A stretch of 64,000 bases of DNA from a bacterium. Lineage in GTDB: Bacteria > Gemmatimonadota > Gemmatimonadetes > Gemmatimonadales > Gemmatimonadaceae. The stretch lies in the NCBI GenBank assembly GCA_027484025.1, contig JAIXTI010000286.1, forward strand, positions 1 to 64,000. The letters run 5' to 3'. The notes beneath the pieces were generated by a model. The model saw only the letters and a program-made list of their open reading frames with translations. It had not been told where the DNA came from and ran no database searches. Position 1 is the first letter of the stretch, and every line of letters starts with the position of its first letter. The position numbers and the translations under genes were made by a program. Positions 1-64,000 of this stretch are shown here, piece by piece.

Positions 1-636
1 CTTGCCCCAGAGCGTGCCTTCCCAGTCACTCACTTGCCGGAGCAGGTGATCCCACGTCAGCCGCTTGTTGTGCGGCGTATCGAAGGGCGTGAGCAGCTTG
101 TCGGTGCCGGGCCAATCACGGGCGTACGCCGTGCCGTTGGGGCGCGCACGCACGATGGGCGGCATGTACTTGGCCACGGTGTCGTGCACGCTACGAATGC
201 GTCCGTCGTCCACCGCCAACCCCACCACCGTGCTCACGAAACTCTTGGTGACGCTGTTCGTGATTTCCTCGGCGTCGGGATCACCCCACGTCGCCACGAC
301 ATAGCCTTTGCGCACAATGATGCCGGTGGCGTCACCACGCGGCGGCAGTGGCCCGATGGCATCACCTAATGGTTCACGCCCGAACGTCTGCAAGTGATTG
401 AGCTCGAGATCACGCGGGCTCTTGCTCTCTTTACTCACCGCAAACGCAATGGCATCAGCGAGCTTCACCGAATCCATGCCGAGCGACGCCGGCGACCGAC
501 GCTCCCACGACCCTGCGGGGGGTACATACGGCGCGGCCGACGCACTCTTCTTCTGCGCCGACGCCGGAGAGGTAAGCCCCACCACCAGCGTCGTCGCAGT
601 CACAACCCGATACCCAATACGCCTCACGGTGGTCAT
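1..636 (-). CDS. Serine hydrolase, beta-lactamase/esterase family (3' end beyond window)
   Basis: Manual minus-strand translation from ATG at 636: MTTVRRIGYRVVTATTLVVGLTSPASAQKKS... (signal peptide) with ...NSVTKSFVSTVVGLAVDDG..., an SxxK motif. Not in the supplied ORF list because it is truncated. ATGA overlap with the upstream gene. Confidence 0.85.
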   Translation of the reverse strand, partial: MTTVRRIGYRVVTATTLVVGLTSPASAQKKSASAAPYVPPAGSWERRSPASLGMDSVKLADAIAFAVSKESKSPRDLELNHLQTFGREPLGDAIGPLPPRGDATGIIVRKGYVVATWGDPDAEEITNSVTKSFVSTVVGLAVDDGRIRSVHDTVAKYMPPIVRARPNGTAYARDWPGTDKLLTPFDTPHNKRLTWDHLLRQVSDWEGTLWGK

Positions 637-3600
637 GCGATCGGTCCCTTGCCCTTCGCCTTCCCGATCACGCCGGGCACGTTGTTCGCCTTGAGCAGCG
701 CGTTGAACGCCGGCACATCCACGTTTTCGATCTGCTCGACTTCGGCCCGAATGCCCTGCCAGAGCTTTTCGAGCTCGACGAGGCGATCCTTCACCGGCTG
801 AGTGACCGTCGTGTTGCCTTCCACCTGCCCCATGAGAAAGCCGTATTGCCCGTTGATGCCGTTCGCGTAGTTGATGATGTCCTGTCCGTTCGCCGCCTTG
901 GTCGTCAAACGCGGATCCATCTTCTCGAGCTTACCGCTTAGCGAGCGGCCAGCCTTGACAATGGTATCGGCTGCGCTGGTTTCCTTCGCGCGGGTCACGT
1001 AGCCCTGCACCTGGCTCTTCACATCTCGCAGGCGCAGCACCGACTCGTGAATCTCGGCAATGCGCGACGCCAGCACATTGGCCAGCGAGTCCCGCTCCGC
1101 GATGGCCGCGAGCGGCGCATCGATGCGCGGGTCCATCTTCACGACCAACGGCTGCGTGAGCACCGTGCTCCCCACCGTCAGGCGCACGGTGTAGTTGCCC
1201 GGCGACACCCGCGCCCCACCGTCAGTCGGCGCACCAAAGAGCATCACGTTGCCCACACGTGTGGGCATGACGCGACGCAGGTTCCACGTGAGCGTGTTGA
1301 GGCCGGGCTTCACGGTGAGTTTGCTCAGGGAATCGCGGCTGGCAAAGGCACGCACCACGGTGTTCTTCGCGTCGAGGAACTCGACAGACACCGACGTGGC
1401 GCTGTCCGGCGCCGCGGCCATGCGGAAGTACACCGTGGCCCCGTTGGGCGGATTCTTGCCGGCGTTCTGCGGCGTACCAAAGCCGCCGCCCCCGGCAAAG
1501 AGAATGGCTTCACGCGGCGCATACAAATGCGCGGCGGCTTTCTCCACGGCGTCGGCGCGCTGACGCAGCACCGACAGATCATCGAGAATCCAGAACGCGC
1601 GCCCTTCGGTGGCGGCAATGAGATCACCGTGCTTCACCTGCAGGTCCGTCACCGGCACCACGGGGAAGTTGCCGCGGAACGGCAGCCACTGTGCACCCGC
1701 ATCGTACGATACGTACACGCCGGTTTCGGTGCCGGCGTACAGCAGTCCCTTCCGCACCGGATCTTCGCGCACCACACGCACCGGTTCACCGTCACGCAGG
1801 CCGTTCGCAATGCGCGTGAAGGTGGCGCCGTAGTCGCGCGACACGAAAATGTGCGGCGTGTTGTCGCCCACGCGGTCCTTGCGGAACGACACATAAATGG
1901 TCCCGGCGTCGTGTGGCGACACCGCGATTTCGTTCACCAGTCCGTCGCCCCACGATGACGGCGTGACGTTCGTCCACGTCTTGCCGCCGTCACGCGTGCG
2001 CTGAATGAGTCCGTCGTCGGTCCCCACGTACAGCGTCTGCGCATCGTGCGGCGACTCTTCGATCACGACGATCGTGGCGTACACTTCGCCGCCGGCACCT
2101 TCGTTGGTAATAGGACCACCGCCCCACCCCTGACGCGACTTGTCGTTGCGCGTCAGGTCACCGGAAATCGGCGTCCACGTCTGCCCGCGCGTCGTCGTGC
2201 GGAAGAGCACGTTGCCGCCGTGATACACCACCTTGTCGTCGAACTGCGACACCTCGATGGGCGCCGTCCAGTTGAAGCGATACTTCGTCTTGTCGGTCGG
2301 CTCCGTGAGATTCATCTCCGGCCACGGCATGATCGTGCGCGTCAGTCCGGTCTGCGCGTCCATCTCATCGATGAGCCCCTGATAGCAGCCGCCATACACG
2401 TAGCGCGGATTCTTCGCGCTCACGCCCATGTTGGCGCTTTCGCACCCGGGGCCTTCCTTCCAGTCGCGAATGCCGATAGCGCCGCCGTCGCTGCGCGACG
2501 CAATGATGACCGAACTGTTGTCCTGCTGTCCACCGTACAGCTTGTACGGGAAATCATCATCCACGGCCACGTGATAGAACTGCGACGTCGGCTGATTGTC
2601 CTGCGTGCTCCAGCTCTTGCCACCATTTAGCGAAATGCTCGCGCCGCCGTCGTTGGCGTTGATGAGATAGCGTGAGTCACGAGGGTTCACCCACACCTGG
2701 TGGTTGTCACCGTGCGTGGCCGGCAGCGGCGCAAACGTACGCCCGCCATCGATGCTCTTGAGCAGCGGCGCGTTGTTGATGTACACCACATCCGCGTTGG
2801 TTGGATCGGCGGTGATGTTCATGTAGTACCACGACCGCGTCTGAATGAGGCGATCCCCACTCAACAGCCGCCACGTCTTGCCGGCGTCGTCGCTGCGATA
2901 CAGACCGCCGGCTTCTGCTTCCACAATCGCGTACACGCGATCGGGATTGGCCGGCGACACCGACACACCAATCTTCCCCATCAGCTTGGGCAGCCCTTCC
3001 GTCAGGCGCTTCCAGGTGTCGCCACCATCGGTGCTCTTCCACATGCCGCTACCGTCGCCACCGGAGCGCACCGTCCAGGGCATGCGCTGATGATCCCAGA
3101 ACGCTGCATACAGAATGCGCGGATTGGTGGGATCCATGGAAAGATCACTCGCGCCGCTCGTGGCGTTCTGCCCCTTGAGCAGCTGCGTCCACGTCTTGCC
3201 GCCATCCGTCGAGCGGTACACGCCGCGATCGCTCGTGCCCTTCCAGCGGTCACCCTGCACCGCCACGTACACGACATCGGGATTGGTGGGGTGCACGCGC
3301 ACCGCCGAGATCTGCCGAGAGCTCTCGAGGCCGATGCGCGTCCATGTGCGCCCCTGATCGGTGCTCTTGTACATCCCATCGCCGTAGGTGCTCGACTGCC
3401 CGCGAATGGCGTGTTCGCCCGAGCCCACATAAATGACGTTCTCATCGCTTGGCGCCACCGCAATTGCGCCAATCGAGCTCGACGTAAAAAACCCGTCGGA
3501 GATGTTGCGCCAGTTCATGCCGGCGTCGTCGGTGCGCCACAACCCACCGCCGGTATAGCCGGCAAAGTACGTCATGGGATTCGACGGCACACCGGCCACC

Positions 3601-3824
3601 GCGACCGATCGGCCGCCGCGGAACGGGCCCACATTGCGCCACGACAGCGCCGTGAACGTCGTCGAATCGAAGGCCGAAAGGCCTGCGGGCCGCGCCCCCG
3701 GCTTGGCAGCCGACGCCTGCGCGTCGAGCGACAGCGGGAGCAGCGGGAGGAACACACCGAGGGCAAGAGCCGCCTGACGCGGCGACACGAGGCGGGGGGT
3801 CTGACGAGGACGACGACGGGACAT
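633..3824 (-). CDS. Secreted BNR/sortilin (VPS10)-like repeat protein, glycosyl-hydrolase-like
   Basis: ORF 633..3944; repeated SxDGGxTW-type blades (STDGGKTWTQL, SDDAGKTWRLL, TRDGGKTWTNV). Likely start MSRRRPRQTPRLVSPRQAALALGVFLPLLPLSLDAQA at 3824. Confidence 0.9.
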   Translation of the reverse strand: MSRRRPRQTPRLVSPRQAALALGVFLPLLPLSLDAQASAAKPGARPAGLSAFDSTTFTALSWRNVGPFRGGRSVAVAGVPSNPMTYFAGYTGGGLWRTDDAGMNWRNISDGFFTSSSIGAIAVAPSDENVIYVGSGEHAIRGQSSTYGDGMYKSTDQGRTWTRIGLESSRQISAVRVHPTNPDVVYVAVQGDRWKGTSDRGVYRSTDGGKTWTQLLKGQNATSGASDLSMDPTNPRILYAAFWDHQRMPWTVRSGGDGSGMWKSTDGGDTWKRLTEGLPKLMGKIGVSVSPANPDRVYAIVEAEAGGLYRSDDAGKTWRLLSGDRLIQTRSWYYMNITADPTNADVVYINNAPLLKSIDGGRTFAPLPATHGDNHQVWVNPRDSRYLINANDGGASISLNGGKSWSTQDNQPTSQFYHVAVDDDFPYKLYGGQQDNSSVIIASRSDGGAIGIRDWKEGPGCESANMGVSAKNPRYVYGGCYQGLIDEMDAQTGLTRTIMPWPEMNLTEPTDKTKYRFNWTAPIEVSQFDDKVVYHGGNVLFRTTTRGQTWTPISGDLTRNDKSRQGWGGGPITNEGAGGEVYATIVVIEESPHDAQTLYVGTDDGLIQRTRDGGKTWTNVTPSSWGDGLVNEIAVSPHDAGTIYVSFRKDRVGDNTPHIFVSRDYGATFTRIANGLRDGEPVRVVREDPVRKGLLYAGTETGVYVSYDAGAQWLPFRGNFPVVPVTDLQVKHGDLIAATEGRAFWILDDLSVLRQRADAVEKAAAHLYAPREAILFAGGGGFGTPQNAGKNPPNGATVYFRMAAAPDSATSVSVEFLDAKNTVVRAFASRDSLSKLTVKPGLNTLTWNLRRVMPTRVGNVMLFGAPTDGGARVSPGNYTVRLTVGSTVLTQPLVVKMDPRIDAPLAAIAERDSLANVLASRIAEIHESVLRLRDVKSQVQGYVTRAKETSAADTIVKAGRSLSGKLEKMDPRLTTKAANGQDIINYANGINGQYGFLMGQVEGNTTVTQPVKDRLVELEKLWQGIRAEVEQIENVDVPAFNALLKANNVPGVIGKAKGKGPIA

Positions 3825-3942
3825 CGGGCCGTGACTCCTGAAGGGCGGAAGGGCGGGTCGAACTCCTAAAGTACCACCCCGCCGGACACTTCGGACGGGA
3901 CTGCATTTCAGTCCCCACGCGAACGCCCGATACTGACTATCC

Positions 3943-5409
3943 ATGAATCGCTATCGACGGGCGGCCGACTTTACGGCCCTGCGTCTCGGACGCGCCGTGC
4001 TCGCCTACCTCGCGGTCATGGTCGCGATCATCACGTTGGCACCGTTTCGCTTCGAGAGCGCACCCGTTCACGGCCTCACGACGATCTGGAACTGGCAGGA
4101 TCTCATCCTGAACGTGCTCATGTTCGTGCCGTTCGGGTTCGTCCATCAGCTCACGCGCCCTCGCGGGACGCCCGCCAACTGGACGCAAGTGCTGCTCCTT
4201 GGCGCTGCCGCGAGCGCGGCCATCGAAGTCGCCCAGCTCTTCTCCGCCGAGCGCTTCACGTCGCTGCTCGACCTCGCCACGAATACGAGTGGCGCGCTCC
4301 TCGGGGCCATCGCCTTTCGCCTACTCGCGACGCGCGTGCAGGAAGACGACACCGTGCGCTCGCTCGCCCTCGAGCTCCCACTCATGGGGCTCGTGTATCT
4401 GCTCATTCCTCTCTGCTGGCTCATTGGGCTCGGCAGCGAGGGCGAGCTCCGCGGTCTGCTGGTGTTGGCCCCGGCGCTCATGGCCGGTGCCATTCTGGGG
4501 ACCGTGCACGCCGGCCACGTGCGCCCCGACGCGCGTCCCACGTGGCCCGGCTGGCTCATCGCGACCTCGCTTGGCTGGTCTCTGGTGGCACTGCTGCCCG
4601 GCGCCATGGGCGACCTCACCGTCGCGATTCCGGGCGCGGCCCTCACGCTCGCCACGGCGCTGCTGCGCGATATCGGCACCCGGCGCGCCATGCAGCGTAG
4701 TCAGACCCGGCGCGTCGAACTCCCCACGTTGCGTTTGCTGTTGCCGTTGTACGCGGCCTATCTCGCCTGCTCCGCACTCTGGCCCCTCACTGGCGCGTCA
4801 CCGGTGTGGCACGGGACCTTGGCGCTCGCACTGCCTGGCGTTGAGATCTCACAACCGTTCGTGTACCGCGCACTCGAGCAGGTCGCTGCCTTTACACTCG
4901 TGGGCTATATGGCCGCCGAATATCGCGGGCGCGAGCGCGGCCCACGCGCGCGCACTTTGCGTGGAATGTCGAAACTCGTCGCCTGGAGCGCGGTGGCGTC
5001 GATCCTGCTGCAAACCGCGCGCGGTTTTTCCGAGCGGGACGGCGCGAGTCTTTCGCTGCTCCTGCTCACGCTCTCGGCGGCGGCGGTCGGACACTCGCTC
5101 TACGTGCTCCAGCGTGCCCACGTGCGTGCGCTCGTGCAGCGGCGGGCATTGCTCGAGCGGCTCAGCCGCGCCGCACGCGATGCCGCCGCCGAATACGCAT
5201 CGCGTCCGGGCTCAGGACCCGACGTCGGCGTCGACCTCGATCTCGACGAGATATTCGTCGCCAATGAGCTTGGCCTGCACCATGGTGTTCGCGGGCAGAA
5301 TGTGCCCGAACCGCTCACCGTGCGCACGGGCGACCGCCTCCCAATCGCGGTCCACGTTGCTGACGAAGACACGCGAACGCACGACATCTTCAAGTCGTCC
5401 GCCAAGTGA
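3943..5409 (+). CDS. VanZ-like family membrane protein
   Basis: N-terminal VanZ-type segment (WNWQDLILNVLMFVPFGFVHQL...EVAQLF...DLATNTSGALLGA) and many hydrophobic helices. The C-terminus overlaps the converging gene. Confidence 0.82.
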   Translation: MNRYRRAADFTALRLGRAVLAYLAVMVAIITLAPFRFESAPVHGLTTIWNWQDLILNVLMFVPFGFVHQLTRPRGTPANWTQVLLLGAAASAAIEVAQLFSAERFTSLLDLATNTSGALLGAIAFRLLATRVQEDDTVRSLALELPLMGLVYLLIPLCWLIGLGSEGELRGLLVLAPALMAGAILGTVHAGHVRPDARPTWPGWLIATSLGWSLVALLPGAMGDLTVAIPGAALTLATALLRDIGTRRAMQRSQTRRVELPTLRLLLPLYAAYLACSALWPLTGASPVWHGTLALALPGVEISQPFVYRALEQVAAFTLVGYMAAEYRGRERGPRARTLRGMSKLVAWSAVASILLQTARGFSERDGASLSLLLLTLSAAAVGHSLYVLQRAHVRALVQRRALLERLSRAARDAAAEYASRPGSGPDVGVDLDLDEIFVANELGLHHGVRGQNVPEPLTVRTGDRLPIAVHVADEDTRTHDIFKSSAK

Positions 5410-6669
5410 TTGCAGCGCCCCGCTGATCTTGTCGATGCAGAAGTGCGTCTGCGCGGCCGCGTCGTCGCCACCAATCGCATGACTGCCGTGTGTCGCCGTC
5501 GTCCCCGATACATGAATGCGTGAGCCTTTCCGTACCGCGCGGCTGTATCCGGCCATGGGCTCCCACACGGTCCCGCTCAACGCGAGTGTCCGACCATCGG
5601 CGCCGGCGCGCGTACTGAACGGCGCGGGAAAGCTCGACAGGTGATGTGACAGGTCTCCACTCGCGGTCAGATACGGCGGCGTGCGGTACTCGTCACCACA
5701 ATCACCGGGTATGGGCAGCAACGCAGCCTGCGCCGCCGCGATCGCGGCCCGGTCGTCGTCGTCGAGTGCGAACGCAAAGAGTCGCGACGTTTCCGACACG
5801 TGCTGCGAATGGCTGAGACGCGCCCCCACGATGACGCCGGCCACGCCCGGTTGATCGAGGACCCACCGGCTCGCGACCGTCGCAATCGACACGCCATGCT
5901 TCGTGGCCACGGCGTACACCGTGCGGAGCAGCTGCTGAAAGACGTCCCAGCCACCCGCGGTACGAATGAAGCGGCCGTACTTCATCTGCGACCAGGTCTC
6001 GAGGGTATCCCACGCGGGCTCTGGTGCGCCGAGCCACCGCTCACTCAGGAACCCGCCAAGCACGGTGCCATAGCACAACAGCCCGACACCATGCGCCGCA
6101 GCATATGGCGCAAGCTTGGCCGTGAAGCGCGTATCGACCAGACTGCCACTCACCTGATTGCTCACCACGCGAATGCCGCTGGAAATGGCAACGCGCAGGT
6201 GCGCGGTATCGAAGTTGGTGAGTCCGATCGCCGTAATGCGCCCAGCGTCTCGCTCTGCTTCCAGCATCCACAGCGCATCGAGCCACCGCGGATCGGCGAA
6301 CGTCCACGCGTGAAACTGCAGCAGGTCGATCGTATCGGTCTGCAGGCGCGTACGCGCCCGGTCTACCGCCGCGCGCACCTGCTCGGCGGTCACCGGCCCC
6401 GGTTCGGGGACCCACTTGGTGAGGCACTGCACCGGTGTCGTCGCGGCGCGCGCCGCACGATAGCGCCCCGCCACGATCTCCGCCGACCCGTAGTGGTCGG
6501 CCATGTCGAAGGTCGACAATCCCGCCTCGACATACGGATGCATGGCGCTGGCCGCCGCATCGAGATCGAGCGTCCGTCCATCGCGCTCCATATCGGCGAT
6601 TTGCCATAGCCCCGTGAGTACACGGGAGATCTCGAGACCGGGCGCCAGCGCTATCCGTGGGATCGACAT
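5212..6669 (-). CDS. Aldo/keto reductase fused to C-terminal RidA/YjgF-like domain
   Basis: N-terminal ~330 aa AKR barrel (DMADHYGSAE, TIDLLQFH, GLTNFD). C-terminal ~120 aa RidA-like (HVSGTTATHG...ALQSLGGRLEDVVRSRVFVSNVDRDWEAVARAHGERFG...NTMVQAKLIGDEYLVEIEVDA). Confidence 0.88.
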   Translation of the reverse strand: MSIPRIALAPGLEISRVLTGLWQIADMERDGRTLDLDAAASAMHPYVEAGLSTFDMADHYGSAEIVAGRYRAARAATTPVQCLTKWVPEPGPVTAEQVRAAVDRARTRLQTDTIDLLQFHAWTFADPRWLDALWMLEAERDAGRITAIGLTNFDTAHLRVAISSGIRVVSNQVSGSLVDTRFTAKLAPYAAAHGVGLLCYGTVLGGFLSERWLGAPEPAWDTLETWSQMKYGRFIRTAGGWDVFQQLLRTVYAVATKHGVSIATVASRWVLDQPGVAGVIVGARLSHSQHVSETSRLFAFALDDDDRAAIAAAQAALLPIPGDCGDEYRTPPYLTASGDLSHHLSSFPAPFSTRAGADGRTLALSGTVWEPMAGYSRAVRKGSRIHVSGTTATHGSHAIGGDDAAAQTHFCIDKISGALQSLGGRLEDVVRSRVFVSNVDRDWEAVARAHGERFGHILPANTMVQAKLIGDEYLVEIEVDADVGS

Positions 6670-6708
6670 GATGAAGGGCGAGTGAGAAACCGAAGAATGA
6701 CCGAGTGA

Positions 6709-8229
6709 TTATTCAGGAGGCAGCACGCGCGTGATCGCACGAAGGTCACCGCCACGCTGCGCCAGCGCACGCGTTTCGCGCCAGTACACGAGAGTCCCGA
6801 GCGCCATGACGACCAGCCACACCAGGGTAGAATGCGCGTACCACCCCGGCACCGTCGCCGTGAGATCGCGGTAGCACTGCACGACCAGCAGCGCCGTGAG
6901 CGAGACGATAGCGCACACCGCGACGACAATCTGCAGCGGACGCGCGCGCAGCACGCGCACCTCGCGCGCCAGCAACGGGTTGTAGCTGGGGAGTCGCAGC
7001 ACCGACAGCGCCATGATCACGAAGTTCACGAGCATGGCGGTGACGAGGATATCCACGCCAAGAAAGAAATCGCCGGCGAAGTGACCGCCGAGGATACCGA
7101 GCGTGGAGAGGATCGCCGAGGTGAAGAGGGCGAGGCGCGGGGTGCCGGTGCCGGCATCGACGGTAGCCATGGCGCGCGGGAAGACGCCGTCTTCCGCCCA
7201 CGCGAAGCAGAGTCGCGAAACGCCGAGCAACATGCCCGGGAGGTCCTTGATGAGCGCCAGCGCGGCCCCCGACATCATGAGCACGCCGACGGCTGGGGAC
7301 ACCAGGGGCGTGAGCAGGCCCGGCGCGGTCACGTCGCCCTTGGCACTGGCGGCGGCGATGTATTCCCACGGGACGGCGCGGTACACGGCACCCGTAAAGG
7401 CGAAGTAGAAGACGCCCACCACGCCGATCGCGAGGAAGATGGCCATGGGGAGAGTGCGCGAGGGGTTCCGCGCCTCACCTCCCGCCTGGGCGATGACGTC
7501 GAACCCGATGAAGCTGGAGAAGAGCACGGCAGCGGCGGGCGGCACGACGGTCCAGAAGTCACCAGCAGTGCCGACGAGCATGGCGGACTCGCCACGCTGT
7601 TGCACCAACGCTACGTAGTCGGCGGGCGAATGGGTAAAGCCGGTCACCACCACCAGACCGCTGCACACGAACACCAGCACCACCAGTGGCACCAGCGTGC
7701 GCGACACCGCCTTCACCCCGCGCAGGTTGACCAGCACGAACGTCCAGAGAAACCCGAGGGCCAGAGTCAGGCGGACACCACGTTGATCGAGGATCGCGGC
7801 CGCGTCGGTCCAGTGCGCGGCGAGCATCGTATCGCGCAGGAACGGTGGAATGACGTATGACACCACGCCAATGGCGATACACAGCCCGAACCACTGAGAG
7901 AAACTGGCCAGAAAGCCGGTATACGGGCCAATGGAGCGGCTGGCGTACACGTACGAGCCACCCGCCCTGGGCATCGCGCTCCCCAACATGGCGTAGCAGA
8001 GCGCCGCGAGCACCGCAGGCACCGCAGCCAGGAAGTAGGCGGGCAGCACATGGTTACTAATGCCCGGCACCGATCGTTGCAAGGCGAATGGCACGATGTT
8101 GATGCCGGCGCCAACCATCGAACCTACGCCGGTGGCCGCCAGCCCCACCAACCCGAGTTCCCGCCGGAGCCCTTTCCCCGAACCGGCAGGGACCATGGAC
8201 CTACTGTCTTCGGGCTGTGCCATCGGCAT
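6709..8229 (-). CDS. APC-family amino acid permease
   Basis: About 12 hydrophobic segments; LGLVGLAATGVGSMVGAGINIVPFA at N-terminus; SSFIGFDVIAQAGGEARNPSRTLP. Start chosen at MPMAQPEDS. Confidence 0.88.
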   Translation of the reverse strand: MPMAQPEDSRSMVPAGSGKGLRRELGLVGLAATGVGSMVGAGINIVPFALQRSVPGISNHVLPAYFLAAVPAVLAALCYAMLGSAMPRAGGSYVYASRSIGPYTGFLASFSQWFGLCIAIGVVSYVIPPFLRDTMLAAHWTDAAAILDQRGVRLTLALGFLWTFVLVNLRGVKAVSRTLVPLVVLVFVCSGLVVVTGFTHSPADYVALVQQRGESAMLVGTAGDFWTVVPPAAAVLFSSFIGFDVIAQAGGEARNPSRTLPMAIFLAIGVVGVFYFAFTGAVYRAVPWEYIAAASAKGDVTAPGLLTPLVSPAVGVLMMSGAALALIKDLPGMLLGVSRLCFAWAEDGVFPRAMATVDAGTGTPRLALFTSAILSTLGILGGHFAGDFFLGVDILVTAMLVNFVIMALSVLRLPSYNPLLAREVRVLRARPLQIVVAVCAIVSLTALLVVQCYRDLTATVPGWYAHSTLVWLVVMALGTLVYWRETRALAQRGGDLRAITRVLPPE

Positions 8230-8317
8230 GCTTTCGGGTTTGTTGTCAGGGTAAGGCCACAATCTCGATGACTGTCGGGATAAGCTGCAATGCCCACCGT
8301 CTCAACCACCAGCGCCA

Positions 8318-9163
8318 GTGTCAGTATCTCCGGACTCCATTGCCACCCCCGCCGGGGCCAGATTGCTTGTCGTGGACGACGATCCAACGACGCTCACCCT
8401 TTTGCAGCAAGTGCTGCAGGGTGATGGCTACAACGTGGCGGTGGCGCATTCCGGCGAGGAAGCGCTCCTGCACTTTCAGGCCGGACTCCCCGACTTGGTG
8501 CTGCTCGACGTCATGATGCCCGGCATCGATGGCTACACCACCTGCGAACGCATGCGGCAGCTCGACCCGCATCATGATGTCGCCATCGTGATGCTTACCG
8601 GCGCCGACGATTACGATTCCATCGATCGCGCCTTTGCCGCCCGCGCCACCGATTTCATCACCAAGCCGTTCCAATGGCGCCTCCTGCTGCAGCGCGTACG
8701 CTATGCCTTGCGCACCGGCCGCGCGAACCGGGAACTCCGACTCATCCGCACGCGGCAGGCCACTGCGCGACGGCTCGCCCGACTGATTTTCTTCCACTAT
8801 CAGCTCGACGACGATGCCCTGATCTGGTCGGACTCGAACCTGCCGCTCGTTGAAGGCAGCGTCAGCGCGCCCGCCCACTTCCACCAGCTCGTGGAGTTGG
8901 TCCCGCCCACCGATCGCCAACGCGTCGACGCGGCCATCCGGCGCGCACGCGTGTATGGCGAACCCCTCGACATCGAAGTCCCTATCGTCGTACAAGGGCA
9001 GTCTTTCCTGCTTCGACTGGTGGGGCAGCTCGGACACATCGGGTCCGACCAGCGCGTCTTCTCGGGCGCATTGCAGGACATCACCGTGCAGCGTCGCAAC
9101 GAACAGATCGTTGCCGCATCGCAGGTCCTGCACGAAGACGGCACAGGATACAGCGAAACATGA
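8318..9163 (+). CDS. Response-regulator (REC) protein with C-terminal PAS-like region
   Basis: REC: RLLVVDDDPTTLTLLQQ...DLVLLDVMMPGIDGYTTCERM...MLTG...FITKPFQ. GTG start. ATGA overlap with the next gene. Confidence 0.87.
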   Translation: MSVSPDSIATPAGARLLVVDDDPTTLTLLQQVLQGDGYNVAVAHSGEEALLHFQAGLPDLVLLDVMMPGIDGYTTCERMRQLDPHHDVAIVMLTGADDYDSIDRAFAARATDFITKPFQWRLLLQRVRYALRTGRANRELRLIRTRQATARRLARLIFFHYQLDDDALIWSDSNLPLVEGSVSAPAHFHQLVELVPPTDRQRVDAAIRRARVYGEPLDIEVPIVVQGQSFLLRLVGQLGHIGSDQRVFSGALQDITVQRRNEQIVAASQVLHEDGTGYSET

Positions 9164-10281
9164 TCATCGAGGTTGATCGCTCCGGCACGTTCGAAGGCTT
9201 CCGGGATCTCCTGCAGCGTGTCGCTGCCCACCCGGAAGTCTCCACACTGATCGTGCTCGCCGGAGACGATAGCGACCTCGCGCCCGAGTTGATCACCCCG
9301 ATGCTCAGGACCATCACCAAGCCGCTGTACGGTGGTGTGTTCCCGCAGCTGGCGGCCGGCTGCGAGCACTTCACGCGCGGCGCCATTGTCATCGGTTCAC
9401 GGCGTCCTGCACATGCCACGGTGGTGCACGACCTGAGTGACGCGAGCGTGCCCATCGCGCCGCAAATCGCCAATGCGATCGCCCCGGACGCCACCAACGC
9501 GCTGATGCTGCTGTTCGTCGACGGCTTCGCCAAGCGCATTGCAGCCCTGATCCGCGCGCTCTTCGAGGAGTTCGGCGTCGAGAACAACTACATCGGCGGC
9601 GGTGCCGGCTCGCTCTCCATGCGGCAGCAGCCCTGTCTCTTCACCAACGACGGCATGCTGCAGGACGCGGCCATTCTGCTGCAACTCGATTGGCCCAGTG
9701 GCGTCGGCGTGTCGCACGGGTGGGAAGCCATTTCCGAACCGCTCAATGTCACGAGCGCGCATCATACGACCATCAAGACGCTCAATTACGAACCGGCGAT
9801 CGACGTGTACCGCCGGATCGTCGAACCGGTCGCCGGGCAGCCGGTGGTAGCCGACGCCTTCTTCGATGTAGCCAAGGGGCACCCGTTCGGCATTCGTCGG
9901 CTCGACAGCGATGTCATCGTGCGCGATCCGCTCGTCCTGACGCCGGAAGGAGACATCGTCTGCATCGGCGAAGTCCCGGAGGGCGCGTTCGTCCAGATCC
10001 TGCGCGGAGACGCCGAGTCGCTCATCTCCGCCGCGCGCCGAGCCAGTGAACTGGCACAGCAGTCGTTCCCCGACGGCCACACGCCGCGCTTCCGTTTCGT
10101 GATCGATTGCATTTCGCGCTCATTGTTCCTGGGAACCGATTTCCAGCGAGAGCTCGCCGCCATCGACGACGGTCTCCCCATGGTCGGTGCGCTCACCCTC
10201 GGCGAGATCGCCAACAGCGGCCGTGACTTCCTCGAGTTCTACAACAAGACGGCGGTGGTTGGTCTCATCGCCACGAGCTGA
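9160..10281 (+). CDS. FIST-domain sensory protein
   Basis: FIST_N/FIST_C-like order: NYIGGGAGSLSMRQQPCLFTNDGMLQDAAILLQL...GVSHGWEAI...HPFGIRR...FVIDCISRSLFLG...VGALTLGEIANSG...LEFYNKTAVVGLI. Confidence 0.85.
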   Translation: MIIEVDRSGTFEGFRDLLQRVAAHPEVSTLIVLAGDDSDLAPELITPMLRTITKPLYGGVFPQLAAGCEHFTRGAIVIGSRRPAHATVVHDLSDASVPIAPQIANAIAPDATNALMLLFVDGFAKRIAALIRALFEEFGVENNYIGGGAGSLSMRQQPCLFTNDGMLQDAAILLQLDWPSGVGVSHGWEAISEPLNVTSAHHTTIKTLNYEPAIDVYRRIVEPVAGQPVVADAFFDVAKGHPFGIRRLDSDVIVRDPLVLTPEGDIVCIGEVPEGAFVQILRGDAESLISAARRASELAQQSFPDGHTPRFRFVIDCISRSLFLGTDFQRELAAIDDGLPMVGALTLGEIANSGRDFLEFYNKTAVVGLIATS

Positions 10282-10293
10282 GTCGGACGCGCC

Positions 10294-12729
10294 GTGCAAC
10301 TCACCATTGAAACACAGGTACTCTACGAACTCGCCTTGAGTATTGGCGAGAGCAGTGAGCTGGTCCCCATGTTGCGGCATACGGTGTCGGAGCTGTTGCG
10401 ATTGACCAATGCCAGCGGCGCCTGTGTCATTCAGATGGGGGCGGGAAACGAGGTCGGTGATGCCAAGGGGCACCCTGAGTACGTCTGCATGTTGCCCAAG
10501 AATCTCCATCAGCATGCAGCGCACCGGGCATTCAGCGCACGCTGGCAACTCGCGCCCCTCTACCACGCGTTGCTCGAACGGCCGGAGCAGCTGCCGCTTA
10601 CCGTGCAGCTCGCCGATACCACCATACATGCATTCCTGCTGCCCCACTTCGGCGTGCTGTTGCTGTTTCGCAAGCAGGGCCCATTGGCGGAGAACTTCCT
10701 GCGCGCCTTTGGTCCGCTGGCGCGCAAACTGGGGAGTGCCGCACGATCGTGTGTGCTCGAGGAAGAGTTGCGCCGGCAGTCGTGGCGCCTCGAAATGGCG
10801 ACGAGCACCGCGAACATCGGGGTGTGGCAGTTGGATATTGCGAGCGGCACACTGACATGGGATGACGCGATGCATCGCATGTTCGGCATCGACGTCGACC
10901 TGTTTCATGGCCACATGGAAGAGTTTCTTGCGGCGATCCACCCGGACGATCGGGAGCGCGTGGCCACCGAGTTGCCGCTGCTCATGACCGGCGATCGCTT
11001 CGAGATCGAATTCGCCATTATCCGCGGCGACGGGGCCCGTCGGCAGATCTACGGCTGCGGACGTATGCAACGGGATGCCGACGGCGCTCCCGTGACACTC
11101 CTCGGCATCAACACCGACATCACCTCGCGGAAGGAAGCCGAAGCGGAGCTGCGCCGCGCCCGTGATCTGGCCGAAGCCACGAACCACGCCAAAAGCCATT
11201 TCATCGCCAACATGAGCCACGAGCTTCGTACACCGCTCAACGGCATCATCGGCATGACGGAGCTGGCGCTCGAAAGTGGTTTGAACGAGACGCAGCGCGA
11301 GTATCTCCGCGTGGCACGATCGTCGGCGGACAGTCTGCTCACCATTCTCAACGACATCCTCGACTTCTCGAAGATCGACGCTGGCGAGATGCTCGTGGAG
11401 ACAATTCCCTTCAGTCTCCCGGTCGTCGTCGCGGAATCGCTCAAAAGTCTCACGAGCCGCGCGGCGCAGAAGCAGCTCGAGCTCGTGCTCGATTTGCCAA
11501 CCGATTTTCCGGCGTTCAACCTCGGCGACCCCGGTCGACTGCGGCAGATTCTCGTGAACCTGTGCGACAACGCCATCAAGTTCACGAAACATGGCGACAT
11601 CGTGGTTCGGGTGCGCGCAACCGCGGACGGGCCCGTCGATCACGTCACGCTGATGGTGAAGGACAGTGGCATCGGCATCGCGCCCGACAAGCTCGAACAG
11701 ATCTTCGACGCGTTTCAGCAGGTCGATGCGTCCATTACGCGTCGCTTCGGGGGGACCGGCCTGGGGCTGAGTATCTCGCGCCGACTCGCGAAGCTCATGG
11801 GTGGCGAACTCACCGCGGTCAGCACGCTCGGCGAAGGCAGCGAATTCACGCTGACCCTGTCGCTACCACGCGCCGAGACGCCGGCGGACGTGTCGTTGCC
11901 GGCGCGCTCGCGGTGGGCAGGGCGGCGCGCGTTGCTCATCGACGATCATGCGCTAGGGCGCACCACCTTGTCCCTCTGGCTCCGCCACTGGGGGTTCGAT
12001 GTGGCCGAAGCACCAGACGGAACATCGGGCGTTGCCGCCCTGCGCGCGGCGAATCACACCGGAAACCCCTTCGACACCGTCATCACCGACGCGCTCATGC
12101 CCGGTCTCGACGGGTTCGAAGTGGCGGGCGTCATCGCCGCGGAGCAGCTGCTGCCACCTGGCCGGGTGGTCATGCTGTCGTCCGGAGGGCGCCGCGGCGA
12201 TGCCGCCCGGTGTCGCGAACTCGGCATTGCCGGCTTTCTCACCAAGCCGGCCACGCCGACCGAGCTGCGCGAAGTGCTGTCGCGGGTACTCGATGCCCCG
12301 GAAGGCGCCGAGCCGACTGGCGAGCTCATTACACGACACCTGCTCAAGGAACGTCCTCGCGCGCGGCGCGTGCTGCTCGTCGAAGACAACATCGTGAATC
12401 AGGCGGTCGCGGAAGGGATGCTCGTGAAGCTTGGCTACGAGGTGTGCGTGGCGGAGAACGGCGAAGAGGCGCTCGCGCGCACTGATGCCGAGTCGTTCGA
12501 CCTCATCTTCATGGACATGCAAATGCCCGTGCTCGATGGCGTCGCCGCAACGCGGGAGATCCGTCGCCGCGAGGGTTCGGAGCGGCGTACGCCGATCGTG
12601 GCGATGACGGCCAACGCGATGGTTGACGAACGCGACCTGTGTCTCTCAGCGGGCATGGACGACCACCTGGCCAAGCCGGTCCGCCTGGCCGTGCTGCAGG
12701 ACGTCCTGCAGCGCTACGCCCCGCGGTAG
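10294..12729 (+). CDS. Hybrid sensor histidine kinase (GAF-like, PAS, HisKA, HATPase, two REC domains)
   Basis: HFIANMSHELRTPLNGIIGM H-box; FGGTGLGLSISRRL G-box; REC1 ALLIDDH...VITDALMPGLDG; REC2 VLLVEDN...IFMDMQMPVLDG. GTG start. Confidence 0.93.
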   Translation: MQLTIETQVLYELALSIGESSELVPMLRHTVSELLRLTNASGACVIQMGAGNEVGDAKGHPEYVCMLPKNLHQHAAHRAFSARWQLAPLYHALLERPEQLPLTVQLADTTIHAFLLPHFGVLLLFRKQGPLAENFLRAFGPLARKLGSAARSCVLEEELRRQSWRLEMATSTANIGVWQLDIASGTLTWDDAMHRMFGIDVDLFHGHMEEFLAAIHPDDRERVATELPLLMTGDRFEIEFAIIRGDGARRQIYGCGRMQRDADGAPVTLLGINTDITSRKEAEAELRRARDLAEATNHAKSHFIANMSHELRTPLNGIIGMTELALESGLNETQREYLRVARSSADSLLTILNDILDFSKIDAGEMLVETIPFSLPVVVAESLKSLTSRAAQKQLELVLDLPTDFPAFNLGDPGRLRQILVNLCDNAIKFTKHGDIVVRVRATADGPVDHVTLMVKDSGIGIAPDKLEQIFDAFQQVDASITRRFGGTGLGLSISRRLAKLMGGELTAVSTLGEGSEFTLTLSLPRAETPADVSLPARSRWAGRRALLIDDHALGRTTLSLWLRHWGFDVAEAPDGTSGVAALRAANHTGNPFDTVITDALMPGLDGFEVAGVIAAEQLLPPGRVVMLSSGGRRGDAARCRELGIAGFLTKPATPTELREVLSRVLDAPEGAEPTGELITRHLLKERPRARRVLLVEDNIVNQAVAEGMLVKLGYEVCVAENGEEALARTDAESFDLIFMDMQMPVLDGVAATREIRRREGSERRTPIVAMTANAMVDERDLCLSAGMDDHLAKPVRLAVLQDVLQRYAPR

Positions 12730-12748
12730 CGGGAGCGGCCGGGCGGTA

Positions 12749-13102
12749 TCAGGGCGGCGACGCGGCAGACGTGATCGCCGTGAGCGTGGCCGCCGCCACG
12801 GCCGGCAGGAGTGCTGCCGCTTGGGTCGCCGCCGGGCCATCGCCCCGCTGAGCACACTGCTCCACCGCGCCGGCCTGCTGCGCCAGCCGCGCCGCGCCCA
12901 CGGAGCCCGCCGCACTCTTGAGTTGGTGAGCGGTGCCGCGGGCGGCGGTCAGCTCGCCAGACGCCAGCTGTCCCTCGATCGTGGTGATCAGGGCGAGCGC
13001 CTGCGTGCGAAACGTCGCCAGCACGTCATCGAGCCGCGGACCGAGCATACCACGCAGCTCCCGTAAGACAGCCAAGTCGAGCAAGTCGTCATGAATTGAC
13101 AT
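12749..13102 (-). CDS. Stand-alone Hpt phosphotransfer protein
   Basis: MSIHDDLLDLAVLRELRGMLGPRLDDVLATFRTQALALITTIEGQLASGELTAARGTAHQLKSAAGSVGAARLAQQ: the AHxLKSxxGSxGA Hpt motif. Confidence 0.85.
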   Translation of the reverse strand: MSIHDDLLDLAVLRELRGMLGPRLDDVLATFRTQALALITTIEGQLASGELTAARGTAHQLKSAAGSVGAARLAQQAGAVEQCAQRGDGPAATQAAALLPAVAAATLTAITSAASPP

Positions 13103-13172
13103 GCGGTACGATGGGCAGCCGCAACGGACTTCGCCACTGGCGAGCTTCAGGCGCGCGCCACAGCTTCGGGGC

Positions 13173-14921
13173 ATGACTTCCTTTCGCGCACTTTCCCTCA
13201 GCGCTGCCGCACTACTCGCGGTAGCGCCCAACTCGGCACGGGCCAGCACTGCCACGCCCCCGGCGCTCACGCGTTCGGCCGCCCGCGTCGAGCGCCCGGC
13301 CGACAGTTACGCCGACCTGCTCGCACTCTTTTCCAGCTGGCGCACCTTCGAGGAGGCACCGCGCGTCAACGGGGTGCCCGACTACACGGCCCCCACGCGG
13401 GCACGTCGACTCGACGAGCTGAAGGCGCTCCAGCAGCGACTCGCAGCGATCGACACCACCGGCTGGCCGATCTCGCGGCAGGTGGATTGGCACATCGTGC
13501 GCGCCGAAATGAACGGCATGCTCTATCACCTCACCGTGCTGCAGCCGTTCGCCCGCGACCCGGCCTACTACGCCTCGGTGCGCACCGAAGAGAGTGATAC
13601 ACCGGCCGAAGAAGGGCCGACGATTCACGGAGCCATCCGCTTGTGGCAGTATGGCATCTGGCCGCGCACGGCACTCGACACCGTGAAGCCGCTTACCACG
13701 GACGAACGCACCCGTCTCACAGCCGCCTTGCGCACGGTGGCTCCGCTACTGGCGCAGGCGCGTACCAATCTCGCCGGTGCCAACGCGAAGGACTTGTGGG
13801 TCGGCGGTGTGCGTGCCTTCGACGAACAGCACGAAGCACTCGGCGTGCTCGCGGGGCGTGTGAAAACGTTGCACCCCAGCGAAAAGTCGCTTCAGGCCGC
13901 CATCACGGATGCGAGCAGCGCCACCGAGCAGTTCATCACCTGGTTGAAGGCAGAATCGCCGGCGCGTACTGGTCCGTCGGGGATCGGCAAAGAGCAGTAC
14001 ACGTGGTACCTGCGCAACGTGCTGCTCATGCCCCTTACGTGGGATGAAGAGGTGACGATTCTGCGCCGCGAACTGGCCCGTTCGCACGCGTCGCTGCGCT
14101 TCGAGGAAGCACGCAACGCGGCGCTGCCGCCGATGCACGTAGTGGCCAATGCCGCGGAGTTCGCGGCGCTGCAGGACCAGTTGCTCCCCAAGTATCTGCA
14201 GTTCTGGAAGGATAAGCAGATCATGACCGTGGAGCCGTGGATGGACCGGGCGTTGCGCGAACGTTTCTCCGGATTCTCGCCGGAACCTACGCGTAACTTT
14301 TTCGCGCAAGCGACGCACCGCGATCCGCGCACCTTGTGGACACATCAGGTCCACTGGTGGGACAACATGCGCATCCGGGTGGCTCCGCATGCCAACCCCA
14401 TTCGCCGTGAACCGCTGCGCTACAACGTGTGGATGAGTCGTGCCGAGGGCATGGCGACGGTCATGGAAGAGTGGACGATGAACGCCGGTCTGTACGACGA
14501 CAGCCCGCGTTCACGCGAGATCGTGTGGGCCATGTTGGCGGCGCGCGCGGCCCGCGGGTTGGGCAATCTGTACGCGCACGCCAACGATCTCGACATGGCC
14601 GGCGCTGGTGAAGTGCACGTCGGATGGACCCCGCGCGGCTGGATGCGCCGCGATCCGCTGCTTGGCTTCGAGCAGCATTTGTATCTGCGTCAGCCGGGCT
14701 ACGGCGCGACCTACGTGAGCGGTGGCCGCTTGCTCGAAGAAGCGATCGCCGAGCGCGCGCGTCAGCTGGGTCCGCAGTTCACCATGCGCGGGTTCTTCGA
14801 TGAACTCAACGCGACGGGGATGATTCCCGTGTCGCTCATTTATTGGGAACTCACCGGCGACGATCGCATGATTCGCGAGTTGCGCGATGGGCAGGGGCCG
14901 CTGCCGTTCCGGAAGGACTGA
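13173..14921 (+). CDS. DUF885-like secreted protein (M-type peptidase-like)
   Basis: Signal peptide MTSFRALSLSAAALLAVAPNSARAS; full-length ORF; C-terminal MRGFFDELNATGMIPVSLIYWELTGDD. Family call from memory. Confidence 0.7.
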   Translation: MTSFRALSLSAAALLAVAPNSARASTATPPALTRSAARVERPADSYADLLALFSSWRTFEEAPRVNGVPDYTAPTRARRLDELKALQQRLAAIDTTGWPISRQVDWHIVRAEMNGMLYHLTVLQPFARDPAYYASVRTEESDTPAEEGPTIHGAIRLWQYGIWPRTALDTVKPLTTDERTRLTAALRTVAPLLAQARTNLAGANAKDLWVGGVRAFDEQHEALGVLAGRVKTLHPSEKSLQAAITDASSATEQFITWLKAESPARTGPSGIGKEQYTWYLRNVLLMPLTWDEEVTILRRELARSHASLRFEEARNAALPPMHVVANAAEFAALQDQLLPKYLQFWKDKQIMTVEPWMDRALRERFSGFSPEPTRNFFAQATHRDPRTLWTHQVHWWDNMRIRVAPHANPIRREPLRYNVWMSRAEGMATVMEEWTMNAGLYDDSPRSREIVWAMLAARAARGLGNLYAHANDLDMAGAGEVHVGWTPRGWMRRDPLLGFEQHLYLRQPGYGATYVSGGRLLEEAIAERARQLGPQFTMRGFFDELNATGMIPVSLIYWELTGDDRMIRELRDGQGPLPFRKD

Positions 14922-14933
14922 GCTTTACGTCCG

Positions 14934-15491
14934 TCAGGACGGGCGCGGAATCGTATAGCGAAGCTGTGCGAAGACGCCCCCGACCTGACGGACGTCGGCG
15001 AGCACGAACGGCGGGGTCACGATACGGCGCGGCAACAACGGCATGCCACGACCGAGCGTGACCGGCACAATGGTAATGATGAGCTCGTCGAGCAGGCCGG
15101 CGTCGCTGAATTGTCCGGCCAGCTCACCACCGCCCATGATCCAGATGTTCTGCGTTCCGGCCGCCGCCTGCATGGCACGGTGCACGGGACGGACATCGCC
15201 GCGCACGAAGGTCACGTCGGCGCCCTCCAGCCGCGGCAACGCGCGTGACGTGAAGACCCACGTCGGTTGCGTATACGGCCACGCCATCGGTTGCGGGGCA
15301 TCCGGCGCGAAATGATGGCGCCACAGCCACTCGTACGTGTGCGAGCCCATGCACAAGGCACCAACCTGCGACAGGAACGGAAGGTAATCGGTTTCGATAT
15401 CCTGCGGAAATTGAAAGAGCCATTCGAGCGAATGATGCTCGTCGGCCAGGAACCCGTCGAGCGATGACGCGGTGTAGTACTGCGTGGACAT
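14934..15491 (-). CDS. Dihydrofolate reductase/RibD C-terminal-like protein
   Basis: YYTASSLDGFLAD...GALCMGSHTYEW...IWIMGGGELAGQFSDAGLLDELIITIVPVTLGRGMPLLP. Confidence 0.88.
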   Translation of the reverse strand: MSTQYYTASSLDGFLADEHHSLEWLFQFPQDIETDYLPFLSQVGALCMGSHTYEWLWRHHFAPDAPQPMAWPYTQPTWVFTSRALPRLEGADVTFVRGDVRPVHRAMQAAAGTQNIWIMGGGELAGQFSDAGLLDELIITIVPVTLGRGMPLLPRRIVTPPFVLADVRQVGGVFAQLRYTIPRPS

Positions 15492-15503
15492 GATTCGATA
15501 GCG

Positions 15504-17192
15504 CTAGGGTTCTGTGCGGTCTGGCGAGTCCTGCCACGCATCCCCGTACAACACCGGCCCGCACGAATGACAAATGGAGTGACTGAAGGTCGCATCGGAA
15601 TGTCGCGACACGTACGACTCCACGGCCTGCCAGTAACCTTTGTCATCGCGCACGCGCTTGCAACTGGCGCAGATGGGGATGAGGCCGGAGAGCGTTTTGA
15701 CTTCGGCAAGCGCATCCCGCAATTCGCTGTTGGCGCGCGACAGCTCCGACTCGCGGGTTTTCCCCAGCCGGTTGTACCGCACCAGCTGATAGATCAGCAA
15801 CGCCGCCAACAGCAGGACAATCAAGCCGAACAGGGCGCGTTGCTGCTGCTGCGCAATGACGGCGCTCTGCCGTGCCTGCGCGTCGCGAAGCCGCGCATTC
15901 TCGATCCGCTGCCGTTCGCGCTCTTCGCGAGACTCCTCGGCCGCGAGGCGCTGCGCCGTGAAACGATCGAAGATGGTATCGCGCACGGCATCGGCCGTCC
16001 GGAGATGGCGGAGAGCGGCGACCGCATTGCCCGCCTGTTCCTCTGCACTGGCCAACAGCTGTAGCCCCTCCAGCAGGAGCAGTCGTTGGTTCACGGTACG
16101 GGACAGGACAACGGCACGGGTCAGCATGCGCCGCGCCGCGGGTATATCGCCCAGCGCGATATACGCTTCGCCGAGCGATGTGAGCGCGCGCGCCTGCCCG
16201 CGGATGCTGCCGCGCGAAGCGCCCACCGCCAGCACCGAATCGAACACGGGAATGGCACCGCGCGCGTTTCCCTCCCGCAACAGCAACGTGCCGCGAACGC
16301 TGGCGTTCAATGACCATCCGCTCAACGAATCCAGCTTCGTGATCGTTGGCTGCCCGGCATCGTAGATGCGTGTGGAACGCGCAATTGCTTCGCGCGCTTT
16401 TGCAAACTCGCCCATGTCGACGTACAGCGCCCCGAGGCTGTTGAGGGCATATCCCAACGTGGTTTTGCTGGGTGACCGCGTTCCGTACTGCACCGCCTCC
16501 AGCAACACCTTTTCCGCCCGCTCGAACTGGCGCCAATCGTGGTACGTCTTGCCGATGTTCGTCAGAATCCGTGTCACGCCCGCCGTGTCGCCTTTCGCGC
16601 GACGCAGTGCGAGCGCATCGGTCCATGCGGCCACGGCAGGCTCGTAGTTCCCCAATTGATAATGCGCCGACCCGATGCTGTTGAGCGTCTGGAGCGCGCC
16701 CGCAGAATCGCCGAGCGACAGACGGATGTCGCGCCCTCGCTCCATGTAGGTGAGCGCGCTGTCGTATTGGTTGGCGCGCAACTGCTCGAACCCCATCGAC
16801 AGCATCACATTGGCGGTCTGTGCCGTTACAGGGAGCACCCGGGCCAGGTCTACCGCGCGTCGGAAGGCGGCCAGCGACGAGTCGATCCGGCCCTCGCTTT
16901 CATGCGCCTCGGCGAGCCCCTGGAGCGCCGTCAGCATCGCCGTCGACTTGTCCCCACGGCGCTGAAGACTGTCCACACTGGCCTGCCATTGGGCCGCCGG
17001 ACGTACGGGCTCCTGCGCCTGGAAGGGCGCGGGCGCGAGGAGGATGCATCCCAGCAGCAGCTGAAAACCACGGCGACGAGGAAACACGCGGGCGGGACGA
17101 AGGGGAATCCGGCTAAATCGGGATAGCTGGCAGCCGGGACTGCACCAGAAAGGTACACCAACCGATATTTGAATGAGTTGCTCCCGTTTCAC
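15504..17192 (-). CDS. TPR-repeat membrane protein with C-terminal CxxC...CxxC sensor-type module
   Basis: Multiple TPR units (ALNSLGALYVDMGEFAKAREAIARS etc.), TM LFGLIVLLLAALLIYQLV, coiled coil, then LIPICASCKRVRDDKGYWQAVESYVSRHSDATFSHSICHSCGPVLYG. Confidence 0.85.
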   Translation of the reverse strand: MKREQLIQISVGVPFWCSPGCQLSRFSRIPLRPARVFPRRRGFQLLLGCILLAPAPFQAQEPVRPAAQWQASVDSLQRRGDKSTAMLTALQGLAEAHESEGRIDSSLAAFRRAVDLARVLPVTAQTANVMLSMGFEQLRANQYDSALTYMERGRDIRLSLGDSAGALQTLNSIGSAHYQLGNYEPAVAAWTDALALRRAKGDTAGVTRILTNIGKTYHDWRQFERAEKVLLEAVQYGTRSPSKTTLGYALNSLGALYVDMGEFAKAREAIARSTRIYDAGQPTITKLDSLSGWSLNASVRGTLLLREGNARGAIPVFDSVLAVGASRGSIRGQARALTSLGEAYIALGDIPAARRMLTRAVVLSRTVNQRLLLLEGLQLLASAEEQAGNAVAALRHLRTADAVRDTIFDRFTAQRLAAEESREERERQRIENARLRDAQARQSAVIAQQQQRALFGLIVLLLAALLIYQLVRYNRLGKTRESELSRANSELRDALAEVKTLSGLIPICASCKRVRDDKGYWQAVESYVSRHSDATFSHSICHSCGPVLYGDAWQDSPDRTEP

Positions 17193-17224
17193 TCCCGCTG
17201 TTCACCACCTCCGTATCCGAATTC

Positions 17225-17425
17225 ATGTTCAAAGACCTTTGCGATGATGCGCACGAAGCGCACTCGCTGAAGCTGATCAATCGCGTCGTGATGATCATCG
17301 GCGTGGTGTTCCTGTCGTTCGGCGCCATCGCCATCTCCACGCGTCTCGGCGCGACGCATCCGCCGGCCTCGACGGCGTACGGCACCAAGCAGGCGCAGCC
17401 GGACGCGGCCGTCTTCGGCGACTGA
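17225..17425 (+). CDS. Small single-TM hypothetical protein (66 aa)
   Basis: ATG ORF with one hydrophobic helix LINRVVMIIGVVFLSFGAIAIS. No family recognised. Confidence 0.45.
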   Translation: MFKDLCDDAHEAHSLKLINRVVMIIGVVFLSFGAIAISTRLGATHPPASTAYGTKQAQPDAAVFGD

Positions 17426-17445
17426 AGGCAGGCAGCTCGGCGCTC

Positions 17446-17634
17446 CTCACTGCTCCGGCTCAGATCCGAGTGGGAGCAGTGAGAACGAGAGTTGAGCGCG
17501 AGCCTCGGATAGGTGTGAGAGTTCAGTAACACAGCAGTGAGAAGTGAGGACCCGCGGTTCGTGGTCTGACCGCTCGCCGCTGCGTGACTGGACTCTCACT
17601 GCTTTCAGAGACTCGACTCTCGCTTCTCGACTCT
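17446..17634. repeat. Intergenic region of degenerate short repeats and inverted repeats (AGCAGTGAG / CTCACTGCT)
   Basis: CTCACTGCTCC (17446-17456) and GGAGCAGTGAG (17473-17483) are perfect 11-bp arms. AGCAGTGAG recurs at 17533-17541 and CTCACTGCT at 17595-17603. CTCGACTCT is repeated at 17612 and 17626. Confidence 0.75.
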
Positions 17635-17682
17635 GAGATATCAGTTCCCGAATCTCCCGCCTCAGGTCTGAGCAGATGAATC

Positions 17683-18825
17683 ATGGATGAACGCGGCCGG
17701 TTGTCTTCCCCAGAGCGCGAGCGCTACGGCCGACATCTGATTCTCCCGGGCGTTGGCCCGGAGGGCCAGGCGACGCTCAAGCGTGCGCGGGTGCTCGTGG
17801 TGGGCGCTGGCGGGCTTGGTTCCCCGGTTGCTTTGTATCTCGCGGCGGCCGGCGTGGGGACCATCGGGCTCGTCGACAATGACGTCGTCGACGCCAGCAA
17901 CCTGCAGCGGCAACTGCTGCATGGGACGAGCGATGTCGGGCGACACAAGCTCGACTCCGCCCGCGACCGGCTGCGTGATGTGAATCCGCATGTGGAGGTC
18001 GTCGCGCATTACGCCTGGCTGACCTCTGCGAACGCCCTCGACATCGTGCGCCAATACGACGTCGTCGTCGATGGGACCGACAACTTCGCCACGCGCTACC
18101 TGGTCAACGACGCCTGTGTGCTACTCGGCGTGCCGAATGTGTACGGATCGGTGTTCCGATTTGACGGACAGGCGTCAGTGTTCGCGACCACCGACGGCCC
18201 CTGCTACCGCTGCTTGTACCCTGAGCCGCCACCGCCGGAATCTGTTCCGAATTGTGCCGAAGGTGGCGTGCTGGGCGTGCTGCCCGGATTGATCGGCACC
18301 ATTCAGGCTACCGAAACGATCAAGCTACTCCTCGGCCTCGGCGACTCACTTGTCGGGCGATTGCTCATGATCGATGCCCTCAGCATGGAGTTCCGCTCGC
18401 TGCGTTTCGCGCGCAACCCCGAGTGCCCGGCCTGCGGGACGCGCACCATCACGGAACTGATTGACTACGACGCGTTCTGCGGCACGCCGGGACTGCACAG
18501 CAACACGGAGGTGCCGGCGCAAGAGATCTCGCCTTCGACACTCCGCGAGTGGCTGCAGCGTGACGCGTCCGTGCAACTGATCGATGTGCGCGAGCCGGTC
18601 GAGACAGCGACCGGCACGATCCCGCAGGCCCAATGCATTCCGCTGGGCACGCTGGAGCAGACACGCACCGCGCTCGTGCCAAATGCACTCACGGTGCTGG
18701 TGTGCAGGAGCGGCGTACGCAGTGCACGCGCCGCACGTCAGCTCACGGCCGCCGGCTTTACACGCGTACACTCACTGGCTGGCGGCATGCTGCGCTGGAA
18801 CGACACGCAGCACGACGCCGACTAA
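17683..18825 (+). CDS. moeB: ThiF/MoeB-type adenylyltransferase with C-terminal rhodanese domain
   Basis: VLVVGAGGLGSPVALYLAAAGVGTIGLVDNDVVDASNLQRQLLH; CxxC pair (CPACGT); rhodanese LIDVREPVE...VLVCRSGVRSARAARQL. Confidence 0.88.
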   Translation: MDERGRLSSPERERYGRHLILPGVGPEGQATLKRARVLVVGAGGLGSPVALYLAAAGVGTIGLVDNDVVDASNLQRQLLHGTSDVGRHKLDSARDRLRDVNPHVEVVAHYAWLTSANALDIVRQYDVVVDGTDNFATRYLVNDACVLLGVPNVYGSVFRFDGQASVFATTDGPCYRCLYPEPPPPESVPNCAEGGVLGVLPGLIGTIQATETIKLLLGLGDSLVGRLLMIDALSMEFRSLRFARNPECPACGTRTITELIDYDAFCGTPGLHSNTEVPAQEISPSTLREWLQRDASVQLIDVREPVETATGTIPQAQCIPLGTLEQTRTALVPNALTVLVCRSGVRSARAARQLTAAGFTRVHSLAGGMLRWNDTQHDAD

Positions 18826-19079
18826 TCGTCGTCCGGCAGTTCGCGCGGCGACGCCAGAATGCCGCGCGCTTCTTCGAGACGTGACATCGGGACCAGTACG
18901 GTCACTCCGCGCGCCGTTGCGCCTTGGAAGCCGGGACCGAAAATGCCCACGGTGTCATTGCCATCACGCTCCGCCGGTACGTCGTGCGCTTCGAGTAACG
19001 CGACCGTGATGTCCGCCTCGAAACCTGAGGCCAGGGTAACAAGCGGTGTCCAATCGTCGTCGAGGTTATTGTCGTTCAT
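18822..19079 (-). CDS. DUF2007-like small protein
   Basis: MNDNNLDDDWTPLVTLASGFEADITVALLEAHDVPAERDGND...VTVLVPMSRLEEARGIL; resembles DUF2007 signal-transducing proteins. Confidence 0.65.
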   Translation of the reverse strand: MNDNNLDDDWTPLVTLASGFEADITVALLEAHDVPAERDGNDTVGIFGPGFQGATARGVTVLVPMSRLEEARGILASPRELPDDD

Positions 19080-19135
19080 ACTGGTCAAGTTGATCAGGGT
19101 GGCGCCCGTGGGAGAAACTGCACCAGCGGTTTACC

Positions 19136-19191
19136 ACGGGAAATACGGGAACTGCGGAAACAACACGGATTTTGTTTTTTGCTGTATCCGT
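19136..19191. repeat. Degenerate ACGG(G/A)A micro-repeat cluster in low-GC intergenic DNA
   Basis: ACGGGAA-AT-ACGGGAA-CT-GCGGAAA-CAAC-ACGGAT at 9, 9 and 11 bp steps, then an inverted ATCCGT (19186-19191). Confidence 0.5.
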
Positions 19192-19238
19192 TCTGATCCG
19201 CCTTCTCCGCTCAAATGCGTGGCAAACTGTTTCGGCAG

Positions 19239-20525
19239 TTATCCGCCAATAGCAGCCTGCAGTTCTGGATGGTGCCGCGCGTGCTCGTGCACCGGCACGC
19301 CCGCCGCGATCGCGTCCCACGCCTGCCGCAGACTCGCGGCACCCGCACGCGGGCCCATGGGATGCCCGAACACGGCACGGCCGGGGACGAACCCGAAGTC
19401 TACGGTATTCACCCGGCGGTACACCCCTTCGAGCGTCGCCGCCGAATCGGAACCACCCGGCACCGGCAGACTCGGCTTGAGTGATCCCATGGGCTCGAGG
19501 CAGGCACGCACGTTGTCGAGCACCTCGTGTTCCGGCGTCATCATGCGGTCGCCGAAGCCCGGCATGATGATGACATCGGCGCCGGCCAGACGCTGCAACC
19601 TCGTGAACACCCGCGAGTGCACGCCGTGCGCCGGAATACGACTGAACGCCGCGATGAACGGGAAGTGCGTGACAATCGGCACGCGGGCATGCTGGCGCAG
19701 CGCGCGCACGCCACTCACCCCCGTGGGTAGCGCGTTCACCATGACGAGCGTCGCGCCGGCATTGACCGCCGTGTCATGCAGCGCACGCAACGCGGTCACT
19801 TCGTCGGTGATGTTGGCGAGGTATCCCTTGGGCACACCCGTTGCGAGTTCCGCCCGACGTCGCGCGTCACCCAACAGCGGCGCACGCGCGGCCATCGGCG
19901 AGTACGGCGCATCGGCGAGCATCTCGTCGTCTTTCGCCACATCGAGCCCGCCCAGCCATCCTTCGTAGCCCAGCGCGGCGAACGGTTCGGGCGGCAGTCC
20001 GATGTTCGGCTTGATGACCCCGAAAAAGATGGGGCGGTCGTACACGGCGAGCTGAGCACGCACACCCGCCACCCCGAACTGGGGCCCCTCGAACGCCGCG
20101 AGATACGACGCCGGAAACCGGATGTCCTCGAGTCGGATGAGTGGGATCCCCGGCGCGAAGTACACCCCTTCGCCCATCACCGCCGAAATCAGGTTGGGAA
20201 GCCGCGGACCGAAATTGCCATGCGGATGCGCGATGACCGCGCGGCACGCATGTACCGGCCCCGGTGGCGCCGCCGGTACCGGCACGGAGAAACCGGCCGG
20301 ACGCGGCACGGCCTCGAGCTCGAGCACCTTGGCGCCGAACTGCCCACGAAAGTCTTCCTCGACGCCGACGCGGTGCCACTGCGCTGTCGACTGTTCGCTG
20401 GCCAAGTGCGCCGCAGCCATACGCGGATCGCCGGCACACTCGAACGTGAACTCCAGCTCGAGGTACGCTTCGGCGTCGAGCATCGCCCGCGTGGCGAAGA
20501 ATCCGGCAACGTCGCTCTGGTGCAC
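19239..20525 (-). CDS. RuBisCO-like protein (form IV-type)
   Basis: [39 protein letters not shown] aligns with the RuBisCO KPKLGL...GGLDFTKDDE block; [30 protein letters not shown]. Confidence 0.88.
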
Positions 20526-20529
20526 GCGC

Positions 20530-20958
20530 TTATTCCGTGCGCAACAGATGCAGGTGGACTTCCCGCTGCGCGCGCGGCCCGTCGAGTTCCACGAAAAACA
20601 GCGATTGCCAACCGCCGAGCTCCAACGCCCCCTCGCTCACGGGAATGGATTCGCTCGCATTGAGAAACAGTCCCAAGAGGTGCGCGTGCGCGTTGAGACG
20701 ATCGTCGACCGGCGCCCTGTTGTGACCATACGGATGCCCCGCGGGCGCGAGCTGCTCGAGCCAGGCAATCATGTCTCGCTGCAGCTCGGCTTCCCGCTCA
20801 TTGAGCGTAATGCGCGCCGTGGTGTGCGGCGACATGACCGTGAGCAGGCCATACACCACCCCCGACTGCTGCACCCACTCGCGAACCTGAGTGGTGATGT
20901 CGACGATCTCGATGGGCTGCGTCGTAGCGATCGTCAGGCGGTGGCGGAGCGGCGGCAT
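20530..20958 (-). CDS. yjbQ: YjbQ/UPF0047 family protein
   Basis: [21 protein letters not shown]...[65 protein letters not shown]. Start [10 protein letters not shown]. Confidence 0.88.
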
Positions 20959-21001
20959 ACTCGAAGGTAGACGGCGGCCAAGCCGCTCGCCACTTTTCAG
21001 C

Positions 21002-21469
21002 ATGACCGCTACCGTGTATCCCGACCTGTTCGACGCGTCACAGGTAGACGCGGCCATCGCGCGGCTGCACGCGCTCACGCCGGAGTCCACGCCGCAGTGG
21101 GGACGCATGGTCGTGAGCGAAATGCTCGCGCACGTGAACGTCGCGTACGAAATGGTCTACGAGCAGAAGCACCCGCGTCCCAACCCCATCATGCGCTTCG
21201 TGCTCAAGCGCATTGTGAAGGCGCGCGTGGTTGGCCCCGAGCCGTACCCGCGCAATACGCCCACGGCTCCCGCATTTCGCATCAAGGACACGCGCGACTT
21301 CACCGTCGAACGCGACCGCCTCATCGCCTATCTGCAGCGGGTGCAGCGCGAAGGGCGGTCACAGTTCGAGGGGCGTGAGTCGTTGTCGTTTGGCCCGCTC
21401 ACCGCGTCGGAGTGGAACGGGCTCTTTTCCAAACACCTCGACCATCACTTACAGCAGTTCGGCGTGTGA
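21002..21469 (+). CDS. DUF1569/DinB-like protein
   Basis: MTATVYPDLFDASQVDAAIARLHALTPESTPQWGRMVVSEMLAHVNVAYEM...LFSKHLDHHLQQFGV. Confidence 0.7.
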   Translation: MTATVYPDLFDASQVDAAIARLHALTPESTPQWGRMVVSEMLAHVNVAYEMVYEQKHPRPNPIMRFVLKRIVKARVVGPEPYPRNTPTAPAFRIKDTRDFTVERDRLIAYLQRVQREGRSQFEGRESLSFGPLTASEWNGLFSKHLDHHLQQFGV

Positions 21470-21485
21470 GCCGAAGGTCGGTGTA

Positions 21486-22316
21486 TCAGGCGAACGCCGC
21501 GCGGTAATCCTGCGCGTACGCCCGGAAGCGGCGCGGTGACCGCCCCGTAATGCGCTCCACAGCATCGGTAACGTGCGCCGAGTAGCCGAGCTTGAAGAAG
21601 TGCAGAATGACGAGCAGGAACTCGGTGTACGCCGCCGGCAAACCGGCCGCCAGCAGCCCGGGGCGCATTTCGTCCGGCGCGATGTCCTGATACCGAATGG
21701 TGCGCCCCGCGACCTCAGAGAGGATCGCCGCGACTTCGTCGTGATCGAGCGATTCAGCCCCCGTCAGATCGAACGCCTGTCCGTCGAGATCGCTGCGCTG
21801 CAGCAACGACGCGGCCACGTCGGCGATATCGCGCGCATCGATGAAGCTCCCCTTGGCGTTGCCCGTGGGCAGCTGGATCGCGCTCTGGTGCGTGATTCCG
21901 TGAATCCAGAAGCTGTTGAAGTTCTGCATGAACCAGTTGGGGCGGATCACGTTCCACGCGAGGCCGGACGCTTCGAGGTGCAGTTCCGCCTTGCGCATCG
22001 GTGCGGTCGGATCCGCATCCGCTCCCATCGCCGACATGAGGACAGCCTTCTTCACCCCGCGCGCCACCGCTTCGTCAATCACCCGCCCCAGTATGTCGTC
22101 CTGATTCACGTGGCCCGGCGGCGACAGCAGAAACACCGCGTCGGCGCCGTCGAGCGCCGCCCCAACCCCCTCACCGGTGACCAGGTCCACATGCACCTGC
22201 CCCGCGCCGGCCGGGCGGCTGGTGGCGCGGCGCACGGTGTGCCCGGCCTGCTCCAGCGTCGCGCTGAGTGCGCTGCCGACATTGCCGCTGGCGCCAAGAA
22301 TCAAAAACGTCGTCAT
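21486..22316 (-). CDS. NmrA/NAD(P)-binding SDR-like protein
   Basis: MTTFLILGASGNVGSALSATLEQAGHTVRRATSRP Rossmann start; FIDARDIADVAASLL. Confidence 0.85.
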   Translation of the reverse strand: MTTFLILGASGNVGSALSATLEQAGHTVRRATSRPAGAGQVHVDLVTGEGVGAALDGADAVFLLSPPGHVNQDDILGRVIDEAVARGVKKAVLMSAMGADADPTAPMRKAELHLEASGLAWNVIRPNWFMQNFNSFWIHGITHQSAIQLPTGNAKGSFIDARDIADVAASLLQRSDLDGQAFDLTGAESLDHDEVAAILSEVAGRTIRYQDIAPDEMRPGLLAAGLPAAYTEFLLVILHFFKLGYSAHVTDAVERITGRSPRRFRAYAQDYRAAFA

Positions 22317-22383
22317 GTTCGGTTCCTTGTGTGTTGGGTTGAGCGAGGAACATGACCACAGGAATCGGGACGCCAAATGGCTA

Positions 22384-22413
22384 TTCGTCCGCTTTCTTTG
22401 TCTTTTCGTCCGC
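22384..22413 (+). promoter_or_regulatory. Direct-repeat candidate operator TTCGTCCGC-N12-TTCGTCCGC
   Basis: Two identical 9-mers at 22384-22392 and 22405-22413, 21 bp apart, 19-48 bp before the AraC-family ATG at 22432. Confidence 0.55.
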
Positions 22414-22431
22414 CATTGTGTACTTTACGGC

Positions 22432-23391
22432 ATGGACATCCTCGCCGACCTCTTCCGCGAAGCCGGGCTGCAGCGCCGCCTGCTGGACATGCGCCACCTG
22501 GCAGCCGGCCGCGCGCTCCGCTTTCCCTGCGAACGCAGCTTGGGCTTTCATGTGGTGCTCGAAGGCACCGCGTGGGTGCATAGCCCCTCGCTCGCCCAGC
22601 CCATCGAGCTGCACGCTGGCGACATTGCGGTCATGGGTCGTGGGTGCGATCACTTGCTGGCGGCCGAGCCGGACCTTTCAGCGCTTCCCACCGAGGCGAT
22701 CACGCTCGCGCACGATGGGTTCGCGCAGGCCGGCGGCGAGGGCACCGTGGTGAGCGGGGCCTACCAGCTCTGGAATACGCCGTTGCATCCGCTCTTTGCG
22801 GAACTCCCCGAGTGGCACGTGGTACGCGCTGAACGCACCACGCGCCTCGAACCGTTGGGGCTCGCGCTGTCGATGCTCGCGGCCGAAGTCCAGCAGGACG
22901 CACTCGGGCGCGAGAGCATCGTGCATGGATTGGTCGATGTGCTCTTCACCTACCTCATGCGCGATATCGTCGCGCGCCGCGGGAGTGAAGGCAGCGCGAG
23001 TTGGAGCCACGCTGTCGCCGATACGCAGATCCGTCGCGCGGTTGCGGTGTTGCACGAAGACTGCGCGCGCGCGTGGACGCTCGAGTCACTCGCCCGCGCC
23101 GTCAATCTCTCGCGCAGTGTCCTCGCCGAACGCTTCCGTGGCGCGATGGGCGATACGCCGCTGTCCTATCTGCGCACCGTGCGATTGCAGCGCGCGATGC
23201 ACTTGCTCGCCGATGGCAATCAGACGCTCGAACAAGTGGCGCTCGCCGTCGGGTACCACGATGCCTTCGGGTTCTCCAAGGCGTTCAAGCGCGCCGTCGG
23301 TGTATCGCCGGGCGAGTATCGCAAGCGCAATCAAACGGAGCGGAGCTTGCCCTGGCGGTTCACTGCACAGGACGCCGTCAGCGCTGGCTGA
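22432..23391 (+). CDS. AraC-family transcriptional regulator (cupin-type N-terminus)
   Basis: C-terminal WTLESLARAVNLSRSVLAERFRGAMGDTPLSYLRTVRLQRAMHLLADGNQTLEQVALAVGYHDAFGFSKAFKRAVGVSPGEYRK. Confidence 0.93.
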   Translation: MDILADLFREAGLQRRLLDMRHLAAGRALRFPCERSLGFHVVLEGTAWVHSPSLAQPIELHAGDIAVMGRGCDHLLAAEPDLSALPTEAITLAHDGFAQAGGEGTVVSGAYQLWNTPLHPLFAELPEWHVVRAERTTRLEPLGLALSMLAAEVQQDALGRESIVHGLVDVLFTYLMRDIVARRGSEGSASWSHAVADTQIRRAVAVLHEDCARAWTLESLARAVNLSRSVLAERFRGAMGDTPLSYLRTVRLQRAMHLLADGNQTLEQVALAVGYHDAFGFSKAFKRAVGVSPGEYRKRNQTERSLPWRFTAQDAVSAG

Positions 23392-23405
23392 CGACCACGG
23401 CGCCG

Positions 23406-24080
23406 TCAGACGTTCTTCATGCTTGCCACGTACAGCGTGTGCCACGGGCCCGAGGTGGCGTGTGCGCGCACGCTGTGCGACTCGACCGATAGCCCCACGC
23501 GCTGCAGCGCCCCCACGAACGACGGGTCGGCACTCACCGACCAGTAGGCAATCACCCCACCGGGACGTAAAGCCGTAATCGTCGCCGCCAGACCCTTAGT
23601 GGCATACAGGCGCGAGTTCTCCTTCATGATCATGCCGTCGGGACCGTTGTCGGTATCGAGCATGATCGCGTCGAACCGGCCCGGATTGTCCTTGAGCACC
23701 TTCACGACGTCCTGATGCACGATGCGCACGCGCGGGTCGGCCATGGCCTCCGCAGACAGCGCGTACTCCGGGTTGGCGTTCCACTCGATCACTTCGGCGA
23801 CGAGTTCGGCCACCCACACTTCGGCATCAGCACCAAGATGGCGCAACGCTTCTCGCAACGTGAACCCGAGCCCGAGACCGCCAATGAGCACGCGCACCTT
23901 AGGCTTGCCGGCGAGCGGCGCGCACGCAAACTCGGCGAGCTTGTCTTCCGACAGGTGCCGGCGCGTGGACATGAGCTCGACACCGTCGGCGCGAATGAGA
24001 TAGGCGCCGTCATGACGATAGAGCTGCAACACGGATCCATTCGGGGTACGCGCTTCCCCCAGGCGTTCGAGAGGCTTCAT
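23406..24080 (-). CDS. Spermidine synthase-like class I methyltransferase-fold protein
   Basis: VRVLIGGLGLGFTLREALRHLGADAEVWVAELVAEVIEWN...FDAIMLDTDNGPDGMIMKENSRLYATKGL. Confidence 0.8.
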   Translation of the reverse strand: MKPLERLGEARTPNGSVLQLYRHDGAYLIRADGVELMSTRRHLSEDKLAEFACAPLAGKPKVRVLIGGLGLGFTLREALRHLGADAEVWVAELVAEVIEWNANPEYALSAEAMADPRVRIVHQDVVKVLKDNPGRFDAIMLDTDNGPDGMIMKENSRLYATKGLAATITALRPGGVIAYWSVSADPSFVGALQRVGLSVESHSVRAHATSGPWHTLYVASMKNV

Positions 24081-24109
24081 GCGGTCAATGTAGCAGCCCG
24101 ACCAAGGGA

Positions 24110-24850
24110 TCAGTGCGTGAGCCCGTACACCACGTAATTCGTTGCGAACTTGTACGCATCGTTCGAGAGATTTACCGGGTACCACCCTTCACCCGACCAC
24201 TCCATGTAGTCGCCAATATCGTTGTTGAAGTTGATCACGACCTGCAACCGTTTCGCGGGATCATTGTCTTCGTGAATGCCCAGATACACCGCCTTCGCCG
24301 CCGGCGTCGCCGGGTGCGTCATCCCCTCGAGCGTCTTGATGCTGAAGAACGAGTGGAACACCGGATGCGACACCGTGAGCGGGTCGATGCGCGCCTCCGG
24401 CAACACCTTGCGCATCCCCGCTTCGAACACGGCCCATTGCCGGTCGAAGTAGAAGTCGTCCACAATCAGAAAGCCGCCTTTGAGAATCCACCGGCGCAAC
24501 GCCGCCGCCTCCTCGTCGGTGGGATACCAGTAGCCCGGCTCCGTGAGATAGGCCACCGGATAGCGCCCCAACTCGGGATCGTCGAGCACGTGCACGTTGC
24601 TCCCTTTCCGGTGCACGCGCATCACCGACAAGTCGCCAAGAATGGCCATGAAGTTGCGCTCCATGGCCGGGTAATCGGCGCTCCACGCCATCCGGTATCC
24701 TTGCGTGTAGCGCAGGCGCACGAAGGTGAAGCGCCCATCGTACGGGACATTGGGCTCCACGAACGCGCGCCGCTGCGACCACGCGAACGGCGCCGCCACG
24801 ACGGCCAGCACGCAGCCCAACAGCAACAGCTGGCGTGTTCGTCTGCGCAT
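24110..24850 (-). CDS. DUF4159-like protein
   Basis: FTFVRLRYTQGYRMAWSADYPAMERNFMAILGDLSVMRV...ALRRWILKGGFLIVDDFYFDRQW; N-terminal hydrophobic signal. Confidence 0.78.
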   Translation of the reverse strand: MRRRTRQLLLLGCVLAVVAAPFAWSQRRAFVEPNVPYDGRFTFVRLRYTQGYRMAWSADYPAMERNFMAILGDLSVMRVHRKGSNVHVLDDPELGRYPVAYLTEPGYWYPTDEEAAALRRWILKGGFLIVDDFYFDRQWAVFEAGMRKVLPEARIDPLTVSHPVFHSFFSIKTLEGMTHPATPAAKAVYLGIHEDNDPAKRLQVVINFNNDIGDYMEWSGEGWYPVNLSNDAYKFATNYVVYGLTH

Positions 24851-24868
24851 CGTGGCGTGCCTCGCTCG

Positions 24869-25168
24869 TTATCCGACCGAATCGTAAATCTTCACGCTCG
24901 CCCACAGCGGCTTGCATTCCGCCACGAACTGCTGGTGCACCGGATCCACCTGATACGCGTCGTGCTGCGCCTCGTCGGTGAACACCAGCACCAGCGCGTA
25001 GCTGTACGTCCGATCGATGACCGGACGATCCGTGGCGGCAGGCACCCCCACGTAACACTGCTCCGCGCTCGTGATCGTCTTGAGACGCTCCAATCCGGCG
25101 ACAAACTGCGCCTGCTCTTCGGCCGTCAGGTCGGGACGAAGCCAGAAATACACCGCGTGAACGAACAT
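24869..25168 (-). CDS. Dabb-domain (stress-responsive alpha/beta barrel) protein
   Basis: MFVHAVYFWLRPDLTAEEQAQFVAGLERL...YALVLVFTDEAQHDAYQVDPVHQQFV. Confidence 0.85.
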   Translation of the reverse strand: MFVHAVYFWLRPDLTAEEQAQFVAGLERLKTITSAEQCYVGVPAATDRPVIDRTYSYALVLVFTDEAQHDAYQVDPVHQQFVAECKPLWASVKIYDSVG

Positions 25169-25341
25169 GAGTCTTGAATGAGGGGAAAAGGGCACGACGG
25201 ATCCGGCAGCACCGGACCTCGCTAATGCTCACTCTTCTCACACGCGCCAGCCAGTGCGAACGCTGTAGCCGGGAACTTCCCCTGCGCCCCGCCACTACCT
25301 TCAAGAGGATCCGCTCTGCTCGCCTTCACCAAATTCCGACC

Positions 25342-25983
25342 ATGCGCCTGCCTGCCGTTGCCGCTCTCGTTGCCTCGCTCACCACTGCGCTTGTCGTAGG
25401 CCCCACCGCGCTTCCGGCGCAGGCGGCCAAGCCCCGCCTCGAGACCGCCGTCTTTGCCGGCGGCTGCTTTTGGGGGGTCGAGGCAGTCTTCGAACACATT
25501 CGCGGCGTCACCCGCGTCGTCTCCGGCTACAGCGGGGGCACCGTCGTCAATCCTGGCTACGACGACGTCAGCAGCGGCCGCACCGGACACGCGGAGGCCG
25601 TGCGCGTCACCTTCGATCCGTCGGTGGTGAGCTACGAAACACTGCTCACGGTGTTCTTCACTGTGGCGCACGATCCCACCGAGCTCAACCGGCAGGGGCC
25701 CGATGTGGGCACGCAGTACCGGTCGGCCATTTTCTTCTCGTCGGCCGAGCAGCAGCAAAAAGCAGCGGCGGCCATTGCCCAACTGGCCGCCGCAAAAACC
25801 TATCGTAAGCCCATCGTGACGCAGGTGGCGGCACTCGGCCCGTTCTACGACGCCGAACGCTACCACCAGAACTATCTGTACACGCACACCGATCAGCCCT
25901 ACATCGTCTACAACGACCTCCCCAAGCTGGAGGCGCTGCGCAAGCAATTCCCGGCGCTCTGGGAAGACACCAAGGGCAAGTAA
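25342..25983 (+). CDS. msrA: Exported peptide methionine sulfoxide reductase MsrA
   Basis: Signal peptide then ETAVFAGGCFWGVEAVFEHIRGVTRVVSGYSGG...GRTGHAEAVRVTFDP...YHQNYL. Confidence 0.95.
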   Translation: MRLPAVAALVASLTTALVVGPTALPAQAAKPRLETAVFAGGCFWGVEAVFEHIRGVTRVVSGYSGGTVVNPGYDDVSSGRTGHAEAVRVTFDPSVVSYETLLTVFFTVAHDPTELNRQGPDVGTQYRSAIFFSSAEQQQKAAAAIAQLAAAKTYRKPIVTQVAALGPFYDAERYHQNYLYTHTDQPYIVYNDLPKLEALRKQFPALWEDTKGK

Positions 25984-25989
25984 TCTGGG

Positions 25990-26022
25990 GCTCAACCGCT
26001 GTCGACATCACAGCGGTTGAGC
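25990..26022. terminator. Bidirectional hairpin between convergent genes
   Basis: GCTCAACCGCTGT / ACAGCGGTTGAGC: 13-bp perfect stem, 7-nt loop, between the msrA stop (25983) and the next gene stop (26030). Confidence 0.8.
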
Positions 26023-26029
26023 TACCCGA

Positions 26030-27451
26030 CTAGAACGTGAAGAACGAGAAGCGACCACCGCTCGAACCGAGACTGCTGAAGCGCTGGTTCACGATGGTGT
26101 TGTAGATGGAGCCGAAGGTGTAGCGGATACCGATGTTCGTCGTGATGCGGAAACCCGTCTGCAAGGCCTGACGCTGCAGCAGAATTTCCTCTTCGGTGTT
26201 GCCGGCACGCGGCAGATAGATCTGGTCGTTGATGCGCGCCGCCGAGCCGCCCACGTTGAGCGAGAAACCGCGACCGATGCGCAAGTCGACGTTGCCGCTC
26301 AGCGTGAGGGCGTGCCGGCTGAAGTCGTGGAGATAGTTGAGCCAGTCGAGCGACAGATTGCTCGAGCCCCACGACTGCCGCGCCACATACGACGCCGTCG
26401 CCTGCTGGCTGAAACGCGTTTCCGTATCGCGATTGTAGACGGTAGTGCGCTGATAGTCGTAGTAGTTCGGGCCCACGTTGTACAAGAAGGTCAGCTGGCG
26501 ACGCGTCTGCTCGCTCCAGTTGAACACGTTGTACTCGATCGCCGGCTGGAAGCGCAGCGCGACGTCCTGATTGAGGAAGTCCGAGTACCCGGCGCCGAGC
26601 TTCATGCCCGCCGACCAATGCGACGACAGCGTACGCACGACGAGCGCGTTCGCGTTGTACGTGCGCTGCTTGTTCTCCACGGTGAACGCGGGACGCCCCG
26701 GTTGTTCGCCGATTTCGAACTTCTGCGTGTTCACGTTGCCGCTGGCGGACACGTTGATCTTCCAGTTCGCCGTCGCGCGATTGGCGGCCAGCGACAGGGA
26801 CCCGTTAATCGACTGCTGACGGTCTTCGGCGCGGATGAACGCGTTGAAGTTGGTCGTGTACGTCCAGAGGTTCCACTTGTCCTTCAGGTTCGCCGCCGAC
26901 ACCTGTTGCTGCTGTTGGCCGAACGGCGCGATGTACGCCATCTGCAATCGCGACGCGATGGGCGACTTCGCCACATAGCGTGCGAGTCCCAGCTTGAACA
27001 CGCGCGACAGCTCACGACGGATGCGGTCGTCGGGATCGTTGGGGAGCGTGTTGAGCACGAGCGTATCGGCCATCCCCTCGAACTTCCGGCGGCCAATGAA
27101 GGTGATCGTGTTTTCCGATCCGCCCCCGCCGTTGGTGAGTCCCGACACGAGGATCTGCACGTCGGCATCGAACCGGTCGCGCATCCAGTTCACGAAGTTC
27201 ACGTCGGTGACGATGAAGTCACGGTCGCAGCCGCGCACGCGTCCCTGACAATCGAGGAATACGCGAATGGCCTGCGACTGCAGCGTCGCGGAGTCGGGCT
27301 TGCCCATCGGCGGACCGCCAGGGGGCATACCAGCCGGCCGACCAGTCGGCGGGCCAGCAGGGGGGCCGCCCTGAGCCGCGAGGGACACGGGAGCGACGAG
27401 GGTAGCCGCAATACAAAGAGAGAGGCTCAGGCGAGCCAGTCGGAGCGTCAT
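26030..27451 (-). CDS. Secreted, probable outer-membrane beta-barrel protein of unknown function
   Basis: Signal peptide; Gly/Pro-rich linker (GGPPAGPPTGRPAGMPPGGPPMG); repeated amphipathic strands; C-terminal FSFFTF. Confidence 0.78.
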   Translation of the reverse strand: MTLRLARLSLSLCIAATLVAPVSLAAQGGPPAGPPTGRPAGMPPGGPPMGKPDSATLQSQAIRVFLDCQGRVRGCDRDFIVTDVNFVNWMRDRFDADVQILVSGLTNGGGGSENTITFIGRRKFEGMADTLVLNTLPNDPDDRIRRELSRVFKLGLARYVAKSPIASRLQMAYIAPFGQQQQQVSAANLKDKWNLWTYTTNFNAFIRAEDRQQSINGSLSLAANRATANWKINVSASGNVNTQKFEIGEQPGRPAFTVENKQRTYNANALVVRTLSSHWSAGMKLGAGYSDFLNQDVALRFQPAIEYNVFNWSEQTRRQLTFLYNVGPNYYDYQRTTVYNRDTETRFSQQATASYVARQSWGSSNLSLDWLNYLHDFSRHALTLSGNVDLRIGRGFSLNVGGSAARINDQIYLPRAGNTEEEILLQRQALQTGFRITTNIGIRYTFGSIYNTIVNQRFSSLGSSGGRFSFFTF

Positions 27452-27553
27452 AAATCAGGGAAGGGGGGTCAGCGCTTCCAACATCTTCGTCGGTGCCGCT
27501 ACGGTGCCGAACGGCCGACGGTCCCGTTTGGTTGCAGCCGTGGAAACAGTCCG

Positions 27554-27651
27554 GACCCCCCGTAGTTGCCCTCCCGTAGTTCCCCTCCCGTAGTTCCCCT
27601 CCCGTAGTTCCCCTAGCGTAGTTCCCCTCCCGTAGTCCCCCTCCCGTAGTT
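27554..27651 (-). repeat. 14-bp tandem repeat, 7 copies (minus-strand unit AACTACGGGAGGGG)
   Basis: CGTAGTT/CGTAGTC cores at 27561, 27575, 27589, 27603, 27617, 27631, 27645: exact 14-bp spacing, separated mostly by CCCCTCC. Confidence 0.95.
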
Positions 27652-27665
27652 CCAATAGCCCCCCC

Positions 27666-28553
27666 CTACCACCCCCTCACCACTTCTCTCACACAATCCA
27701 CAAACGCCCGAGCCGACGGCGACACGGTCGTCCCCCGCCGCCAGACCGCCACGATCTCCCGCTGCAACGTGTGGTCGGCCAGCGGCACATAGGCGCACTG
27801 CGGCGTATTGTGCCGCGCCGCCGCCATCGCCGGCACGATCGACACCCCCACTTCGGCCCCCACCAGCTCGAGCACCGTGGCCAGCTGCGCACTGCGGCAC
27901 ACCACCGAGGGGAGCACCTGATTGCTGGAGCAGAACCCAGCGACCTGCTCACCCAGACAGTGCGCCGGGTCGAGCGTCACCGCCGGTGCGTCGCGGAGCT
28001 GCGCCAGCGTGATGCGACCGGCGCGAGCGGCCGCGTGCGACCCCGGGACCGCGACCACCAGCGCGTCCGTGCCGAGCGGTTCTGTGTCGAGGTGGTCGAA
28101 GCCATAAGGCAGCGCCGCTATTACCACATCAAGCGCACCATCAAGCAACTGACGCGCCAGTACGGCACTATAGTCCTCCCTGAGCTCAATCCGCAGGGAG
28201 GCCTGTCGCACGCGCAACCGACGCAGCGCCGCCGGGAGGATGTACGGCGCCACGGTGGGAATTGCCCCGACGCTCAGCGTGCCGGTCCCGTCTGCGCCCT
28301 CACGGCGTACCGCGTCTTCGGTGGCGCGCAGCTCGTCGAGGATGCGCCGAGCCCGCGGGTAGAGCGCCTTGCCGGCGTCGGTGAGCGTGACCCCCCGGCC
28401 GTGCCGGTTGAACAACGGCGCCTCCAGGTGCCGCTCCAGGCGCTGGATCTGCGCCGTCAGTGACGGTTGCGACAGCCCCAGCAGCCCCGCCGCACGACTC
28501 AGCGAGCCGGCATCGGCGGTCTCCACGAATGCGCGTAGCAGTGTGCCATCCAT
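27666..28553 (-). CDS. oxyR: LysR-family regulator, OxyR-type
   Basis: LysR HTH (SLSRAAGLLGLSQPSLTAQIQRLE) plus DPAHCLGEQVAGFC: two cysteines with the OxyR C199/C208 spacing. Divergent from katG. Confidence 0.85.
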   Translation of the reverse strand: MDGTLLRAFVETADAGSLSRAAGLLGLSQPSLTAQIQRLERHLEAPLFNRHGRGVTLTDAGKALYPRARRILDELRATEDAVRREGADGTGTLSVGAIPTVAPYILPAALRRLRVRQASLRIELREDYSAVLARQLLDGALDVVIAALPYGFDHLDTEPLGTDALVVAVPGSHAAARAGRITLAQLRDAPAVTLDPAHCLGEQVAGFCSSNQVLPSVVCRSAQLATVLELVGAEVGVSIVPAMAAARHNTPQCAYVPLADHTLQREIVAVWRRGTTVSPSARAFVDCVREVVRGW

Positions 28554-28558
28554 ATCCC

Positions 28559-28595
28559 ATAGGCTACAGCTATATCCTATATAGGTAAAGCCCCA
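28559..28595. promoter_or_regulatory. OxyR-like operator ATAG-N7-CTAT-N7-ATAG(-N7-CCCA)
   Basis: ATAGGCTACAGCTAT (28559-28573), 7-nt spacer, then ATAG at 28581; half-sites spaced exactly 11 bp. Fourth half-site degenerate. Confidence 0.75.
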
Positions 28596-28645
28596 TTGCT
28601 GCCTATGACAGGAGTCCGTATCGTACCTGAGTTACGGCTCGGTGA

Positions 28646-30949
<2,304 letters not shown>

Positions 30950-30976
30950 CTTTTTGGCGAATCATGCCGTTCTAAG

Positions 30977-31012
30977 CGGTGGCGCTCCGGGAGATCCGGG
31001 GCGCCACCGTTT
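30977..31012 (+). terminator. Rho-independent-like terminator after katG
   Basis: CGGTGGCGC / GCGCCACCG perfect 9-bp stem extended inward, followed by TTT. Confidence 0.72.
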
Positions 31013-31045
31013 GCGTTGTGGCCCTTCCACTCCGATCACGTGAGC

Positions 31046-31987
31046 ATGCTGACCGTCGAACAGGTGCACCGCCGTTTTGCCCGGGTTCACGCAGTAAACG
31101 ACATCTCGTTCCACATCGCGGCAGGCGAAATCTTTTCGCTGCTTGGTCCCAATGGCGCCGGGAAATCCACATTGCTGCGCATGCTCGTCGGCATCACCAT
31201 CCCCGACAGCGGACGTATCAGCTGGCAGTACGATGGCGTGACCGGCGCCCGCTTGCCGGCACCAGCCATGGGCTATCTGCCAGAAGAGCGCGGGCTGTAT
31301 CAGGACCAGCCGCTTACCGCCGTCCTCGAGTACTTCGGAACGTTGCGGGGGATGACCGCCGCCGATGCGCGCACTGAGGCGAAGCGCTGGCTCGAGCGCC
31401 TCGAACTCGGTGCGCGCCTCAAGGACAAAGTGGGGTCACTGTCCAAGGGCAATCAGCAGAAGGTGCAATTCGCCGCCGCGGTCATGCATCGCCCGCGATT
31501 CGTGATTCTCGACGAACCGTTCAGCGGCCTCGATCCGCTCAACCAGGAACTGTTTCTGACCATGGTGCGATCGCTGCGCGACGACGGCATGACGGTGCTC
31601 TTCTCGGCGCACCAGATGTCACTCGTCGAACGGCTCGCCGATCGTCTGTTCGTCATGCAACACGGCCGCGAAGTGCTGCACGGCACCATTCCCGAAATTC
31701 GCGAACGATGGGGGAGCGGGCGTCGACTCCTGCTGGAGGTCCGTGACGCGACCGACATGGCACTCGACGCGCTGCGTGCCCATGCCGCCGCCAGCGGCGT
31801 GCAGCGTCGCGACGATGGCCTCATCGAGATAACGCTCAAGCCCAAGCATGAAGTGGGCGAGCTGCTGGCGCATTGCTCGCAACTGCTCACTATTGTCGAC
31901 GTGCGTACCGAACAACCGTCACTGCACGACGTGTACATCAACACTGTCGGCGCCAATACGTCGGCGCCCGCCACGGAGGCCGCATGA
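31046..31987 (+). CDS. ABC transporter ATP-binding protein (NatA-like)
   Basis: Walker A LLGPNGAGKST; LSKGNQQKVQFAAAVMHRPRFVILDEPFSGLDP; C-terminal DUF4162-like tail. Confidence 0.94.
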   Translation: MLTVEQVHRRFARVHAVNDISFHIAAGEIFSLLGPNGAGKSTLLRMLVGITIPDSGRISWQYDGVTGARLPAPAMGYLPEERGLYQDQPLTAVLEYFGTLRGMTAADARTEAKRWLERLELGARLKDKVGSLSKGNQQKVQFAAAVMHRPRFVILDEPFSGLDPLNQELFLTMVRSLRDDGMTVLFSAHQMSLVERLADRLFVMQHGREVLHGTIPEIRERWGSGRRLLLEVRDATDMALDALRAHAAASGVQRRDDGLIEITLKPKHEVGELLAHCSQLLTIVDVRTEQPSLHDVYINTVGANTSAPATEAA

Positions 31988-33186
31988 CGCGTTGGCAACA
32001 GGTGCGCCGCATTGCGCGCTGGGAGTTCAACCGCTTCGTAAAGTGGCGGCAGCAGGCGTACGGCGTGTTGATCATGCTCGTCGTGGGGACCATTTCCGGC
32101 GCCGTCGGCAAGATGGCCAAGGACGCAAAGGGCAAGCAGGTGCAGGTGGCGGTGATCGGGCGCGAACAGCTCGGCTTTGCCCTTCCGGCCGTCGATGGCG
32201 TCCGCTGGGACAGCACACGCTTTACCACCGCCGCCGATGCGCGGCGCGCCATCGCGGCTGACTCGTTGGGTGGCGCGCTGCTTGTTCAAGGCGCGGGGTC
32301 GGCCGAAATCGTGCTGCGCAAGCGGGCCGCGTGGACGTCGACGGTTACGACGGCGCTCACGCAGGCACGTCAGGGCGCCGCGTTCACCGCGCTCCCCATC
32401 AGCGATGCGCAGCGGGCCGCCATGCTCTCCCCGTTTGCGGTGAAGGTCAACACGGTCACGCTGAAGAACGGCAGCAGTGATGTGGGGAGCCGCCTGTTCA
32501 CGGGCGCCATCCTCATGTTCGGCGTGCTCGTGCTCTTCAACGGCTTCGCGTCGCTCTTTACCGGCATCACGGGCGAGAAGCAGCAGCGCATTACCGAACA
32601 GATCATCGCCATCGTTTCGCCGCAAACGTGGATGGACGGCAAGATCATCGGCCTCGTCAGCGCCGCACTTGTTGGCACGCTGCTCATTGGTGTGTCGGGG
32701 CTCGCGCTCACGGCGATGCTCCCCACCTTGCTCGGCAGCAGCGCCATTTCGCTGCCCGCCATGCCCTCCGATCCGTGGCCGCTGCTGTTGGTGCTGGTGG
32801 TCACGGTGCTTGGCGTCATTATGTGGTTTTCATTCATGGCTGCCGTCGCCGCCACGATTGACGATCCCAACTCGTCGCCGCGCTCATCGATGCTGCTCAT
32901 TCCCGTGCTCCCCATGGGGCTCGCGTTCGGGTTGTTGTCCCGTCCGGAAACGTGGGTGGCCCAGACGCTCGCGATTTTTCCCCTCACGTCCATGGCCGTG
33001 CTCCCCGTACGCATGCTCATGACGAGCGTTCCGTGGTGGGAGCCGGTGCTGGCCGTGCTGCTGCTGGCCGCCGCCAGCTGGACCTTCAGACTGGCAGCGG
33101 GGAAGATCTTCGCGCTTGGTATTCTGCTGCACGGAAAGGAGCCATCGTGGGCGGAAACGTGGCGATGGATCCGGTCGAGCCAGTAG
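31984..33186 (+). CDS. ABC transporter permease (NatB-like)
   Basis: ATGA overlap with the ATPase gene; WEFNRFVKWRQQAYGVLIMLVVG; FNGFASLFTGITGEKQQRITEQIIAIVSPQTWMDGKIIG. Confidence 0.9.
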   Translation: MTRWQQVRRIARWEFNRFVKWRQQAYGVLIMLVVGTISGAVGKMAKDAKGKQVQVAVIGREQLGFALPAVDGVRWDSTRFTTAADARRAIAADSLGGALLVQGAGSAEIVLRKRAAWTSTVTTALTQARQGAAFTALPISDAQRAAMLSPFAVKVNTVTLKNGSSDVGSRLFTGAILMFGVLVLFNGFASLFTGITGEKQQRITEQIIAIVSPQTWMDGKIIGLVSAALVGTLLIGVSGLALTAMLPTLLGSSAISLPAMPSDPWPLLLVLVVTVLGVIMWFSFMAAVAATIDDPNSSPRSSMLLIPVLPMGLAFGLLSRPETWVAQTLAIFPLTSMAVLPVRMLMTSVPWWEPVLAVLLLAAASWTFRLAAGKIFALGILLHGKEPSWAETWRWIRSSQ

Positions 33187-33210
33187 GGAGAGGCTCGGAG
33201 GAAAACTGAC

Positions 33211-33273
33211 AGCGCCGGTTCATTGACGAGCACGTCCGTTTTGGCGAACGTTGCGGCACTATGAACCGGCGCT
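33211..33273. repeat. Perfect 13-bp inverted repeat (AGCGCCGGTTCAT / ATGAACCGGCGCT), 37-nt spacer
   Basis: Arms 33211-33223 and 33261-33273, between the permease stop and the probable kinase start. Confidence 0.85.
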
Positions 33274-33289
33274 CCCGCTGACCCAACCT

Positions 33290-35761
33290 GTGTCCGACGC
33301 GGACGACCTCTCCCCGCTCTATCCCGTTGATAGAGATGGGAGAGTGCTGGTGCCGATCCTCTATGGTGGCATTGTCGCGTTGCTGCTGGCCATTGCCGCA
33401 GCCTGGCGCGTCGCCAGCGCCGGGGAGTTGGCAGCCCTCGGCTTCGAAGCGATCGCTGCGGGTATTGCCCGACTACTGATCCAACGGCAGCAGCTGCGCG
33501 CCGCCGTGTGGCTGGTCGTATCGGCCATCCTTTTCGGCAGCGTAGCCCTCGTGCTGTCCTTTGGATCGATGCGGACGGTGGGCACCTTCGGATTCGTGTT
33601 CGCCGTGACCATTGCGGCGGTGTTCCTGCCGCGCCGCGAAATTGCCGCCATCGTGATCGGCGTGTGGGTCGCAATCCTCGCACTGACGTGGATAGAAGTC
33701 TCGCGTGTCACGCCCAGTGCGGTGCGCCCCTTCAGCTGGCCGCACGCGATCATTTTGAGCATGGGTATGCTCTTTGTTTCGTCGGTCGTAGGCTACGCGC
33801 GCAGCGTCGCGGTCGCCGCCGTGAGAAAGCAGCAGGTCGAGCTCGACGAGCGTCATCGCGCCGAGGAGCGGTTGCGCCTGAGCATGGAGGCAACGCGGCA
33901 AGGGTGGTTCGACCTCGATTTGACAACTGGCGTAGTTGCGGCCAGTCCGCAGTTTGCCCGTCTCATGGGCGCGACACCGCGCGATTCAGAAGTGCAGCTC
34001 ACGCGTGAGGCATGGATTGCCGCCATTCACCATGACGATCGCACACAGGTCATGGAGCGCTTTGATCGATGCCTGCGCACGGGTGAGACGGAGCAGATCG
34101 AGTACCGTCTCAAAGGGCTCGACGGATCATTCCGCTGGATTCGCTCGACGGCGAAGGTAGTACAGCACGATGACGCGGGACGCCCAGTACGCATGACCGG
34201 CACGCACGCCGACATCACCGATCAGATGGCCACGACGCTCGCGCTGGAGTCGAGCGAACGCAGCTACCGTGCGCTCGTGGAAATGTCTCCGGTGGGCGTG
34301 ATGGTCGTACGAGACGGCGCTGTGCGATATGCAAACCCTGCGGCCGTCGGGCTGATGGGCGCAACGCATGCGAACGAACTACTCGGCATGTCCATGCGCA
34401 GCTTTCTGCTCGAGGAACCACCGTCGTGGCTGAAGTCGCCGGACGAGTGTCAGCCCAGTCGCCCGGACGCCGCACCCGCCCCAATGGAGTTGCTGCTGCG
34501 TGGCCTCAAGGGTACCACGTTCGAAGCAAGCATCCTGTGTACGCCGCTCATTCACGAAGGCACGCCATCGCTGCAAGTCAGCTTCACCGATATCTCGGCG
34601 CAGAAGTCGGCGGAAGCAGCGCGCCTCACATCGCGGCAGCTCGAGGCCCTCGGGACGCTGGCGGGCGGTATCGCGCACGACTTCAACAACATTCTGCTGG
34701 CTATACGCGGCAACGCCGAGCTGGTGGCAGACGAGCCCGGACTATCTGTCGATGGCGCTGAACAGCTCCAGGAGATTTTGCTGGCCGGTCAGCGCGCGAG
34801 TGAACTGGTGCGACGCATTACCACCTTCGCCCGACCGCGGGAGCCGTATCAGCAGCTCATTCAGCTGCGCGACGTGCTGGACGAAGTGTTGCGCCTGCTT
34901 CGACCCACGGTGCCCGCCGGGATCTCGTTCGTCGTTCATGCCGACGACGCTGTTCTCCCCATTATGGCTGACGCCGCCGCCGTACACGAAACGATCGTCA
35001 ATCTGACCACCAACGCGGTGTATGCCATTGGCAGTAGCCGCGTCGGCGAGGTGACGTTCACGGTGGACCAGACAACACTGCACGGTGATGCGGCCAGCGT
35101 GGCGGGTGTGGTGGAGGGGCGGTACACGCGACTGACAGTGCGCGACACCGGGTTGGGCATGACCACCGAAACGCAGCGCCGGCTGTTCGATGCGTTCTAC
35201 ACGACCAAGCCGGTTGGCGAAGGTTCGGGGCTGGGACTCTCTATGGCGTACGGCATCATGCGCAGTCATGGCGGTACCATCACCGTGAGCAGCCGCGAAG
35301 GCCATGGCGCGACGTTCCAGCTACTTTTCCCCAGCGTCGAGGGCGTGGCGATTGCTCCACCGGCCGTATCACCCGTTCGCGCGGCCACGTCCATGTCGAA
35401 GCGCGTGCTGTTCGTCGATGACGAGGCGCCGCTCGTGCGCTTGGCGCACCGTACACTGACGCCACTCGGGCACACCGTGACGAGCTTCACCTGCCCGCTC
35501 GAGGCGCTCGACGCTTTCCGCGCTTCGCCCGATGACTTCGACGTGGTCATCACCGACCTGTCCATGCCACGTATGTCCGGACTCGCGTTGGCGCAGACGC
35601 TTCGCCGTGAAGGTGCGTCGATTCCCATTGTCATGGTGACCGGCTACGCGGACGATGTCGACGAAGCCGAGGCGCTAGCGGCCGGAGTGACGCGAGTCTC
35701 CGTCAAGGCGGCCACGGCGCAGCAGCTGCCGCGCTTGCTGTCTGAGGTGACGTACGGCTAA
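33290..35761 (+). CDS. Membrane hybrid sensor histidine kinase (TM, PAS-PAS, HisKA, HATPase, REC)
   Basis: ORF 33251..35761; LGTLAGGIAHDFNNILLAIRGNAELV; GEGSGLGLSMAYGIMRSHGG; REC VLFVDDEAPLV...VITDLSMPRMSG. GTG start at 33290 preferred. Confidence 0.9.
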   Translation: MSDADDLSPLYPVDRDGRVLVPILYGGIVALLLAIAAAWRVASAGELAALGFEAIAAGIARLLIQRQQLRAAVWLVVSAILFGSVALVLSFGSMRTVGTFGFVFAVTIAAVFLPRREIAAIVIGVWVAILALTWIEVSRVTPSAVRPFSWPHAIILSMGMLFVSSVVGYARSVAVAAVRKQQVELDERHRAEERLRLSMEATRQGWFDLDLTTGVVAASPQFARLMGATPRDSEVQLTREAWIAAIHHDDRTQVMERFDRCLRTGETEQIEYRLKGLDGSFRWIRSTAKVVQHDDAGRPVRMTGTHADITDQMATTLALESSERSYRALVEMSPVGVMVVRDGAVRYANPAAVGLMGATHANELLGMSMRSFLLEEPPSWLKSPDECQPSRPDAAPAPMELLLRGLKGTTFEASILCTPLIHEGTPSLQVSFTDISAQKSAEAARLTSRQLEALGTLAGGIAHDFNNILLAIRGNAELVADEPGLSVDGAEQLQEILLAGQRASELVRRITTFARPREPYQQLIQLRDVLDEVLRLLRPTVPAGISFVVHADDAVLPIMADAAAVHETIVNLTTNAVYAIGSSRVGEVTFTVDQTTLHGDAASVAGVVEGRYTRLTVRDTGLGMTTETQRRLFDAFYTTKPVGEGSGLGLSMAYGIMRSHGGTITVSSREGHGATFQLLFPSVEGVAIAPPAVSPVRAATSMSKRVLFVDDEAPLVRLAHRTLTPLGHTVTSFTCPLEALDAFRASPDDFDVVITDLSMPRMSGLALAQTLRREGASIPIVMVTGYADDVDEAEALAAGVTRVSVKAATAQQLPRLLSEVTYG

Positions 35762-35812
35762 CGTGGGGACAATCCGTTGGCTTGTGCCTCCTCCTTTCTG
35801 AGCTTCGCCCCT

Positions 35813-36337
35813 ATGCGTCGTCTGCTGCGTCCCACGCTTGCAGCACTTGCGGTGCTGCTACCCGTCCGTACGGCCATGGCGCAAGCCACCGACACCGCCG
35901 CCACACGACGAGCCGTCATGGCGGTCGTCGACTCGGCGCTCATGTACATCAACGTGGGCAACATGATCGGTCTCTCCGACATGATGACGCCGGAGGGTCA
36001 GGTGTACGCGGCGCGTGAGGTGGCGGGAACTGGCGGCGCGTTCACCATGCGCACGGTGGCATCGCAGCGTGCGACGGGAACACGCGCCCCCATCATTGAG
36101 CGCGGCTTCAATCCGACTATTCACATTGCGGGCACGATTGCCTCGGTGTGGCTCCCCTACGACCTCTGGGCGCAGGGGAAGTGGTCGCACTGCGGCATCG
36201 ACCACTTCACCCTGGTCAAGGTGGGCACGGCGTGGCGCGTCGCCAACTTGACCTACACCATCGAGCAACCGCCGGCGTGCCGCATGCACCCCGACGGTGT
36301 GCCCAAGGGCTTTACGGCGCCACCGCCTTCGCTTTGA
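35813..36337 (+). CDS. Secreted hypothetical protein, possible SnoaL/NTF2-like fold
   Basis: Signal peptide MRRLLRPTLAALAVLLPVRTAMAQA; compact domain YDLWAQGKWSHCGIDHFTLVKVGTAWRVANLTYT. Confidence 0.7.
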   Translation: MRRLLRPTLAALAVLLPVRTAMAQATDTAATRRAVMAVVDSALMYINVGNMIGLSDMMTPEGQVYAAREVAGTGGAFTMRTVASQRATGTRAPIIERGFNPTIHIAGTIASVWLPYDLWAQGKWSHCGIDHFTLVKVGTAWRVANLTYTIEQPPACRMHPDGVPKGFTAPPPSL

Positions 36338-39335
36338 GTTGTAGCGCCCGCCACGCCGCGAGACGCTCCGTGGCGGTGCGCACCATTACATCGGTGGGGG
36401 CGCTGTCGGCATCTTGGAGTGCATCGATGACGGCCGTGTGCGATGACGCGGCACGCTCCAGTTCTGCCGCGAGCGCTGAGTTACCAGCCTGCTTCAGCTT
36501 GGCCGCCAAGGCACGTGCTTCGAGCATGGCGTCGTAGAGCGCCACCGACAGATCGTGCTGCTGGCGAAGCGCGGCGGTCGATGTCTTCACGCGTGGGTCC
36601 ATGCGCACCGTGAATGCCTGCGTGCTCACATCCCCGTCTACGGTGAGCCGGGCCGTGTAACGACCGGGTGCAACCCATGGGCCTTCGGGCTCACACTTGG
36701 TGTTGTAGGGCGTCGCCGAAATGGGGAGCGAGCAGTCGTCGGAAGGACGCGCGTAGTGCAGGTCCCACACGAAGCGCTGCAACCCGGCCTTGCGTGACGG
36801 CGCCGCCGCCGGACGGAACCAGTACCACGGCACGTTCCCCGCATCGGCCGGCGCCGGCGTCGGATCGTCACTCGCGTAGCGGCGCACGACGCGTCCCGCA
36901 GCGTTCACGATCTCGAGCACCACCCGCTGCGCATCACGCGCGAGGTAGTAGTCGATCATCGCGCCATCGGGCGGATTTTCGGCGCGTGGCTCATCGGGGG
37001 GAATCGGCGTGTCGGTGTACATGGAATAGCGCACGCGCGTGGCCACCGCCGGCTTGAAGAGCGTCGCGTTGGCCGCCGGCGCTGCTGCTCCCCACTGACG
37101 CAGCGGCGTCACGTTGTCGAGAATCCAGAAGCCGCGCCCGTGTGTGCCGACGGCAATGTCGTCGTCCTTCACGACGAGGTCGCGAATGCTGATCGGCGGC
37201 ATGTTGAGCTTGAGCGGCTGCCACGCATCACCGTCGTTGAACGACACCCACACGTGCGTTTCCGTGCCCGCATAGAGCAAGCCGCGCCGCGTGGGATCTT
37301 CACGAATCACGTTCGTTGGCGCATCGGCGCTCATACCATTCGTGATCTCCGTCCACGTCTTGCCGCCGTCGCGCGTGCGATACAAGTGGGGCCGAAGATC
37401 ATCGAGCCGGAAGGTGTTCACGGCTGCGTACGCCGTATTCGCATCGAAGTGCGAGGCATCCATGATGGATACCTTCCACCATGGCGCCAACTGCGGCGGT
37501 GTGACATTGCTCCATGTGCGTCCGCCGTTTCGCGTCACGTGAATGAGACCGTCATCGGTGCCGGCCCAGATGGTATTCGAGTCCACCGGGCTGGGCGCAA
37601 TGGTATACACCACACCACGGCGCGTCGGTGTGGCCGCCGGCGTCTTGGCGTAAATGCCGACGCTCGCGGGTACCGTCCACGTGGCGCGTGACAGATCATC
37701 ACTGAGCCGCTTCCACGACGTACCGCCATTCACCGTTTCCCACACCACGTTGGTGCCGTAGTACAGCTTTCGCTTGTTTATGGGCGAAAAGAGAATGGGC
37801 ATGGTGCGAATGCCGCGGAAGTAATCGGGGCCGCTGCCTGCGGCGCCACGACCACGTCCCGCGTTGGGGCTCACGTTCTGCACCTGCCCCGTGCGGCGGT
37901 CGAACCGCGTGACCGTACCACCGTAGTAGATGTTGGGATCGAGCGGATCGGGGGCCACGTAGCTGTACTCGCTCGCGCCCACCGGGCGCCAGTCGCGATA
38001 CGTAATGCTGCCATCGTTCCCGCGGCTTGCCACACACGCCGAGCCCGACTCCTGTTGGCCGCCACACAACTGATACGGCCAGTTGTAGTCGGCCGTCACG
38101 TGATAGAACTGCGCGGTGCCCTGATTGTACCACGAACTCCACGTTTCGCCGCCATTCACCGTGATCACCGCGCCCTGGTCGGCCGCGAGCAACATGACCT
38201 GGCTGTTGTTCGGATTGATCCACAGTCGCTGATAATCGTCGCCACCGGGCGCACCGCGCAGACTCTTCCACGTGTATCCGCCATCGGTGCTCTTCCACGC
38301 CACCACATTCATCGTGTAGAGCGTGTTGGCGTCGCGCGGGTCCACCGTGATCGACGCAAAGTCGTCACCGCGCCCGTAAAAGCGGCCGTCGCTCGTCGTG
38401 CGTACCCACGTCGCACCAGCATCGTCGCTGCGATAAATGCCGCTTTTCGCGCCGGCCGTGGCGGTGATGTACAAGCGCCGCGGATCGCTCGGACTGATGC
38501 CGATACCAATGCGGCCGAGTCCGTCGGCCGTGGTGGGAAGGCCACCGGCCAGCTGCTTCCACGTGGCACCGCCGTCAGTGCTCTTGAAGAGGCCGCTGTT
38601 GGCGCCGCTCCACGCCGCGTTCTCCCACGGTCCCTGTCGTGCCTCCCACAGCACCGCGTACACCGTGTTGGGATCGTTGGGCGAAAGCACCACGTCGGCG
38701 CCGCCGGTGTTTTCATCTTTGTACAGCACCCGCTCGAACGTCTTGCCACCATTTACCGAGCGGTAAATGCCACGCTCCGTATTGGGGCCGTACGGGTGAC
38801 CGAGCACCGCGACGAACAACCGATCCGGATTGCCCGGGTCGATGGCAATGCGGGGGATCTGCTGCCCGTCACGAAGACCCAGGTGCGTCCACGTTTTGCC
38901 CGCATCGCTCGAGCGATACATCCCGTTGCCGGTGGAGAGATCGGGGCGCTGGAGTCCCTCGCCACTGCCGACGAAAATGATGTCGGGGTTCGACGGCGCC
39001 ACTTCGATCGCGCCCACCGATCCGCTCGACATCGCATCGAAGATCGGATTCCACGTGCGACCGTAATCGGTGGTCTTCCACACGCCACCATTGGTGGGAC
39101 CGATGTAGAACACATTGGGCTGCTGCGTCACCCCCACCGCACTCTTGGTGCGCCCGGCACGAAACGGCCCGATGTGGCGCCACCGCAAGCCATGCATGGC
39201 GTCACTGGCGAGGGCAGTGCCCGCCGCGACAGGAGCGGTTTGCGCCGCAGCATCCGCACTGTGCGCGGCGAGAGCAAGCGTGGTGGCCGATAGGCCAAGC
39301 AGCGCGCTGGACAAGAAACGGGGACAGCGGCACAT
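36312..39335 (-). CDS. Secreted BNR/sortilin (VPS10)-like repeat protein, paralogue of 633..3824
   Basis: Same blade architecture and N-terminal block WRHIGPFRAGRTKSAVGV...GPTNGGVWKTTDYGRTW. Start MCRCPRFLSSALLGLSATTLALAAHSADAAAQ. Confidence 0.9.
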   Translation of the reverse strand: MCRCPRFLSSALLGLSATTLALAAHSADAAAQTAPVAAGTALASDAMHGLRWRHIGPFRAGRTKSAVGVTQQPNVFYIGPTNGGVWKTTDYGRTWNPIFDAMSSGSVGAIEVAPSNPDIIFVGSGEGLQRPDLSTGNGMYRSSDAGKTWTHLGLRDGQQIPRIAIDPGNPDRLFVAVLGHPYGPNTERGIYRSVNGGKTFERVLYKDENTGGADVVLSPNDPNTVYAVLWEARQGPWENAAWSGANSGLFKSTDGGATWKQLAGGLPTTADGLGRIGIGISPSDPRRLYITATAGAKSGIYRSDDAGATWVRTTSDGRFYGRGDDFASITVDPRDANTLYTMNVVAWKSTDGGYTWKSLRGAPGGDDYQRLWINPNNSQVMLLAADQGAVITVNGGETWSSWYNQGTAQFYHVTADYNWPYQLCGGQQESGSACVASRGNDGSITYRDWRPVGASEYSYVAPDPLDPNIYYGGTVTRFDRRTGQVQNVSPNAGRGRGAAGSGPDYFRGIRTMPILFSPINKRKLYYGTNVVWETVNGGTSWKRLSDDLSRATWTVPASVGIYAKTPAATPTRRGVVYTIAPSPVDSNTIWAGTDDGLIHVTRNGGRTWSNVTPPQLAPWWKVSIMDASHFDANTAYAAVNTFRLDDLRPHLYRTRDGGKTWTEITNGMSADAPTNVIREDPTRRGLLYAGTETHVWVSFNDGDAWQPLKLNMPPISIRDLVVKDDDIAVGTHGRGFWILDNVTPLRQWGAAAPAANATLFKPAVATRVRYSMYTDTPIPPDEPRAENPPDGAMIDYYLARDAQRVVLEIVNAAGRVVRRYASDDPTPAPADAGNVPWYWFRPAAAPSRKAGLQRFVWDLHYARPSDDCSLPISATPYNTKCEPEGPWVAPGRYTARLTVDGDVSTQAFTVRMDPRVKTSTAALRQQHDLSVALYDAMLEARALAAKLKQAGNSALAAELERAASSHTAVIDALQDADSAPTDVMVRTATERLAAWRALQLKAKAVAP

Positions 39336-39463
39336 GGTAGCAGTGGCTGAGGGGAGCAGAAGACTCGCAACGTGCCCGGTCATGCGCCATGTTCACGGCA
39401 TGCCGAACTGCTCGAGCTCCTGTGCGTGCGCCAATGGCGTCGCTCTACGTTAACGCGCCGGTC

Positions 39464-41110
39464 ATGGTCACGCGACGACAGCTGCTGTCGCACATGGCAC
39501 TCGTGCCCTTTGCCCCTCGACTCCTGCACGCGCTCGGGCAGTCGGCTCCCGGAGCTGACGAGCGTGCTGATCTGGTGATCATTGGCGGTGGCCTCGGCGG
39601 ATGTGCGGCTGCATTGTCCGCATGCGCGCGCGGACTTCGCGTCATCATGACCGAAGAAACCGACTGGATTGGCGGGCAGCTCACCGCGCAGGGAGTCCCG
39701 CCGGACGAGAACCGCTGGATCGAGTCCATCGGTGGCACCGCCAGCTACCGGGGGCTGCGAAGCGCTGTTCGCGATCAGTACCGCCGCGATCCGGCACTGC
39801 TCGAGCGCGCGCGGGCCAACGCCCGGCTCAACCCGGGCAACGGGTGGGTTTCACGCCTCTGCGCCGAGCCGCGCGCGTGGCTCACCGCCCTCGAAGCGCA
39901 GCTCGCGCCGTACATCGCGTCCGGAATGCTCAGGGTGCTGTCGCATACCCGTGCCGCGGCGGTCGATATCACCGGCGACCGTATTCGGGCTGTTCGTGTG
40001 CACGACGCAATCGGCCGCACGACCGTCTTGCACGCGCCATACTTCGCCGACGCCACCGAGCTCGGCGATCTGCTCCCGCTCTCCAAGGCCGAGCACGTGC
40101 TGGGCGCCGAGTCGAAGGCGATGACCGGCGAACCGCATGCGGCCAACGAGTATCAGCCGGACAACCAACAGAGCTTCACGATGGTGTTCGCCATGGAACA
40201 CCTGGCGGGCGAACAGCACGTGATCGATCGCCCGGCCGAGTACGCACGCTGGCGCACGCAGACGGTATCGGTCGAGGGCACGCCATGGCCCATACTCGGT
40301 TTTGACGAACCCGCAAACAAGCGCATTGGCTTCGACCCCGTGGCGCGTACCGGCTACTGGTCCTACCGGCGCATCATCGACCGAACGCTCTTTGCGTCGG
40401 GGAAGTACGCGAGTGACATCACGCTCGTGAACTGGTGGCAGAACGACTACAGTTTTGGCCCGTTGGCCGGCGTGAGTGCCACCGACGCCGCCCAACATGT
40501 GCGTTCGGCGAAGGATCTCAGTCTTTGCCTGTTGTACTGGCTGCAAACTGAGGCCCCACGCCCCGACGGTGGCGTGGGGTGGCCCGGCCTGCGATTGCGT
40601 ACCGACGTACTGGGTACGGCGGACGGATTGGCGATGGCGCCGTACATTCGGGAGAGTCGCCGCGTGCGTGCGCGTACGACGGTGCGTGAGCAGGATGTCC
40701 TGCGCGATCTGAACCCGCGTGGCGCCGAGACGACGGCGTTTGCCGACAGCGTAGGCATTGGCCACTACGCCATGGACCTGCATCGCACCACGCGTGGTGA
40801 TACTGGGGGGTACGGCGATACCCTGCCCTTTCAGATTCCACTGGGCGCGCTCATCCCCGTGCGCATTCGCAATCTGCTGCCGGCATGCAAGAACATCGGG
40901 GTCACTCACCTGACCAATGGCGGCTATCGCCTGCACCCCATCGAGTGGAACATCGGTGAAGCCGTCGGGCATCTCGTCGCGCAATCACTCGCCACGCGTG
41001 TGCCGCCCGCGGGTATTCATGAGCAGCGCGCGCGTACCGCAGACTTGCAGCGTACGCTCACCGCGGCCGGTGTCCCGCTGGTGTGGCCCGCACCGTTGCC
41101 GACAGGCTGA
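39464..41110 (+). CDS. Exported FAD-dependent oxidoreductase (FAD_oxidored-like)
   Basis: RR-containing signal MVTRRQLLSHMALVPFAPRLLHALGQ; dinucleotide motif DLVIIGGGLGGCAAALSACARGLRVIMTEETDWIGGQLTAQG. Confidence 0.88.
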   Translation: MVTRRQLLSHMALVPFAPRLLHALGQSAPGADERADLVIIGGGLGGCAAALSACARGLRVIMTEETDWIGGQLTAQGVPPDENRWIESIGGTASYRGLRSAVRDQYRRDPALLERARANARLNPGNGWVSRLCAEPRAWLTALEAQLAPYIASGMLRVLSHTRAAAVDITGDRIRAVRVHDAIGRTTVLHAPYFADATELGDLLPLSKAEHVLGAESKAMTGEPHAANEYQPDNQQSFTMVFAMEHLAGEQHVIDRPAEYARWRTQTVSVEGTPWPILGFDEPANKRIGFDPVARTGYWSYRRIIDRTLFASGKYASDITLVNWWQNDYSFGPLAGVSATDAAQHVRSAKDLSLCLLYWLQTEAPRPDGGVGWPGLRLRTDVLGTADGLAMAPYIRESRRVRARTTVREQDVLRDLNPRGAETTAFADSVGIGHYAMDLHRTTRGDTGGYGDTLPFQIPLGALIPVRIRNLLPACKNIGVTHLTNGGYRLHPIEWNIGEAVGHLVAQSLATRVPPAGIHEQRARTADLQRTLTAAGVPLVWPAPLPTG

Positions 41111-41187
41111 CACTGGTCGCGTCGATGATGGACTCGGCGCCGTGTCGATTCCGTAGATCACGCCGTTTGGGCGGTCAGCACCTTCTC

Positions 41188-43953
41188 CTACGGGCGCAGC
41201 TCGAGCGTGACTGCGGGCACCCGCCTCGGCAGCAACCGCGGCACCATGTCGTAACCGCCGGCGGCCGTCTTGATCAAACCGTAGTCGAGCACGTTGGCGC
41301 GGTTGAACACGTTGGTGACGCTCATGCCAAGCACCACGGTCGAACTCCGCACCCGGCGTGTCCACGTTGCGCCGAGATCCGCTTCGATAATCGCCGGGCG
41401 CTTCATGTTCCCAGGCATGTCGATCGGTAAACCGGACTTATCTGGAGCGGCGCTGAACAAGTCGTAGTACACCTGCCGCAGCGCCCATGGACGTCCCACC
41501 ACACCACGCGCGCGCGCGGCAATCGTGATGCTGCGCACCGGCGTCAGCTCCGATACGAGCAGCACGCGATGCGGCTCGAGCCACGGTGGCGGTTGCATCT
41601 GCTCGTTGAAGCGCGACGGGAATCGACGCTGCGCCCACCCAGCATCGTAGGCCAGTTCGTGTCGCCAGTATCCGCCACGAAGCCGCGCATCGCGAATGAC
41701 ACGAAGGCCGGCACCCATGGCACGGCCGTTCATACTGCGCACGAAGTCCATGGCCGTGCGCGGCGCCGTCGATGACGCCGCCCCGTTGGCCCGGTACATC
41801 ACGCCGTAGTCGAACAGGGGAATGGACGGCATCCACTTCGCGTAGCTCTCTCCGCGCACTTCCCACCCCGCGGCGGGACGCCACACGCCTTCGGCCGCGA
41901 CATGCCACGCCTGCGCAACCGGACTCGCGCCGTCCGCCGGGAGCCAGAAGCGCACACTCGGCACAAATGCCACCGGCATCGTGCTCGCCACATCGAATTG
42001 CGTGACGAACTGATGATATCCCCCACCAGAGAGGCGCCAACTCCACGGCACGCCGCGCGCGCCGCTCTCGCCGCGCAGCGACAGACGAGGCTCGGCATAC
42101 GTGCGCCCACTCTGCAGCTGCGTGATACGCAATCCGGCATCCGCGAACAGTGTGGCACGCAGCTGCGTCGTGACATCGGCGAACAGCGCCCCGCGCCATA
42201 CCGAGGTGGTCATCGCCAGCGGCTGCAACACACGATTGGCGATCTGCAAGCTCGAGTTGGCGCGACTGATTTCAGTTCCGACATTCGCCGACACGCGACC
42301 GCTCACCGGCCAGCGCCAATCGGCCGCGAGCGTCGTCTCTTCCATCTCGTTGCGCTCGCCCCCGCTCACCGCGAGCGACGCCGACGACATGGCCATGGAC
42401 GCATCGTGGACTAGCGCATGGCGCGACGTGCGCAGCTGCACACGCTGGCGGACGCTCGCACCAAGCAGCCAGCGGTGCGTGAGCTGTGCTCCGGTCGTGC
42501 GCCAGTTGTAGGCATCTTCGGTGCGCAGCGTCGCGAGTCCGTTGTCGGGGGCGGTACCGCGATACGCGATGCCCTGTGCCGTCGTGAACGCCGACACCGA
42601 CAGTGACTGCGCCGTGCCCCAGTCGAGTGTCGCCGCGGCGTGCACATCGTTTACGGACACCGACTCGTCACCGATGCTCGTCGCATACTGCGTTCGCTCG
42701 AGCTGCTCCATCCCGGGCACCACACCGAAGTCACTGACTCGCGCCAGCAGCACCGGGTCTGGCGTGCTCCAGTGTCGCACGGCCCGCACCATGGCGGAGG
42801 GTGCCGTCCACTGCCAGAGGCCAGTCCGTGCGGCGAGCATCACGCGCCCGCTCGCCTGTCCCAGCGAAAGTGGCGAGGTCACGCGTGCCGTCGCGGTGAG
42901 CGGATCGATAGCCACATCGGTAGAAACCCCCGACGTTGCCGCCGTGCCGCCAAGCCCTTGTGTGAGATCGATGGCACCAGATGCGAAGCTGCCCACGGCG
43001 GCGCCGAATCCGGCGCGATGCACCGTGATGCGATCGACGACCAGCGGCGACACGACGCCGAGGAAACCCGAGAGCGTCGTCACGTCGTACAGCGGAATGC
43101 CATCAAGTCGCCACGGGTGCTCCCCAACGTCTCCGCCCTGCAGATGCAGATCACCCGTCCCGTCGCGACGAGTCACGCCTAGCGGTGCCACCGCCCCGGG
43201 GAGAAACAGTGCGGGGCCGATCACATGAAGGGTCGCGCTGTCGGCGATCACCGACGCACCGAGCGAGGCACTGGCGTCGCCCGCACGGATGCCGTTGATG
43301 ACGACGGGTTGGATGGCCGCCTCGCTGCGCTGCAACGCGACGCGTATGCGACGGGCGGTCCGCGCAGAAATGTCGAGCGTCGCGGTATACGGGCGATAGC
43401 CAAGCGCACGCACGGTCATGTCGTAACGACCGGGACGCAAACGCGCGACGGTGAACACGCCATCGTCACCCGCCGTAATCCACGATGGGGCTTCGGTGAG
43501 TTGCACACGCGCCGACGGTAAAGCCGCCCCCGTGTTGGCATCGACCACGAATCCGCCGAGCGACGCCCACTGGGTGGGCGCCTCCGCGGCAGCAATGACG
43601 ACGTACGTTCCCGACGACAGCCGGTAATAGTCGAGATCGGCCGCGCGCGTGATGCACCGCAACATCGCCTCCGGCGCACCGCGATCGACGCGGCAGCTGA
43701 CGCGCCGCTCCGCGCGCGCGCCAAGACTGGCTTGCTGCCACACGATATTCATGTTCGCAGCACCCGAGAGGCGCTCGAGGGCGTCCACCACCGTGACGTC
43801 GAGCAGCGCCATGGTGAGCACGCGCACACTGTCCCCCACGGTCGCCGGCGTCGCCGATGCCGACGACGCCCGCTGCCCCCCCGCGTCGAATGCCACGAGG
43901 GAGCTCAGCAACACACAGCCGGCCGTCGCCACGCGACGTCGCAAGCGCGACAT
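41188..43953 (-). CDS. TonB-dependent receptor with N-terminal STN domain (FecA-like)
   Basis: STN region (LLDVTVVDALERLSGAANMNIVW...), carboxypeptidase-regulatory-like domain, plug (HLQGGDVGEHPWRLDGIPLYDVTTLSG), long barrel. Start MSRLRRRVATAGCVLL overlaps the fecR stop. Confidence 0.9.
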   Translation of the reverse strand: MSRLRRRVATAGCVLLSSLVAFDAGGQRASSASATPATVGDSVRVLTMALLDVTVVDALERLSGAANMNIVWQQASLGARAERRVSCRVDRGAPEAMLRCITRAADLDYYRLSSGTYVVIAAAEAPTQWASLGGFVVDANTGAALPSARVQLTEAPSWITAGDDGVFTVARLRPGRYDMTVRALGYRPYTATLDISARTARRIRVALQRSEAAIQPVVINGIRAGDASASLGASVIADSATLHVIGPALFLPGAVAPLGVTRRDGTGDLHLQGGDVGEHPWRLDGIPLYDVTTLSGFLGVVSPLVVDRITVHRAGFGAAVGSFASGAIDLTQGLGGTAATSGVSTDVAIDPLTATARVTSPLSLGQASGRVMLAARTGLWQWTAPSAMVRAVRHWSTPDPVLLARVSDFGVVPGMEQLERTQYATSIGDESVSVNDVHAAATLDWGTAQSLSVSAFTTAQGIAYRGTAPDNGLATLRTEDAYNWRTTGAQLTHRWLLGASVRQRVQLRTSRHALVHDASMAMSSASLAVSGGERNEMEETTLAADWRWPVSGRVSANVGTEISRANSSLQIANRVLQPLAMTTSVWRGALFADVTTQLRATLFADAGLRITQLQSGRTYAEPRLSLRGESGARGVPWSWRLSGGGYHQFVTQFDVASTMPVAFVPSVRFWLPADGASPVAQAWHVAAEGVWRPAAGWEVRGESYAKWMPSIPLFDYGVMYRANGAASSTAPRTAMDFVRSMNGRAMGAGLRVIRDARLRGGYWRHELAYDAGWAQRRFPSRFNEQMQPPPWLEPHRVLLVSELTPVRSITIAARARGVVGRPWALRQVYYDLFSAAPDKSGLPIDMPGNMKRPAIIEADLGATWTRRVRSSTVVLGMSVTNVFNRANVLDYGLIKTAAGGYDMVPRLLPRRVPAVTLELRP

Positions 43954-45068
43954 CACGGCCGGGTGGTGCTCCGCGTGAGATGATATCCCCGGCTCGTGCG
44001 CTCGAACTGCATCCCCTGCGCCGTGCAAAGGTCGGCAAGAACCACGTTGATGGCCGGCATGGATGGGTAGAAGAGCGACACCGCCGCGGCCTCATCGATA
44101 TCCCCGGCGCGCGTGATCTCCACGCCCGCCCGATGCGCGAGCTCATCGAGCACGGCGCCCAACGGTTCGTCGAGCGCGGCGAGTCCACCGCTGCGCCACG
44201 AGGCAATCCGCTCCGGCGAGACCGCGGTGACGAGCGGTGTCGCCCCGTCACGACCCACCACGGCACGCTGTCCGGCGCGCAATTCCACCGTGCCACCGGC
44301 TTCGGCACGCGCGGCGGCGGAGACGGCGACATGCCCTTCCTCCACCATCACTTGCGTTCCCCACGTGCCGGCAGGACCGCGCACATCGAAACGCGTGCCG
44401 AGCACGCGGATCTGCGCATCGCTGGTGCGCACCGTGAACGTGCGGCCGTCGCGCGCCACCGTGAAGAATCCGCGTCCGGTCAACGCCACAGTGCGCGAGG
44501 CACTGCGAAGCACGCTCGGCCACCCCAGCGCACGCGGCACCGAGAGCGAGCTGCCGGGCGCGAGCCAGACGGTGCTGCCATCCTCGAGGCGCACCATGCG
44601 CGGCGCCGCCGCCACCGCTCCGGTTGCCGCCGGCGCGTCGTACCGAACAGGCACGGCCCGTATGCCGGCAACTCCTAACGCCGGCACCGCCACCAGACTG
44701 GCCGCCGCCAACCACCGCGGGACCCGGCTGGTACGCTGCCACGCCACAGCGGGTGAGCGGGGAGGGACGGTCGGCAGCGGCGCGCGCACGTCATCTGCGG
44801 GCAGCGCGTCGTCGTCCAGGTCGTCCACCAACGTGAGCGGTGCCGGGACGTCCGTCGTGTACGGTTGGCGTGCGGGGTCGGTGAGCGTCGCGCGCAGCCG
44901 GGCCCACGCCGCACCGCGTTCGGCATCGGTGGCGGCGGGATCGCGAACCGTCGGGGTTGAGAGCGCGTCCCACACGGTGGCGAGCGCCTCTCCGTCGGTA
45001 CGCGATTTCAGTGTGGCGTCGAGTTCACGCGGACGGGACAGCGGGGAGTTGTATGTCATGTGAGCCAC
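43953..45068 (-). CDS. FecR-like anti-sigma factor
   Basis: FecR core RMVRLEDGSTVWLAPGSSLSVPRAL...RTVALTGRGFFTVARDGRTFTVRTSDAQIRVLGTRFDVR; C-terminal STN-like segment. Confidence 0.92.
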   Translation of the reverse strand: MAHMTYNSPLSRPRELDATLKSRTDGEALATVWDALSTPTVRDPAATDAERGAAWARLRATLTDPARQPYTTDVPAPLTLVDDLDDDALPADDVRAPLPTVPPRSPAVAWQRTSRVPRWLAAASLVAVPALGVAGIRAVPVRYDAPAATGAVAAAPRMVRLEDGSTVWLAPGSSLSVPRALGWPSVLRSASRTVALTGRGFFTVARDGRTFTVRTSDAQIRVLGTRFDVRGPAGTWGTQVMVEEGHVAVSAAARAEAGGTVELRAGQRAVVGRDGATPLVTAVSPERIASWRSGGLAALDEPLGAVLDELAHRAGVEITRAGDIDEAAAVSLFYPSMPAINVVLADLCTAQGMQFERTSRGYHLTRSTTRP

Positions 45069-45679
45069 CAGGCGAACGCGGCAACAAGGCTGCCAAAATC
45101 GGTGAGTCGGCGGCGTAGCGTAGCCAGTGCCGCGACGAGGTGATTATTGACGGTACGGGGCGAGCAGCCCATGGCGACCGCCACGTCGGCGTGCGATAGC
45201 CCCTGGAAGCGCGACAGTTCCAGGGCCTCCCGCTGACGGGGGGGCAAGGCGCTCACATACGACGAGAGCCGTTCGCCCAGTTCGTCGTGCTCGAGATCGG
45301 TATCGGGGCGTGGCAACGCCGACGGCGCCGCGCCCTCGAACACGACCGGGTCCTGGAGCAACCGCTGCCGATTGGCGCGGTCGCGCCGCTGGTTGAGCGC
45401 CAGATTCCGGACCGTTCGATACAGATACCCGCTCACCGAGACGTCGGCAGGGAGCGCGTCCCGACGGTCCCACAGCCGCACGAACGCCTCCTGTACCAGG
45501 TCCTCGGCGACGGCCTCATCCTGGGTCAGGCCACGCGCGTACCCCCGCAACGGGGCGTACAGCGTGTCGAAGAGCCCCTGGAAGGCGCGTTCGTCCCCAG
45601 GAAGCCCCGTCCCGCCGTCGGGGAGGGCTACGTGGAGATCCGGTATCGCGGCTGGGTGCGGTGTCGTGGAGTCGGGCAT
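45056..45679 (-). CDS. ECF sigma factor (FecI-like)
   Basis: Region 2: LYAPLRGYARGLTQDEAVAEDLVQEAFVRLWDRRD; region 4: LPPRQREALELSRFQGLSHADVAVAMGCSPRTVNNHLVAAL. Confidence 0.93.
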   Translation of the reverse strand: MPDSTTPHPAAIPDLHVALPDGGTGLPGDERAFQGLFDTLYAPLRGYARGLTQDEAVAEDLVQEAFVRLWDRRDALPADVSVSGYLYRTVRNLALNQRRDRANRQRLLQDPVVFEGAAPSALPRPDTDLEHDELGERLSSYVSALPPRQREALELSRFQGLSHADVAVAMGCSPRTVNNHLVAALATLRRRLTDFGSLVAAFAWWLT

Positions 45680-45761
45680 GCTATAAGGGGGAACACGTGA
45701 GATGGGATTAACGACTAGTCCCGTCATTTCGTGCGCCAGACAGGGGGTGCCGCGGCCTCCT

Positions 45762-46214
45762 ATGTTCCTAGATATGCAACCCGATGCCCGAATCAGCGCC
45801 ATTGCGCACGTCATTCAGCTGGCTGTCGCCCCGGTCTTTCTGCTCACGGGCATCGCCTCGCTCCTGGGGGTACTGACCAACCGGCTGGGACGGGTCATCG
45901 ACCGGGCCCGCCTGCTGGAGGGGCACCTGCCGGACATCACCGGGGAGCACAAGTCCGTCGTGCACGTCGACCTGAAGATGCTCTCGCGCCGCGCGCGCCA
46001 CATCAATCGCGCCATCAGCCTGTGCACCACGGCGGCGCTGCTGGTGTGTATGGTGGTCGCGGTGCTCTTCGTGAGTGCCTTCCTCACCCTCGACATTTCC
46101 CGCGTCATTGCCGGCCTGTTCGTGGTGGCGATGCTCTGCGTCATTGCGGGATTGGTGAGCTTTCTGCGCGAGGTGTATCTCGCCACGCTTTCGCTGCGCA
46201 TCGGGCCGCATTGA
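45762..46214 (+). CDS. DUF2721 membrane protein
   Basis: AHVIQLAVAPVFLLTGIASLLGVLTNRLGRVIDRARLLEG...LKMLSRRARHINRAISLCTTAALLVCMVVAVLFVSAF. Confidence 0.88.
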   Translation: MFLDMQPDARISAIAHVIQLAVAPVFLLTGIASLLGVLTNRLGRVIDRARLLEGHLPDITGEHKSVVHVDLKMLSRRARHINRAISLCTTAALLVCMVVAVLFVSAFLTLDISRVIAGLFVVAMLCVIAGLVSFLREVYLATLSLRIGPH

Positions 46215-46236
46215 CGGGCCGCGGATCGTCGGACGG

Positions 46237-47631
46237 TTACCCGACCGCTGGCGCTGCAAAGCCCCGCGAGTGCAACACCGCAACCACCGAAGGACGGCCG
46301 AGGCTCTCGGGAGGCTCGCCCCATTGGTTGATGGTTTCAGCGCGCGTGGCGCCGGCGTCCAACAGCAGATGGGCAATAGCCGGATAGTCGTCGTCGTTCG
46401 CCCGTGCGCAGTACCGTGAACCATGCGCGGTCCACGCCAGGGGAGAGCTGCCGTAGCGTGAGTCGCGCACGTTCACCGGTGCGCCATGATCGAGGAGCAA
46501 CTGCACCATGTCGGTGCGTCCGTTCCACGCCGCCCAGTGCAGGGCCGTGCCGCCCCACTCGCTCTCGTACGTGAGTGGCCACTGCAACGCGAGCATCAGC
46601 CGCACCGCATCATCACGCCCCTCCATGAGCGCGGTCAGCAGCGTGCCGGCATCGCTCCCGGTGAGCGACGGAATGAGCGTGGGATGCTCCTGCGCAATGC
46701 GTCGCGCCGTCTGCTCATCCGCGGAGAGACAGGCACCGAGCAGACGGTCCATTGTCGACACGCTGCTCATATCGACGCCCTGCTCCGCCAGCCACAACGC
46801 GCCATCGCGGTTCGCCGCACGCATGGCGAGTGCGTACGGCGTCGCACCATCGTCACGTCGCGCGTTGATCAGCGCGCCGTATCTCACGAACATGGCGAGC
46901 ACATCGCCCCTGTAGCCGTTGGCTGCCGCGCGATGCAGCGGTGTTTCCCCCAGCTGTGACGGGTGCTGACCGTCGCGAATGACGGCAAGCGATACGCGCG
47001 GATCGGCACCGTGCTCGAGCAGCCATTGCATCCCCGCAATCACGTGGGGCGCCAACGCATTGGAGGCGCGGTGCGACGCGAGGAAGTGCAGCGGAGTATT
47101 GCCCGTGCCCGCGGGCCCTTCGCTCAGATTGGCGCCGTGCGCGAGCAACAACTCGAGAATCTCACGCCGGTTGTACTGCGCCGCGTGATACAGGCTCTCC
47201 CCGTCCGTCGGTGACGCCCCACGCTCCAGCAGCACCCGTGCGACCGGCACGTTGCCCGCCACACACGGGAAATAGAGCACTGGAATGCGCCCATGCACAT
47301 CGGCGAGTCCCACCGAACAATTCGGATCGGCGCCTGCATCGATGAGTGCGCTCACCACGCGTGCCTGCGTGTCTTCCGACACACCACGCGCGCGCGCCAG
47401 CGCCGATTGCACCGCCAACACGAGCGGCGGCGTCGCATCGTCACCAACAGCGAGCGTCGCCAACGCCGCATCCTGCGCCAGCAGCGCGCGAACAGACGCT
47501 TCGTCCGCGACGACCGCCGCCGCGTGGATACTCGTCGCGACCAGTCCCGGACTGGTGTCCAGAAGTGCGAGCGCCGTCTTCACGTCTTCGTGCCGCACGG
47601 CCTGCATGAGCTCTGCCAGTGACGCCGCCAT
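46237..47631 (-). CDS. Ankyrin-repeat protein
   Basis: Repeats such as GNTPLHFLASHR, GETPLHRAAANGYRGDVLAMFVRYGALINARRDDGATPYALAM, GGTALHWAAWNGRTDMVQLLLDHGAPVN. Confidence 0.93.
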   Translation of the reverse strand: MAASLAELMQAVRHEDVKTALALLDTSPGLVATSIHAAAVVADEASVRALLAQDAALATLAVGDDATPPLVLAVQSALARARGVSEDTQARVVSALIDAGADPNCSVGLADVHGRIPVLYFPCVAGNVPVARVLLERGASPTDGESLYHAAQYNRREILELLLAHGANLSEGPAGTGNTPLHFLASHRASNALAPHVIAGMQWLLEHGADPRVSLAVIRDGQHPSQLGETPLHRAAANGYRGDVLAMFVRYGALINARRDDGATPYALAMRAANRDGALWLAEQGVDMSSVSTMDRLLGACLSADEQTARRIAQEHPTLIPSLTGSDAGTLLTALMEGRDDAVRLMLALQWPLTYESEWGGTALHWAAWNGRTDMVQLLLDHGAPVNVRDSRYGSSPLAWTAHGSRYCARANDDDYPAIAHLLLDAGATRAETINQWGEPPESLGRPSVVAVLHSRGFAAPAVG

Positions 47632-47665
47632 CGCCTACTCCGCGAAAGGAATCATCGCGCCTTAC

Positions 47666-50602
47666 TCAACGTACGCGCGCCAGCCCCGCCTTTGCGGCCG
47701 CCACCGTTGGCTGCACGGCGGCATCGCCACTCCCCCACTGCGCCAGCACCCGCGCGTACCACCGCCGTGCCGTCGCCTTGTCTCCCATACGCTCCGCCAG
47801 CTGCGCTCGCTCCTGCATGAGGAGCGGGACATTGACCTGTGCCGCGAGCGATGGCAGCGCTCGGTCGAGTACGCGCGCGGCGTCCGCATCACGCCCTGCC
47901 CGTTGCAGCAGCTTGGCTGTGATCAGCGCCGCACACGGTGTCCCGCTGCACATGGTGCCGGGCAGCGACAGCAGCTCACGGAGCGCTGTGGAGGAATCGC
48001 CACGCGCCAACGCGAGGTACGCACGGTGTACAACGGCGTACCGCGTCCGCTCGTCTCCACGAGCGCGCGCGGCCGCGTCGATCTGATCGAACAGCGGGCC
48101 AATGGCCGACACGGACGCCGTATCGCGCGCGGCGGCGAACAGCGACGCGGCGCCCGCGAGCTCCGGCGATTTCTGACCGATCATGGCCCGCGCTTCCTGT
48201 AGCACGGCGTCCGATGGCATGAGTCCTACCAGCGCCAACGACACGCGATCGGAGAAGACGACGGGCATCGAGCTGCGCACCACCTTCCCGCGATGCGCCT
48301 GCGCCAAAAGCATGATGCGAGCCGCCGCCGCCGAGTCCTCGAGCGTCGGGGCGCTCGTCAGTCGCGAAGACAGCGACGACGCAACAGTCAGACTGAGTGG
48401 CGTCGCCTCAGGGGCGAGTTGCAACTCGCGGAGCACGAACGCCGCGTGCGACAACGGCAGCGAATCGAGTTGCACTTTGGCGTTGCGGCTCAGCACCGGC
48501 GCAGAGTCGAGCACCGTCCCCAAGAGTCCGTAGTACGGCGCCGCCGTTGGCGGCATCAGCTGCGCCAAACGCCGCACATGCGCCGCGGCGCTCCGGTACT
48601 TGCCGGTGCGCAAGGCCAGATTATACGCGTGCACATACGGTACGAGCACCATCGAATCGAGAGCGATGGCGCGCTCGAAGTCCTGAAGAATGTTCGTGTC
48701 TGCCACACCGGCCAATTCACCGAAGTGATAGCCGGCGTCGCCAAGCTCCAACCACAGCTCGGCGTCGCTCGGGTAGCGCGCCGTCGCCTCACGAAGCGTG
48801 GAGAACAGCGCCGTCAGTGCTGGAATGTCCTGCAGCGCGTCCTCCGCGACCGGCGACCGCCGCACGACCGCCAGGCGCAACGAATCGCCATGCAACAGCA
48901 GACTGTCGCGCGGGCTGCCGCCGCGACGCAAGCGAATGGCGCGATCGAGTGCGGCCTGCGCTTCCGGTGCGCTCTCGCGGCCCGTGCGGATGTACACCGA
49001 CGCCACGCCGCGCCACGCCAGCGAGAAGGTGGAGTCGGCCACCACCGCGCTTTCGTACGCGAGACGTGCCGAATCGGACATGCCGCGACGGTAGTACTGC
49101 TGCCCTTGCAGATAGGCCTTGAGCGCCGGCAACGACGAGGTTCCCATGGTCGCCAGCGCGGCCCGCGTGGCGGCGGTGGCACCGTTCCCCATGACAGGGA
49201 GCAATTTCAGCGCGAGGGAATCGGCGAGCGCATCGACGCGCAGCAGTTCGCCCCGCACGTTGACGTCCTGGCGCACGACACCGCGCGCCACATCCACGAG
49301 CGCCGCGCGCATCTGCACCGAATCCTTGCCCAACGGACTCAATTCCCCAAACACCACCAGTCCCGCCCCAAGCGATTTGCCGAGCGCCGTCGCCGTGGCG
49401 ATGTCTGCGCGCTCCGGTGATTTCGCAATACTGGTGGAGGGCGCGACCGTCCGCAGCGTGCCGACGCCGTCGAGACTGCGCGCCAGAATATCCACCAGGC
49501 CTTCACGCCACAAGTTGAGTGACGCATCGCGCACCGCGAATGGCATCACCGCCACCAGCGACGCGCTGGCCTCCGTCTCTGCACCGCCACCATCGCGGGT
49601 CATGAACCACGCCCCCGCAGCCGCGAGTGCCAGCAACCCGACCACGCCACCGACCACGAGCGAACGACGCGATTTCGCGGGGGCGACCGCCGCGAGCGTC
49701 CCCGTCACCTTGGCACTGTATTGCCCGGTGCTGACAAGTCGCGCGACCGACGACGCGTCGGCGAGCGATTCGAGCAACTCGGCGGCCTGCTGCGGACGAT
49801 GCGCCGGATCCTTTTCGAGACACTGCATCACCAACTGCGCCAACGGCTCCGGCACATCGGGGCGGCGCTCGGCCACTGGCATCGGCGCCTCGGAGAAATG
49901 GGCGACCAGCTGTGCGTGTGCCGGACGATCGCCGAACGGCGGCTGGCCGGTGAGCAGTTCGTAGGCCATCGCACCGAGTGCGTACAAGTCGGCGCGATGA
50001 TCCGTGTCCGGGTCACCCGCGCCCTGCTCAGGTGCCATGTATGCCGGGCTGCCAATTGACGTGCCCATGCGGGTGAGCTGACTGTCCGCCGGCGCCGTGC
50101 GCGCGGTGCTCATGGCCTTTGCAATGCCGAAATCAGTCACCAATGCGGCGCCACCGGACAGCATCACGTTGTCCGGCTTGATGTCGCGATGCACGACGCC
50201 ACGTCCGTGCGCATACACCAGCGCGCGACAGACGTCGGTGAGCACCAGCAGCACATCGGCGATCGGCAGCGAACGCCCGCCCGTGACTCGATCGCGCAGC
50301 GACGCGCCGTCGACGAAGGGCATGAGATAGAACGGCAGCCCCTCACTCGTGACACCGGCCGACAACACGGGCACGATGTTGGCATGCTGCAACGCCGCCG
50401 CGAGCGCGATTTCGCGGCCGAAGCGCTCCACCGACAGCTCCTGCGCGAGCTCAGGCGACAGCACCTTCACGACGACATCACGCCCCAACATGTTGTCGCG
50501 GGCCATGAACACGCGGCTCATGCCGCCGCCGCCGAGCTCTCGCCCAAGCTGAAAGGCGCTGCCGAGGGCCTGCTGAAGTGGATCGCGGAAAACGTCAGTC
50601 AT
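47666..50602 (-). CDS. Ser/Thr protein kinase with C-terminal TPR-like region
   Basis: GRELGGGGMSRVFMARDNMLGRDVVVKVL; VVHRDIKPDNVMLSGGAALVTDFGIAKAM; YMAPEQ; TM LVVGGVVGLLALAAAGAWFM. Confidence 0.95.
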   Translation of the reverse strand: MTDVFRDPLQQALGSAFQLGRELGGGGMSRVFMARDNMLGRDVVVKVLSPELAQELSVERFGREIALAAALQHANIVPVLSAGVTSEGLPFYLMPFVDGASLRDRVTGGRSLPIADVLLVLTDVCRALVYAHGRGVVHRDIKPDNVMLSGGAALVTDFGIAKAMSTARTAPADSQLTRMGTSIGSPAYMAPEQGAGDPDTDHRADLYALGAMAYELLTGQPPFGDRPAHAQLVAHFSEAPMPVAERRPDVPEPLAQLVMQCLEKDPAHRPQQAAELLESLADASSVARLVSTGQYSAKVTGTLAAVAPAKSRRSLVVGGVVGLLALAAAGAWFMTRDGGGAETEASASLVAVMPFAVRDASLNLWREGLVDILARSLDGVGTLRTVAPSTSIAKSPERADIATATALGKSLGAGLVVFGELSPLGKDSVQMRAALVDVARGVVRQDVNVRGELLRVDALADSLALKLLPVMGNGATAATRAALATMGTSSLPALKAYLQGQQYYRRGMSDSARLAYESAVVADSTFSLAWRGVASVYIRTGRESAPEAQAALDRAIRLRRGGSPRDSLLLHGDSLRLAVVRRSPVAEDALQDIPALTALFSTLREATARYPSDAELWLELGDAGYHFGELAGVADTNILQDFERAIALDSMVLVPYVHAYNLALRTGKYRSAAAHVRRLAQLMPPTAAPYYGLLGTVLDSAPVLSRNAKVQLDSLPLSHAAFVLRELQLAPEATPLSLTVASSLSSRLTSAPTLEDSAAAARIMLLAQAHRGKVVRSSMPVVFSDRVSLALVGLMPSDAVLQEARAMIGQKSPELAGAASLFAAARDTASVSAIGPLFDQIDAAARARGDERTRYAVVHRAYLALARGDSSTALRELLSLPGTMCSGTPCAALITAKLLQRAGRDADAARVLDRALPSLAAQVNVPLLMQERAQLAERMGDKATARRWYARVLAQWGSGDAAVQPTVAAAKAGLARVR

Positions 50603-50651
50603 GATGTGAGGATCATAACCGGATACGCGGCGGCCTGCTCAGCGCGTTCCG

Positions 50652-51476
50652 CTACTCCTTGCCGCTGCCCGGCGACGCCGCACTCCCCGCCAGCAGCCCA
50701 CCATCCAGCACGAGCTCCGCACCAGTCGTGTAGCGTGACTGGTCCGACGCGAGATACACCACCGCGTACGCCACTTCGTCCGGGGTACCGAACCGTTGCA
50801 ACGGCGTATCCCGCACGAAGGCCGCTTCACGTTCGGCACGATCCGGGCCGTCCCCCAACATGGCGTCCCACATGGGCGTCATGATCGCCGCGGGATGCAC
50901 CGAATTGCAGCGGATACGGAGCCCCTGCTGCGCGCAGTAGAGCGCGACCGACTTGGTGTGGTTGCGCACGGCGGCCTTGCTGGCGGCGTACGCGGCGGCG
51001 AGGGGAATGCCCACGAGTCCGGAACGCGACGACATGTTGATGATGCTGCCGACACCCGCCGCCGCTCCCGCATTCGTCCGCATGATGCGTATGGCGTGCT
51101 GACAGCCGAGGAACACGCCGTCGAGGTTCGTGGCCAGCACGTCGTGCCACGCCGCGAGGGTTGCGCGCTCGGGATCGTGCGCCACGTAGCCAGCCTCGAA
51201 GCCGGTAATGCCGGCGTTGTTCACCAGCACGTCGAGTGACCCGAAGCGCTGCTGCACCTCGCTCAACACATGCTCCCACCGCGTCGCATCACGGACGTCG
51301 AGCGACATGTAGCTCGCCGACGCGCCAAGGGCGGACGCCAGCGATTGTCCGGCCGCGTCCTGAATGTCCGTGAGTACTACGGTGGCACCCTCGGCAACAC
51401 AGGCGCGCGCAATGGCGGCGCCGATGCCCTGCGCCGCGCCGGTCACGAGTGCGACTTTTCCGTCGAGTCGGTTCAT
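50652..51476 (-). CDS. SDR-family oxidoreductase
   Basis: [58 protein letters not shown]. Confidence 0.95.
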
Positions 51477-51500
51477 ACCGCGAGTATGCGAAACTTGGAG

Positions 51501-52367
51501 TTACGCGCCGGAGTCGATCAGACGCGCGCGCAGGAATTCGGCAATCTCCGGCGCCATCATCCGATGGAACTGCTCGCGATCGAAACCGGGCGGGTCCTGC
51601 GCGGGGACAAACGCCGGCGTTTGCATCGCCGCGGGGAACGGCGACAGAAACGCGTAGTGTCCCGCTCCTTCTACGACCACCAACGTCGCCGGTTTCGATG
51701 ATTCCATCGCGCGCACAACCAGCTCGGCTTGCCACACCGGCGTCATCGTATCGAGACTGCCAGCATACACCAGGAGTGGTATCTGTACCCCCGACAGCGA
51801 ATCCGGTGCCTGATACCACTCGGTCGCCGGTGCCAGCAACACCGCGGCGCGCACGCGGGTGTCGTGCGCGACGGTGATGGGCAACCGGTCGCGAGACCAC
51901 GGCACTCCACCGGCCATCGCCAGCACCGCCGTACCACCAATGGAGTGCCCGATCGCGGCAACAGCAGCCGCATCGACATGCGTACCCAGCAGCGGATCCG
52001 CCAGCATGGCATCGATCGTCAGCGACAGATGTTTCGCGCGGCGTACGACATTCTCGTTCGAATGCTGCAGCGTGTTCTCGCGTCGATTGTTCCCGGCATG
52101 CTCCGGTGCGACGACGACAAATCCATTGGCGGCGAGATGGGTAGCGATCGTGCGGTACAACAGATGCGATCCACCGCCACCGTGCGAAATGATCACGAGC
52201 GGAAAACGCCCGTCCGCAGGGGCCGCGTCGCGCGTCGACGCGAAGGTGTATGGACCAATCTGGGTCTCAGGTCCCGCATGGGTAGCGGGATATTGCACCG
52301 CCGCGGGGAACGTGAGACCCAGGTCCGCATCGGCAATGGTGATTTCGCGAAGGCCGGTCGCCGACAT
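51501..52367 (-). CDS. Alpha/beta hydrolase (dienelactone hydrolase/PAF-acetylhydrolase-like)
   Basis: PLVIISHGGGGSHLLYRTIATHLAANGFVVVAPEH; nucleophile region AAIGHSIGGTAVLAM; start MSATGLREIT overlaps the upstream stop. Confidence 0.87.
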   Translation of the reverse strand: MSATGLREITIADADLGLTFPAAVQYPATHAGPETQIGPYTFASTRDAAPADGRFPLVIISHGGGGSHLLYRTIATHLAANGFVVVAPEHAGNNRRENTLQHSNENVVRRAKHLSLTIDAMLADPLLGTHVDAAAVAAIGHSIGGTAVLAMAGGVPWSRDRLPITVAHDTRVRAAVLLAPATEWYQAPDSLSGVQIPLLVYAGSLDTMTPVWQAELVVRAMESSKPATLVVVEGAGHYAFLSPFPAAMQTPAFVPAQDPPGFDREQFHRMMAPEIAEFLRARLIDSGA

Positions 52368-53590
52368 CAGTGTTTCGACCGCCGCAGGTGCTGCGCGAGC
52401 AGATCCTTGCCGTAGTCGTTGCCGTTGGGGGTGCGCACGACGACGTGGATGTGCGCGCGCGTGGGCTGGCCACGTGTGTTGATCGAGGTCGTTCCTACCG
52501 GACGCTGATGATCGAATTCGATGAGCACCACCGGACTGTGAATGCGATAGTAGAACACGGATGTATCTGTCGCGGCGCCGACCCACGCGAAATGCGTGTC
52601 GTTCAGATGCGCACGGACGTCGTCCATTTTCACCTTGGCGTGGTCGTCACGCATGTTGCCCACGTACAGCGCAACCAGATCGAGCAACGCCGACTGCTGC
52701 GTTGCCGACAACGCGCTGGCAGGCACACCGGCATACGCCATGACCGCGTTGTCCTTGTCCGCCTGCAGTTTGATGTCGTTGGCCCGTTTCTCACGCGCCA
52801 ACGTGGCTTGATCACGCTGCATCGGCGAGAGCGTGCGATACATCGCCAGCCCGCGATTCTGCTCTTCCTGCAGAATGCGATTGCCCTTGTACTTGCCGGT
52901 CGTCGTGATGGCCGGCTCCCCACCCATGAACATCGGCGTCATCACCACCTGGTCGCCAAGCACGAAGTAGTTGATCACCAGATGGTGCCCATCGATCTGC
53001 CATCCCCACGGCTCGGTAGCCGACGGGGTGCCCATGACGGTGAAGAAGTACAGGTCTTCCCCGAACGTCAGGGAGTCGTCGTTGATCTCCCGCAGCGTCT
53101 GATCGGTTTTCATGATCGCCGCGCTGTTGGCGAGCCCACGCGCACTGAGCGACGCCTCCATAAGCCGGTTGGCGGCGCGCCGCTGCGCGAGTGTCATCTC
53201 ACGCAGGCTCACCCCTTGCCGCGCATAGATGCCGTTGTCGACGTTCGACCAGCGGCGCCATTCGGGGTCGTTCACGTCGAATTGCGTGCGCAGCAGCTGC
53301 GCCGACGACAGCGACGCCAGCAGGCCCTTGGCCGCTGCGACGATCGGGGCGGTCGACACGCCGGTGGAGCGAATGGGGAACAGGCCCGCCTGTGGCCCCG
53401 CCGGCGTGAAGATGCCCCGGTACGGTTCGGCGAGCGCTTTGATCTGCGCTTCGGCAAAGTCTCGCTTGACCCGTAATCCGGTGGTGTCGTACACCGTGCC
53501 TGACTGCGCCGCGGCCGGCACTGCGCCGATGAACAGAAGTGGGACCACCCGCGCCAGGGCATGGCGAAGCGTACGGACGATTTCCGGCAA
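52367..53590 (-). CDS. DUF3500-like secreted protein
   Basis: In-frame TTG at 53590 gives LPEIVRTLRHALARVVPLLFIGAVPAAAQSG signal peptide; FFTVMGTPSATEPWGWQIDGHHLVINYFVLGDQVVMTPMFMGGEP. The longer supplied ORF upstream is antisense shadow. Confidence 0.83.
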   Translation of the reverse strand: MPEIVRTLRHALARVVPLLFIGAVPAAAQSGTVYDTTGLRVKRDFAEAQIKALAEPYRGIFTPAGPQAGLFPIRSTGVSTAPIVAAAKGLLASLSSAQLLRTQFDVNDPEWRRWSNVDNGIYARQGVSLREMTLAQRRAANRLMEASLSARGLANSAAIMKTDQTLREINDDSLTFGEDLYFFTVMGTPSATEPWGWQIDGHHLVINYFVLGDQVVMTPMFMGGEPAITTTGKYKGNRILQEEQNRGLAMYRTLSPMQRDQATLAREKRANDIKLQADKDNAVMAYAGVPASALSATQQSALLDLVALYVGNMRDDHAKVKMDDVRAHLNDTHFAWVGAATDTSVFYYRIHSPVVLIEFDHQRPVGTTSINTRGQPTRAHIHVVVRTPNGNDYGKDLLAQHLRRSKH

Positions 53591-53728
53591 TTTGATTCCT
53601 CGTGTGTTTGGCCCCAATCTACATGACGACGCGCCGACCGATATCTCGCCGTCGCCGGGCGTCCGCTGCGCTCCTCCATCTTGCCACCGACGGCCGTCGT
53701 TCGCGGCCGCCGTCCCGGGAGTCCCTTC

Positions 53729-56719
53729 GTGAAACTCGTTCGATCCCTGTTGAGCCTCGCCGTGCTGAGCGTCAGCACCCTCGGGGCCCAGCAATCGTCC
53801 CGCACCGAGCCGGTCACGGGCCTCCGTGCGAACGCCACGGGCTATCACGCCCTTGTCGGCGCGCGCGTCGTCACCGCCCCCGGGCAGGTGCTCGACAACG
53901 CGACCATCATCATCCGCAACGGCGTCGTCACCGCCGTCGGCACTGGCATCGCGGCCCCCGCCGGCGCCCGCGTGTGGGAGCTCAAGGGGCTCACCGTCTA
54001 CCCGGGCTTCATCGACGCGCATGCAGACCTCGGCGGTGACCTCCCGGCCCAGGGCGGCGACGTTGGCCCAACGCACTGGAATCCACAGGTGCGCGCCTGG
54101 TTCAGCACCACATCCAATCTCAAGGACGACTCCACGCGCCGCGTGGCGCTTCGCTCCCTCGGCTTCGGGGCCGCGCTCGCCGTGCCGCGTCAGGGCATCT
54201 TCCGCGGCACCGCCTCGGTCGTGAACCTGAGCGACGCCGGCGTGCGTGAACGCGTGCTGCGCCCCGACCTCGCGCAGACGATCGGCTTCTCCCGCTCCTT
54301 CGCGCTCGGCGGCATGTACCCCAACTCCACCATGGGAACCGTCGCGCTCATGAAGCAGACGTTCCTCGACGCGGAGTGGTACGGACGCGCCTGGTCGGCG
54401 TACGAAACGAGCGGCCGCTCCATTCTTCCCCCGGAAACGAGCGAAGCGCTGGCCGCCATGAGCAAGGCCATCAAGGGCCAGCAGCCCGTGCTCTTCCAGA
54501 CGGAAAGCGAAGAGGAATACCTGCGCGCGTACAAGCTCGCGCAGGAGTACAAGCTCACGCCGTGGTTCCGTGGCAGTGGACAGGAATACCGCCTCATCGA
54601 CGTGCTCAAGGGACGCACGCAGCCGCTCATCGTGCCGCTCACCTTCCCCGACGCGCCGAACGTGGCCAACCCGGAGGCCGCGCTCAACGTCACGCTCGCC
54701 GAACTGCGCCACTGGTATCTCGCGCCCACCAACGCCGCGCAGCTGGCCGCCGCGGGGATCCCGTTTGCGATTACCGCCGACGGTCTCTCGTCCATCAATC
54801 AGTTCCTCCCCAACCTTCGCGTGGCCGTGTCGCGCGGACTCGCCGTCGACAAGGCGCTGGCCGCACTGACCACCGTCCCCGCTGGCATCCTCGGCATCGA
54901 GCGCACGCACGGCACGATCGCGGTGGGCAAGGTGGCCAACCTCGTCGTCAGCGAAGGCGATCTCTTCACGGAAGAGTCCTCCATTCGCGACGTGTGGGTG
55001 CAGGGCGCCCGCTTTGGTGTTTCGCGTCCGCCGCAGGTTGATCCCCGCGGCACCTGGGCGATTGCCTCCGACGACGCCGGCACCTTCAAGTCGGCAACGC
55101 TGCGTCTCGAAGGACCGCTCAACCGCATTCGCGGCACCATCGAAATGCCGAGCCGTCGTCCGGTGAACATCACCGGCGTACGCATCATCGCCGAAACCGG
55201 TCGTCTCGAAGCCACCTTCAACGGTGAACAGCTTGGTCTTGAGGGCGCGGTGCTGCTGTCGGGCTCCGTGCGTGGCGACGAGTTCTTCGGCTGGATGTCG
55301 CTCCCCACGGGTACCGACGCGAGCTACAAGGGCACGCGCACCGAGCCATATGTCGGCGCGGCGCGTGGTGTGGTGGCGGTGAAGGTTCCCAAGATCGACC
55401 TGCCCTTCATTCGCCCGGCCATGGAGTTCGGCCGGACAGCGCCGCCGGAACAGCCGGCCGCGGTCGTGGTGCGCAACGCCACGGTGTGGACGCAGGGCAC
55501 GCAGGGACGCCTCGAGAACGCCGACCTGCTCGTGCAGAACGGCAAGATCGTGAAGGTGGGACAGAAGCTCACCGCTCCCAAGGGCGCGGTCGAAATCGAC
55601 GGCACCGGCAAGCACGTCACGCCGGGCCTCATTGACCCGCACACGCACGGCGGCGTGAGCTCGGTCAACGAAAGCGGCTTCGCCATCGTCCCCGAAGTGC
55701 AGATGGGCGACGTCATCACGCAGAACAACATCTGGTTCTACCGGCAGCTCGCCGGTGGCCTCACCACCACGATGATCCTGCACGGCTCGGCCAATCCCAT
55801 TGGCGGCGAGAACGTGTACGTGAAGACGCGCTGGGGTTCGCTCCCCGACGAGTACAAGATTGCCAACGCGCCACGCACCGTGAAGTTCGCGCTCGGCGAG
55901 AACCCCAAGCGCAGCCCCACGCGCTACCCCAACACGCGCATGGGCGTGCAGGAAATCATTCGCGACCACTTCCTCGCCGCGCGTGACTACGAGAAGGAGT
56001 GGAAGAATTGGGAGAAGACGAAGACCGGCATTCCGCCGCGCAAGGATCTGCGCATGGAAGCCATCCTCGACATTCTCAACCAGAAGCTGCGGATCACGTC
56101 GCACGGCTATCGTGCCGACGAATTCCTCGCGCTCGTTCGCCTCGCCGAAGAGTTCGGCTTCAAGGTGCAGGCGCTGCAGCACGGCGTCGAAGCGTACAAG
56201 ATTGCCGATGAGCTCAAGAAGTCCGGTGTCGCGGCCGTGGTGTGGAGCGACTGGGGCGCGTTCAAGCTCGAGGCGTACGACGCGACGTCATACAACGCCC
56301 GCCTGCTCATGGAAGCCGGTGTCGTCACCTCGCTGCACTCCGACGACAACGAGATCTCCACGCGCATGAACTGGGAAGCGGGCAAGCTGCTCCGTTCAGG
56401 CGTGACTGAACTCGATGCGATGAACACGGTCACCATCAACTCCGCCAAGGCCATCGGCATCGACGATCGCATTGGCTCGCTCGACGCCGGCAAGGATGCC
56501 GACTTCGTGATCTGGAACGGCAACCCGCTCTCGCAATTCACCAAGGCCGAGCAGACGTGGGTCGATGGCCGTCGCTACTTCTCGCTCGCCGAAGACAAGG
56601 TGCTGCGTGAAGACATCGCCAAGCAGCGCGCGCAGCTCATTCAGGCCGTACTCGCCGCGTCGCCCGCCGACGCGCCCGCGGCCGGTGCGGCGGCACGCGG
56701 CCGCCCGGGGAGCAAGTAA
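53729..56719 (+). CDS. Secreted double amidohydrolase-domain protein
   Basis: GTG start, signal peptide; two amidohydrolase-type units (VYPGFIDAHADLGG and VTPGLIDPHTHGGVSS); C-terminal IGSLDAGKDADFVIWNGNPL. Confidence 0.9.
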   Translation: MKLVRSLLSLAVLSVSTLGAQQSSRTEPVTGLRANATGYHALVGARVVTAPGQVLDNATIIIRNGVVTAVGTGIAAPAGARVWELKGLTVYPGFIDAHADLGGDLPAQGGDVGPTHWNPQVRAWFSTTSNLKDDSTRRVALRSLGFGAALAVPRQGIFRGTASVVNLSDAGVRERVLRPDLAQTIGFSRSFALGGMYPNSTMGTVALMKQTFLDAEWYGRAWSAYETSGRSILPPETSEALAAMSKAIKGQQPVLFQTESEEEYLRAYKLAQEYKLTPWFRGSGQEYRLIDVLKGRTQPLIVPLTFPDAPNVANPEAALNVTLAELRHWYLAPTNAAQLAAAGIPFAITADGLSSINQFLPNLRVAVSRGLAVDKALAALTTVPAGILGIERTHGTIAVGKVANLVVSEGDLFTEESSIRDVWVQGARFGVSRPPQVDPRGTWAIASDDAGTFKSATLRLEGPLNRIRGTIEMPSRRPVNITGVRIIAETGRLEATFNGEQLGLEGAVLLSGSVRGDEFFGWMSLPTGTDASYKGTRTEPYVGAARGVVAVKVPKIDLPFIRPAMEFGRTAPPEQPAAVVVRNATVWTQGTQGRLENADLLVQNGKIVKVGQKLTAPKGAVEIDGTGKHVTPGLIDPHTHGGVSSVNESGFAIVPEVQMGDVITQNNIWFYRQLAGGLTTTMILHGSANPIGGENVYVKTRWGSLPDEYKIANAPRTVKFALGENPKRSPTRYPNTRMGVQEIIRDHFLAARDYEKEWKNWEKTKTGIPPRKDLRMEAILDILNQKLRITSHGYRADEFLALVRLAEEFGFKVQALQHGVEAYKIADELKKSGVAAVVWSDWGAFKLEAYDATSYNARLLMEAGVVTSLHSDDNEISTRMNWEAGKLLRSGVTELDAMNTVTINSAKAIGIDDRIGSLDAGKDADFVIWNGNPLSQFTKAEQTWVDGRRYFSLAEDKVLREDIAKQRAQLIQAVLAASPADAPAAGAAARGRPGSK

Positions 56720-56721
56720 TC

Positions 56722-58167
56722 ATGTCGCTCTTTCGCCGTACTTTCAGCACTCACTTCCAGACGCTGACCATGCACACTCACACGCGCGTCACGCTGCGCC
56801 ACACGCCGCGGTTGCTGTTGCAGGCCGCGTCGATTTCGCTGTCGCTTGGCATGGCCGGTGTGCTTGCACCAGCCGCTTTGCAGGCGCAGGTCGTCATTCC
56901 CACGGCGGCGCAATCCCAACCGGTGGTGCTCAAGGGCGCCACCATTCACACCGTCACGAAGGGCGTCATCGAGAACGGCGTCATCGTGATGGATAAGGGA
57001 AAGATCCTGGCCATCGGTGGTGCCGACGTGGCCGTGCCGCGTGGTGCAAAGGTGGTCGATGTCACCGGCAAGCACATTTACCCGGGACTCATCGACGCCT
57101 ATAGCACGGTAGGCATCTCCGAAATCGGCAGCGTCGATGTCTCCAACGACATCAACGAGCTTGGCGATTTCAACCCCAACGTGCGCGCCGAAGTCGCCGT
57201 CAACGCCGAAAGCCGACACATCGGCACGACGCGTTCGGCCGGTGTGCTCGTGGCCTTCTCGACGCCCGGTGGCGGCGTGATTTCCGGGCTCTCGTCCGCC
57301 ATCTCGCTGGAAGGGTGGACCTGGGAAGAGATGTCCATGAAGGGCGCGGCCGCACTCAACGTGAACTGGCCCGACCCCAACGCGCGTCCTCGCCGCTTCG
57401 GCGGCCCGCCCCCGGGCGGCCCGGGCGGCCGAGGGGCGCAGCCGGCCCCCAAGACGTACGCCGAACAGGTCGAGGAAATCCGCAACTTCTTCGGTGAAGC
57501 GCGTGCCTATCGCGATGCGCTCAAGTCGGGGCAGACGGTGCGCACGGATACGCGGTACGCGGCCATGATTCCGGCGCTCAACGGCGAGATTCCGGTGGTC
57601 GTGGCTGCTGAAGGTGTGGCACAGATCAACGACGCCCTCACCTGGGCCAAGCAGGAAGGGATCAAGCTCGTCATTCGTGGCGGACGCGATGCCATTCATG
57701 TGGCCGCCCGCCTGAAGGCGGACCAGGTGCCCGTCATTCTGACCTCCACCATGTCGGCACCTCCGCGGAGTGACGATGGCTACGACGAGGCGTACAGCAC
57801 CCCGACCGCCCTATACAAGGCCGGGGTGAAGTTCGCGATCGCCGGTGAAGGCAACGCGCTCTACAGCTACCGGTTGCCGTGGGATGCCGGCGTGGCGGTG
57901 GCATTCGGCCTGCCCGAAGAAGAGGCGCTCAAGGCGGTAACGATCAACGCCGCCGAGTTCATGGGCATTGCCGACAAGGTGGGCTCGCTCGAGGTGGGCA
58001 AGGAAGCGACGCTGCTCATCACCACCGGCACCCCGCTGGACATGACGACGAACATCATTCAGTCGTACATCCAGGGGCGCGAGATCGACATGAACGACAT
58101 GCAGAAGCAGTTCTTCAAGAAGTACATGGAGAAGATCAACCAGGCGAAGAAGAAGATCGCGAGCTGA
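56722..58167 (+). CDS. Secreted amidohydrolase-fold protein with degenerate metal site
   Basis: GKHIYPGLIDAYSTVGISEIGSVD and VGSLEVGKEATLLITTGTPLDM. Signal peptide after internal Met MHTHTRVTLRHTPRLLLQ. Confidence 0.87.
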   Translation: MSLFRRTFSTHFQTLTMHTHTRVTLRHTPRLLLQAASISLSLGMAGVLAPAALQAQVVIPTAAQSQPVVLKGATIHTVTKGVIENGVIVMDKGKILAIGGADVAVPRGAKVVDVTGKHIYPGLIDAYSTVGISEIGSVDVSNDINELGDFNPNVRAEVAVNAESRHIGTTRSAGVLVAFSTPGGGVISGLSSAISLEGWTWEEMSMKGAAALNVNWPDPNARPRRFGGPPPGGPGGRGAQPAPKTYAEQVEEIRNFFGEARAYRDALKSGQTVRTDTRYAAMIPALNGEIPVVVAAEGVAQINDALTWAKQEGIKLVIRGGRDAIHVAARLKADQVPVILTSTMSAPPRSDDGYDEAYSTPTALYKAGVKFAIAGEGNALYSYRLPWDAGVAVAFGLPEEEALKAVTINAAEFMGIADKVGSLEVGKEATLLITTGTPLDMTTNIIQSYIQGREIDMNDMQKQFFKKYMEKINQAKKKIAS

Positions 58168-58173
58168 CGGCTC

Positions 58174-58239
58174 CCGCGACGACATCGTCGCGGTCTGTGT
58201 GATGGGGGCGGGGCCGGTGAGCGGAATCACCGGCCCCGC
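58174..58239 (+). terminator. Two consecutive hairpins downstream of amidohydrolase genes
   Basis: CCGCGACGA-CA-TCGTCGCGG (58174-58193) and GCGGGGCCGGTGA-GCGGAA-TCACCGGCCCCGC (58208-58239, 13-bp perfect stem). No U-tract. Confidence 0.65.
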
Positions 58240-58298
58240 GTCGTATAGGACCTTGGGGCACCCTTGCGACGCTGGCAGGCGCCCCGCAGGTTTTCCGG

Positions 58299-60377
58299 AT
58301 GTCAGCATTTGCGTCGGGGCCCCTCTCGTTCGGGGCAACTCCTGGCAGCACCGTCAAGGAGCGTCGGGAGTTCGTCGGCCACGTGCTCGCCGCACTGTCG
58401 CGCGAGTCCACGCTCGAGGGGCTGTACTCTCACGCGATGGATGCCGTCGCCGTCGCGCTCCATGTCGAGCGCGCGTCGCTGCTCATCTTCGACCACGAAG
58501 CCGTCTGCCGATTCGTCGCCTGGCGCGGGTTGTCCGACACGTACCGCGCCGCGGTCGATGGGCACTCGCCGTGGTCGCCGCGCGATCTCCACGCGACACC
58601 GGTCGCAGTGGCGAACGTCGCCGAGGACCCGTCGCTGGCGCCATTCGCGGCGACGCTGGCAGCCGAAAACATTCAGGCGTTGCTCTTCCTGCCGCTCGTG
58701 GGCCGTCAACGCCTGTGGGGCAAGTTCGTGCTCTATGCCGCCGAGCAGCGCGTGTTCACAGCGGAAGAGATCGAAACGGCTGAGCTCATCGTACGCGAGA
58801 TCGCTGCCGCCCTCGACTGGCGAGAGCGCGACCAGGAACTCCTCGAAGAGCGTCAACTCTTCTCCGCCGGTCCGACCGTCGTGTTCAAGTGGCGCAACGC
58901 CGAGCGGTGGCCCGTCGAGTATGTCTCGGCCAACCTCGGTGCGCAGTTCGGCTACACGCAGGAAGAGCTCATCACGGGCGCGGTCCGATACGCCGACATC
59001 GTGTACCCGAACGATCTCGAACGTATTGAAGCCGAGTTGAGGGCGCACGTCGCCGCTGGCGACGAGTGGTTCGAACAGGAGTACCGCTTGCGCCACAAGG
59101 ACGGACGCATGCGGACCGTGACCGACTTCAAGAAGGTCGTGCGCGCAAACGATGGCGTCGCGACGCATTTTCTCGGGTATCTGGTGGATGTCAGCGAGCG
59201 TCGCGCGCAGGACGAGGAGCACGCGCGCATCGAGGAGCAGGTGCGACGCACGCAGAAGCTCGAGTCACTGGGAGTACTCGCCGGCGGCATTGCCCACGAC
59301 TTCAACAACCTGCTCGTGGGTGTGCTCGGCAACGCGTCATTGGCGGTCGAGGAGCTCCCGGACCACTCGTCGGCCCGCCCGCTGCTCGAAGACCTGCAGG
59401 TCGCGGCACGCCGTGCGGCGGAACTCACGCGCCAGTTGCTCGCGTACTCCGGCAAAGGCCGCTTTGTCGTGGAGCCGGTCGACCTGTCGGCGCTCGTCCG
59501 GGAAATGGGTCGCCTGCTGACGACCGTCGTTTCCAAGAAGGCGCATGTCGTGTCGGAACTGCGCGATGACCTCCCGCGCGTACGTGCCGATGCGACGCAA
59601 TTGCGACAGGTGGTGATGAATGTCATCACCAACGCGTCGGATGCGCTGGGCGATGCCCCCGGTACCATTACCATTCGCACGCGCCGCATGCACGCGACTC
59701 GTGCGTGGTTGGCCAGTGCGCAAGTTGGTGCGGATATCGCCGAAGGCGAGTACCTCGTACTGGAAGTCGCCGACACGGGTGTCGGACTGCATGCTGACGA
59801 CATGCCGCGTATCTTCGATCCGTTCTATTCCTCCAAAGGACCCGGTCGGGGACTCGGGCTCGCCGCGGTGCTTGGCATCGTACGCGCGCATCGGGGCGCC
59901 GTGCGCATTGTGTCGACGGTCGAGCAGGGGACGACGGTCGCCGTTCTACTGCCCGCCGACGACGCGTCCGCTGACGATCCGGGTGAATCGAAAGCGACAG
60001 CCGGCCGACACCGCACGGTGCTCGTCGTGGATGATGACGCGGCCGCGCTTCGGGTAGCCGAACGCGTCTTGCAGCGTGATGGGTATCGCGTGCTGACGGC
60101 ACCCCACGGACGCGCCGCACTCGAGGTATATGCCGAGCGCGGACCGGCCATCGATGCGGTCCTCCTCGATCTCACGATGCCGGAGCTGTCCGGCTGGGAG
60201 ACGCTGCGCGAACTCCGTCAGCTGGATCCGTCCGTAACGGTGCTGCTCATGAGCGGTTATGCGCAGGAGCCCGGCGCCAGCATCGATGGCGCGGCGGGCT
60301 TTCTGGCCAAGCCGTATAGTGCGGAAGAACTCCGCTCGGCGGTGGCGGGCGTTCTTGCATCCGCCACGGCGCCCTGA
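58299..60377 (+). CDS. Hybrid sensor histidine kinase (GAF, PAS, HisKA, HATPase, REC)
   Basis: LGVLAGGIAHDFNNLLVGVLGNASLA; GPGRGLGLAAVLGIVRAHRG; REC VLVVDDDAAALRVAERVL...VLLDLTMPELSGWE. Confidence 0.93.
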   Translation: MSAFASGPLSFGATPGSTVKERREFVGHVLAALSRESTLEGLYSHAMDAVAVALHVERASLLIFDHEAVCRFVAWRGLSDTYRAAVDGHSPWSPRDLHATPVAVANVAEDPSLAPFAATLAAENIQALLFLPLVGRQRLWGKFVLYAAEQRVFTAEEIETAELIVREIAAALDWRERDQELLEERQLFSAGPTVVFKWRNAERWPVEYVSANLGAQFGYTQEELITGAVRYADIVYPNDLERIEAELRAHVAAGDEWFEQEYRLRHKDGRMRTVTDFKKVVRANDGVATHFLGYLVDVSERRAQDEEHARIEEQVRRTQKLESLGVLAGGIAHDFNNLLVGVLGNASLAVEELPDHSSARPLLEDLQVAARRAAELTRQLLAYSGKGRFVVEPVDLSALVREMGRLLTTVVSKKAHVVSELRDDLPRVRADATQLRQVVMNVITNASDALGDAPGTITIRTRRMHATRAWLASAQVGADIAEGEYLVLEVADTGVGLHADDMPRIFDPFYSSKGPGRGLGLAAVLGIVRAHRGAVRIVSTVEQGTTVAVLLPADDASADDPGESKATAGRHRTVLVVDDDAAALRVAERVLQRDGYRVLTAPHGRAALEVYAERGPAIDAVLLDLTMPELSGWETLRELRQLDPSVTVLLMSGYAQEPGASIDGAAGFLAKPYSAEELRSAVAGVLASATAP

Positions 60378-60401
60378 CGCACACGCGGCGCGCGCGGTTG
60401 G

Positions 60402-62780
60402 TTACCGGGCGCCGTTCCGCACGCGGAAGAGATAGCTGAACTTCACGAAGGCGCCGTCGCTCGTACGCTGAACATCCGACGGGCGCATCGTTTCCGTCGC
60501 GTCGACCCCGGTACCGTAGCCAACAAAGACGACAGTACCCGGACTCGGCAGGTAGCTGATCAGCCAGTCGGCTCGCCCCAGCAGCGACTTCCTCACACCC
60601 TGCACCGAGAGTTCGCCAGTGGCCGAGCGACGGAAGAGCGGCTGCTCCGTACGCGGATCGCGCAACGCGCTGCGATCGCGCGACTCCACCTGCCCGATGA
60701 AGCGCAAGAAGAGCGCGCGCGAGAACTGATACTCCAGGCGAAGACGCGGCACGACCTGCGTGCTGAACACCGAACCATCGCGATCGCGCACGAATCGCTG
60801 ATATCGCAACAGCGCACCGATACGTACCTGCGACGACGGGCGTAGATCGACCTGCGCCTCGACTTCACGCCGCTGCACGGTGGCGGTTTCGAAGAACTCC
60901 GGCTCGGTGCCGACGGTGGCCGTGACGGTGGCACCGGCACGTCGCCACTGCGGCGTATTCACGGCGAACGCCATGTTGCTGGTGATCTGCGCGGTATTCG
61001 GCGTGAAGCTCAGCGTGTCACGACCACTGGCAGAGAGCACGGCGTACGAGGTGTAGCGGCGCGCATCGAACGCAACCCGCTGTACATCGGGGGTCACGCT
61101 CACACGCCACCCACCGCGGATGGTCATGGAGTTGTCGAGCGTGACACGCGACTCGAGCGGTGTCTCACGCTCGTTGAAACTCTGGTACGTCCATAGCGAG
61201 CTGGCACTGAGAAAGTGCTGACGCTGATCCCACCAACCGCCCTTTTTGCCAAAAAGCGTGTAGCGCTGATTCACCTGGGCGCGTACGAAGTCCACACGGT
61301 TCACGAACCCTGTTTGGGTCTCGAAATCGGGACTGAATCCCTGCAAGTTGTACCGGTAGCCGTAGCCACGGCCGGTACGGCCATGACTGGCCTCCCAGAG
61401 TGAACCGGTGCGTGTCACGGTATCGCGCGTCATGCTCGCGGCATAACGCAAGTCGACGCTGTACACCTTCGCGAACTGCAGGCGCGTATCGAAGCCGGCC
61501 ACGCGGTTGAAGCGCGAGCCTTCCGACCGGTCGGTGAAGACGATGCCAGCGGTACTCTGATCACCGACATCCCGGCGCAATCGCACGATGTTGAAGCGCG
61601 GGCTGGTTTTGCCATCACGACCGCTTGACGGGGCGTCGATCGCCGACAGCAGCCCTACGTCGGTGCGCGGAATCTTGCCGGTGAGTTTGATGGCGCCCAA
61701 CGGCTGCACGATGGCACGCGTGTTGACGAGCCGGTTTGGCGCATCGAACTGCTCACTGCCTTCCACGAAGAAGGGGCGGAGCTCCGGAAAGAAGAGCGCA
61801 AAGCGGACGTCACCCGGAATCTGGCCTACGTCCGTCTCGACCTGACTGAAATCAGGATTGGCGGTGGCGTTGACCGTAAAGTTCGAGGTAATGCCCCAGC
61901 GCACGTCCCCACTGAGCTCACCACGCGTGCCGTAGCGCCACTTGTCAGGATCCGTGAGGCCACCGGCCGGCCCACCCGTCGTCGACGTGACCGAGGTCGG
62001 CGTGAGATCGAGCACCAGCCCGCGCTTCATGCCCGTCATGCCGCGCAGATAGCCAGCTTGCGGCGTGAAGGCCTGCTGCGCGCGCGATGTCGGCGCCCAC
62101 GTGTCCTGATAACCGGTGCGCTGCGTTTGCCTTACGATCTGCAATCCCCAGTCCTGCGTCGACGCCAACTGATAGCGGATGGACTTGAAGGGAATGCGCA
62201 TCTCCACCGAGAAACCGTCGTCGAGCAGCTGTCCCTTGGACTGCCACACGTAATCCTGCGACAGATCGACGGCTTGCAACGACGCGCGCGAAACGCCGGG
62301 GCCCGCCGATGCGTCGGCGCGCATGCCGTCGGCCTGCACGCCGAACGCGTTGACCGCAAAAACGAACGACCGGCGACGATCATTGAACGTGTCGAGGTGA
62401 ATGGCCACCCAGTCGTCGTTGGCAATGCGATCGCGTTCGGCGAGCGTCGCGCGTACTGTACCGGGTGGGGCGTACGCGCGGATGCCCACATACAGCGCGT
62501 CCTCCGCGTACCAGATGCGCACCTCGGTGTTGTCCTGCGCCGGCCGGCCGTCCACGGGGTTGTACGACGTGAATTCCTTCATGACGGTGGCCTGCTGCCA
62601 CACCGCCTCCGAAAGCGTACCGTCGAGCGTGATCGAATCGCGAAGTCGCGGGGCCCGCGCAGACAGCTCCTTCGCACGGCCGGAAAAGCTGCGGCCAACG
62701 GCGGGGATAGGCTCGAGGGTCGGCTTATCTGCGGCTCCGGCGTTGACCGGTTGCAGGAGCGCCAGCAGGAGGGGAAGCAT
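60402..62780 (-). CDS. DUF5916-like protein (CBM9-like N-terminus, beta-barrel C-terminus)
   Basis: DSITLDGTLSEAVWQQATVMKEFTSYNPVDGRPAQDNTEVRIWYAEDALYVGIRAY; RRSFVFAVNAFGVQADG; FFPELRPFFVEGSEQFD. Confidence 0.9.
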   Translation of the reverse strand: MLPLLLALLQPVNAGAADKPTLEPIPAVGRSFSGRAKELSARAPRLRDSITLDGTLSEAVWQQATVMKEFTSYNPVDGRPAQDNTEVRIWYAEDALYVGIRAYAPPGTVRATLAERDRIANDDWVAIHLDTFNDRRRSFVFAVNAFGVQADGMRADASAGPGVSRASLQAVDLSQDYVWQSKGQLLDDGFSVEMRIPFKSIRYQLASTQDWGLQIVRQTQRTGYQDTWAPTSRAQQAFTPQAGYLRGMTGMKRGLVLDLTPTSVTSTTGGPAGGLTDPDKWRYGTRGELSGDVRWGITSNFTVNATANPDFSQVETDVGQIPGDVRFALFFPELRPFFVEGSEQFDAPNRLVNTRAIVQPLGAIKLTGKIPRTDVGLLSAIDAPSSGRDGKTSPRFNIVRLRRDVGDQSTAGIVFTDRSEGSRFNRVAGFDTRLQFAKVYSVDLRYAASMTRDTVTRTGSLWEASHGRTGRGYGYRYNLQGFSPDFETQTGFVNRVDFVRAQVNQRYTLFGKKGGWWDQRQHFLSASSLWTYQSFNERETPLESRVTLDNSMTIRGGWRVSVTPDVQRVAFDARRYTSYAVLSASGRDTLSFTPNTAQITSNMAFAVNTPQWRRAGATVTATVGTEPEFFETATVQRREVEAQVDLRPSSQVRIGALLRYQRFVRDRDGSVFSTQVVPRLRLEYQFSRALFLRFIGQVESRDRSALRDPRTEQPLFRRSATGELSVQGVRKSLLGRADWLISYLPSPGTVVFVGYGTGVDATETMRPSDVQRTSDGAFVKFSYLFRVRNGAR

Positions 62781-62859
62781 GGACGGATTCTAATCCCTCT
62801 GGGGAAGTGGGGCGATCCTTCGACGAGAAAGAGTCCTGCGCCGAAGGACGCCGCTTCCC

Positions 62860-64000
62860 TTACCGACGCGTCACCGCCTCGGCGTCCACCATGCGCTCCC
62901 ATGCGGCAAGCGCCTGCGTGAGGCGTCGAACGTCGTTGGTGCGAAGTCGGGCCAGATCGTTTCGCTCGCCGGGATCGCGCGTGATGTCGTACAGATACGT
63001 GTGCGCCGCATCGACGACGAGCTTGAGATCCCCCTCACGCACCGCCCGCATGGGCCGCCCCGCCTGCGACCGCCAGAACAGGGTGCGCGCCTGGGGAGAC
63101 ACACCGCGCGTCATCACCGGCAACAAGTCGCGACCATCCAGCGGCGCGTCGGTGGGCTGCACGACACCGGCCGCTGACAGCACGGTCGCCGTGAGATCCA
63201 TCGTCATCCCCACCTGTGCCGAGACCTGTCCGGCGGCAATGCGCGCCGGCCAGCGCACCAATGCGGGCACGCGGATGCCCCCTTCCCACGTGGTATACTT
63301 GCGGCCAAAGAGCGGCGTGTTGTCTGAGAGCCACTCACCGCCGTTGTCGTTGGTGAAGATCACGAGCGTGTTGCGCGCGATCCCCTCGCGCTCGAGCGCC
63401 GCCAGGATCTCCCCCACCCCACGATCCATGCGCTCCACCATCGTCACGTAGTCGGCGCGCGAACTGGTGAGTGAATCGGCGGGCTTGAGAAAGCGCGCAT
63501 TCCCCACCGCCACACTCGGCGTGTCGGGACGCTGAAAGGGCCAGTGCGGCGCATTGAACGCGACATCTATGAAGAACGGTTCGCGCGCGTGCTGCGCGAT
63601 GAACGACACCGCCTTCTGCGCAATGAGATCGGTCGAGTAGCCCGTGGCCGAGACGCGCGCGTCGTTCTCCCACAAGTCCGGCACGCCGCGACTGTCGGTG
63701 TGCTGCCAATAGTCGTGATAGCCGCTCTTCAGTCCAAAGAAGTAGTCGAAGCCGTGCGCGAGCGGACTGTGCGCTGGCGTGTATCCCAAGTGCCACTTTC
63801 CCACCAAGGCCGTCGCATACCCGCGTGACTTGAGCAACCGCGGCAGCGAACCTGGCGAAGCGAGCAGCCCGCGTTCTGTCGGATCGGGATTGGTAGCGCC
63901 CTCAGCGCTGAGGGGCGCCTCCACACCGTAGCGCTGCTGATAGCGACCGGTTATGAGCGCGGCGCGCGTGGGAGTGCAGGTGGTGCCGTTCGCGTAGAAA
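62860..64000 (-). CDS. Sulfatase (5' end beyond window)
   Basis: Minus-strand reading from the edge: FYANGTTCTPTRAALITGRYQQRYGVEAPLS (CxPxR formylglycine motif); GKWHLGYTPAHSPLAHGFDYFFGLKSGYHDYW; FTNDNGGEWLSDNTPL. Confidence 0.95.
   Translation of the reverse strand, partial: FYANGTTCTPTRAALITGRYQQRYGVEAPLSAEGATNPDPTERGLLASPGSLPRLLKSRGYATALVGKWHLGYTPAHSPLAHGFDYFFGLKSGYHDYWQHTDSRGVPDLWENDARVSATGYSTDLIAQKAVSFIAQHAREPFFIDVAFNAPHWPFQRPDTPSVAVGNARFLKPADSLTSSRADYVTMVERMDRGVGEILAALEREGIARNTLVIFTNDNGGEWLSDNTPLFGRKYTTWEGGIRVPALVRWPARIAAGQVSAQVGMTMDLTATVLSAAGVVQPTDAPLDGRDLLPVMTRGVSPQARTLFWRSQAGRPMRAVREGDLKLVVDAAHTYLYDITRDPGERNDLARLRTNDVRRLTQALAAWERMVDAEAVTRR

Follow-up and report, generated by a model that had tools for sequence, protein, structure and literature searches.

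The seven-unit tandem array at positions 27554-27651 of the window (the whole 64,000-nucleotide stretch of Gemmatimonadaceae DNA analyzed here) is probably a degenerate arm of a dispersed palindromic repeat family, hereafter family A, which is anchored at stop codons, associated with genes for the 23S rRNA intervening sequence protein (IVP, PF05635), and probably mobile. This membership is not visible from the window alone. The window array itself is a modest and probably degenerate member, and it is the family and its link to IVP genes that are the interesting part. The features of the locus are as follows:

27666..28553, minus strand: gene for a LysR-family regulator (PF00126/PF03466), divergent from katG, with its stop codon at 27666.
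27652..27665, minus strand: 14-bp stretch GGGGGGGCTATTGG, from the LysR stop codon to the first unit.
27554..27651, minus strand: array of seven 14-bp units with the consensus AACTACGGGAGGGG, running outward-to-inward from 27651 to 27554.
27568..27581, minus strand: innermost full unit, which ends in GGGC instead of GGGG and sets the polarity of the array.
27554..27567, minus strand: degenerate inner unit AACTACGGGGGGTC, continuing into TCCGGACC.
26030..27451, minus strand: gene for a 473-aa protein, starting at 27451, with a signal-peptide-like N-terminus and a C-terminal Phe (the barrel gene).

The preliminary description, made from the sequence, had reported a seven-copy 14-bp array between the stop of one minus-strand gene and the start of the next, and both the array and its placement were borne out. 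The minus strand carries seven units in a common register, of which the outer 6 are close to the consensus, and TRF run on the 64-kb window places a period-14 repeat at 27559-27653 (6.8 copies, 91% matches, score 162), which is by far the top tandem repeat of the window, every other score being 51 or less. The upstream gene had been named oxyR; its affiliation to the LysR family stands, whereas the OxyR name is not certain, the OxyR models matching below their cut-offs. The LysR-family gene and katG (27666-30949) are arranged divergently, which is the usual oxyR-katG layout. The product of the 473-aa gene has no match in Pfam or NCBIfam and is of the outer-membrane type as judged by inspection only. 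The orthologous locus of Gemmatimonas sp. UKL202c, an independent assembly, also carries a seven-unit array, with different unit variants, and the window array is thus not an assembly artefact. The first unit follows the LysR stop after 14 bp in the window and after 25 bp in UKL202c. Between this stop codon and the first unit, 27652..27665 contains no recognizable terminus at the position where other copies of the family have the terminal ACTGCGGTTTGGG. Because the ACTGCGG terminus and a second arm are absent from the locus in both species, the window copy is not provable as a former full element. The 25 longest inverted repeats listed for the window include no other family-like member.

The unit recurs both in this genome and in its relatives, where the preliminary description had proposed to look for it. 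A two-unit 28-mer, allowing up to 3 mismatches, gave 63 matches in the genome, compared to 0 for the reversed control, far more than chance would give, and the exact 14-mer with its close variants occurs at about 14 loci. Similar numbers of loci were found in two sister Gemmatimonas species, UKL202c (G006) and Gemmatimonadaceae RE-15aug16-119 (G009), which, besides the window's own genome, were the only genomes matching the two-unit pattern in a GTDB-based collection, a scan that may leave out the window's own genome. The loci are nearly all orthologous across the 3 species and differ in their unit variants; with most copies common to all three, no instance of a recent insertion emerged. The majority of copies have two arms and form palindromes of 190 to 350 bp, which, from the outside, consist of the outer end ACTGCGGTTTGGG, 3 to 10 units (the first often TACTACGGTAGGGG and the last ending in GGGC), a core roughly 100 bp long that frequently contains units of another 14-bp type (GACCACGACCCCGC), and the mirror image of the same units. 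The GGGC-ending innermost unit is present in most family A arms, and the window array keeps this polarity. One locus (L029:5037) is two-armed in UKL202c and one-armed in both this genome and RE-15aug16-119, indicating that one-armed states are variants of one locus. In this genome (G000), contigs C213 and C79 end inside one family A element, the flanks of which are joined in UKL202c; since contigs break in this manner, the number of elements counted in a genome is a minimum. Genome G020, assembled into one contig of 4,636,964 bp, carries a 15-bp version of the unit, CTACGGGAGCTGGNN, at both one-armed and two-armed loci.

The link to IVP genes emerges from 2 orthologous family A copies, L038 and L044, in which the core is long and contains an ORF matching PF05635 and TIGR02436. 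The IVP gene is located inside the family A arms, and the repeats of these copies are the same in kind as the units of the window array. The solved relatives of this IVP by sequence are XCC0516 (2GSC) and, weakly, 2RLD. A PF05635 search of the genome identified 4 IVP genes, each between repeats of a different dispersed family:

C236:866: IVP gene within family A.
C236:28731: IVP gene between ACTGCGGTTCGGG-ended palindromes (family B).
C68:19530: IVP gene between CTAGCCCTCAGG palindromes (family C).
C2:12060: IVP gene between CTCAGAG arrays (family D).

Genome-wide pattern matches exceeded those of the controls for families B (82 versus 7), C (80 versus 0), and D (28 versus 0), and the families taken from IVP flanks in three other species (G013, G020, and G001) comprised 156 matches for TAGCTCGCGCCC arrays, 51 for CTACGGGAGCTGG arrays, and 8 for AACTGCGGTAGCAGT, with 0 control matches in the genome carrying each family; all these patterns were derived from the IVP flanks and hence are not blind to the hypothesis. 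Thus, each of the 7 tested IVP loci can be assigned to a repeat family dispersed in the same genome. At the genus level, the inverted repeats bracketing the IVP gene are stronger than those at the best of 400 random window positions for 23 of the 26 loci; the inverted-repeat test found no bracketing repeat at the other three (L050, L053, and L065). We also considered IVP loci on plasmids of Nostoc, Calothrix, Pseudanabaena, Anabaena, Stanieria, Geminocystis, Azospirillum, Riemerella, and Gemmatirosa. For some additional IVP loci, the assignment relies on the PF05635 search of the genome together with record annotation. Short-period arrays are present within 150 bp of the IVP gene at 16 of 18 plasmid loci, in 13 cases with a period divisible by 7, and the genes mostly adjoin or lie between 7- or 8-bp arrays, 20 of 29 of which start within −25 to +12 bp of an annotated stop codon. 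That dispersed repeats lacking IVP exist for every tested IVP family, and that inverted arrays of 7- to 8-bp units accompany IVP genes in other phyla, strongly suggests that such repeats and IVP genes are one kind of element. The link is positional only, and IVP has no known catalytic domain. In phages, no IVP match was found.

Two of the dispersed families can be described further. Family B consists of dispersed palindromes with the ends ACTGCGGTTCGGG and ACGGCGGTTTGGG, found in G000 at C236:28376-29465, where 2 copies bracket the IVP gene, on other contigs, and also at L067. Family C comprises palindromes of about 135 bp with the ends ACTAGCCCTCAGG(G/A)AAAAGAACG at about 40 loci in G000, such as C68:19323-20102 (80 end matches in all), and here, too, 2 copies bracket the IVP gene. 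In Pseudanabaena (L146), Anabaena sp. 90 (L151), and Picosynechococcus (L156), IVP genes with heptamer or octamer arrays are located inside CRISPR operons, with the gene orders cas6-IVP-cas4 and cas10-IVP-cmr3.

Family A sits in varied gene contexts, mostly intergenic, and its ends are often fused to stop codons. Among 47 element ends, 18 are no more than 3 bp away from the in-frame stop of an open frame with 100 or more codons, and 7 have exactly TGA followed by ACTGCGG; the same picture was obtained when a coding score was used instead of open-frame length. With orthologues counted once, 7 of about 14 independent loci have one end within 2 bp of an in-frame TGA stop. The corresponding sites of outgroup species retain the stop codon, with the family A element there either absent or replaced, and the outgroup flanks align at the inspected junctions, none of which has a readable target-site duplication. 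In the window, it is the LysR stop codon that anchors the array. For a mobile element, a stop-codon junction would be an unusual choice of target.

The main rival explanation is that the palindromes are selected as functional 3′-end structures, namely, terminators or stabilizers of mRNA 3′ ends, with the sequence turning over while the hairpin slot stays. We consider this unlikely as the sole account, and such selection may act in addition to mobility. It agrees with the location of the elements directly after stop codons, and a folded two-armed copy forms a near-perfect hairpin (−234.7 kcal/mol, z = −21.8). The repeats of Xanthomonas and Nostoc likewise lie on the coding strand, 0 to 50 bp downstream of stop codons (PMC4692102). 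Furthermore, the palindrome found in a given slot differs from species to species. The window slot, which separates the barrel gene from the LysR stop, contains an unrelated palindrome of AACCCGA-like heptamers in G042, and the LysR stop is followed by CGCAGAG-type repeats in G004 and CTGACCT-type repeats in G044. Similarly, the L042 slot is occupied by other palindromes in G042, G005, and G016 (with CCCCCTG heptamers in the latter two), and, across other species, the L030/L042 and window slots hold unrelated heptamer-like palindromes or none. This turnover also speaks for the reading of family A as a dispersed element. Either such slots attract insertion or the palindromes in them are quickly rewritten. 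However, the window copy has a single arm, which scores no better in folding than shuffled sequences do (z = +1.5), G044 has a plain, short hairpin at the L042 slot, and selection on 3′ ends does not account for the pairing of each repeat family with an IVP gene of its own, which it brackets. Co-evolution between the 2 arms was also considered as proof of hairpin upkeep and was rejected, the signal being weak and confined to one genome of two (p = 0.014 in UKL202c and 0.18 in this genome).

The preliminary description had itself viewed the array as a cis-regulator, with G-quadruplex (G4) potential and a copy number tuning the outer-membrane-type gene, which we regard as improbable. On paper, the G3+N1-7 pattern is indeed there: the array contains 3 non-overlapping motifs with a G4Hunter score of 1.49, and, as predicted from the sequence, a G4 would be the only special structure of the window arm. 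G-rich heptamer repeats of a similar kind form G4s in vitro (PMC4692102). Nevertheless, the motif is present in 14 of 20 arms in this genome and 17 of 20 in UKL202c, and its absence from 9 of the 40 led us to reject the G4 as a conserved feature of the family. The expected variability in copy number is seen between species at other loci, such as L036/L017 with about 8 units in this genome and 12 to 13 in RE-15aug16-119, but not at the window locus, where both available species have 7. Nor was the specific tie to the barrel gene supported, given that the family is anchored to upstream stops and is not confined to the upstream regions of one gene type; in the window, the stop in question is that of the LysR gene, and the array lies about 100 bp from the barrel-gene ATG, a distance at which the suggested Shine-Dalgarno role is unlikely. 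A regulatory reading centered on the barrel gene is accordingly not favored, and such arrays should not be read as promoter VNTRs of the next gene.

The closest published kind of repeat are the GGGAATC heptamers of Xanthomonas, described together with the GGGGA(C/T)T heptamers of Nostoc as G-rich, tandem, and intergenic, with variable unit numbers (Rehm et al. 2015, PMC4692102). That study reports 70 to 75 convergent inverted pairs in 2 Xanthomonas, usual conservation of the single or inverted repeat type between species, a preference for positions shortly after stop codons, and generally no association with mobile elements, and the passages compared here do not mention IVP. Family A is similar in its G-rich tandem units, dispersed and mostly intergenic distribution, convergent inverted pairs, and position close after stops on the coding strand, whereas it differs in the unit length of 14 bp (15 bp in G020) instead of 7 bp, the defined outer end ACTGCGGTTTGGG, stop-codon fusion at half of the loci, and bracketing of IVP genes. 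The TAACTGA heptamers of Beggiatoaceae also form abundant intergenic arrays of short units, including mixed heptamers, but these are mostly direct, with one inverted case, and the passages compared here report no bracketed IVP gene (PMC4679880). In the 23S rRNA intervening sequence (IVS) of Coxiella, an S23p/IVP ORF is enclosed by inverted repeats, and tandem heptamers (GACAGAT) upstream of the ORF vary in number between strains (PMC4990558). Family A shares the IVP ORF within inverted repeats, but occupies intergenic regions of protein genes and mostly lacks the ORF; the window copy, too, sits between 2 protein genes and not inside a 23S rRNA gene. This Coxiella case is the only one in the open-access library searched in which we found IVP and tandem repeats together, and no paper found there joins IVP genes with dispersed repeats. 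Family A copies other than the window copy further resemble MITEs in being short and non-coding, with terminal inverted repeats; their ends are shared only by the IVP-bearing copies.

REP/REPIN sequences are dispersed short palindromes with units of 20 to 40 nt, and their partner gene, encoding a RAYT, is bracketed by the same repeats. Family A follows this pattern of dispersed, intergenic short palindromes plus a bracketed gene, which by analogy makes REP/RAYT the closest working model for the mechanism. That the elements are themselves of the REP/BIME type and moved by a RAYT (IS200-like Y1 transposase) is nonetheless very improbable: the arrays have a period of 14 bp, the bracketed gene encodes a PF05635 protein and not a Y1 transposase, and the one detectable Y1_Tnp gene (C127:75881-76216) is not near the listed copies of families A to D, which disfavors a RAYT/IS200 partner. 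Finally, an isolated minisatellite produced by local replication slippage and unrelated to other loci is barely credible, even though tandem repeats do expand by slippage and the unit variants at the window locus differ between the 2 species, because the dispersal of the same 14-mer over about 14 loci with shared polarity and a common inner-end rule refutes a slippage-only origin, slippage still being likely for array length.

Returning to family A as a probably mobile, IVP-associated family, we infer that the short copies would be non-autonomous derivatives that spread with the help of an IVP-bearing copy, in analogy to REP sequences and RAYT. The units would then grow, shrink, and homogenize by slippage or template switching. 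The window copy may have lost, or may never have had, its second arm, and its array would be transcribed at the 3′ end of the LysR mRNA and be a largely passive scar, still predicted to be able to form a G4. More broadly, PF05635 IVPs could be the partner genes of a widespread, unrecognized class of mobile palindromes, built of 7-bp or 14- to 15-bp tandem units and inserting at stop codons, although we advance this generalization only tentatively and find it somewhat less probable than its converse. If true, non-autonomous copies of IVP palindromes would account for many of the heptamer repeats in cyanobacteria, proteobacteria, Bacteroidota, and Gemmatimonadota, with the 23S rRNA intervening sequences as their rRNA-located case. 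Descriptions of heptamer-type repeats and of IVP genes go back decades, in neither case with an explanation; the positional link would trace both to one origin and supply a partner protein open to testing, and the repeats bracketing an IVP gene may help to explain how such repeats originate.

Other palindromes were observed both at the window locus and elsewhere in the genus. The palindrome CGGTCCGGACCG lies at the inner end of the window array (27547-27559), where it is partly eroded, and is intact in UKL202c and G042; it is possibly an operator or a promoter part of the barrel gene. Intergenic hairpins of Gemmatimonas at L054, L065, L108, and other loci consist of AACCCGA/GGGTTTC-like or CTCAGAA-like heptamers arranged around GATC (e.g., AACTGATCAGTT).
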